In this document: piece by piece, positions 1 through 33,797 of the stretch
Numbering within the stretch: position 1 is the stretch's first letter
Layout: the number at the start of each line of letters is the position of its first letter
Program-made: the position numbers and the translations under genes
Notes under the pieces: generated by a model
The model's input: only the letters and a program-made list of their open reading frames with translations
The model's database searches: none
What the model was told of the DNA's origin: nothing
Assembly (NCBI GenBank): GCA_937931785.1
Contig: CALHAX010000075.1
Coordinates: 1-33,797, forward strand
Length of the DNA stretch: 33,797 bases
Direction of reading: 5' to 3'
Source of the DNA: an uncultured Hyphomicrobiaceae bacterium
Lineage (GTDB): Bacteria; Pseudomonadota; Alphaproteobacteria; Rhizobiales; CALHAX01

Positions 1-3000
1 CCAGCGCCTTCCGTCCCATCGGTTGATGCGCCGAGTGCGTTTGCCGGTTCGACATGTGCGAGGTCGGAGCGTTCGAGATACGACACAGCCAGTTCGCGGA
101 AGATGTAGTCGAGGATCGACGTTGCGTTCTTGATCGTCTCGTTGCCCTGGACAATGCCAGCGGGTTCGAAGCGGGTGAACGTGAAGGCGTCGACGTATTC
201 TTCCAGTGGCACGCCGTATTGCAGGCCGAGCGACACGGCGATGGCGAAGTTGTTCATCATTGCGCGGAAGGCAGCGCCCTCCTTGTGCATGTCGATGAAA
301 AGCTCGCCGAGGCGACCATCGTCATATTCACCTGTGCGGAGATAAACCTTGTGTCCACCGACGTTGGCCTTCTGAGTGTAGCCCTTGCGGCGGCCCGGAA
401 GCTTGTCGCGATGCGCCTTTTCCCGCACTCGCTCAACGATCCGCTCGACAATCCGTTCGGCTGCCAGTTCAGTGCGGAGCGCTGCTGGCTTGTCGGCCAT
501 CATGTTCTCTGCAATTTCGTCGGCTTCATCCTCATCGTCGGAGAGGTTCTGGGCGTTGAGCGGTTGCGAGAGTTTCGAGCCATCGCGATAGAGTGCGTTG
601 GCTTTCACGCCGAGACGCCATGAAAGCTGGTAGGACTGCTTGCATTCTTCAACCGTTGCCGAATTCGGCATGTTGATGGTTTTTGAAATGGCACCGGAGA
701 TAAACGGCTGCGCGGCGGCCATCATGCGGATGTGACTTTCGACCGACAGGTAGCGTTTTCCTGTGCGACCGCACGGGTTGGCGCAATCGAACACGGACAG
801 GTGCTCATCCTTCAGGCCTGGTGCGCCTTCAAGTGTCATGGAACCACAACAGAACTCGTTCGCTTTTTCGAGTTCGGTTTTGGTAAAGCCGAGGTGCGTG
901 AGGAGATCAAAGCCCGGCGCATCCATTGCGGCAGCGTCGATACCGAACGCGGAAACGCAGAACTCTTCACCGAGTGTCCATTTGTTGATCACAAACTTGA
1001 TGTCGAAAGCCGTTACAAGTGCCTGCTCGATCAGCTCGATTTTTTCATCCGTGAAGCCTTTGGCTTTCAACGTGGCGTGGTTGACGCCGGGGGCATTGGC
1101 AAGCGTGCCGCGACCGACGGCGTACTGGATGATGTCTTCGCGTGTGGCCTGATCGTAGCCAAGCTTTTCAAGTGCTTCCGGCACGACCTGGTTGATGATC
1201 TTGAAGTATCCGCCACCTGCGAGCTTCTTGAACTTGACCAGTGCAAAATCTGGTTCGATGCCAGTCGTATCGCAATCCATGACAAGACCGATTGTGCCGG
1301 TTGGGGCGACAACGGACGACTGCGCATTGCGGTAGCCGTGCGTCTGACCAAGCTCAATGGCGCGGTCCCATGCGCGGCAGGCGGCGGCGATGAGCGCCTG
1401 ATCCGGACATGCCTTGTGATCCAGTGCAACCGGGTTCGTGTTCAGTTTCTCGTATCCGTCTGCGTGACCGTAGGCGGCACGACGGTGGTTGCGAATGACG
1501 CGCAGCATGTCCTGGCTGTTGCTCTCGTAGCCTTCAAAAGCTCCGAGTTCTTTTGCCATTTCGGCAGACGTTGCGTAGGACACGCCGGTCATGACCGCGG
1601 AGATGGCACCGCAGAGCGCGCGGCCTTCTTCGCTGTCATAGGAATAGCCGGATGCCATCAGTAGGCCGCCGATGTTGGCAAAGCCGAGACCGAGCGTGCG
1701 ATAACGGTAGGAACGCTCTGCGATCTGGTGTGATGGGAACTGCGCCATCATGACCGAGATTTCGAGAACAATTGTCCAAAGGCGGACGCCGTGCTCGAAT
1801 GTTTCCACGTCGAAGGACTTATCCTCCTTGCGGAAGCGCATCAGGTTCAACGAGGCAAGGTTGCAGGCCGTATCATCCAGGAACATATACTCCGAACACG
1901 GGTTCGAGGCGTTAATCTGGCCAGACTGCGGACAGGTGTGCCAGTCGTTCACGGTTGTGTGGAACTGGATGCCCGGATCGGCACAGGCCCAGGCGGCATA
2001 GCCCACCTTGTCCCAGATTTCCCGGGCACTGACGGTCTTGACGGTCTTGCCGGAGATGCGACCGATGAGATCCCAGTCGGCATCCTTCTCGACGGCTTCG
2101 AGGAATTCGTCGGTCACGCGCACCGAGTTGTTCGAGTTCTGACCTGAGACTGTCAGGTAGGCTTCGCTGTCCCAGTCGGTGTCGTAAGTCTTGAACTCGA
2201 TGTCTTCGTAGCCCTGTTTGGCAAACTGGATCACGCGCTGGATGTAGTTGTCCGGCACGAGCGATTTGCGCGCGGCTTTGATTTCACGCTTGAGTGCGGG
2301 ATTGCTGGTGGGGTCAAAACACTGATCACCATCAGCCTCGCAATTGACGCAGGCTTTCATGACCGCGGTCAGGCGTTCGGCGCAAATCTTTGATCCGGTG
2401 ACGAGGGCAGCAACTTTTTGCTCCTCGTTCACTTTCCAGTCAATATAGGCTTCGATGTCGGGATGGTCGATGTCGACGACGACCATCTTGGCTGCGCGGC
2501 GTGTTGTGCCACCAGACTTGATTGCGCCTGCTGCGCGATCGCCGATTTTCAGGAAGCTCATCAGGCCGGAGGATTTTCCGCCACCTGAGAGCGGTTCTGT
2601 TTCACCGCGCAGGCGGGAGAAGTTGGAACCTGTGCCGGAACCATATTTGAACAGACGAGCTTCACGAACCCACAGGTCCATGATGCCGTTCTCGTTCACC
2701 AGATCATCGTCGACCGACTGGATGAAGCAGGCATGGGGTTGCGGGTGCTCGTAAGCAGACGTTGATTTGGTCAGTTTGCCGGTCTGGTAGTCGACGTAGC
2801 TGTGGCCCTGACCTGGTCCATCGATGCCATAGGCCCAGTGCAAGCCGGTGTTGAACCACTGCGGGCTGTTGGGCGCGCACATCTGGTTGGCCAGCATGTA
2901 GCAATGTTCGTCGTAGAATGCGCGCGCATCGTCCTCGGAGGAGAAGTATCCGCCTTTCCACCCCCAGTACGTCCACGTGCCGGCGAGCCGGTTGAAGACC

Positions 3001-3323
3001 TGACGGGCATCGCTTTCGGAGGTGTATCGTTCATCTTCCGGCAATTCAGCAAGTGCTGCTTCATCCGGCACACTACGCCAGAGCCATGACGGAACTGTTG
3101 GCTCTTCAACCTTCTTCAGGCGCGCGCCGACACCGGCTTTTCGAAAATACTTCTGGGCCAGAATGTCAGCGGCGACCTGCGAATAATGTGCAGGCACGTC
3201 AAAATTCTCGAGACGAAAAACTACAGAGCCATCCGGATTGCGGATTTCGCTCGTGGTTGCCCGAAATTCAAGTGAGTCGTATGGAGAGCGCCCCGCGCTG
3301 GTGAAAACCCGCTCAATCCGCAT
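1..3323 (-). CDS. nrdJ: Vitamin B12-dependent (class II) ribonucleotide reductase, partial (C-terminus off the window)
   Basis: Reduces ribonucleotides to deoxyribonucleotides with adenosylcobalamin as radical source, in the cytoplasm. About 1107 codons are open on the minus strand from ATG 3323 to the left edge; alphaproteobacterial NrdJ is usually about 1200-1260 residues, so the C-terminal cysteine region is missing. Seen: the N-terminal SPYDSLEFR segment, [12 protein letters not shown], the active-site stretch [11 protein letters not shown] followed by [10 protein letters not shown], and [17 protein letters not shown], all hallmarks of the class II enzyme. A GAGGGG ribosome site lies about 8 nt before the ATG and supports this start. 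Upstream is a long non-coding leader shared divergently with the NDUFA12 gene. No class I reductase genes are in the window. The family assignment is very secure. Confidence 0.97.
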
Positions 3324-3540
3324 ATTCTGCCCCTCATTCTTTTTGTCTGCGCGGCCCGGTTTCTGTGCCGGTGCCGTGGCGTCGTGATTGTTGTGTGCCC
3401 GTAGCGAACGCCAGAACTGGCTTCGGGCATGAAAGTCCACGCACGTGTTCCCCCATCGCGTGCAGCGAATGCTGCACCCGGCAAATGGCGTGGTTATAAA
3501 AACTACTGAAGTTTCGGTTTTCGGAGGCTCGGCAAGACAA

Positions 3541-3574
3541 GCCTGTCGGCAGGCATCTACACTCGAACGCCTGC
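3541..3574 (-). promoter_or_regulatory. Possible alternative hairpins in the nrdJ leader
   Basis: The segment CAGGC at 3550-3554 can pair with GCCTG at 3541-3545 (4-nt loop) or, extended to GCAGGC 3549-3554, with GCCTGC at 3569-3574 (14-nt loop). The two pairings exclude each other. The spot is about 220-250 nt upstream of the nrdJ start. A regulatory role is inference only. Confidence 0.25.
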
Positions 3575-3650
3575 GCGCACGCATCCCCCATTTAACGACA
3601 TCGCTGGCGCGCAACCCCTCACACGCTCGCCAAACTTGATGATGTTCTAG

Positions 3651-3667
3651 GGCGATTCTCAATCGCC
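3651..3667. repeat. Perfect 7-bp inverted repeat (hairpin) upstream of nrdJ
   Basis: GGCGATT, a 3-nt CTC spacer and AATCGCC form a perfect stem. No T-run follows on either strand, so it does not look like an intrinsic terminator. It could be a protein-binding dyad or RNA hairpin in the divergent region. Confidence 0.4.
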
Positions 3668-3986
3668 AACAAATTGCAGCATCAACGTATGGGGTGTTGA
3701 AACCGCCCCGTCATACCAGATGTTGATTTGTATTGTATGGCATGTGTGAAAGCTGTGGCTAAAGCGGCGGAAATGGGGCGATCGATTACGGTGTGAAAAA
3801 AATCTGACTCAATATCTGGAGTATGACAACCAACGCGACACCAGATGTGTGGGTTACAGGCTTTCATTCATGCTGAGTGCTGGACACACAGGCAGGTGCG
3901 GTGCGATATGGCGACCAAATGGGAAAAGCTGTGCATCATGGACGTCACGCGTCCCTGCTCAACCTCAAGAGTGCGAAAGAACGATC

Positions 3987-4388
3987 ATGGGTGTGTTCAA
4001 AGAAATCTTCGCGTGGTGGACGGGCAACACCATCGGTACACGTGTGTTTACGTGGCGCCACGGTGAGGAGGTTGGAACGGATTCGTTTGGCAACATCTAC
4101 TATCGCCAGCGTAAGGGAACAGGCCCTCTGGGAGTGCCGCGGCGATGGGTGACGTATGCCGGTGACTCTGATCCGACGACCGTACCACCCGAGTGGCATG
4201 GCTGGTTGCATCATACGACCGATATTGCGCCGCCGGACCAGCATTATCAAAAGCACCCATGGGAAGCTGAGCACCGCCCTAATATGACAGGTACGCCGGA
4301 TGCGTACCGTCCGAAGGGGAGCGCTTTGAATGTCACGTCTCAAGATGCAAGGCCGTCAGACTACACGCCGTGGTCCCCTGGCAAATGA
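3987..4388 (+). CDS. NDUFA12 (B17.2)-family NADH:ubiquinone oxidoreductase accessory subunit
   Basis: A 133-aa accessory subunit of respiratory complex I, a family that alphaproteobacteria share with mitochondria; it sits at the peripheral arm on the cytoplasmic face. Seen: WWTGNTIGT near the N-terminus, GTDSFGNIYY (the family's G-D-x-x-GN-x-YY core), RRWVTYAG, and PPEWHGWLHH, all in the expected order. The ATG at 3987 was chosen over an upstream in-frame start at 3849 because homologues begin with a short segment before the WW motif; a weak GAAAGA lies upstream. Divergent from nrdJ and followed by the DUF2155 gene on the same strand, a common alphaproteobacterial order. No catalytic residues are expected in this structural subunit. 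Confidence 0.93.
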   Translation: MGVFKEIFAWWTGNTIGTRVFTWRHGEEVGTDSFGNIYYRQRKGTGPLGVPRRWVTYAGDSDPTTVPPEWHGWLHHTTDIAPPDQHYQKHPWEAEHRPNMTGTPDAYRPKGSALNVTSQDARPSDYTPWSPGK

Positions 4389-4543
4389 TGAATTGTATCT
4401 CTGCCGCGTCATCGACACGTTTTTAGAGAAGATGACAGCTCGGGACGCTTGATCCCAATTGGACGTGTTGAGACGTTTTCGTCAAAGTGACATCAATCGA
4501 GTCGGTTGGTCTGGTTGACGAAAAATCATTGCAAAGAGAAGTC

Positions 4544-5050
4544 ATGAGCGAACGCACAAACAGATCGTGGTTACAGACCGCAAGATGGACTGCATGGATT
4601 GTGCTTGGAGTCGCTGGATTCGGTGTCGCGGTATCATCGCCCTCACATCGGGTTGAGGCCAAACGCCTTGAAAATCCCAAAGCCGTTTTTGCAGCGCTCG
4701 ACAAGGTAACGGCGCGAATTTCTCGTCTGGAAGTCGGGCTGGATGAAACGTCAAAGTTCGGAGCGCTCAAGATCACGCCGCGGGTGTGTTACTCGCGCCC
4801 GCCCACCGAACCGCCGAAGACAACGGCGTTCGTTGAAGTAACTGAAATCAAACTGGACGGTACTGAGCGGAAAATATTTTCCGGATGGATGTTTGCGCAA
4901 AGCCCCGGGCTGAACGCTGTCGAACATCCGGTGTTCGATGTCTGGCTGACCGATTGTTCTGGCGTTGACGAAAAACTGGTTCGCAAGGAAGTTGAAAAGG
5001 TGACGGGCAAGAAGCGCAAACGTCGGCGTCGGAAAAAACGACGGCGTTAG
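4544..5050 (+). CDS. DUF2155 domain-containing secreted protein
   Basis: A 168-aa protein of unknown function that in alphaproteobacteria almost always lies between the NDUFA12 gene and aat. Seen: an N-terminal hydrophobic segment (about residues 15-30, WTAWIVLGVAGFGVAV) followed by a likely signal-peptidase site near VEA, then the conserved DUF2155 core with LDKVTARISRLEV, FGALKITPRVCYSRPP, EVTEI and IFSGWMFAQSPGLNAVEHPVFDVWL-type sequence. One Cys lies in each half of the core (VCYSR and LTDCS), able to form a disulfide. The last ~14 residues are almost all Lys/Arg, unusual for an exported protein. ATG 4544 is preferred over 4487 because AGAGAAG precedes it and the signal peptide then starts properly. 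Confidence 0.9.
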   Translation: MSERTNRSWLQTARWTAWIVLGVAGFGVAVSSPSHRVEAKRLENPKAVFAALDKVTARISRLEVGLDETSKFGALKITPRVCYSRPPTEPPKTTAFVEVTEIKLDGTERKIFSGWMFAQSPGLNAVEHPVFDVWLTDCSGVDEKLVRKEVEKVTGKKRKRRRRKKRRR

Positions 5051-5099
5051 TGGTTTTTGAATTCTGTGCAGTGCGGAACTGTTACTGACCGTAATCAGA

Positions 5100-5819
5100 T
5101 CAGGCTGCCTGACTCTCATCCAGTTCTTCGATTGTCACCGCATTCGGGTCGAACGCGTTACGGATGATTGTTATGGCATCGGTTCCTGACAGGTCACGTG
5201 GTGCTTTCCAGAAATCGCCTTCAATCGCCAATGCTTCAGTCAAGCGCGTTTGAAATTCAGCGCGCGATACTTTTGCCGTGCCGAACTGGCTGAGATGGTC
5301 CGTCACGAATTGCGTGTCGAGCAGATCAAAACCGCCGGCAATCAAGCGCGCGGCCAGGTGCACCAAGGCAACCTTGCTGGCATCGCGTTCCGTCGAGAAC
5401 ATACTTTCCCCGAAAAACGCGCCACCGACATGGACGCCATACAATCCGCCACATATTTCGCCGTCACGCCACGTTTCGATGGTGTGGCAGTGACCGAGTT
5501 CGAACAGGTCGGTGTAGAGTTGGCGAATGCGCGTGTTGATCCACGTGCTCTCGCGGCCGTCGCGTGACTCTGCACAGCCGTTGATCACGGCTTCGAAATC
5601 ACTATCGATGCGAATTTCAAATTGCTCGGAGCGCACCGTGCGGGCAAGCCGACGTGGAATATGGATATGATCGAGTGGAAGAATGCCGCGATCGCGCGGC
5701 TCAATCCAGTAGAGTGCCGGGTCTTCAGCACTTTCCGCCATCGGGAAAATACCGCACGAATACGCCTTCAGGAGCACCTGAGGCGTAATCTCGATCATGA
5801 TATTGTCAAACGAACTCAT
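5100..5819 (-). CDS. aat: Leucyl/phenylalanyl-tRNA--protein transferase
   Basis: Transfers Leu or Phe from aminoacyl-tRNA to N-terminal Arg/Lys of proteins, marking them for ClpS/ClpAP (bacterial N-degron pathway), in the cytoplasm. The 239 residues span the whole family. Seen: AYSCGIFPMAE near residue 16, LYWIEPRDRGILPLD, the central EICGGLYGVHVGGAFFGESMFS block, and FDLLDTQFVTDHLSQFG, all diagnostic. The ATG at 5819 is preferred; an alternative at 5798 (MIEITPQ) has no ribosome site. It is the last gene of the minus-strand run, 53 nt after accC, and converges on DUF2155 with only 49 nt between the stops. Confidence 0.96.
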   Translation of the reverse strand: MSSFDNIMIEITPQVLLKAYSCGIFPMAESAEDPALYWIEPRDRGILPLDHIHIPRRLARTVRSEQFEIRIDSDFEAVINGCAESRDGRESTWINTRIRQLYTDLFELGHCHTIETWRDGEICGGLYGVHVGGAFFGESMFSTERDASKVALVHLAARLIAGGFDLLDTQFVTDHLSQFGTAKVSRAEFQTRLTEALAIEGDFWKAPRDLSGTDAITIIRNAFDPNAVTIEELDESQAA

Positions 5820-5872
5820 AACTCACGCAACGCAAATACAACACCAACTCAGTGGCTTACACAAAGATTACC

Positions 5873-7225
5873 TTACGCGCTTTCGTTCGAATTTTCGAGA
5901 AACTTTTCTAACCAGTGAATGTCGTAGAGACCGTTCACAATGTCAGGCTCGTTAATCAGACGCTCGAACAGCGGAATCGTCGTCTGTACACCGTCGATGA
6001 CTACCTCGCTCAAAGCACGCCTCAGCCGCATCATGCACTCGTTGCGATTTTGGCCGTGTACAATCAACTTGCCAATCAAACTGTCGTAGTACGGCGGGAT
6101 CACGTAGCCGGCGTAAATGCCCGAGTCGACGCGGACGCCAAGCCCGCCGGGTGGGTGAAAGTACCCAATCTTACCGGGCGACGGCGTGAAAGTTTCCGGG
6201 TGCTCGGCATTGATCCGGCACTCGATCGCGTGTCCGTTAAACTTGATATCTTCCTGTCTTACGCTGAGTGAGGCTCCCGATGCCACGCGTATTTGTTCGA
6301 TCACGAGGTCCATGCCTGTAATCATTTCCGTGACCGGGTGCTCCACCTGCAGGCGTGTGTTCATCTCGATGAAATAGAAACCGCCGTCTTCGTACAGAAA
6401 CTCGATCGTGCCTGCGCCGCGGTAACCAAGATCGGAAATTGCCTTGGCACAGGTCGCGCCAATCTCGGCACGCTGGGTGTCGTTGAGGGCGGGCGAAAGT
6501 GCTTCTTCCCAGACTTTCTGGTGGCGGCGCTGGAGCGAACAATCGCGTTCCCCCAAATGGATGCCGTTCCCCTTGCCGTCCCCAAAGACCTGAACTTCGA
6601 TATGGCGCGGTTGTCCGAGGTATTTTTCAATGTAGAGCGTGTCGTCGCCGAATGCGGCTTTGGCTTCGGAGCGCGCGGTTGCGAGGGCAACTGGAAGTTC
6701 CTCGGCGTTCCGCGCGATCTTCATACCACGACCACCACCGCCGGCGGAGGCTTTGACAATGAGTGGAAAGCCCACGTCGTTTGCGACTGCAATGGCTTCG
6801 GCGTCCGTGGACACACCGCCGTCAGAACCAGGAACAACCGGAATGCCTAGTTTCTTGACCGTCTCCTTGGCCATGATCTTGTCGCCCATAACGCGGATGT
6901 GCTCCGACGACGGGCCGATGAATGTCAGTTTGTGTTCTTCAAGGATCTCCGCAAAACGCGCGTTTTCTGAGAGAAATCCGTAACCGGGATGTACGGCATT
7001 CGCGCCTGTGATTTCGCAGGCTGCCAAGATTGCGGGGATATTCAGGTAGCTGTCCATCGCAGGCGGCGGGCCAATGCACACACTTTCATCGGCAAGACGG
7101 ACGTGCATGGCATCAGCGTCTGCTGTGGAGTGCACGGCAACCGTTGCAATGCCAAGTTCCTTGCAGGCGCGCTGAATCCGCAGTGCGATTTCGCCTCGGT
7201 TCGCGATCAGTATCTTGTCGAACAT
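5873..7225 (-). CDS. accC: Acetyl-CoA carboxylase, biotin carboxylase subunit
   Basis: ATP-dependent carboxylation of biotin carried on AccB, the first half-reaction of malonyl-CoA synthesis for fatty acids. 450 aa, the normal length. Seen: [16 protein letters not shown] at the N-terminus, the biotin-carboxylase signature [15 protein letters not shown], the ATP-grasp glycine loop [13 protein letters not shown], the [12 protein letters not shown] block, and the catalytic [16 protein letters not shown] segment. Lies 30 nt after accB, so almost certainly co-transcribed with it. Nothing is missing or odd. Confidence 0.98.
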
Positions 7226-7255
7226 GATATTTCGCCGCTTTCGGGCTCTCGCCTG

Positions 7256-7711
7256 CTACTCGATCACAACGAGTGGTTCGCCAAATTCGACGGGCTGTCC
7301 GTTTTCCACGAGGATCGCGGACACTGTGCCGCCGTGGGTTGCGGTGATGTGGTTCATGGTTTTCATAGCTTCAACGATCAGGATCGTCTGGCCTTCATTG
7401 ACTTTCGAGCCGATAGAAATGAATGCTGGAGCGCCTGGTTCAGCAGCAAGATAGGCCGTGCCGACCATGGGAGATTTTACTGCGCCAGGATGTTCAGCTG
7501 CTTCTGCCGCTGGTGGCGCGACGGCTCCGGGTTGGGCTGTGGTGATTGGCATCGGTGCGGCCACCGTCGCGGCTGCTGTGATGGTGCGTGCCACCCGAAC
7601 GCGTAATCCTTTGCGCTCGATTTCAATTTCGCTCAAGCCGGTCTCGCCGAGTAATTCGGCCAGATCGCGGATGATTTCCTTTTCCGCGCTTGGCTTTGTG
7701 TCGTCGGCCAT
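7256..7711 (-). CDS. accB: Acetyl-CoA carboxylase biotin carboxyl carrier protein
   Basis: Carries biotin between the biotin carboxylase and carboxyltransferase of acetyl-CoA carboxylase. 151 aa from the chosen ATG at 7711. Seen: an N-terminal helical domain (to about residue 42), an Ala/Pro-rich linker (about 45-75), and a C-terminal biotinyl domain with EAMKTMNHI, where Lys 117 is the biotinylated residue. A longer frame opens at 7759, but it would abut the aroQ stop exactly; ATG 7711 has GGGGGACAG just before it and gives the usual MADD-type start. It sits 48 nt after aroQ and 30 nt before accC. Confidence 0.96.
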
Positions 7712-7759
7712 TCGCTGTCCCCCGGTCGCGTTGCCTGTCGTTTCGTGATGCAGGCGCAA

Positions 7760-8206
7760 TTATGATTGTGTTTTGAGCAGGTCTGCCACGGCGTCAAGCG
7801 CCATTTCGTACCCCTTCGCACCGAAGCCACATATTACACCCGTTGCGGCCTGTGAGACGTAGGAATTTTTGCGAAATTCCTCTCGTCTGTGGATATTCGA
7901 GAGATGTACCTCGACAACTGGTAATTCGCTGGCCAGCAGTGAGTCGAGGATGGCAATCGAGGTATGAGTGTATGCGGCGGCGTTGATGACAATGGCTGAT
8001 GCGTTCTCGCGTGCTGATTGAATGGCGGTCACCATTTCGCCTTCGCTGTTGTGTTGTTCGAAGCGAATGCCAAGGTCGAGGCGTTGACCCGCAATTTCGC
8101 AGAGCTTGCGAACATCTTCAAGCGTTGTTGAACCATAGATTTCTGGCTGACGGGTGCCGAGCAAATTCAGGTTCGGTCCGTTCAATACAAGGACGGGTTT
8201 GGCCAT
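7760..8206 (-). CDS. aroQ: Type II 3-dehydroquinate dehydratase
   Basis: Dehydrates 3-dehydroquinate to 3-dehydroshikimate in the shikimate pathway; dodecameric, cytoplasmic. 148 aa, the normal size of the type II enzyme. Seen: VLNGPNLNLLGTRQPEIYG near the N-terminus, with the Tyr of EIYG as the catalytic residue, EQHNSEGEMV, VINAAAYTHTSIA, and EVHLSNIHRREEFR, with the active-site His and Arg. It lies 92 nt after the DsbA-like gene and 48 nt before accB. The order aroQ-accB-accC is widespread in proteobacteria. The ribosome site is weak (ATAAGA). Confidence 0.97.
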   Translation of the reverse strand: MAKPVLVLNGPNLNLLGTRQPEIYGSTTLEDVRKLCEIAGQRLDLGIRFEQHNSEGEMVTAIQSARENASAIVINAAAYTHTSIAILDSLLASELPVVEVHLSNIHRREEFRKNSYVSQAATGVICGFGAKGYEMALDAVADLLKTQS

Positions 8207-8298
8207 TCTTATGATCGCAATCCTGTATTCAGGCGGCTATATGGGCCGGTCTAACAGAGATTTGCGAGCTTGCGAACCGTCGGATATCCCGAACAGAG

Positions 8299-9255
8299 TT
8301 AACAGACGGTGCAACCTTCCTTGCGCACGGCCGCGACGCGGGTTTGAATTTGCTGCAGCAGGTCTTCCGGCGCTCCTGGTATGGTCTCGGGGCCGACTAA
8401 AAAATGCGGAGTGCCCTGAATACCCATCGATTGGGCCAGATTTTGCGCATCAGTTATGACCTGTCGAATTTCAGGCAGCTTCATATCGGCTTCCAGTTTC
8501 GCCGTATCCATGTTGAGCGAGCGGGCGATATCCATCGCCTTTTGGAGGTTGGCTCGACCGGGACGCTCCATCAGAGCGCGGTGCATCTCCCAATACTTGC
8601 CTTGTTTGCCAGATGCGAGCGCTGCAAGCGCCGCCTGCTCCGACTCTTCTCCGAAAATCGGAAATTCCTTGAATACCACTTTCACGTTCTTGTCGGCTTC
8701 GACAAGCTGGGTAAGGTGTGGAATGGCACGTTTGCAGAAGCCGCAGTTGTAATCAAAAAATTCAACAACTGTGACGTCTCCGTCCTTGTTGCCGTAGATC
8801 GGGTCGCCTGGGGAGCGAAAGATTTTCGCAGCATTCTCTGTGAGTGCAATCTTGGCGCGCGCATCACGTTCGGCCGTCATTTTCACTTCGAGGGCCTGCT
8901 GGACTTCCAGAAGGATCTCGGGATTGGTCATCAGATAGTCCCGGACGATCTCCTCGACTGCAGTCTTGTCGAGTCCAGCGGTTGATGTGGCAGCACTGTT
9001 TGTGTTTGCAGAAGAAACCTTAACCGGTTGCCTTGCCTGCGTCGTCGGGGTGTCCCCCAAAAGCGCCTCGGCAACGGTACTGGTCTGCGGTTTGGATGGC
9101 TGGCTGGTAGAGGTCTGTGCTGTCTGCGACGACGGGGCTTTGGACTCGCCACCGACAAGCGCTGCCAGGACAAGCGCGAGTGCGGCCAGACCTCCGAGCG
9201 TCGGTAAAGCCAATGGATAATCAGAATGAAGGGATTTCAAGCTCAACGGCGTCAT
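8299..9255 (-). CDS. DsbA-family thiol oxidoreductase (thioredoxin-fold), membrane-anchored or exported
   Basis: Likely periplasmic disulfide oxidoreductase. 318 aa: a short cytoplasmic start, one hydrophobic segment at about residues 17-35 (LALPTLGGLAALALVLAALV), a Ser/Thr/Gln/Pro-rich low-complexity linker at about 37-90, a helical region (TAVEEIVRDYLMTNPEILLE), and a DsbA/BdbD-like thioredoxin domain with the catalytic FFDYNCGFCKRA (Cys 171 and Cys 174) and the cis-Pro loop GIQGTPHFLVG. A second cysteine pair, CTVC, forms the very C-terminus. The ATG at 9255 has AAGGA before it. It lies 72 nt after the M48 protease gene and is probably co-transcribed with it. The exact redox role (oxidase or isomerase) cannot be read from the sequence. 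Confidence 0.9.
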   Translation of the reverse strand: MTPLSLKSLHSDYPLALPTLGGLAALALVLAALVGGESKAPSSQTAQTSTSQPSKPQTSTVAEALLGDTPTTQARQPVKVSSANTNSAATSTAGLDKTAVEEIVRDYLMTNPEILLEVQQALEVKMTAERDARAKIALTENAAKIFRSPGDPIYGNKDGDVTVVEFFDYNCGFCKRAIPHLTQLVEADKNVKVVFKEFPIFGEESEQAALAALASGKQGKYWEMHRALMERPGRANLQKAMDIARSLNMDTAKLEADMKLPEIRQVITDAQNLAQSMGIQGTPHFLVGPETIPGAPEDLLQQIQTRVAAVRKEGCTVC

Positions 9256-9327
9256 CGCAGGTCCTTGTCTGTCGGCATGTCAGTACTGCGCAGCATCATG
9301 GCGACGCATCGCAATCCCATCGGGTTA

Positions 9328-10734
9328 CTATTTCCGTTTGGTATACCGGATAATGTCGTCGGCCTGCACCCATTGAGCGGTCCCACGCTTGAATTGTTTC
9401 TGTGCGCGGGTGGCCTGACGCAATGCATCAACGCGTTTGCCTTCGTAGTAGTAGGCTTTTGCCGATGCCAGCTGTGCTTCTGCTTGTTGTCCATTGACGT
9501 CATATGCACGGGCCAGAAGGCGGAACGGCAGTGCATTTTGTTCCGTCGTGACTGCTCTGCGCAGGTTTCGGATTGCCTCTTTGACATACTTTCGGTTCCG
9601 CGTGCCGACCATGGCTTGTGCGAGGCGGATTTGCATAAGAGGGGCGTTCTTGCGAAGCGCCAGGGCCTTGCGAAGTGGAACAATCGCCTGTTCTGCCCGC
9701 CCGGCCTTGAAGAGAACTTCGCCGTGCAATTCATGGAAATAGGGGTTGCTTGGCTCCGCAACAATCAGGCGTTTGATGCGTGGCAAGGCTGAGTTCAGAT
9801 CACCCAGTTCCGCGCTTGCAATCGCCCGCGCATAAACAGCAGGAAGCGTTTGATCGCTTTTCGGATAGCGGTTGAACACGGTTTTCGGGTTGTCGAGGTA
9901 ACCGCTCAACTTGGCCCGCATCAGGTCGTGACGGAGTTGAAGCCTGGCGGGATCTTTCTTGTTGAAGTGTGGGCTCTGTTGCGCACGTCGGCGCAAGCGG
10001 GCGATGCGGGTTTGCGGTATCGGATGGCTGCGCGTGTACACATCCTGCACGCGTGCTGTGAAGTATTCGCTTTGCGCGAGAACAGCGAAGGTCTCAAGCA
10101 TACCCTTGGACGACTGGCCAGTGGCGTTCAGATAACCGACGGCGGCTTGGTCTGCGGACGATTCCTGAACACGGCGATAGGACAGGAGTGAACGTCGCAC
10201 AGCGTTCCCTGAACCACCGAGCAATCCTTTGCCGAGCCCACCAGTAACCTCTTTTGTGCCCCGATCCTTGGACGACCCGGAGGCGATCAGTGCACCGACG
10301 CCGAGGATCTGCGCCAGCAGGAGGCGGCTGGAGTCGCGTTTGATCTTGGCACGCAAACCGGCCAGGTGACTCCCGCTGATATGTCCGGTTTCGTGGGCGA
10401 TCACACCGATGACGGCGTTCGGTGTTTTCGCCTGCATCAACGTGCCGGTGTTCATGAATATGTTACGACCATCGAGCACGAAGGCGTTGAACGATGGATT
10501 GTTGAGGATGCGCATCGTCACGCGATCACTGCTCAGACCCGCTGCTCTCAGAATCGGTTTCGAATAGTCCGAGAGAAGATCCTCGATCTCGGTGTCGCGG
10601 ATGAAGCGGAACCCGCGAGCTTCGGCCCATTGCACAGGCAGCGCCATGGATACAGCGAGAGCGCACGCCAGCAGTTGCGCCATGCGGGCGCCGTGCCTGG
10701 TGGTGCGTCGTTGGGGGATCGGAGTGTGGGTCAT
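9328..10734 (-). CDS. M48-family metalloprotease with TPR repeats (BepA-like)
   Basis: Predicted periplasmic zinc protease/chaperone; relatives such as BepA act in outer-membrane protein quality control. 468 aa from ATG 10734. Seen: a signal peptide (about residues 17-39, LLACALAVSMALPVQWAEA), the zinc-binding HETGH motif (His 114, Glu 115, His 118) in VIGVIAHETGHISGSHLAG, a second conserved block RRVQESSADQAAVGYL supplying the third ligand Glu, then TPR-like helices in the C-terminal half (ELHGEVLFKAGRAEQAIVPL and neighbours). The open frame runs on to 11106, but that part overlaps the divergent aminotransferase and looks unlike protein; ATG 10734 has an AGAGAGG ribosome site. First gene of the minus-strand run to aat. 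Confidence 0.93.
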   Translation of the reverse strand: MTHTPIPQRRTTRHGARMAQLLACALAVSMALPVQWAEARGFRFIRDTEIEDLLSDYSKPILRAAGLSSDRVTMRILNNPSFNAFVLDGRNIFMNTGTLMQAKTPNAVIGVIAHETGHISGSHLAGLRAKIKRDSSRLLLAQILGVGALIASGSSKDRGTKEVTGGLGKGLLGGSGNAVRRSLLSYRRVQESSADQAAVGYLNATGQSSKGMLETFAVLAQSEYFTARVQDVYTRSHPIPQTRIARLRRRAQQSPHFNKKDPARLQLRHDLMRAKLSGYLDNPKTVFNRYPKSDQTLPAVYARAIASAELGDLNSALPRIKRLIVAEPSNPYFHELHGEVLFKAGRAEQAIVPLRKALALRKNAPLMQIRLAQAMVGTRNRKYVKEAIRNLRRAVTTEQNALPFRLLARAYDVNGQQAEAQLASAKAYYYEGKRVDALRQATRAQKQFKRGTAQWVQADDIIRYTKRK

Positions 10735-10983
10735 CTGCCTCTCTGCCCGTACGAAAATGTCAGGGAACAATCGCACGTTCGTTCTCCTTCGGGTAGCTTG
10801 CGTTGCACGTGAAATCAATGTTGTCGGCAGCAAAACCCCGTGATGCCGTTCGACTGGAACTGAAACGTGCACCGCAGCATGCATGGTACGTACGAAGCAA
10901 GTTCGGTCGCTTCCGGGGTAATCCATGTGAATCATGGCAGTTTGCACTCCGCTTTGTGGCGGGAATGGGAAAGGTGTGGGGAA
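10735..10983. promoter_or_regulatory. Divergent intergenic region, M48 protease / aminotransferase
   Basis: These 249 bp separate two outward-facing starts and must contain both promoters. I see no clear sigma-70 hexamer pair and no strong dyad. In-frame extensions of both neighbours run into it, but they have no family similarity. Confidence 0.4.
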
Positions 10984-12147
10984 ATGACAAAGCTTACGGT
11001 GTCGCAGCGCGGCTCGATCGATCCCTTCATCGTCATGGATATTATGCGGGCAGCCCATGCTCGTGAGGCGGCGGGGGAACCCGTTGCGCATCTGGAGGTC
11101 GGGCAACCCGGCACTGCTGCGCCTGCGACAGCACGTACGGCTGCGAAGCGCGCGATCGATGGCGAACTGCTCGGATACACCGACGCCATGGGGCGGCCTT
11201 CACTGCGGCAACGGATCGCGCAGCATTATGCGGATTGGTACGGGCTAGATATTGATCCAGCGCGCATTGCTGTCACCACGGGATCTTCGGCCGGATTCGT
11301 TCTGGCGTTCCTGGCGTGTTTTGATGCTGGCGCACGTCTGGCGCTGCCGTCGCCTGGGTATCCCTGCTACCGTCATATATCGCGTGCGCTTGGACTGCAG
11401 CCCGTTATCCTGACGACAGATGCTGAATCGCGCTGGATGCCAACGCCGGAGATGCTGGCGCATGGTGCGCCTCTCGATGGCCTGTTGCTGGCGAGCCCGG
11501 CAAACCCGACAGGTACCATGCTGGAACCGGATCGCCTGAAAGCCTTGTGTGCTGCGTGCCAATCCAAGGGCATCCGCTTTATCTCGGACGAAATCTATCA
11601 CGGCCTGACTTGGGAGAAACCGGCAGAGACGGCGCTGACCTACAACCCGGATGCGGTCGTCATCAATTCGTTCTCGAAATATTTTTCCATGACGGGGTGG
11701 CGGATTGGTTGGATGGTTTTGCCCGAAGATCTGGTCCGCCCGGTCGAGCGTTTGATGCAAAATCTGTTTATCAACGCGCCGACGATTTCTCAGGTTGCAG
11801 CTGAAGCGGCATTCGATGGAACGGTAGAACTTGAGGGACACAAGGCGGTCTATGCGGCGAATCGGAACCTGCTGATGACGGCGCTCCCGAAGATGGGACT
11901 CACCGATCTCGTGCCCCCGGATGGCGCATTCTATATCTACGCAGATGTCAGCCATCTCACGGACGATGCGCACGAATTGGCGAAACGGTTGCTCGCTGAA
12001 GCGGGCGTTGCGACGACGCCAGGCACGGACTTTGATGAGGCGAGGGGCAAGGCATTCCTGCGCCTGAGCTATGCGCGTGCAACAGAGGATGTGCGTATGG
12101 GGGTGGAGCGGATGAGGGAGTGGTTGGTGCGAACAGCGCATCGCTGA
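10984..12147 (+). CDS. Pyridoxal-phosphate-dependent aminotransferase, class I/II fold
   Basis: A 387-aa fold-type I aminotransferase. Seen: HLEVGQPGTAAP near the N-terminus, GYTDAMGRPSLRQRIA, the cofactor-stacking region VTTGSSAGFVLAFLACFD, SPANPTGTML, the SDEIYHGL Asp/Tyr pair that contacts PLP, and SFSKYFSMTGWRIGWMV, with the Schiff-base Lys in SFSK and the conserved Arg of GWRIG. Substrate cannot be decided from sequence; relatives are often annotated as aspartate- or alanine-type aminotransferases. ATG 10984 is chosen because the protein then starts like its relatives and GTGGGGAA precedes it; the upstream frame to 10867 reads as non-coding. Convergent with rne. Confidence 0.92.
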   Translation: MTKLTVSQRGSIDPFIVMDIMRAAHAREAAGEPVAHLEVGQPGTAAPATARTAAKRAIDGELLGYTDAMGRPSLRQRIAQHYADWYGLDIDPARIAVTTGSSAGFVLAFLACFDAGARLALPSPGYPCYRHISRALGLQPVILTTDAESRWMPTPEMLAHGAPLDGLLLASPANPTGTMLEPDRLKALCAACQSKGIRFISDEIYHGLTWEKPAETALTYNPDAVVINSFSKYFSMTGWRIGWMVLPEDLVRPVERLMQNLFINAPTISQVAAEAAFDGTVELEGHKAVYAANRNLLMTALPKMGLTDLVPPDGAFYIYADVSHLTDDAHELAKRLLAEAGVATTPGTDFDEARGKAFLRLSYARATEDVRMGVERMREWLVRTAHR

Positions 12148-12227
12148 AAGCGGACGAATTCAAAAGATAAGGTCGTGCGCAGGGTACCGTGAGTTGATCT
12201 CACGCGCTGTATTTTGCAAAAAAGAGA

Positions 12228-12343
12228 AGCCGAGAGCGTTAGGTTGTGTCCGATTTAGATGGAGACACCGCGATGTCAGGGGAACGACCTGGACCGTCGC
12301 GTCATGATTCCATATTGAATCAGACGCGCTATAGCTCTCGGCT
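12228..12343. terminator. Nested inverted repeat, probable bidirectional terminator between the aminotransferase gene and rne
   Basis: Outer arms AGCCGAGAGC (12228-12237) and GCTCTCGGCT (12334-12343) are perfectly complementary. Inside them a second hairpin pairs 12298-12310 with 12317-12328 (CGCGTC, bulged A, TGATTC against GAATCA, GACGCG; 6-nt loop). Reading out of rne on the minus strand, the outer stem is followed by TCTCTTTTTTGC, a terminator-like tail. On the plus strand it is followed by TTTGCAATTTT. The long span between the outer arms is unusual for a simple terminator. Confidence 0.5.
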
Positions 12344-12359
12344 TTTGCAATTTTGCCGA

Positions 12360-14978
12360 CTATTTCCGTTGCCACCAGCCGCGGCGTGCGGGTTTGGCAG
12401 GTTCGGGCGGAGCAGGTGGTACGACGTCTTCAACTTTCACTTCTGCCATCACCGGCTCTGGCTCTGGAGCCGTAATGGGCTGCGGTGCCGGTGCCGGGGT
12501 TGCATGCCCGTTGCCCGCATGCCCGTTCGACGGATGGACCGTTTCATGGGGCTTCTCGACAACCGCCTCTACGGTTGTTGATGCTTCGTCACGTTCCTTG
12601 ACGTCAGAGGCTTCAGCGTTAGCTGCGTCCGTTTTGTCGCCACTGGCTTCAACGTCCTGAGTTTCGTCCGCGTCCTTGCGCCCACGACCACGCCCGCGTC
12701 CACCACGTGAGCGGCGGCGGCGCGGCGGCTTTGATTCGTCGTCTGCATCCGTGTCGTTGTCCGATGCTTCCGCAACGTTGTCCGTGGTGTCGTCATCCGG
12801 GTTGTCGTGCCCTTCATCGTCGTCGTCACGGGCTTCGACGCTCTCATCGCCATCGCGGCGTCGATTGCGGCGGCCACCACGACGTCCCCGACGGCGGCGT
12901 TTCTTCGGTGCGGACTCGTCATCACTCTCTTCGTCGTCACGCGCTTCGACTTCTGTGACTTCGTCGACGTTCGATTCCGTTTCGTCGGCCTCGTCCCGGG
13001 GGCGTCGACTTCTGCGGCGGCGTGGTTTGCGGTTGCCGTCGTCTTCCGAACTTGAGCGGGATCGTGTTGTCCTGGCTTGCTGCGCGGTGCCGGGATCCTG
13101 GTTGCCCCAGTCCATTTGCATGACAATACCGCCGGTGCTGCCTGAACGTTCGATTTTATAGTTTGCGCCTTGCAGTTGCTCGGTTCCAATCACCTGCAAT
13201 GTGACGCCGTAGCGCTTTTCCATCTCGATGATGTCTTCGCGTTTCTCGTTCAGAATATAGAGCGCAACATCAACCGGTGTGTTGGCAATGAGATTGGTTT
13301 TCTCACCCGCCATCAAGGCGTCTTCGAATGAACGAACCACCGAGAGCGCGACTGAATTGGTCGAACGGATCATACCGGTTCCCTGGCAATGGGCGCAGGG
13401 GCTGGTTGATCCTTCAAGAACGCCAGGGCGGAGCCTTTGGCGTGACATCTCCATCAGACCGAAATGGCTGATTCGACCAACCTGGATGCGTGCCCGGTCG
13501 TGGCGCAGGCAATCCTTCATCTTCTTCTCGACGTTGCGGTTGTTCCGTCGTTCGTCCATGTCGATGAAATCGATCACGATCAGGCCTGCGAGGTCGCGGA
13601 GCTTGAGTTGGCGGGCGATTTCTTCGGCAGCTTCCATGTTGGTCGAGAGCGCTGTTTCCTCGATCGAGCTCTGGCGTGTCGATTTACCGGAGTTCACGTC
13701 GATTGCGACCAGTGCCTCCGTCTGGTTCACAACGATATAGCCGCCTGATGGAAGCGTGACTGTTGGCGAGAACATCTCGTTCAGGCTGCGTTCGATCTGG
13801 TATTTCGCGAACAGGGGTTCGGCGTCTTCATACCGTTTCACGTTCTTGGCGTGACTCGGCATGATCATGCGCATGAAGTCCTTGGCTTCGCGATAGGCCT
13901 CTTCGCCTGCGACCAGAACCTCTTCGATTTCCTTGGAATAGAGATCCCTGATCGAGCGCTTGATCAGATTGCCTTCCTCGTAGACGAGTGCGGGCGCGGT
14001 GGATTTCAGCGTGAGATCGCGCACATTCTCCCAAAGCCGCATCAGATATTCAAAATCGCGCTTGATCTCTGCCTTGGTGCGTGACGCACCGGCGGTCCGG
14101 ATGATCAAGCCGGTGCCTTGCGGTACTTCCAGATCGTTTGCGATCGTGCGCAGGCGTTTGCGGTCGGCCGGATTGGTGATCTTGCGGGAAATACCACCGC
14201 CGCGTGCCGTATTCGGCATCAGCACCGTGTGGCGTCCGGCAAGCGACAGGTACGTGGTCAGCGCAGCGCCCTTATTGCCGCGTTCTTCCTTCACGACCTG
14301 GATCAGGATGATCTGCCGGCGCTTGATGACTTCTTGAATGCGATATTGCTTACGTGGGCGGCGCTTGCGGACGGGCACATCCTCAAGTTCCTCGACGCCG
14401 GAGTTTTCGGTGTCATCACTCTCGTCGTCGGTGTCCTCGTCGGATGCACGCGCCTCAAGATCAGCAGCGTCATCATCTGAGCTGGCGTCGTCCGTTGGGT
14501 CATCATGGACCACTGCAGGGTCTGCAGCAGCACGCGTGGCAACGACGTCTGCCTCTTCGCCGGATACCTCATCATCGTCGCTGTCTGGTGACAGATCTGC
14601 GATCGGTTCTTCCGGTGTATCGTCGTCGTCGTCGTCGTTATCTGGGGCATCATCACGAGCGGCTTCGGCTGCTGACGCTGCGCGTGCGTCCTCCGCTTCC
14701 TGCTCAAGCAGGGCTTCACGGTCCGCAATCGGGATCTGATAATAGTCGGGGTGAATCTCGCTGAAGGCCAGAAAACCATGACGGTTTCCGCCATAATCGA
14801 CGAAAGCCGCCTGAAGCGATGGCTCCACGCGTGTGACCTTCGCGAGATAGATATTGCCTCTGAGTGGTGTTCGAGTCGCAGACTCGAAGTCGAATTCCTC
14901 TATGCGGCCATCGCGCAGCACGGAGACACGGGTCTCCTCCGCGTGCGCGGCATCGATAAGCATCTTGTTGATTGACAT
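12360..14978 (-). CDS. rne: Ribonuclease E (RNase E/G family)
   Basis: Endoribonuclease that starts mRNA decay and scaffolds the degradosome. 872 aa. Seen: an N-terminal RNase H-like/S1 region (GNIYLAKVTRVEPSLQAAFVDYG, residues 41-63) interrupted by a very acidic Asp/Glu-rich insert at about 95-203; the catalytic DNase I-like domain with Asp 427 (VAIDVNSG) and Asp 470 (LIVIDFIDM); the Zn-link CAHC at 528-531; then from about residue 650 a disordered tail of alternating Arg-rich and Asp/Glu-rich blocks. The protein ends RRGWWQRK, matching the C-terminal GWW peptide that binds PNPase in Caulobacter RNase E. The leader is several hundred bp long, as is usual for autoregulated rne. Divergent from amiC. 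There is no sign of truncation. Confidence 0.97.
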   Translation of the reverse strand: MSINKMLIDAAHAEETRVSVLRDGRIEEFDFESATRTPLRGNIYLAKVTRVEPSLQAAFVDYGGNRHGFLAFSEIHPDYYQIPIADREALLEQEAEDARAASAAEAARDDAPDNDDDDDDTPEEPIADLSPDSDDDEVSGEEADVVATRAAADPAVVHDDPTDDASSDDDAADLEARASDEDTDDESDDTENSGVEELEDVPVRKRRPRKQYRIQEVIKRRQIILIQVVKEERGNKGAALTTYLSLAGRHTVLMPNTARGGGISRKITNPADRKRLRTIANDLEVPQGTGLIIRTAGASRTKAEIKRDFEYLMRLWENVRDLTLKSTAPALVYEEGNLIKRSIRDLYSKEIEEVLVAGEEAYREAKDFMRMIMPSHAKNVKRYEDAEPLFAKYQIERSLNEMFSPTVTLPSGGYIVVNQTEALVAIDVNSGKSTRQSSIEETALSTNMEAAEEIARQLKLRDLAGLIVIDFIDMDERRNNRNVEKKMKDCLRHDRARIQVGRISHFGLMEMSRQRLRPGVLEGSTSPCAHCQGTGMIRSTNSVALSVVRSFEDALMAGEKTNLIANTPVDVALYILNEKREDIIEMEKRYGVTLQVIGTEQLQGANYKIERSGSTGGIVMQMDWGNQDPGTAQQARTTRSRSSSEDDGNRKPRRRRSRRPRDEADETESNVDEVTEVEARDDEESDDESAPKKRRRRGRRGGRRNRRRDGDESVEARDDDDEGHDNPDDDTTDNVAEASDNDTDADDESKPPRRRRSRGGRGRGRGRKDADETQDVEASGDKTDAANAEASDVKERDEASTTVEAVVEKPHETVHPSNGHAGNGHATPAPAPQPITAPEPEPVMAEVKVEDVVPPAPPEPAKPARRGWWQRK

Positions 14979-15067
14979 TTAGGTGGTTCCCCGGTGCCGG
15001 GCGGACCAAGGCTTTGTGGGCTCAAGGACAGCAGGACACCATAGTTGTGAGGGCGACCGGTGACGCT

Positions 15068-15087
15068 CGATGCATTATAATGCATCG
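15068..15087. promoter_or_regulatory. Perfect 20-bp palindrome in the rne leader containing TATAAT on both strands
   Basis: CGATGCATTA followed by its exact complement TAATGCATCG. The centre reads TATAAT on the plus strand (15076-15081) and on the minus strand (15079-15074), so it could be a -10 element, an operator, or an RNA stem about 90 nt upstream of the rne start. No convincing -35 hexamer stands at 17 bp on the minus strand. Confidence 0.45.
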
Positions 15088-15387
15088 GCTCTGCAAAATG
15101 CCATGCGGAAGCAATTACGGCCGTTTCGGTCGTAACTCCCATCAAGCGTGCAGTTTTGTCGTGGCGGTTCGCCATTTGCAATTCAGTTCTTTCATGCCGG
15201 TCGCCGCGATCGGGCGGTCCGGAAAATTTTTGCTTCGGCGTACCGCGGGCCTTAGTGCAACCGGGTATGCCGCAGTTAGAGGGCCGAAATCGCCCTTTTG
15301 CGACTGTCGTGCGCTGCATTCATGCGAATGTCGATGCGTTGACTGTCGAAAACTCATGTCGTTGGGCCGCAATCCGGGCATTTCGTG

Positions 15388-15406
15388 CGTCACAGCCTCG
15401 TCACAG
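15388..15406. promoter_or_regulatory. Direct repeat CGTCACAG with 11-bp period
   Basis: CGTCACAG occurs at 15388-15395 and again at 15399-15406, separated by CCT. Tandem 7-8-mers at 11-bp spacing are the typical layout of OmpR/PhoB-family response-regulator sites. Which regulator, or whether it is a site at all, cannot be told from the sequence. Confidence 0.25.
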
Positions 15407-15733
15407 GGGGTGAGGTCTTGCGAGCCGGAAGGCCTGCTGCAACAGGCAGCGTGGCTTGATGGCAACCCTTTCAGACCTGTGCACCCTGATGGGCGTACAA
15501 GTAGATAGGACGTGTTTCACATACGGTCTATCGCAAGTGAAGACAAGAAGGTGCGACGAGGAAAGGCAGATCGATCTGCAAAAATCCGGCGACTCACTTC
15601 AATGAGCTACAAGACATTGGTTATGGATAAGGATTGGTTAACAGCGCGCCTGGTGTTCCTTGGGGCATGCGAACAACTGGTCCGCGCTTGCACGTTGGTT
15701 AGGGTTTCATTGGTGTCGGTTTTGAGGGCGGAT

Positions 15734-16990
15734 GTGCATTTGGCAAGGCGTTCAAATGGCCGTTGCAGGAGGTTTGGGCAAACCACGCCGGTCGGAAATC
15801 TGATTGTTGTAGCGCTTGTGGCTCTTCTCCTGCCGGTTCGGGTGGAAGCTGCGGATGCGGTCATGACGGCGCTTGAACTGCAGCAACAGGGAGATAACAC
15901 GGTTGTGGTGCTGCGACTGAGCAAGCCTGCACAGTTTCGCGTTGTAACCCTGCCTGATCCGTACCGGGTCGTTGTCGATCTTGCCCGTGTTGATTTCCCT
16001 GCTACTCCGGCCACACAAGCGCTTGGTGTTGTGAAAGCTTTTCGTTACGGCCAGTTTGTCGAAGGAAAGTTGCGAATTGTGCTGGATACGGATGGTCCTG
16101 CAAGAGTGGTCCGTACCGGTGCAGCCCAGATCAAGGGGGGGGCTGAGGTTCGAATCGTGCTCTCAACCACCACTGAACATGCTTTTGGCAAGATCTATCG
16201 TCGGCGCAAACGGCGCGAGGCCATTAACAGGCAGGATGCGGAAGCATGGGCGGCGGTGGCCGAACCGGCCGTGAAACCCAAGGATGGCAAGAAAGTCATC
16301 GTCATTGATCCGGGACATGGCGGGGTCGACCCAGGAGCATTGGCTGCGGGACGCACGCTCGAGAAGAACATTGTTCTGGCCTTCGCACATGAACTCAGAA
16401 AGACGCTGATGGGCTCTGGACGTTACGTTGTGCACATGACGCGGACGAAGGATGTGTTTGTGCCCCTCAAAAAACGCGTTGAGTTTGCGCGACGCCATCA
16501 CGCTGATCTGTTCATATCTATTCATGCCGATAGCGTGACTGACAAGCAGTATGCGACAGTCTCCGGTACAACGGTCTACACATTGTCTGACGAGGGATCC
16601 GATCTGGCTGCCCAAGAGTTTGCGGCACGTGAGAATCAGTCGGATGTTCTGGCCGGCGTTGAGGTGCCAGACCCTTCTGACGCGCTGACGTCCATCCTGA
16701 TCGAGTTGGCGCAGCGTGAAACCAACGCCCGTTCGGAGCGTTTTGCGCGAACGGCACTTGGACAAATACGAAAAGCCACGCGGCTCAGTCGAGGGCCGCA
16801 TCGCTCTGCCGGGTTCGCGGTGCTGAAAGCTCCTGATATTCCTTCGGTTCTGATCGAACTCGGATATCTCAGCAATGCGTTCGACGCCCAGCAACTCAAA
16901 TCACCGATCTGGCGTGCGGCCGTTTCGCGTTCTTTGGCGCGTTCTATTGCGCGTTACTTCAAGCAACAGGACAAGGTTGCTCCATTCTGA
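15734..16990 (+). CDS. amiC: N-acetylmuramoyl-L-alanine amidase with AMIN domain (AmiC type)
   Basis: Periplasmic zinc amidase that removes stem peptides from peptidoglycan during cell separation. Seen: a signal peptide with hydrophobic core NLIVVALVALLLP and cleavage near VEA-ADA, an AMIN domain (from LELQQQGDNTVVVLRLSKPAQF), and an Amidase_3 domain with the zinc ligands in IDPGHGG, LEKN and SIHAD and the catalytic Glu in LIELGYLSN. The start is uncertain. The frame is open from 15512, with ATGs at 15602 and 15623 lacking ribosome sites; GTG 15734 has GAGGG just before it and gives a normal signal peptide (418 aa), so I chose it. An Arg pair precedes the hydrophobic core, but the Tat motif is imperfect. 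Followed by two PBP1A genes. Confidence 0.93.
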   Translation: MHLARRSNGRCRRFGQTTPVGNLIVVALVALLLPVRVEAADAVMTALELQQQGDNTVVVLRLSKPAQFRVVTLPDPYRVVVDLARVDFPATPATQALGVVKAFRYGQFVEGKLRIVLDTDGPARVVRTGAAQIKGGAEVRIVLSTTTEHAFGKIYRRRKRREAINRQDAEAWAAVAEPAVKPKDGKKVIVIDPGHGGVDPGALAAGRTLEKNIVLAFAHELRKTLMGSGRYVVHMTRTKDVFVPLKKRVEFARRHHADLFISIHADSVTDKQYATVSGTTVYTLSDEGSDLAAQEFAARENQSDVLAGVEVPDPSDALTSILIELAQRETNARSERFARTALGQIRKATRLSRGPHRSAGFAVLKAPDIPSVLIELGYLSNAFDAQQLKSPIWRAAVSRSLARSIARYFKQQDKVAPF

Positions 16991-17229
16991 GACCCGAGGC
17001 ATCAGGACCCTGTTCCGGTTTCAGGAAAGATTCGGGAATTACTGAGTGAAGAGTCATGACTTGTTGCGGTTGGGACACGCGTTTGTTCATGTTAGGTGCG
17101 TGCGCACGAGAAAGCATCGCGCCGCCCTAATTCGTGATAGTTTATCGTTGTAAGTCAGCGTCTTGTTTTCGATTGCCTCCCGGGGTTCCACTCCTACTTC
17201 CGACGATCTGCTTTACGGACCGGACAAAC

Positions 17230-19734
17230 ATGCAGCCACTGCCTCCGCCATCGGCCTTGCCGCCATCGATCTTCGCGCCGGTGATCAAGAAGCGTCGGAA
17301 GAGTCTTGTCCTGCGGTTCCTCGGGTTTGCATTTGCATTCGGGTTCATGCTGTTCCTGATTGGCGCAGCGGTCGGTGGCATCGTGTTGCTTCATACGGCC
17401 AAGGAACTTCCGAACTTCGAAGTGTTGGCGAAGTACGAACCACCGGTGATGACGCGGGTTCATGCCAATGACGGACGTTTGATCGCCGAGTATGCGCACG
17501 AGCGGCGGATCTATGTTCCGGTCAACACGATCCCCAAGCTGGTTATCGAGGCGTACCTTTCTGCCGAGGACAAGAATTTCTTTGAACACAAGGGACTGGA
17601 CTATGCAGGTATTGCGCGCGCGGTTCTGATCAAGGCCAAAGGTGGTCGCCTGACCGGTGCGTCAACGATCACCCAACAGGTCGCCAAGAACTTTCTTCTC
17701 ACATCGGAACGGACGTTTGACCGCAAGCTCAAGGAAGCGATACTCGCGATGCGGATTGAGCGGGCTTATTCGAAAGAGAAAATTCTCGAGCTGTATCTCA
17801 ACGAGATTTATCTTGGGCTTCGGTCTTACGGAATTGCTGCTGCGGCGCTGAACTACTACGGCAAGGAACTCGAAGATCTGACAGTTGGTGAAGCGGCTTA
17901 TCTTGCGGCTCTGCCAAAGGCGCCTGAAAATTATCATCCATTCCGCAAGACAAAGGCTGCCAAGGATCGGCGCAATTTTGTCATAAGTCGAATGCTGGCA
18001 AATGGCTTCATCACGAAAGAAGTTGCAGATCGTGAAAGGGCGCTGCCGCTGAACGTCAATCCACGCCCATTTGGTGCGCAAGTGTTCGCGGGAGAATATT
18101 TTGCCGAGGAAGTCCGGCGCACGCTGAACAAAACCTTTGGCGAAGACAAGACGGAAGGTGGCGGCCTGTCTGTGCGCACAACCATGGTTCCAAAGCTCCA
18201 GCGCATGGCAAAAAAAGCGTTGGTGGATGGTCTCGTTTCCTATGACCGGCGGCATGGCTGGCGCGGTCCTGTCAAGTCGATCGACATGTCTGGGGACTGG
18301 AATCGGGCGCTGCACAACATCGTTTTGCCTGGTGTGCTTAATCCATGGCGCATGGCCGTGGTCGTGAAAGTCGACAACAAGGATGGCCTCCTTGTTGCGC
18401 TCCGCTCCGATGCCGGGTTCATCAAGCCAACGACGAAAATTGAAGCACCTGAAATGGCGCGTGTACCGCGGTCAACGACACGCTGGGCGACGAAACGGGC
18501 GCTGAACAGATTCCTGAGTCCTGGCGATGTCATCTACGTTGCACCCAATACCAAGAAAAATGGCGATGTTATCGCCGGTGAATGGAAGTTGATGCAGAAG
18601 CCAGCGGTCGACGGTGGGATCGTCGCAATGGATCCGCATACTGGCCGTGTACTGGCTTTGGTCGGGGGCTTCACGTTCGGTCTTTGGGATAACGGTGGGG
18701 ACCAGTTCAACCGGGCAACGGATGCGCAACGCCAACCGGGGTCCTCATTCAAACCTCTGGTTTATGCGACCGCGATCGACAACGGATACACACCGTCTAC
18801 CATCGTTCTCGATGCGCCGATCGCAATCGATCAGGGTGGTGATCTTGGTATCTGGAAACCTTCAAACTACGGAAAAAAATTCTACGGCCCGTCCACGTTG
18901 CGAACAGGGATCGTTCGCTCGCGGAATCTTATGACGGTGCGGTTGGCACGAGATCTCGGAATGCCACTTATTGCCGAATATGCGCGGCGTTTCGGAGTTT
19001 ATGACAACTTGCTGCCGGTTCTTTCCATGTCATTGGGTGCAGGCGAGACAACACTGCTCAAGATGGTCAACAGCTACGCGATGCTCGCCAATGGCGGGAA
19101 ACAGGTTCAAGCTTCACTGATCGATCGCATACAAGACCGCTATGGTCGTACCGTGTGGCGTCATGATCAAAGGTCCTGCAGAACATGTGATCAAGGCGAG
19201 TGGCAAGGTCAGGATGAGCCCGAGCTTGAAGATGCTCGACGACAGATCATCGATCCTCATACCGCATACCAGATGACATCAATCATGGAAGATGTTGTCC
19301 AGCGCGGCACGGGGCAACGTGTAAAGGCTGTCGGCAAACCGATTGCCGGGAAAACGGGAACGACGAACGAGGAAAAAGACGCTTGGTTCGTCGGGTTTTC
19401 TCCCGATCTGGTTGTTGGCGTTTATGTTGGTTTTGATCAACCGAAGCCGATGGGCAAAGGAGAGACGGGGGGCTCTGTCGCCTCTCCGATTTTCACGAAT
19501 TTCATGAAAATGGCCCTCAAGAATGTTCCTGCCGTTCCGTTCCGGCGCCCCCCCGGTATCAAACTCATTCGCGTCGATCGTCGTACAGGTACTCGCTCAT
19601 CCGGTGGAGACTTGCTTGAAGCATTCAAGCCGGAAAATGAGCCTGCCGATGCTTCAAGTCAGTTCCTGCCGTCTTCCGAGGATGCCGATCTTTGGCTTAC
19701 GCCGGGCGTGGATGATGGCCGAGGTCTCTACTGA
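17230..19734 (+). CDS. mrcA: Penicillin-binding protein 1A, first tandem copy
   Basis: Bifunctional class A PBP: polymerises glycan strands and crosslinks stem peptides at the outer face of the inner membrane. 834 aa from ATG 17230. Seen: a Pro-rich cytoplasmic tail ending KKRRKS, one membrane segment (about residues 33-58), the glycosyltransferase domain with catalytic Glu in SAEDKNFFEHKGLD and GASTITQQVAKNF, an OB-like insert, and the transpeptidase with SxxK = SSFK (Ser 505), SRN, and KTGTTNEEKDAWFVGF. A CRTC pair lies between the SRN and KTG motifs. The start at 17134 in the same frame looks non-coding before this ATG. 239 nt separate it from amiC and 75 nt from the second copy; no terminator is visible between the copies. 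Confidence 0.95.
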   Translation: MQPLPPPSALPPSIFAPVIKKRRKSLVLRFLGFAFAFGFMLFLIGAAVGGIVLLHTAKELPNFEVLAKYEPPVMTRVHANDGRLIAEYAHERRIYVPVNTIPKLVIEAYLSAEDKNFFEHKGLDYAGIARAVLIKAKGGRLTGASTITQQVAKNFLLTSERTFDRKLKEAILAMRIERAYSKEKILELYLNEIYLGLRSYGIAAAALNYYGKELEDLTVGEAAYLAALPKAPENYHPFRKTKAAKDRRNFVISRMLANGFITKEVADRERALPLNVNPRPFGAQVFAGEYFAEEVRRTLNKTFGEDKTEGGGLSVRTTMVPKLQRMAKKALVDGLVSYDRRHGWRGPVKSIDMSGDWNRALHNIVLPGVLNPWRMAVVVKVDNKDGLLVALRSDAGFIKPTTKIEAPEMARVPRSTTRWATKRALNRFLSPGDVIYVAPNTKKNGDVIAGEWKLMQKPAVDGGIVAMDPHTGRVLALVGGFTFGLWDNGGDQFNRATDAQRQPGSSFKPLVYATAIDNGYTPSTIVLDAPIAIDQGGDLGIWKPSNYGKKFYGPSTLRTGIVRSRNLMTVRLARDLGMPLIAEYARRFGVYDNLLPVLSMSLGAGETTLLKMVNSYAMLANGGKQVQASLIDRIQDRYGRTVWRHDQRSCRTCDQGEWQGQDEPELEDARRQIIDPHTAYQMTSIMEDVVQRGTGQRVKAVGKPIAGKTGTTNEEKDAWFVGFSPDLVVGVYVGFDQPKPMGKGETGGSVASPIFTNFMKMALKNVPAVPFRRPPGIKLIRVDRRTGTRSSGGDLLEAFKPENEPADASSQFLPSSEDADLWLTPGVDDGRGLY

Positions 19735-19809
19735 TCGTGTTTACTCTATGGACAACGCGGACGGATCAAGGTTCCGCTGCCGTCGTGTCTCGAGGTTCAG
19801 GTTTTTGCC

Positions 19810-22305
19810 ATGACACCTAATGCTTCGCTTCCCGTGTCTGTGTTCCAGCCCAAGGTCAAACGCAGCAAGAGTTTGTTGTTGCGTTTCCTTGGCTTCAGTT
19901 TTGGCGTTGGCTGTATTCTATTCGTGATCGGCGCTGCTGCCGTCGGCGTCATATTGCTGCATACGGCGAAAGAATTGCCGGATTTTGAAGTGCTTGCGAA
20001 ATATGAGCCTTCGGTCATGACGCGCGTGCACGCTGGCGATGGTCGTCTGATTGCTGAATATGCCAGCCAGCGCCGTATTTTCGTGCCTGTGAATACAATC
20101 CCCAAAACAGTGATTGCAGCGTATCTTTCGGCAGAAGATAAAAATTTCTTCAAGCATCAGGGGATCGATTACCTTGGTATTGCACGCGCAGTTGTGAATA
20201 AGCTCAAGGGGGGACGGTTGACTGGGGCATCCACGATCACACAGCAGGTTGCAAAGAATTTTCTCCTAACATCGGAACGCACGTTCGACCGCAAACTCAA
20301 AGAGGCTATTCTTGCGCTGAGAATTGAGCAGGCATACTCCAAGGAAAAAATACTCGAACTCTATCTCAATGAGATTTATCTCGGATTGCGCTCGTACGGA
20401 ATCGCGGCGGCTGCGCTCAACTACTATGGCAAAGAGCTCAAGAACCTGACGATCGGGGAAGCCGCGTATCTTGCGGCTCTCCCCAAGGCGCCTGAGAATT
20501 ATCATCCGATCCGCAAGTTGAAAGCCGCAACGATCAGAAGAAACTTTGTCCTGAACCGGATGGCTGCCAATGGGTACATCTCCAAGGAAGAGGCCGAGCG
20601 GGAGAAGGCTCTGCCGCTGACGGTCAACCCGCGTCAGTTTGGAGCGCAGTTGTTTGCCGGGGAGTATTTTGCGGAAGAAGTGCGCCGGAATCTTGTCGGG
20701 CTATTCGGTGAAGCGAAGACCCAGAGCGGCGGCCTGTCAGTCCGCACGACCATGGAACCCCAGTTGCAGCAGATGGCCAAACGGGCGTTGGTCAACGGTC
20801 TGGTTGGCTACGACCGTCGTCACGGTTGGCGCGGTCCGGTCAAGACGATCGATCTGTCCGGAGATTGGAACCGCGCGTTGCATAACATCGTTTTGCCTGG
20901 CGTGATTGATCCGTGGCGAATGGCCGTTGTCCTCAGGGTGGACAATGCAGCCGGATTGCAAATCGCACTGCGCTCAACCGCAGGGCGGATCAACCGGACG
21001 ACTGCTATCAAAGCGCCGGACGCAGGTATCGTCCCTGTCGATACAACAACGTGGACGAAACAGAAAACCCTCGCGAGCTTCCTGAAACCTGGGGATGTTA
21101 TTTACGTTGCGCCGAACACGCGAGAGAACGGGCAAGCCATTCCGGGGGAATGGAAGCTCATGCAGAAGCCGGCGGTGGATGGTGCAATCGTCGCCATGAA
21201 TCCGCATACGGGACGTGTGCTGGCACTGGTTGGCGGGTTTACGTTTGGGCTATGGCAGGACGGAGACCAGTTCAACCGCGCTATCGATGCCCGCCGCCAG
21301 CCGGGTTCGGCTTTCAAGCCACTCGTTTACGCAGCGGCGCTCGATAATGGTTACATGCCGACAACGATCATCAGTGCTGCGCCACTGGTTATTAATCAGG
21401 GCAATGGCCAGGATGACTGGCGGCCACTTGAATATAGCGGAAAATTCTATGGGCCCGCGACGTTGAGGAAGGGCATTGTCTCGTCACGCAACCTCATGAC
21501 CGTGCGTCTTGCGAACACGCTTGGCATGCCACTGGTGGCGGATTATGCCAGACGCTTCGGTGTGTACGATAATTTGCGTCCGTTATTGTCGATGTCTCTG
21601 GGGGCGGGGGAGACCACTCTTCTGCGCATGGTCAACGCCTACGCCATGTTGGCCAATGGTGGCCGCGAGGTTCAACCCACCTTGATCGACCGGATACAAG
21701 ATCGATATGGACGTACGGTCTGGCGGCATGATCAGCGCGGTTGCCAGAATTGCCTGCAACCCGAATGGCAAGGACAGGATGAGCCTGAGCTTGGCGACGC
21801 ACGGGCACAGGTGGTCAATCCAATAACGGCATATCAGATGACGTCGATTATGGAAGATGTGGTGCAACGCGGTACAGGCAAGAAGGTCAAGGTTGTTGGT
21901 AAGCCATTGGCCGGGAAGACCGGTACGACGAACGACCAGAAAGATGCATGGTTTGTCGGGTATTCGTCAGATCTTGTGGTTGGCGTTTATATTGGGTTCG
22001 ATAGCCCGAAGAACATGGGTAAAGGCGAGACGGGTGGTGGTTTGGCAGCCCCGATCTTTGCCGATTTCATGAAAATGGCGTTGGCGGATACACCGGCCGC
22101 ACCGTTTCGTCATCCAACAGGCGTCAAACTGATCCGTGTGGATCGCCGCTCCGGCGTGCGCACCCAATCTACGGATCCCAATGGGACCGTTCTTGAGGCA
22201 TTCAAGCCCGAAAACGAACCGTCAGACGATCCTGGATTGTTATTGCCTGCGGATGCGGAAAGTGTGAGCACGTCCGGTCTTGGCGATGGACGCGGGCTTT
22301 ATTGA
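19810..22305 (+). CDS. Penicillin-binding protein 1A, second tandem copy
   Basis: A full-length paralogue (831 aa) of the gene just upstream, aligning over its whole length with roughly three quarters of residues identical by eye. All catalytic motifs are intact: SAEDKNFFKHQGID and GASTITQQVAKNF for glycosyltransfer; SAFK (Ser 500), SRN and KTGTTNDQKDAWFVGY for transpeptidation. It keeps the CxxC pair (CQNC here) and the same GDGRGLY-type C-terminus. The cytoplasmic tail is the main difference: it lacks the Pro-run of copy 1 and reads MTPNASLPVSVF before the basic stretch. Synonymous positions differ widely, so the duplication is old rather than an assembly artefact. Followed 88 nt later by prfB. 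Confidence 0.95.
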   Translation: MTPNASLPVSVFQPKVKRSKSLLLRFLGFSFGVGCILFVIGAAAVGVILLHTAKELPDFEVLAKYEPSVMTRVHAGDGRLIAEYASQRRIFVPVNTIPKTVIAAYLSAEDKNFFKHQGIDYLGIARAVVNKLKGGRLTGASTITQQVAKNFLLTSERTFDRKLKEAILALRIEQAYSKEKILELYLNEIYLGLRSYGIAAAALNYYGKELKNLTIGEAAYLAALPKAPENYHPIRKLKAATIRRNFVLNRMAANGYISKEEAEREKALPLTVNPRQFGAQLFAGEYFAEEVRRNLVGLFGEAKTQSGGLSVRTTMEPQLQQMAKRALVNGLVGYDRRHGWRGPVKTIDLSGDWNRALHNIVLPGVIDPWRMAVVLRVDNAAGLQIALRSTAGRINRTTAIKAPDAGIVPVDTTTWTKQKTLASFLKPGDVIYVAPNTRENGQAIPGEWKLMQKPAVDGAIVAMNPHTGRVLALVGGFTFGLWQDGDQFNRAIDARRQPGSAFKPLVYAAALDNGYMPTTIISAAPLVINQGNGQDDWRPLEYSGKFYGPATLRKGIVSSRNLMTVRLANTLGMPLVADYARRFGVYDNLRPLLSMSLGAGETTLLRMVNAYAMLANGGREVQPTLIDRIQDRYGRTVWRHDQRGCQNCLQPEWQGQDEPELGDARAQVVNPITAYQMTSIMEDVVQRGTGKKVKVVGKPLAGKTGTTNDQKDAWFVGYSSDLVVGVYIGFDSPKNMGKGETGGGLAAPIFADFMKMALADTPAAPFRHPTGVKLIRVDRRSGVRTQSTDPNGTVLEAFKPENEPSDDPGLLLPADAESVSTSGLGDGRGLY

Positions 22306-22393
22306 TGCGTTTGACGTCGCGTCGGCGTTGCGGTCCGCATCACAAAAGCCTATAGCGCCTTAAATCATCCCTTTGAAATTCGGAGATTTCGCC

Positions 22394-23525
22394 ATGCGGG
22401 CCGAAGCGCAAAATCTTGTCGATGAAATCAAGGAGTGCCTGGCGCTTCTGAGGAGGCATCTTTGACTGGGATGTCGCCAACGACCGCCTCGGAGAACTGA
22501 ACGCACGGGTTGAGGATCCAGACCTTTGGTCAGATGCCGCCAAGGCCCAACGCATCATGCGAGAGCGCCAGTATCTCGATACGGCTATCACGTCTTACAA
22601 GGACGTCGCCCAGCAGCTCGAAGACAACGTCGAGATGATTGCACTGGGAGAGGCTGAGGGCGATACCGCGATCATCGATGAAAGCGAAGCGGCTCTTCGG
22701 ATTTTGCTGGAAACGGTTCAGAAGCGTCAACTGGAGGCGCTGCTATCGGGCGAGGCCGATGGCAATGACTGTTTCGTCGAACTTCACTCCGGTGCCGGTG
22801 GGACAGAAAGCCAGGACTGGACCCAGATGTTGCTGAGGATGTACACGCGCTGGGGGGAACGTCGCGGTTACAAGACCGAGCTTGTGGAGGTCACGCCTGG
22901 TGACGAAGCGGGCCTTAAATCTGCGACGTTGCAACTGAAAGGCGAAAACGCTTACGGATGGCTCAAGACCGAATCCGGTGTGCATCGACTTGTGCGTATC
23001 TCTCCGTTCGACTCGAATGCACGTCGACACACAAGCTTTGCCTCAGCCTGGATTTTTCCAGTTATTGATGACAGCATCGAAGTTGATGTTGTGGAAAGTG
23101 AATGCCGGATTGATACATACCGTGCCAGCGGTGCTGGCGGACAGCATGTCAATACGACAGACAGTGCGGTTCGTATCACGCACGAACCGTCAGGCATTGT
23201 GGTGCAGTGTCAGAGCGAGCGCTCGCAGCATAAAAACCGTGCCACGGCCTGGAATATGCTCCGCGCCCGCCTGTACGAACTCGAGTTGAAGAAACGAGAA
23301 GAGGCGGCACAGGCTGAAGCTGAGTCAAAGACCGAAATCGGTTGGGGACATCAGATCAGATCGTACGTTCTGCAGCCCTACCAGTTGGTCAAGGACTTAA
23401 GAACGGGGGTCGAAAGCGGAACGCCGTCGGCCGTTCTGGACGGCGACATTGACGCATTTATCGAAGCATCACTTGCCAACCGTCTCGAGGGGGGTGTTGG
23501 CGGTGAGGTTGAGGATCTGGAGTAA
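22394..23525 (+). CDS. prfB: Peptide chain release factor 2, with +1 programmed frameshift
   Basis: Ends translation at UGA and UAA. The first frame runs ATG 22394 to a UGA at 22463-22465; continuous coding needs a +1 shift after CTT (22460-22462), skipping T22463, then GAC TGG GAT onward to 23525, giving 376 aa. The site, AGG AGG CAT CTT TGA C, has the internal Shine-Dalgarno-like AGGAGG and the CUU-UGA-C of the classical prfB autoregulatory frameshift at the same spacing. Seen downstream: the stop-codon-reading SPF motif in [15 protein letters not shown] and the catalytic GGQ in [15 protein letters not shown] lies before the start ATG. Frameshifting rises when RF2 is scarce, so the gene regulates itself. 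Convergent with bactofilin. Confidence 0.97.
22451..22466 (+). promoter_or_regulatory. prfB +1 recoding site
   Basis: AGGAGG (22451-22456), CAT, CTT, then TGA and C. The internal Shine-Dalgarno-like hexamer and the slippery CTT before the weak stop TGAC match the conserved RF2 recoding signal. Confidence 0.95.
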
Positions 23526-23560
23526 AGGGTTTTCGCTTTTGGCTGTATACAAACGCGCAT

Positions 23561-23588
23561 AAAAAAGGCGGGCACAAAGCCCGCCTTT
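23561..23588. terminator. Bidirectional intrinsic terminator between prfB and bactofilin
   Basis: GGCGGGC (23567-23573), loop ACAAA, GCCCGCC (23579-23585), extended by AAA/TTT to a 10-bp stem. Six As precede it, so transcripts from bactofilin (minus strand) meet stem plus TTTTTT. On the plus strand the tail is a shorter TTTC, still usable for prfB. Confidence 0.85.
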
Positions 23589-23619
23589 CATACGTCTTGA
23601 ACTCTGGCAAGCTGTCCAA

Positions 23620-24234
23620 TCAGTTGGTTGCAATCAGACCTGCACCAGCAGAGCCCTTACCGTTTGAAGCTGATGCGTCGCTCGACAGGGATGTCGAAAA
23701 TGCGTTGCTTGAAGATGTCGTTGTCCGATCAGATTGTTTTGGCGCCTCGGCGACCGGGTTTTCAGACCGGCGGGACTTGCCTTCGAAGAACGCGCCCTGC
23801 TCGATTGCGAGAGACTGATGATACACATCGCCTTCGATATGCGACGACGACTGCAACGTTACATTTGACCCACGGATGGAGCCCATGACCTTGCCTTGAA
23901 CGGTCACGGTTTCGGCAATCACGTTGCCCGTTACTTTCGCGGTTTGACCGACTGTAAGTGTTTTACACTCGATATCGCCTTCGATCTCTCCATCGACCTG
24001 CACTTCCCCATTGGAAATTGCGTGCCCGGTGATCTTGAAATCCGCGCCGATTACTGTGGGAGCCATGGTCGTCGTCCTTGCCGTTTGCTGTTGTGCGTTG
24101 GGTGCCGTTGCTTGAGGCACATGCCCAGCAGGAGGCGTCGGGGCCGGAGCTGGGTTTGTTGGAAAATTCGGTGTTTGTGCGTCGGTGGACGCTGCCGGGA
24201 ATTGGCCCTGCGGCTCGGGCTTTCTCGAAAACAT
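23620..24234 (-). CDS. Bactofilin (polymer-forming cytoskeletal protein)
   Basis: Self-assembling beta-helical cytoskeletal protein; in other alphaproteobacteria bactofilins position peptidoglycan enzymes at stalks, buds or curved sites. 204 aa from ATG 24234. Seen: a Pro/Gln/Thr-rich N-terminal tail (residues 1-60), then the DUF583 core made of short repeats such as VIGADFKITGHAISNGEVQVDG, EGDIECKTLTVGQTAKVTGNV, TVQGKVMGSIRGSNVTLQ and HIEGDVYHQSLAIEQGAFFEG, then a Ser-rich tail. No nucleotide-binding motif, as expected. The start at 24234 (MFSRKPEP) is chosen over 24264, which adds a sequence unlike the family. A metallopeptidase partner often found beside bactofilin genes is not adjacent here. 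Confidence 0.93.
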   Translation of the reverse strand: MFSRKPEPQGQFPAASTDAQTPNFPTNPAPAPTPPAGHVPQATAPNAQQQTARTTTMAPTVIGADFKITGHAISNGEVQVDGEIEGDIECKTLTVGQTAKVTGNVIAETVTVQGKVMGSIRGSNVTLQSSSHIEGDVYHQSLAIEQGAFFEGKSRRSENPVAEAPKQSDRTTTSSSNAFSTSLSSDASASNGKGSAGAGLIATN

Positions 24235-24439
24235 TGGCAATCGCCTGTCGTTACAGCAGGACACCGTTCAACACGTGTAACGCGCTGTGGCCCCCCGGCA
24301 AAATTACGCTACGTTGCAACCAGTACCCGACTTTTGAATACGGCTTGCGACCGATGCTCGGCAGATACGTGATGACTGTGACAAGATATCGACGTCTCTG
24401 TGAAAAGTCACTTGAAATCGTGGAAACTACGTATTCGAA

Positions 24440-25243
24440 TCATCCTGTAATCGACGCGAGTGGTTTGTAGAATCCGGGCGTAAGGCCTGCTTGTGATCGT
24501 GCCTTATCGTTGAACGGAGGTTTGAGCGGCCCGCGAAAATACTTGCGCACGAGATGATGAAATGTCGGCATGGGTTCAATGTTCTTGCGTGCGCAAAGGA
24601 AGTTGAACCATTTAAGACCGAATGCGACGTGCCTCTTCTCGTCATTGTAGATGATCTCAAGAATCCGGGCGGAGTCGGTGTCGCCGTGTGACTTCATTTT
24701 CTCGAGCATGGCCGGGCCCACATCCAGACCGCGCGCTTCGAGAACGAGCGGGACGATTGCCATGCGGGCAATCAGGTCGTGTCCTGTGTCATGCGATGTT
24801 TGCCAAAGTCCATCATGTGCCGGCAGGTCACCATAGTGCGAGCCAAGCGCTTCAAGGCGGCGGCAGAGCAGTTCGAAATGTTTGGCTTCTTCCACACCAA
24901 CGCGCACCCAATCATCATAGTAGGAATTGGGAAGATCGTAGGCACCTGATCGCGCAATGAGATCCCAGGTCATGTCGATTGCGCTCAGTTCAATATGCGC
25001 AAGGGAATGGAGCAGGGCGATGCGTCCCTTGAGGCCTGCTGTCGTTCGGCGCGGCATGGCGCGAGGGAGTAGCAACTCCGGCTTGTCGGGACGGCCGGGG
25101 GTGGCTGGCAGATGCAGGTTGGTCAGCGTACCGCGCGACAGGCGACGATGGTGCCAGGCTTTTGCGGTGTTTTTCGCGAGTGCAACTTTCGCGTCGAGGT
25201 CGCACTCGCGAACGATATTTATGGCAGAACTCATGAGCGTCAT
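24440..25243 (-). CDS. DUF455 ferritin-like domain protein
   Basis: A 267-aa protein of the DUF455 family, predicted to have a ferritin-like four-helix bundle with a di-iron site; function unknown. Seen: LHSLAHIELSAIDMTWDLIAR, with the Glu and His of an ExxH-like ligand set, GVEEAKHFELLCRRLEALGSHYGD, with Glu and His ligands (EExxH pattern), MLEARGLDVGP-type segment (VLEARGLDVGPAM), and IYNDEKRHVAFGLKWF with the last EKRH ligand group. These spaced Glu/His motifs support metal binding. Start ATG 25243; an ATG at 25234 is equally possible, neither with a clear ribosome site. It is 49 nt downstream of the DUF805 gene on the same strand, so probably co-transcribed. Confidence 0.88.
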   Translation of the reverse strand: MTLMSSAINIVRECDLDAKVALAKNTAKAWHHRRLSRGTLTNLHLPATPGRPDKPELLLPRAMPRRTTAGLKGRIALLHSLAHIELSAIDMTWDLIARSGAYDLPNSYYDDWVRVGVEEAKHFELLCRRLEALGSHYGDLPAHDGLWQTSHDTGHDLIARMAIVPLVLEARGLDVGPAMLEKMKSHGDTDSARILEIIYNDEKRHVAFGLKWFNFLCARKNIEPMPTFHHLVRKYFRGPLKPPFNDKARSQAGLTPGFYKPLASITG

Positions 25244-25292
25244 GACATGCGTGTACGCGCTTTAGGGCGACGCTCTCAAGCCTCATGTGCCG

Positions 25293-25781
25293 TTACTGCA
25301 TTCCGGCGAGTGGATCGGGGCCATACTGGTTTTCGCCGGTCGTCCCTTTGAGGAAACCGATCTCAATCAAGCCCCAGATCGTCAGGCCGAAGCTTGCGAG
25401 TTGCATCACGATGGAAGCAGGATTCATCGACATGGCCGGAACAGCTGCATCTGGATCTGCAATTGATGCGAGATCCGCAGGGAGGCTCATGTAGAGCGCG
25501 ATCCCTCCAAGGATCATCGGAACCAAATAAAATATCGCTAGCCACCATGCTGACTTGTTTCGATCGTGCAGGCGGCGCGCGGCGAGCGAAATTGACGACA
25601 CAATGATCAACAAGAACAGCGGAATAGCAGCAATTCCCGCAATTCCGCCCAAGCCCATAGCTGCACCGAGTATTGTCAGTCCGAACGCGACTACAAAATA
25701 GGCTATGACCAATGCCAATACGCGGAGCCAATACGGTTTACGGTTCAACCGACCCTGAAAACTGAAGAAATTCTGCAACAT
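25293..25781 (-). CDS. DUF805 family inner-membrane protein
   Basis: A 162-aa membrane protein of unknown function. Seen: the family's N-terminal FFSFQGRLNRKPYWLR motif, then hydrophobic segments at roughly residues 22-45, 48-65, 82-102 and 125-145, with the conserved ARRLHDRNKSAWW loop between the second and third. It ends with the typical NQYGPDPL tail (TTGENQYGPDPLAGMQ). The ATG at 25781 has a strong GGAGGGC ribosome site 8 nt upstream and gives the usual MLQNFFSF start; the longer frame to 25811 is therefore rejected. It lies 49 nt upstream of the DUF455 gene. Role unknown. Confidence 0.9.
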   Translation of the reverse strand: MLQNFFSFQGRLNRKPYWLRVLALVIAYFVVAFGLTILGAAMGLGGIAGIAAIPLFLLIIVSSISLAARRLHDRNKSAWWLAIFYLVPMILGGIALYMSLPADLASIADPDAAVPAMSMNPASIVMQLASFGLTIWGLIEIGFLKGTTGENQYGPDPLAGMQ

Positions 25782-25901
25782 GGAAATGCCCTCCAAGCCA
25801 ATAAGACTCAAAGCTTAGATTTTAGGTCGAGTGGTCGATACGGCGAACACGTCATGTGACCAAAAGGCACGGTTCACAGTGATGTGAAAACAACAGTTTT
25901 C

Positions 25902-26372
25902 TCACACCGTCATCATGGCTTTCGCGGATTCAAGCACCTTTTCAACATGGCCCGGAACCTTGACCTTGCGCCACGCTTCTACAACCTTTCCTTTGTCGTC
26001 AATGAGGAAGGTCGAGCGTTCGATACCCATGTACTTTCGTCCATACATGTTCTTCTCGACCCAAACGCCAAAGGCTTCGGCAAGCTTGCGCTCTTCATCA
26101 GCCAGAAGCGTGATGCCAAGCTCATGTTTTTTCTTGAATTTCTGGTGGCTCGCCACCGAATCGGGTGAAACTCCCAGAATATGAACACCGAGCGCATCAA
26201 ATGCATTTGCGTTTTCAGTGAATGCGATGGCTTCTTTCGTGCACCCGCTTGTGTCGTCCTTTGGGTAAAAGAACAGAACGAAGGGGTGACCTTTTAGACT
26301 GGATAACGAAATGGTTTCATTTTCGTCCGACGGCAGTTTGAATGCCGGTATTTTCTTGCCAACTTCGATCAT
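25902..26372 (-). CDS. bcp: Thioredoxin-dependent peroxiredoxin, Bcp/PrxQ type
   Basis: Reduces hydrogen peroxide and organic hydroperoxides in the cytoplasm. 156 aa from ATG 26372. Seen: PAFKLPSDENETISLSSLKG, then FVLFFYPKDDTSGCTKEAIAF, with the peroxidatic Cys 44 in SGCT, ILGVSPDSVASHQKF, LLADEERKLAEAFGVW, and GIERSTFLIDDKGKV. It has just one cysteine: the position five residues on, where many Bcp proteins have the resolving Cys, is Ala, so it should work as a 1-Cys enzyme. GAGAGG lies before the ATG. An open extension to 26639 overlaps the divergent DUF3971 gene and is not coding. Divergent from DUF3971, 182 bp between starts. Confidence 0.95.
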   Translation of the reverse strand: MIEVGKKIPAFKLPSDENETISLSSLKGHPFVLFFYPKDDTSGCTKEAIAFTENANAFDALGVHILGVSPDSVASHQKFKKKHELGITLLADEERKLAEAFGVWVEKNMYGRKYMGIERSTFLIDDKGKVVEAWRKVKVPGHVEKVLESAKAMMTV

Positions 26373-26554
26373 AGCAGTGCCTCTCGGGAAATGTGGCATT
26401 CGGCGATCATGATTTGGACACTCGAATAGCGCCAAAGTGCGTGTGCGGCTACCGTTACACCTGCATTCCTGCGTAAATTGCGTCATTGTGCTGATGCAGT
26501 GCATGACGTGTAAAACATGCGTTATCAAGCGCGCAAAAGGGTCGGACGCTTCGT

Positions 26555-29500
26555 ATGACGGAACGGCACAAACCACCTCTGCGACCCGTGCGCACAGACG
26601 GACATCCATCCCCGCATGGTTCTCAAACTGATCGCACAACGCGCCCGCAAGGCGAGCCGGTCACAGTGCGTCCTGGAGCAGGTTTGCAGCCTGGCTCAAA
26701 TCCCGGTGTTCCTGATGGACCACCGCGTGGGCCAGGACGGGAAACATCCCGGTCTGCGGTTCAGATTCCACAACCTGCGAATGATCCGCGATATTCTCCC
26801 AATGCGATCCAACAGGTACCTGGTCGAACGGCTGAAGAGCGTGGCGTCACGGTCTCCAGGACAGGATCGCGATGGTGGCGCTTGGCCAAGAGATCCGCAA
26901 TCACTGTTCTTGTGCTTGTGGGTGCTGCTGTTGTTGCTCTTGCGGCATTGCAAATCCGTCTCGGTAAAGGCCCGATTGTAATTCCTCAACTCGTTGGACC
27001 AATCGAACGCGGGTTAAGCAAGGAATTCGGGGATACACAGGTTCAGGTCGGCGGTGTTGCGCTCTATCGCGCCGAACAGTCGCGCCGGATTGAAATTCGC
27101 ATCAACGACCTTCGCTTGATCGACGCATTGGGAAACACAGTGGTGCGGGTACCAACCGCTGCAATTGATATCAGTCGCAATGCGTTGTTGCTCTGGACAA
27201 TTGCACCGAAACGTATCGACTTGATCCGCCCACGTCTTGTTATGTCGTACACCGAGGGGGCGGGGCTTTCCCTCAGGTTTGCCGGGTTCGATGCGCGGGC
27301 CTCTGGCGCGCCTGCCGAAAACGTTACTGCCCAATCTGACATTGCAACGGTCGGTGATCGTCTCAAGAAACTGGCGCAACAAGTGGATGCTGACCCGCGC
27401 GAAGCCGTTGGTCTTGTGCAGGTTCTGCAAGATACCTTCCGCACTGCGCGCGAACGCAAGGCATCCACGTCTTTCCTCAAGAGCATCGGTGTTCGTGATG
27501 CCGTTGTTGTATTGCGCACAAAGGACAATGAAACAACGTGGACCGCACCGGCGCTTGCGCTTGAGCTACGGCACCAGAGTTCGCGGAGTATAATACGTGG
27601 AAACGGAACACTGACGGATGGAACGGCTCCGTGGGCATTTGCGTTCGAAATCGATGACACGCCTGCGCGTGGAGCGTTTCAGGTGCGTACCTTGTTCAAG
27701 GACCTGGTGCCACGGGAGTTCGGGCGGGCGGTTCCGTCTCTTTCGAACCTGAGTGCGCTGGAAACGCCGTTGTCCGGACAGGCAGATTTTCAACTGGCGC
27801 AAAACGGCAGTATCGTTGCTGCAAGTGCTGATGTTGTTGTTGGCGCGGGGTACATGAGTTCCGGTTCACAAGATGGTTCCGATCGCGTTCTGCTGGACGA
27901 AGGCCACCTGAAGTTCGCGTATGACGGTGAACGTGATCTTGTTCGCCTTGAGAAGCTGGACTTGTTGACGGGAGGCGGGCGGATTGTTCTGGCGGGACAA
28001 CTCTCTCCCGCACCTGGTCGTGGCGATGAGGCCGGTTGGCTCTACGAATTGAATGGCAAGTTGCGGTTTGCTTCGGCTGCAGCGCAAGGTGGGCCGCTGA
28101 GCGATATTACCGCGACAGGACTGATTAACCCCAGTGATGGTCTTGTGCGTATCGACCGCATGAATGTTGCCTGGCCTGAAGGTCAGATTGCTGGGCGTGG
28201 GCAGTACTCACTCGAAGCCGGCATGTCGTTAACCGGGCAATTGGGCGAGATGTCCAAAACCGGATTGTTACAGGCATGGCCTGATTTTATTGCGGTCGAC
28301 GCACGCAAGTGGGTCAACAGAAACATTTCGACCAAGTTGATAACTGGTGGTCAGTTTTCCATCTCCCTGCCTCCCGATTTTCGAGAACGCCTGCGCAATG
28401 GCAGTGATATCCCGGCTGAAGCTGTATCTTTCGATCTTGCTGCAACAGGGATGCAAATCCAATATATTGAGGGCGTGCCTCCGGTACGTCTGGAAAAAGC
28501 GACAGTATCGATCCGTGGCCGTCGATTGCATGTCAAAGCTCCCCGAGGCGTGACGCGACTTCCGTCGGGCAAGACGTTGCGTCTCTCTCAAAGTGATTTG
28601 ACTATTCGAGATCTGCGACCGGTAAAACCCACAGCGCAGATTTTCATGAAGGTCACAGGTTCGGCAGCGGCATTGACGGAATATCTTGAGTTGAGGGGGA
28701 TGGGGTATCTTGAGCCGGGTACTGTGCCTGTTGGTGTGAAAGGTAAAGCGGAAGGTATTATTCGCCTGTCATTTCCGATGCATGCTGCACTCACAGATGC
28801 CGAAATCAAACTCAATGGAAAACTCAAGCTCACGGATGGTGCTGCCAAACGGGTGTTCAGCAATATGAGCATTGCCGGTGCGTCGGTTGATTTTGACCTC
28901 ACGGAAAAAGCCGTCGAGGCGACCGGTGATATTCTAGTGAACGGGGTGCCTGCGAAAGTTCGTTGGCTCAGGTTGCTCGATGGACCGGAGGACAAACAAC
29001 CGCCTCTGAGAATTTCTGCGAAACTGGATGCTGCTGACCGCAAACAACTCGGGTTGAATATCAACCATTTCCTGACCGGGGTCATCGCAACTGACGTCAC
29101 TATTATTTCGCGCAAATCGAAGTCGCCGCAGATTACTGTTCAAGCCGATCTCACGCAGTCGGAAATTTCGCTCGATTACCTTGCGTGGAGCAAGGCAGCT
29201 GGACAATCGGCCATTGCACAATTCGATGTCGTTCCCAAAAAGAACGGTATTTCCGAATTGCAGAATTTCAAGATTGTCGGCGACAGCATTGCAATCGATG
29301 GCTGGATTGAGCTTGGCAAGGACAGCAGGGTACGGCGCTTTGCACTTCCAGAATTCTCCATCAATGTGATCACGCGCATGGACGTCAGCGGTGCGCTTGA
29401 CAAGAATAACGTCTGGGATGTCAAGGTTCGTGCTTCGACATTCGATGCACGCCCCATTTTCCGAAATCTTTTTTCTCCAAAGCGCTTTACGGAGCATGCA

Positions 29501-30433
29501 GCGCCAAAAGAAGCACGTCGTGCCGGGTTTGTAATCCGCGCCTTTATCAAGAACATGGTTGGGTTCTCGAACGCTTCGGTCAAGGACATGCAGATTGTTT
29601 TTGAACGACGTGATGGGAAGGTCACGGGGCTGGAAGCGAATGGTGCACTCGACAGCGGTGCGCCGATCGCCGTGAGCCTGAAGGCCAATGCGTCGAAACG
29701 TCGTGTCCTGTACGCCGAAACAAAAGACGCTGGCGCCGCATTTCGACTCGTTGGGTTCTATCGTAACATCCGGAATGGCGAGGCGAAGCTGCAGGTGAAC
29801 CTTGATGATCCGGGGCTCGCAGATGTGAGCGGTGTTCTGTGGACACGCAAGTTTCTCATGCTTGGCGATCCGATCGTGAATGAGGTCTTGCAGAGCAGCG
29901 GGCGACGCGATGACTCTGGAACAGTGTCAGGAATAAAGACCAGGCGCGATGAACGCGGACAAAAGAGAACTGTCATCGAGTTTGATCAACTGCGGTTTAA
30001 TTTTTCTGTCGGTGAGGGGCAGTTCTTGCTACACAAATCCTATGTGAACGGTCCGGCACTTGGTGCGACCTTGAACGGTAAAGTGGACTTCGATCGTCGG
30101 CGCGTCAGTCTTGGCGGGACGTATGTACCGCTCTACGGATTAAACTCCGCACTTGGTTCATTGCCAATACTTGGCGAACTTCTGGTTGGGCGCATTGGCG
30201 AGGGTGTGCTCGGCATCACCTTTGGAATTCAGGGGCGGCTCGATAAACCAGAAGTTCTGGTGAACCCTGTATCGCTTGTTGCGCCAGGCATTTTTCGGCA
30301 GATTTTCGAATTATCTCCTCAGCGTCAGACGATCACGAGACGCAGACCACAAGATGCGACGCAAAAACGTGGGCGGAAGGTGCCGGACAAGGTTCCGTCA
30401 AGCTCCAGTTGGCCGGCTGACAGTCGGAATTGA
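26555..30433 (+). CDS. Large DUF3971/AsmA-like (YhdP-type) membrane-anchored protein
   Basis: A 1292-aa protein. Seen: a cytoplasmic tail of about 105 residues rich in Pro, Arg, Gly and Gln, one membrane helix (about residues 112-132, SAITVLVLVGAAVVALAALQI), then a very long periplasmic part made of beta-rich segments with the AsmA-like pattern (repeated strands such as KLRFASAAAQGG, RIDRMNVAWPEGQIAG, LGGTYVPLYGLNSALG near the end, followed by a conserved IPILGELLVGR-like block, here LPILGELLVGRIGEG). This end, GILGITF.IQG.LDKPEV.VNP, is the typical AsmA_2/DUF3971 C-terminus. Relatives (YhdP, TamB, AsmA) form long grooves thought to carry phospholipid to the outer membrane; that role here is inference. 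Convergent with tyrS, 36 nt between stops. Confidence 0.88.
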   Translation: MTERHKPPLRPVRTDGHPSPHGSQTDRTTRPQGEPVTVRPGAGLQPGSNPGVPDGPPRGPGRETSRSAVQIPQPANDPRYSPNAIQQVPGRTAEERGVTVSRTGSRWWRLAKRSAITVLVLVGAAVVALAALQIRLGKGPIVIPQLVGPIERGLSKEFGDTQVQVGGVALYRAEQSRRIEIRINDLRLIDALGNTVVRVPTAAIDISRNALLLWTIAPKRIDLIRPRLVMSYTEGAGLSLRFAGFDARASGAPAENVTAQSDIATVGDRLKKLAQQVDADPREAVGLVQVLQDTFRTARERKASTSFLKSIGVRDAVVVLRTKDNETTWTAPALALELRHQSSRSIIRGNGTLTDGTAPWAFAFEIDDTPARGAFQVRTLFKDLVPREFGRAVPSLSNLSALETPLSGQADFQLAQNGSIVAASADVVVGAGYMSSGSQDGSDRVLLDEGHLKFAYDGERDLVRLEKLDLLTGGGRIVLAGQLSPAPGRGDEAGWLYELNGKLRFASAAAQGGPLSDITATGLINPSDGLVRIDRMNVAWPEGQIAGRGQYSLEAGMSLTGQLGEMSKTGLLQAWPDFIAVDARKWVNRNISTKLITGGQFSISLPPDFRERLRNGSDIPAEAVSFDLAATGMQIQYIEGVPPVRLEKATVSIRGRRLHVKAPRGVTRLPSGKTLRLSQSDLTIRDLRPVKPTAQIFMKVTGSAAALTEYLELRGMGYLEPGTVPVGVKGKAEGIIRLSFPMHAALTDAEIKLNGKLKLTDGAAKRVFSNMSIAGASVDFDLTEKAVEATGDILVNGVPAKVRWLRLLDGPEDKQPPLRISAKLDAADRKQLGLNINHFLTGVIATDVTIISRKSKSPQITVQADLTQSEISLDYLAWSKAAGQSAIAQFDVVPKKNGISELQNFKIVGDSIAIDGWIELGKDSRVRRFALPEFSINVITRMDVSGALDKNNVWDVKVRASTFDARPIFRNLFSPKRFTEHAAPKEARRAGFVIRAFIKNMVGFSNASVKDMQIVFERRDGKVTGLEANGALDSGAPIAVSLKANASKRRVLYAETKDAGAAFRLVGFYRNIRNGEAKLQVNLDDPGLADVSGVLWTRKFLMLGDPIVNEVLQSSGRRDDSGTVSGIKTRRDERGQKRTVIEFDQLRFNFSVGEGQFLLHKSYVNGPALGATLNGKVDFDRRRVSLGGTYVPLYGLNSALGSLPILGELLVGRIGEGVLGITFGIQGRLDKPEVLVNPVSLVAPGIFRQIFELSPQRQTITRRRPQDATQKRGRKVPDKVPSSSSWPADSRN

Positions 30434-30469
30434 TGTGCAGTGAGATGCAGACGTAGATCGGTCCGCTCC

Positions 30470-31726
30470 TCAGGTCGGCTGCAACAGGACGTGTTTCTTC
30501 TTTCCGTGAGAAAGCTTGATTACGCCGTCCGCGTTGACATCGGCTTCCGTCAGATTGCGTGAGGGGTCTGCTTCCCGCATGTCGTTGATGCTGATGGCAT
30601 TTCCGGTCACAGCACGTCGTGCCTCGCCATTCGACTTGGCAAGCCCGGCCGCGACGATCGCGCCGAGCAAACCCAGTCCTGTATCCAGGTCGGTCCGGAG
30701 AATGTCGATGGTGGGCAAGCCTTCCGCTGATGCGCCTTCCTCGAAGGCTTGTCGGGCTGTTTCTGCGGCTGCGTTGGCGGCATCGCGGCCATGAACAAGC
30801 GCGGTTGCCTCCGTCGCGAGGGTCTTCTTGGCGTCGTTTATTTCAACACCTTCGAGTGCTTCAAGGCGTGCAATCTCGTCCATCGGCACCGTTGTGAACA
30901 GCTTCAGGAAACGGCCGACGTCCGCATCTTCCGTGTTCCTCCAGTATTGCCAGTAATCGTAGACGGACAGCATGTCAGAATTCAACCACACCGCACCTGC
31001 AGCGGTTTTTCCCATTTTTGCTCCCGATGAAGTTGTCAAAAGTGGAGCAGTCAGGGCGAAGGCCTGCGATTCATTCAATCGACGGGTCAGATCTACGCCG
31101 GCGACGATATTCCCCCATTGATCCGAGCCGCCCATCTGCAAGCGACAACCGTAGCGTTTGTTGAGTTCGGCAAAGTCATAGGCCTGCAGGATCATGTAGT
31201 TGAATTCTAGAAAAGACAGATGTTGCGCGCGTTCCAGACGCATCGCGACGCTGTCACGCTTGATCATTTCGTTGACGGATATCTGGCTACCCACGCGGCG
31301 CAGAAGATCAATGTAGTTCAGTTCGAGAAGCCATTCTGCGTTGTCTGCCATGATGGCGTTGCCGTCCTGCTCATTAAATTTGAGCAGGCGCGCAAAAACG
31401 GTGCGAATACTTGCCTTATTGGAGTCAATCTGGTCGGCAGTCAGGAGTTTGCGAGTTTCATCCTTGCCTGAAGGGTCGCCGACACGCGAAGTGCCACCGC
31501 CCATGAGTGCGATCGGGCGATGCCCGGTCTCCTGAAACCAGTGCAGCATCATGATCGAGAGCAGATTTCCAACGTGCAAAGATGATGCGGTGCAATCATA
31601 ACCGACATAGGCAGTCTGAGTTTCTGCCATTAGCGCTTCATCCAGAGCTTCGGCGTCGGACACCTGGTGAATGAAGCCACGTTCGGTCATTACATTCAGG
31701 AAGTCGGATTTATAGGTTTTGGTCAT
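30470..31726 (-). CDS. tyrS: Tyrosyl-tRNA synthetase
   Basis: Charges tRNA-Tyr with tyrosine. 418 aa from ATG 31726. Seen: class I synthetase signature HVGN (HIGH-like) in [34 protein letters not shown], tyrosine-pocket residues in [31 protein letters not shown], the KMSKS loop as KMGKT, and a C-terminal S4 RNA-binding domain ([22 protein letters not shown]). A GTG at 31732 would add two residues; neither start has a clear ribosome site. Divergent from anmK with about 100 bp between, the usual alphaproteobacterial arrangement. Confidence 0.97.
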
Positions 31727-31825
31727 GATCACAGGAATCTGGAATGATGGGGAGTTGGTGTTTGCCCCTGAGCTGTGGGCGGTTTAGCAGGCGCGAAGGT
31801 TTGTGTGAACGCGAAAGGTTCTTTC

Positions 31826-32938
31826 ATGACCGAAACAATGCATGCCATCGGACTGATGAGCGGGACGTCGATGGACGGTATCGACGTCGCACTCGTCGAG
31901 ACGGACGGCAAGTCTCTTGTTCGACCTGTTGCGAACTTCTCGCGCGCTTACACTTCAGTCCAGCGACAGACGATTGCGAAAGCACTGGTTGTTGCTCGGG
32001 ATGTGACTGACCGCACGGAGAGACCACCTGTTCTGGCCGAGGTTGAGGCGTTGATCACACAGGCGCACGCCGATGCTGTCACGGCATTCCTTGCGGAGCA
32101 GAGTATTTCGGCATCCTCTATCGACCTGATCGGATTTCACGGTCAGACCGTTCTGCATCGCCCTGATCTTGGCTTGACGATACAGCTCGGCGACGGTCAG
32201 GCGCTCGCAGATGCAACCGGTATCGACGTGGTGTTCGATATGCGCGCAGCAGACATGGCCGCTGGGGGGCAGGGTGCGCCTCTCGCTCCTGTGTTCCATC
32301 AGGCATTGGCGCAGGGGGTGCCAGGGTGGCCGGTTGCTTTCCTGAATGTCGGTGGGGTTGCGAATGTTACCTGGATCGGGCGAGACGGAAAGTTGCTTGC
32401 CTTTGATACCGGACCCGGCAACGCCCTGATCGATGACTTCGTGCGGGCGCACTCAAATGCCAATCAGGATGAAGGGGGGGGATTCGCACAGGCTGGAGTG
32501 GTTCACGACGACGCGTTGCACGATCTTCTTATGTCTCCGTATTTTGCAGCTTTGCCCCCAAAGTCTCTGGACAGGAATACCTTCGATCCCTCGCCCGTGC
32601 AGAACCTGTCCTTACATGACGGGGCGGCGACCCTCACCGCTTTTACAGCGGAAGCTGTTGCGCGGGCGCGGAATTTTTTTATGGAGAGTCCGGGGGTGTG
32701 GGTCGTGTGCGGCGGTGGACGTCACAACGCGGCAATCATGTGTGCGCTTGCTGAGCGGATGGACGGCCTCGTTGCGCCCGCAGAGGCGTTCCGGCTGAAC
32801 GGCGACATGCTTGAGGCGCAGGCGTTTGCATACCTTGCGGTACGTTCAGTCCGTGGCCTCCCGCTGTCGTTTCCAACAACGACGGGGGTGGAGGAGCCAA
32901 TGTGTGGCGGTGTGGTTGCGGCTGTACGTGCGCGCTAG
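31826..32938 (+). CDS. anmK: Anhydro-N-acetylmuramic acid kinase
   Basis: Phosphorylates and opens 1,6-anhydro-MurNAc during peptidoglycan recycling, giving MurNAc-6-phosphate. 370 aa from ATG 31826, the normal size. Seen: IGLMSGTSMDGIDVALVE at the N-terminus (ATP phosphate loop), DLIGFHGQTVLHRP, FDMRAADMAAGGQGAPLAP with the catalytic Asp region, FLNVGGVANVTWI, FDTGPGNALIDD, and WVVCGGGRHN near the C-terminus. AAAGG precedes the ATG; a longer frame to 31775 adds a sequence not expected for the family. An uninterrupted run of eight Gs (32474-32481) lies in the gene. Its stop codon overlaps that of the convergent phzF pseudogene. Confidence 0.96.
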   Translation: MTETMHAIGLMSGTSMDGIDVALVETDGKSLVRPVANFSRAYTSVQRQTIAKALVVARDVTDRTERPPVLAEVEALITQAHADAVTAFLAEQSISASSIDLIGFHGQTVLHRPDLGLTIQLGDGQALADATGIDVVFDMRAADMAAGGQGAPLAPVFHQALAQGVPGWPVAFLNVGGVANVTWIGRDGKLLAFDTGPGNALIDDFVRAHSNANQDEGGGFAQAGVVHDDALHDLLMSPYFAALPPKSLDRNTFDPSPVQNLSLHDGAATLTAFTAEAVARARNFFMESPGVWVVCGGGRHNAAIMCALAERMDGLVAPAEAFRLNGDMLEAQAFAYLAVRSVRGLPLSFPTTTGVEEPMCGGVVAAVRAR

Positions 32939-33767
32939 AGGACGACAGTTCCGTGGATAATGACCGTCGTTGCTCCGCCGATCCAGACTGTACTGTTGCT
33001 CTGACGCACATGTACTCTACCATGTCGGTGAATGCAGGTTCCCTGGGCGATCACGATGTTCTCGGACCAGACTCTTGTGTCGTACTTCCATCGCGCGATC
33101 GCAGCGTTGAGCGATCCCGTGATGGGATCTTCGCTCATGGTGCTGGCCGGATCAAGGTTGCGGACTTCATACTGACACTCTGCACCGGGCACGTGGGCAC
33201 CCAGCAGGGTGACGCCGCGAAACTCCAGTCAGCGTTCGGGGAACGGTTTGACTGCGAGAACATCGGCAGTGGAGTTTAGTTACAGAACCTGCCAGTTCGG
33301 GCCGTTGCTCAGCTGGGCAGTATTGATGGTATTGTCGAACGGGATCTGAAGTGCTTCCGCAATGTCCGCCACCTGCGGGGCAGGTAGTTTCTCAACGTGA
33401 GTTGGTGGCGCGGCAAATGCGAGGTCGCGATCGGACATGTCGATGTCCACAACTCCGATACCGCAGTCCTGCCGGACGACACCGGATGTTTTAGGTTTCC
33501 CGCCGCCATGTAGCCATGCGGCGCATGATCCGAGGGTTGGGTGGCCGGCGAACAGCATTTCTCCCGATAGCGAGAAAATCCGGACCTTGTAGTCTGCAGC
33601 GTCGGTTGTTGGTGGAAGCAGGACTGTCGTTTCTGCGAGGTTCGTCCAGGTTGCGAAATCCTGCATCTGAGCATCAGACAGTCCCTCACATCCAGTACGA
33701 CAGCCAGTCCATTCCCTTTGATCGGTTGGGATGAAAAGACATCGCACTGAATGAAGCGCCTGCGCAT
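32935..33767 (-). pseudogene. Decayed PhzF-family isomerase/epimerase gene
   Basis: Remains of a phenazine-biosynthesis PhzF-like protein (diaminopimelate-epimerase fold). Seen in order: RRFIQCDVFSSQPIKGNGLAVVLD from ATG 33767, then a frameshift near 33684-33690, then GLSDAQMQDFATWTNLAETT with the catalytic Glu, FAGHPTLGSCAAWL, an in-frame TAA at 33282-33280, NSTADVLAVKPFPER, an in-frame TGA at 33231-33229, and the C-terminal RGVTLLGAHVPG, SEDPITGSLNAAIARW and VIAQGTCIHRHGRVHV. The total length is 833 bp; restoring one deleted base makes 278 codons, the family's usual size. The frameshift and two nonsense codons indicate a dead gene. Its original substrate is unknown. Confidence 0.88.
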
Positions 33768-33797
33768 TTCGATTGTTCTTATTTCCGCTTCTGATCC

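Follow-up and report, generated by a model that had tools for sequence, protein, structure and literature searches.

Introduction

The closest described counterparts of the proteins studied here are PBP1a of Agrobacterium tumefaciens and MrcA1 of Sinorhizobium meliloti. Both enzymes are reported to be essential for polar growth in bacteria that have no Rod complex, with Agrobacterium PBP1a taking over from RodA and PBP2, which are absent there (PMC8546619). According to a 2025 paper, pbp2 and mreB were lost at a single node in the Rhizobiales (PMC12130487).

A second point of comparison is the pair of class A penicillin-binding proteins (PBPs) of Escherichia coli, PBP1a and PBP1b, which are old and distant subfamilies encoded at separate loci. 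Work on their contribution to fitness across pH indicates that class A PBPs that look redundant may work best under different conditions (PMC6456298).

Here, we describe two mrcA genes in tandem in a window of 33,797 nucleotides, the whole stretch of DNA that was analyzed. The window is one entire contig (C75). It comes from a draft genome (G000) of 3.66 Mb in 134 contigs, 99.27% complete and 0.18% contaminated, which its nearest named relatives place in the order Rhizobiales/Hyphomicrobiales. The usually single mrcA of the order is, we assume, probably the same gene as that for Agrobacterium PBP1a. The window copies resemble Agrobacterium PBP1a and Sinorhizobium MrcA1 in belonging to the PBP1A family and to the same order (PMC8546619). 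Unlike Agrobacterium and Sinorhizobium, the window genome encodes MreB, MreC, PBP2, and RodA and has two PBP1A copies in tandem. Like E. coli PBP1a and PBP1b, the two products are seemingly redundant bifunctional synthases that may be condition specific (PMC6456298), but they form a tandem pair of one subfamily. Among open-licence PMC papers searched by title and abstract opening, we found no report of a tandem or duplicated mrcA or PBP1A.

Results

Two complete mrcA genes lie between amiC and prfB

Both mrcA genes lie head to tail on the + strand, with amiC upstream and prfB downstream. The amiC-side gene, copy 1, spans 17230..19734 and encodes a PBP1A of 834 residues; its ATG at 17230 sits within a longer, GTG-started frame that opens at 17134. 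A spacer of 75 nt (19735..19809, +) separates it from the prfB-side gene, copy 2 (19810..22305, +), which encodes a PBP1A of 831 residues. Each protein has the GT51, OB, and transpeptidase Pfam domains, in that order. The GT51 glycosyltransferase domain is encoded at 17473..17994 (+) in copy 1 and 20041..20562 (+) in copy 2, and the transpeptidase domain at 18613..19509 (+; residues 462 to 760) and 21181..22074 (+; residues 458 to 755), respectively. Both copies exceed the PBP1A family cut-off (TIGR02074, NCBIfam; 600.5 bits for copy 1 and 599.3 for copy 2 against 508.75). Using familiar catalytic motif patterns for GT51 and transpeptidase domains, we found 8/8 patterns in each copy: five GT51 patterns, SxxK, SxN, and KTG. 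The open reading frames, family scores, domains, and motifs thus bear out the first-pass annotation, which had described two complete class A PBPs with all motifs, head to tail and 75 nt apart.

Structure prediction for copy 2 from a 26-sequence alignment gave a PBP1A-like fold (pLDDT, 79.0; pTM, 0.74), and the best PDB matches of the model were PBP1A of Haemophilus and Acinetobacter. The PBP1A structures 4oon, 3udf (Acinetobacter baumannii), and 5u2g (Haemophilus influenzae) have the same domains as copy 2 at about 30% identity. In alignments, 4oon and 3udf keep Asp523 and Asn541, whereas copy 2 lacks both.

The upstream flank, amiC (15512..16990, +; longest frame, predicted start), encodes an N-acetylmuramoyl-L-alanine amidase with Amidase_3 and AMIN domains (Pfam). 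The downstream flank, prfB (22394..23525, +), encodes release factor 2; it starts at an ATG at 22394, reaches a CTT-TGA-C shift site at 22460, and continues in the frame of the open reading frame at 22557-23525. A GGAGG-like stretch precedes the in-frame CTT-TGA-C, and the shifted frame is open through 23525. We take this arrangement to be the programmed +1 frameshift that is usual for release factor 2. Beyond prfB, the window holds a bactofilin gene (23620-24264, -) and a DUF455 gene (24440-25243, -). When 11 loci, most of them too short, were searched for these neighbors, the bactofilin gene lay downstream in L061 as well, and DUF455 in both L060 and L061. A further cell wall gene, for the anhydro-N-acetylmuramic acid kinase AnmK, lies at 31775-32938 (+).

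We scanned the spacer (19735..19809) with consensus patterns and found no terminator-like or promoter-like site, which suggests that the two copies are likely cotranscribed. Across positions 16900-22700, the promoter and terminator scans returned about as many sites as shuffled sequences (4 versus 3.2; 7 versus 6.6).

The host genome has seven GT51 places in total, the mrcA pair among them. Two further proteins, of 745 and 767 residues, exceed the PBP1A family cut-off. The remaining places encode PBP1C, a monofunctional transglycosylase, and a divergent GT51-like protein of 845 residues (C69, L201:4416-6953, +) whose GT51 match is weak (64 bits). By eye, this last protein has SxxK-like ASVGK and KTG-like AKTG motifs; GT51 is its sole Pfam match, with none to the transpeptidase domain, and it has no NCBIfam match at E ≤ 1e-20. 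Judged by these features, it is a divergent class-A-PBP-like protein.

Tandem mrcA is rare but not unique

To place the arrangement, we counted mrcA copies in the order and the class. Matches at E ≤ 1e-200 were found in 361 of the 397 genomes of the order, and seven genomes had two. The copies are in tandem in two of the 397, the window genome and G193. Three other genomes (G086, G149, and G351) keep one copy at the amiC-prfB locus and carry the second on another contig, and in G015 and G306 the copies are on separate contigs and a single flank could be seen. In the class (385 genomes), 304 genomes matched at E ≤ 1e-150. Two matches were found in three of them: the window genome and, with the copies on different contigs, G512 and G742. 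The class survey counted copy number, and the order survey also covered flanks. Both searches scored the two best candidates in nearly every genome, and a third copy would not show; because short-read assembly can merge young, identical duplicates into one, the counts of recent pairs are too low. Family f1, that of the window genome, has one genome among the listed matches (16 matchless order rows aside).

We examined the flanks of 53 loci of the order, which were the best scoring and not a random draw. All 47 loci with both amiC and prfB have one mrcA; five of the rest have one flank and one has none. For this order, these counts agree with the first-pass annotation, which had said that most alphaproteobacteria keep one mrcA before prfB. 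That annotation had also named a pair universal in the order as the outcome contrary to its reading, and the tandem arrangement in 2/397 genomes is far from that. We concluded that such pairs are rare, although the window genome is not the only one to have one. Dispersed second copies of mrcA (in G086, G149, and G351 and, in the genus g35 described below, for example in G786, G844, and G888) are another route to two PBP1A enzymes.

The two copies are sisters and diverged long ago

The two proteins are identical at 624/827 aligned residues (75.5%). Among 74 orthologues, none is nearer to either copy than the copies are to each other; the next best identities are 68% and 64%. This comparison left out L020 and L036, which are short frames with one in-frame stop each, and L059, which is identical to L014. 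In a careful maximum-likelihood tree of 36 rows, the copies form a sister pair with support of 100/100. The stem of the pair is 0.34 long, and the branches are 0.13 for copy 1 and 0.30 for copy 2. Grouping copy 1 with the nearest outside relative, L009, was rejected (p-AU, 1.5e-55). The copies are also alike in base composition (GC, 54.8 and 55.2%; GC3, 59 and 61%).

Both copies share unusual residues in the transpeptidase domain. S491D and Q498D (copy 1 numbering) are common to the two. The consensus residues at 491 and 498, Gln at the latter, occur in 98% and 100%, respectively, of 66 other orthologues and in 56/56 copies from g35. E562V and G688D are likewise common to both copies, at sites that are 100% conserved in the 66 others and variable in g35. 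The shared residues indicate that the duplication came after these changes. The PBP1A of the window lineage was thus already odd at conserved transpeptidase sites before it duplicated.

At 75% identity to copy 1, the second gene looks foreign at first sight, as if it had been gained by horizontal transfer from a relative. We regard this as very improbable, since the copies are sisters, no orthologue of the 74 is nearer, the unusual residues are common to both, and GC and GC3 are similar. An assembly or binning artifact might be suspected in a 134-contig draft in which the window is one whole contig. However, misjoining one gene cannot yield copies that are 68% identical in DNA, both copies are inside one contig between the expected flanks, and the same arrangement occurs in the one-contig genomes G193 and G894. 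We therefore give an artifact next to no credence.

The first-pass annotation had pointed to extensive codon-level differences, and we found that DNA identity between the copies is 68% and third-position identity is 39%. At fourfold degenerate sites, the copies agree at 31.3%, versus 27.1% by chance, which is about the agreement of either copy with orthologues of five other families (30 to 38%). The pair has a pS of 0.80 and a pN of 0.165; dS is infinite by the Jukes-Cantor correction at this pS, and dN/dS for the pair is thus undefined. We looked for gene conversion between the copies and found no tract, the longest exact run being 17 nt. Saturated synonymous sites together with the low pN indicate that the duplication is old and that purifying selection has kept both proteins. 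The annotation had proposed such maintenance, and intact motifs and frames in both copies are consistent with it.

Copy 2 has evolved faster and has changed at conserved transpeptidase sites

We compared the copies by Tajima-type relative-rate tests. Copy 2 had more unique changes than copy 1 with 15/15 outgroups, and the difference was significant (p < 0.05) with 9/15; the asymmetry was weak with outgroups L013, L015, L016, and L043 (p, 0.38 to 0.76). At 549 sites conserved in at least 6/8 relatives, copy 2 alone had changed at 44, copy 1 alone at 15, and both copies at 58 (p = 2e-4). Orthologues were nearer copy 1 in 63/74 comparisons and nearer copy 2 in 11/74. Together with the branch lengths, these comparisons indicate that copy 1 is the slower-evolving, ancestral-like gene and that copy 2 has evolved faster.

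At sites conserved in at least 90% of 74 other rows, the changes found in copy 2 only are D523A (codon 21376-21378, +), N541E (21430-21432, +), P720S (21967-21969, +), and D570T, whose site is 91% conserved. These four all lie in the transpeptidase domain and none is in GT51. At sites of the same class, copy 1 has no transpeptidase change of its own and one change in the OB domain (L379V). D523, N541, and P720 are conserved in 98 to 100% of 66 other orthologues, D523 and N541 in 100%. We looked for changes at the same residues in g35 and saw none for D523 and N541, kept in 56/56 copies, with P720 kept in 55/56.

The concentration of copy 2 changes in the transpeptidase domain is marginal (25/44 versus 233/549 sites; p = 0.056), and copy 1 changes lean the same way (10/15; p = 0.065). 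Clustering of copy 2 changes at residues 516 to 550 was not significant (p = 0.07 over all sites and 0.17 within the domain). The clearest divergence of copy 2 is at conserved transpeptidase sites, and this pattern is suggestive only, the domain bias being marginal.

Two readings other than specialization bear on these changes. The two genes could be equivalent PBP1A enzymes kept for dosage or as a back-up, with copy 2 drifting slightly faster under weaker constraint and without a new role. The intact motifs of both copies and the marginal domain bias fit this reading, as do domain-by-domain identities that lie within or at the edge of the 5 to 95% range seen for single-copy orthologue pairs at a comparable level of identity. 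On the other hand, pure redundancy would not be expected to hold two 830-residue enzymes until synonymous saturation, and copy 2 has changed D523 and N541, which are conserved in 100% of the 66 orthologues and in all 56 g35 copies. We consider dosage or back-up unlikely, though it deserves serious weight. Alternatively, copy 2 could be losing transpeptidase function and becoming mainly a glycosyltransferase enzyme that works with copy 1; its own changes at the 90% sites all fall in the transpeptidase domain. But SxxK, SxN, and KTG are intact, the frame is open, and the unusual transpeptidase residues predate the duplication in both copies, and we judge such a loss to be improbable.

The cytoplasmic tails are not exceptional

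The first-pass annotation held that the cytoplasmic tails differ most, with a Pro-run in copy 1 only, and took this to suggest different partner proteins. The tails are numerically the most different part (8/20 aligned residues identical in one alignment, 0.45 in another), but this value is at the lower edge of, and not outside, the 5 to 95% range for single-copy orthologue pairs (0.45 to 0.84; n = 81 of 86 pairs, 70 to 80% identical). The Pro-run is indeed restricted to copy 1 within the window pair, but Pro-rich tails occur in 20/51 single-copy relatives, and the run is therefore ordinary. Because the tail identity is within the normal single-copy range, we rejected tail divergence as a sign of different partners.

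Tandem pairs arose independently in genus g35

The second tandem pair of the order survey is that of G193, which belongs to genus g35 (family f35). The G193 pair is 88% identical with a dS of about 0.55 and is younger than the window pair. In the 36-row tree, it forms its own pair (100/100) far from the window pair, which points to independent duplications.

We then surveyed the genus. Of 146 g35 genomes, 145 had a match at E ≤ 1e-250 and 42 had two matches. A tandem mrcA pair at the amiC-prfB locus is found in 25/146, two of them with a shortened copy. We read 21 of these pairs as tandem from DNA, 20 with both amiC and prfB and one on a contig that ends before prfB; four more are tandem by coordinates (G790, G791, G799, and G806). 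The arrangement also occurs in one-contig genomes of the genus, such as G193 and G894 (G813 is another bearer of a pair). In the remaining 17 two-match genomes, the second copy is elsewhere or on another contig. The shortened copies are the second copy of G790 (667 residues) and the downstream copy of G806, whose open frame is 512 residues long (C1:3725597-3726991) and matches the query from residue 334. The G806 copy is possibly decaying and would lack the glycosyltransferase domain.

In a quick tree of g35, one clade (SH-aLRT, 95) unites 19 of the downstream copies; those of L183 and L184 fall elsewhere. Their position suggests that there may have been more than one duplication event within g35. 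The upstream copy of L183 was left out of this tree and of the rate tests, and L198 (G806) and L199 (G786) are labeled single-copy in the tree though their genomes hold a second copy.

As in the window, the downstream (prfB-side) copy was usually the faster one: it had more unique changes in 19/20 tested g35 pairs with each of three outgroups. The difference was significant (p < 0.05) in 19/19 with two within-genus outgroups and in 10/19 with the outside outgroup L139. These 19 pairs largely trace back to a single duplication and so amount to about one event. The exception was L184, in which the upstream copy is faster. The relative-rate data thus indicate that the prfB-side copy is usually faster in both lineages, a parallel that rests on few events. 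The g35 pairs are like the window pair in having two mrcA genes between amiC and prfB with a usually faster prfB-side copy. They differ in being separate and younger, in having different residues changed, and in that the six g35 genomes searched had no MreB over the cut-off.

Tandem mrcA occurs with and without MreB

The annotation had also suggested that the duplication could support specialized growth such as polar, budding, or stalk synthesis. In the window genome, mreB, mreC, mrdA, and rodA are in one cluster. MreB (437.2 bits), PBP2 (634.5 bits), and RodA (387.4 bits) exceed their NCBIfam cut-offs, and MreC is over its Pfam cut-off. The open reading frame at the mreD position (C78, L200:6502-7077) gave no hit in Pfam or NCBIfam under the thresholds applied. 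We rejected a Rod-less polar-growth PBP1a system for this genome because MreB, MreC, RodA, and PBP2 are all encoded.

We searched 17 genomes for MreB and found it over the cut-off in five: the window genome, G001, G024, G038, and G167. It was not over the cut-off in the six g35 genomes searched, nor in G002, G009, G016, G043, G045, and G086. Among the latter are G016 and G009, the closest to the window genome by mrcA, whose drafts are 88% and 84% complete; in G009, a fragment scored 95.9 bits. MreB is thus patchy around the window lineage, and tandem mrcA is found both in genomes that have it and in genomes that do not. The arrangement therefore does not point to polar, budding, or stalk growth, and the proposed link is unsupported.

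Discussion

Taken together, our data favor an ancient, local tandem duplication followed by asymmetric divergence, with copy 1 as the housekeeping enzyme and copy 2 as a specialized one; we hold this to be probable, with room for doubt. According to this model, the usually single mrcA of the order would have duplicated at the conserved amiC-mrcA-prfB site in the window lineage, and both genes would be read from one transcript. Both products are predicted to be membrane-anchored bifunctional synthases, in which GT51 would polymerize lipid II and the transpeptidase domain would cross-link the product. Copy 1 would keep the housekeeping PBP1A job. Copy 2 would be a sub- or neofunctionalized isoform in which the transpeptidase rather than the glycosyltransferase domain was retuned. 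The retuning may concern acceptor or donor use, contact with an activator, or working conditions such as pH.

A broader conjecture joins the two lineages. The amiC-mrcA-prfB site could be a recurrent birthplace of a second PBP1A in this order, with an amiC-side housekeeping enzyme and a prfB-side, transpeptidase-retuned partner in the same complex, arising in at least two independent events in MreB-containing and MreB-less lineages. We offer this as speculation that is considerably more likely to be wrong than right.

Natural pairs of PBP1a are of interest because this synthase drives polar elongation in Agrobacterium and Sinorhizobium and is essential there (PMC8546619). Its recurrence in a separate genus makes tandem mrcA moderately interesting. 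The window pair and the younger g35 pairs would be two natural experiments on splitting such an enzyme into two jobs.
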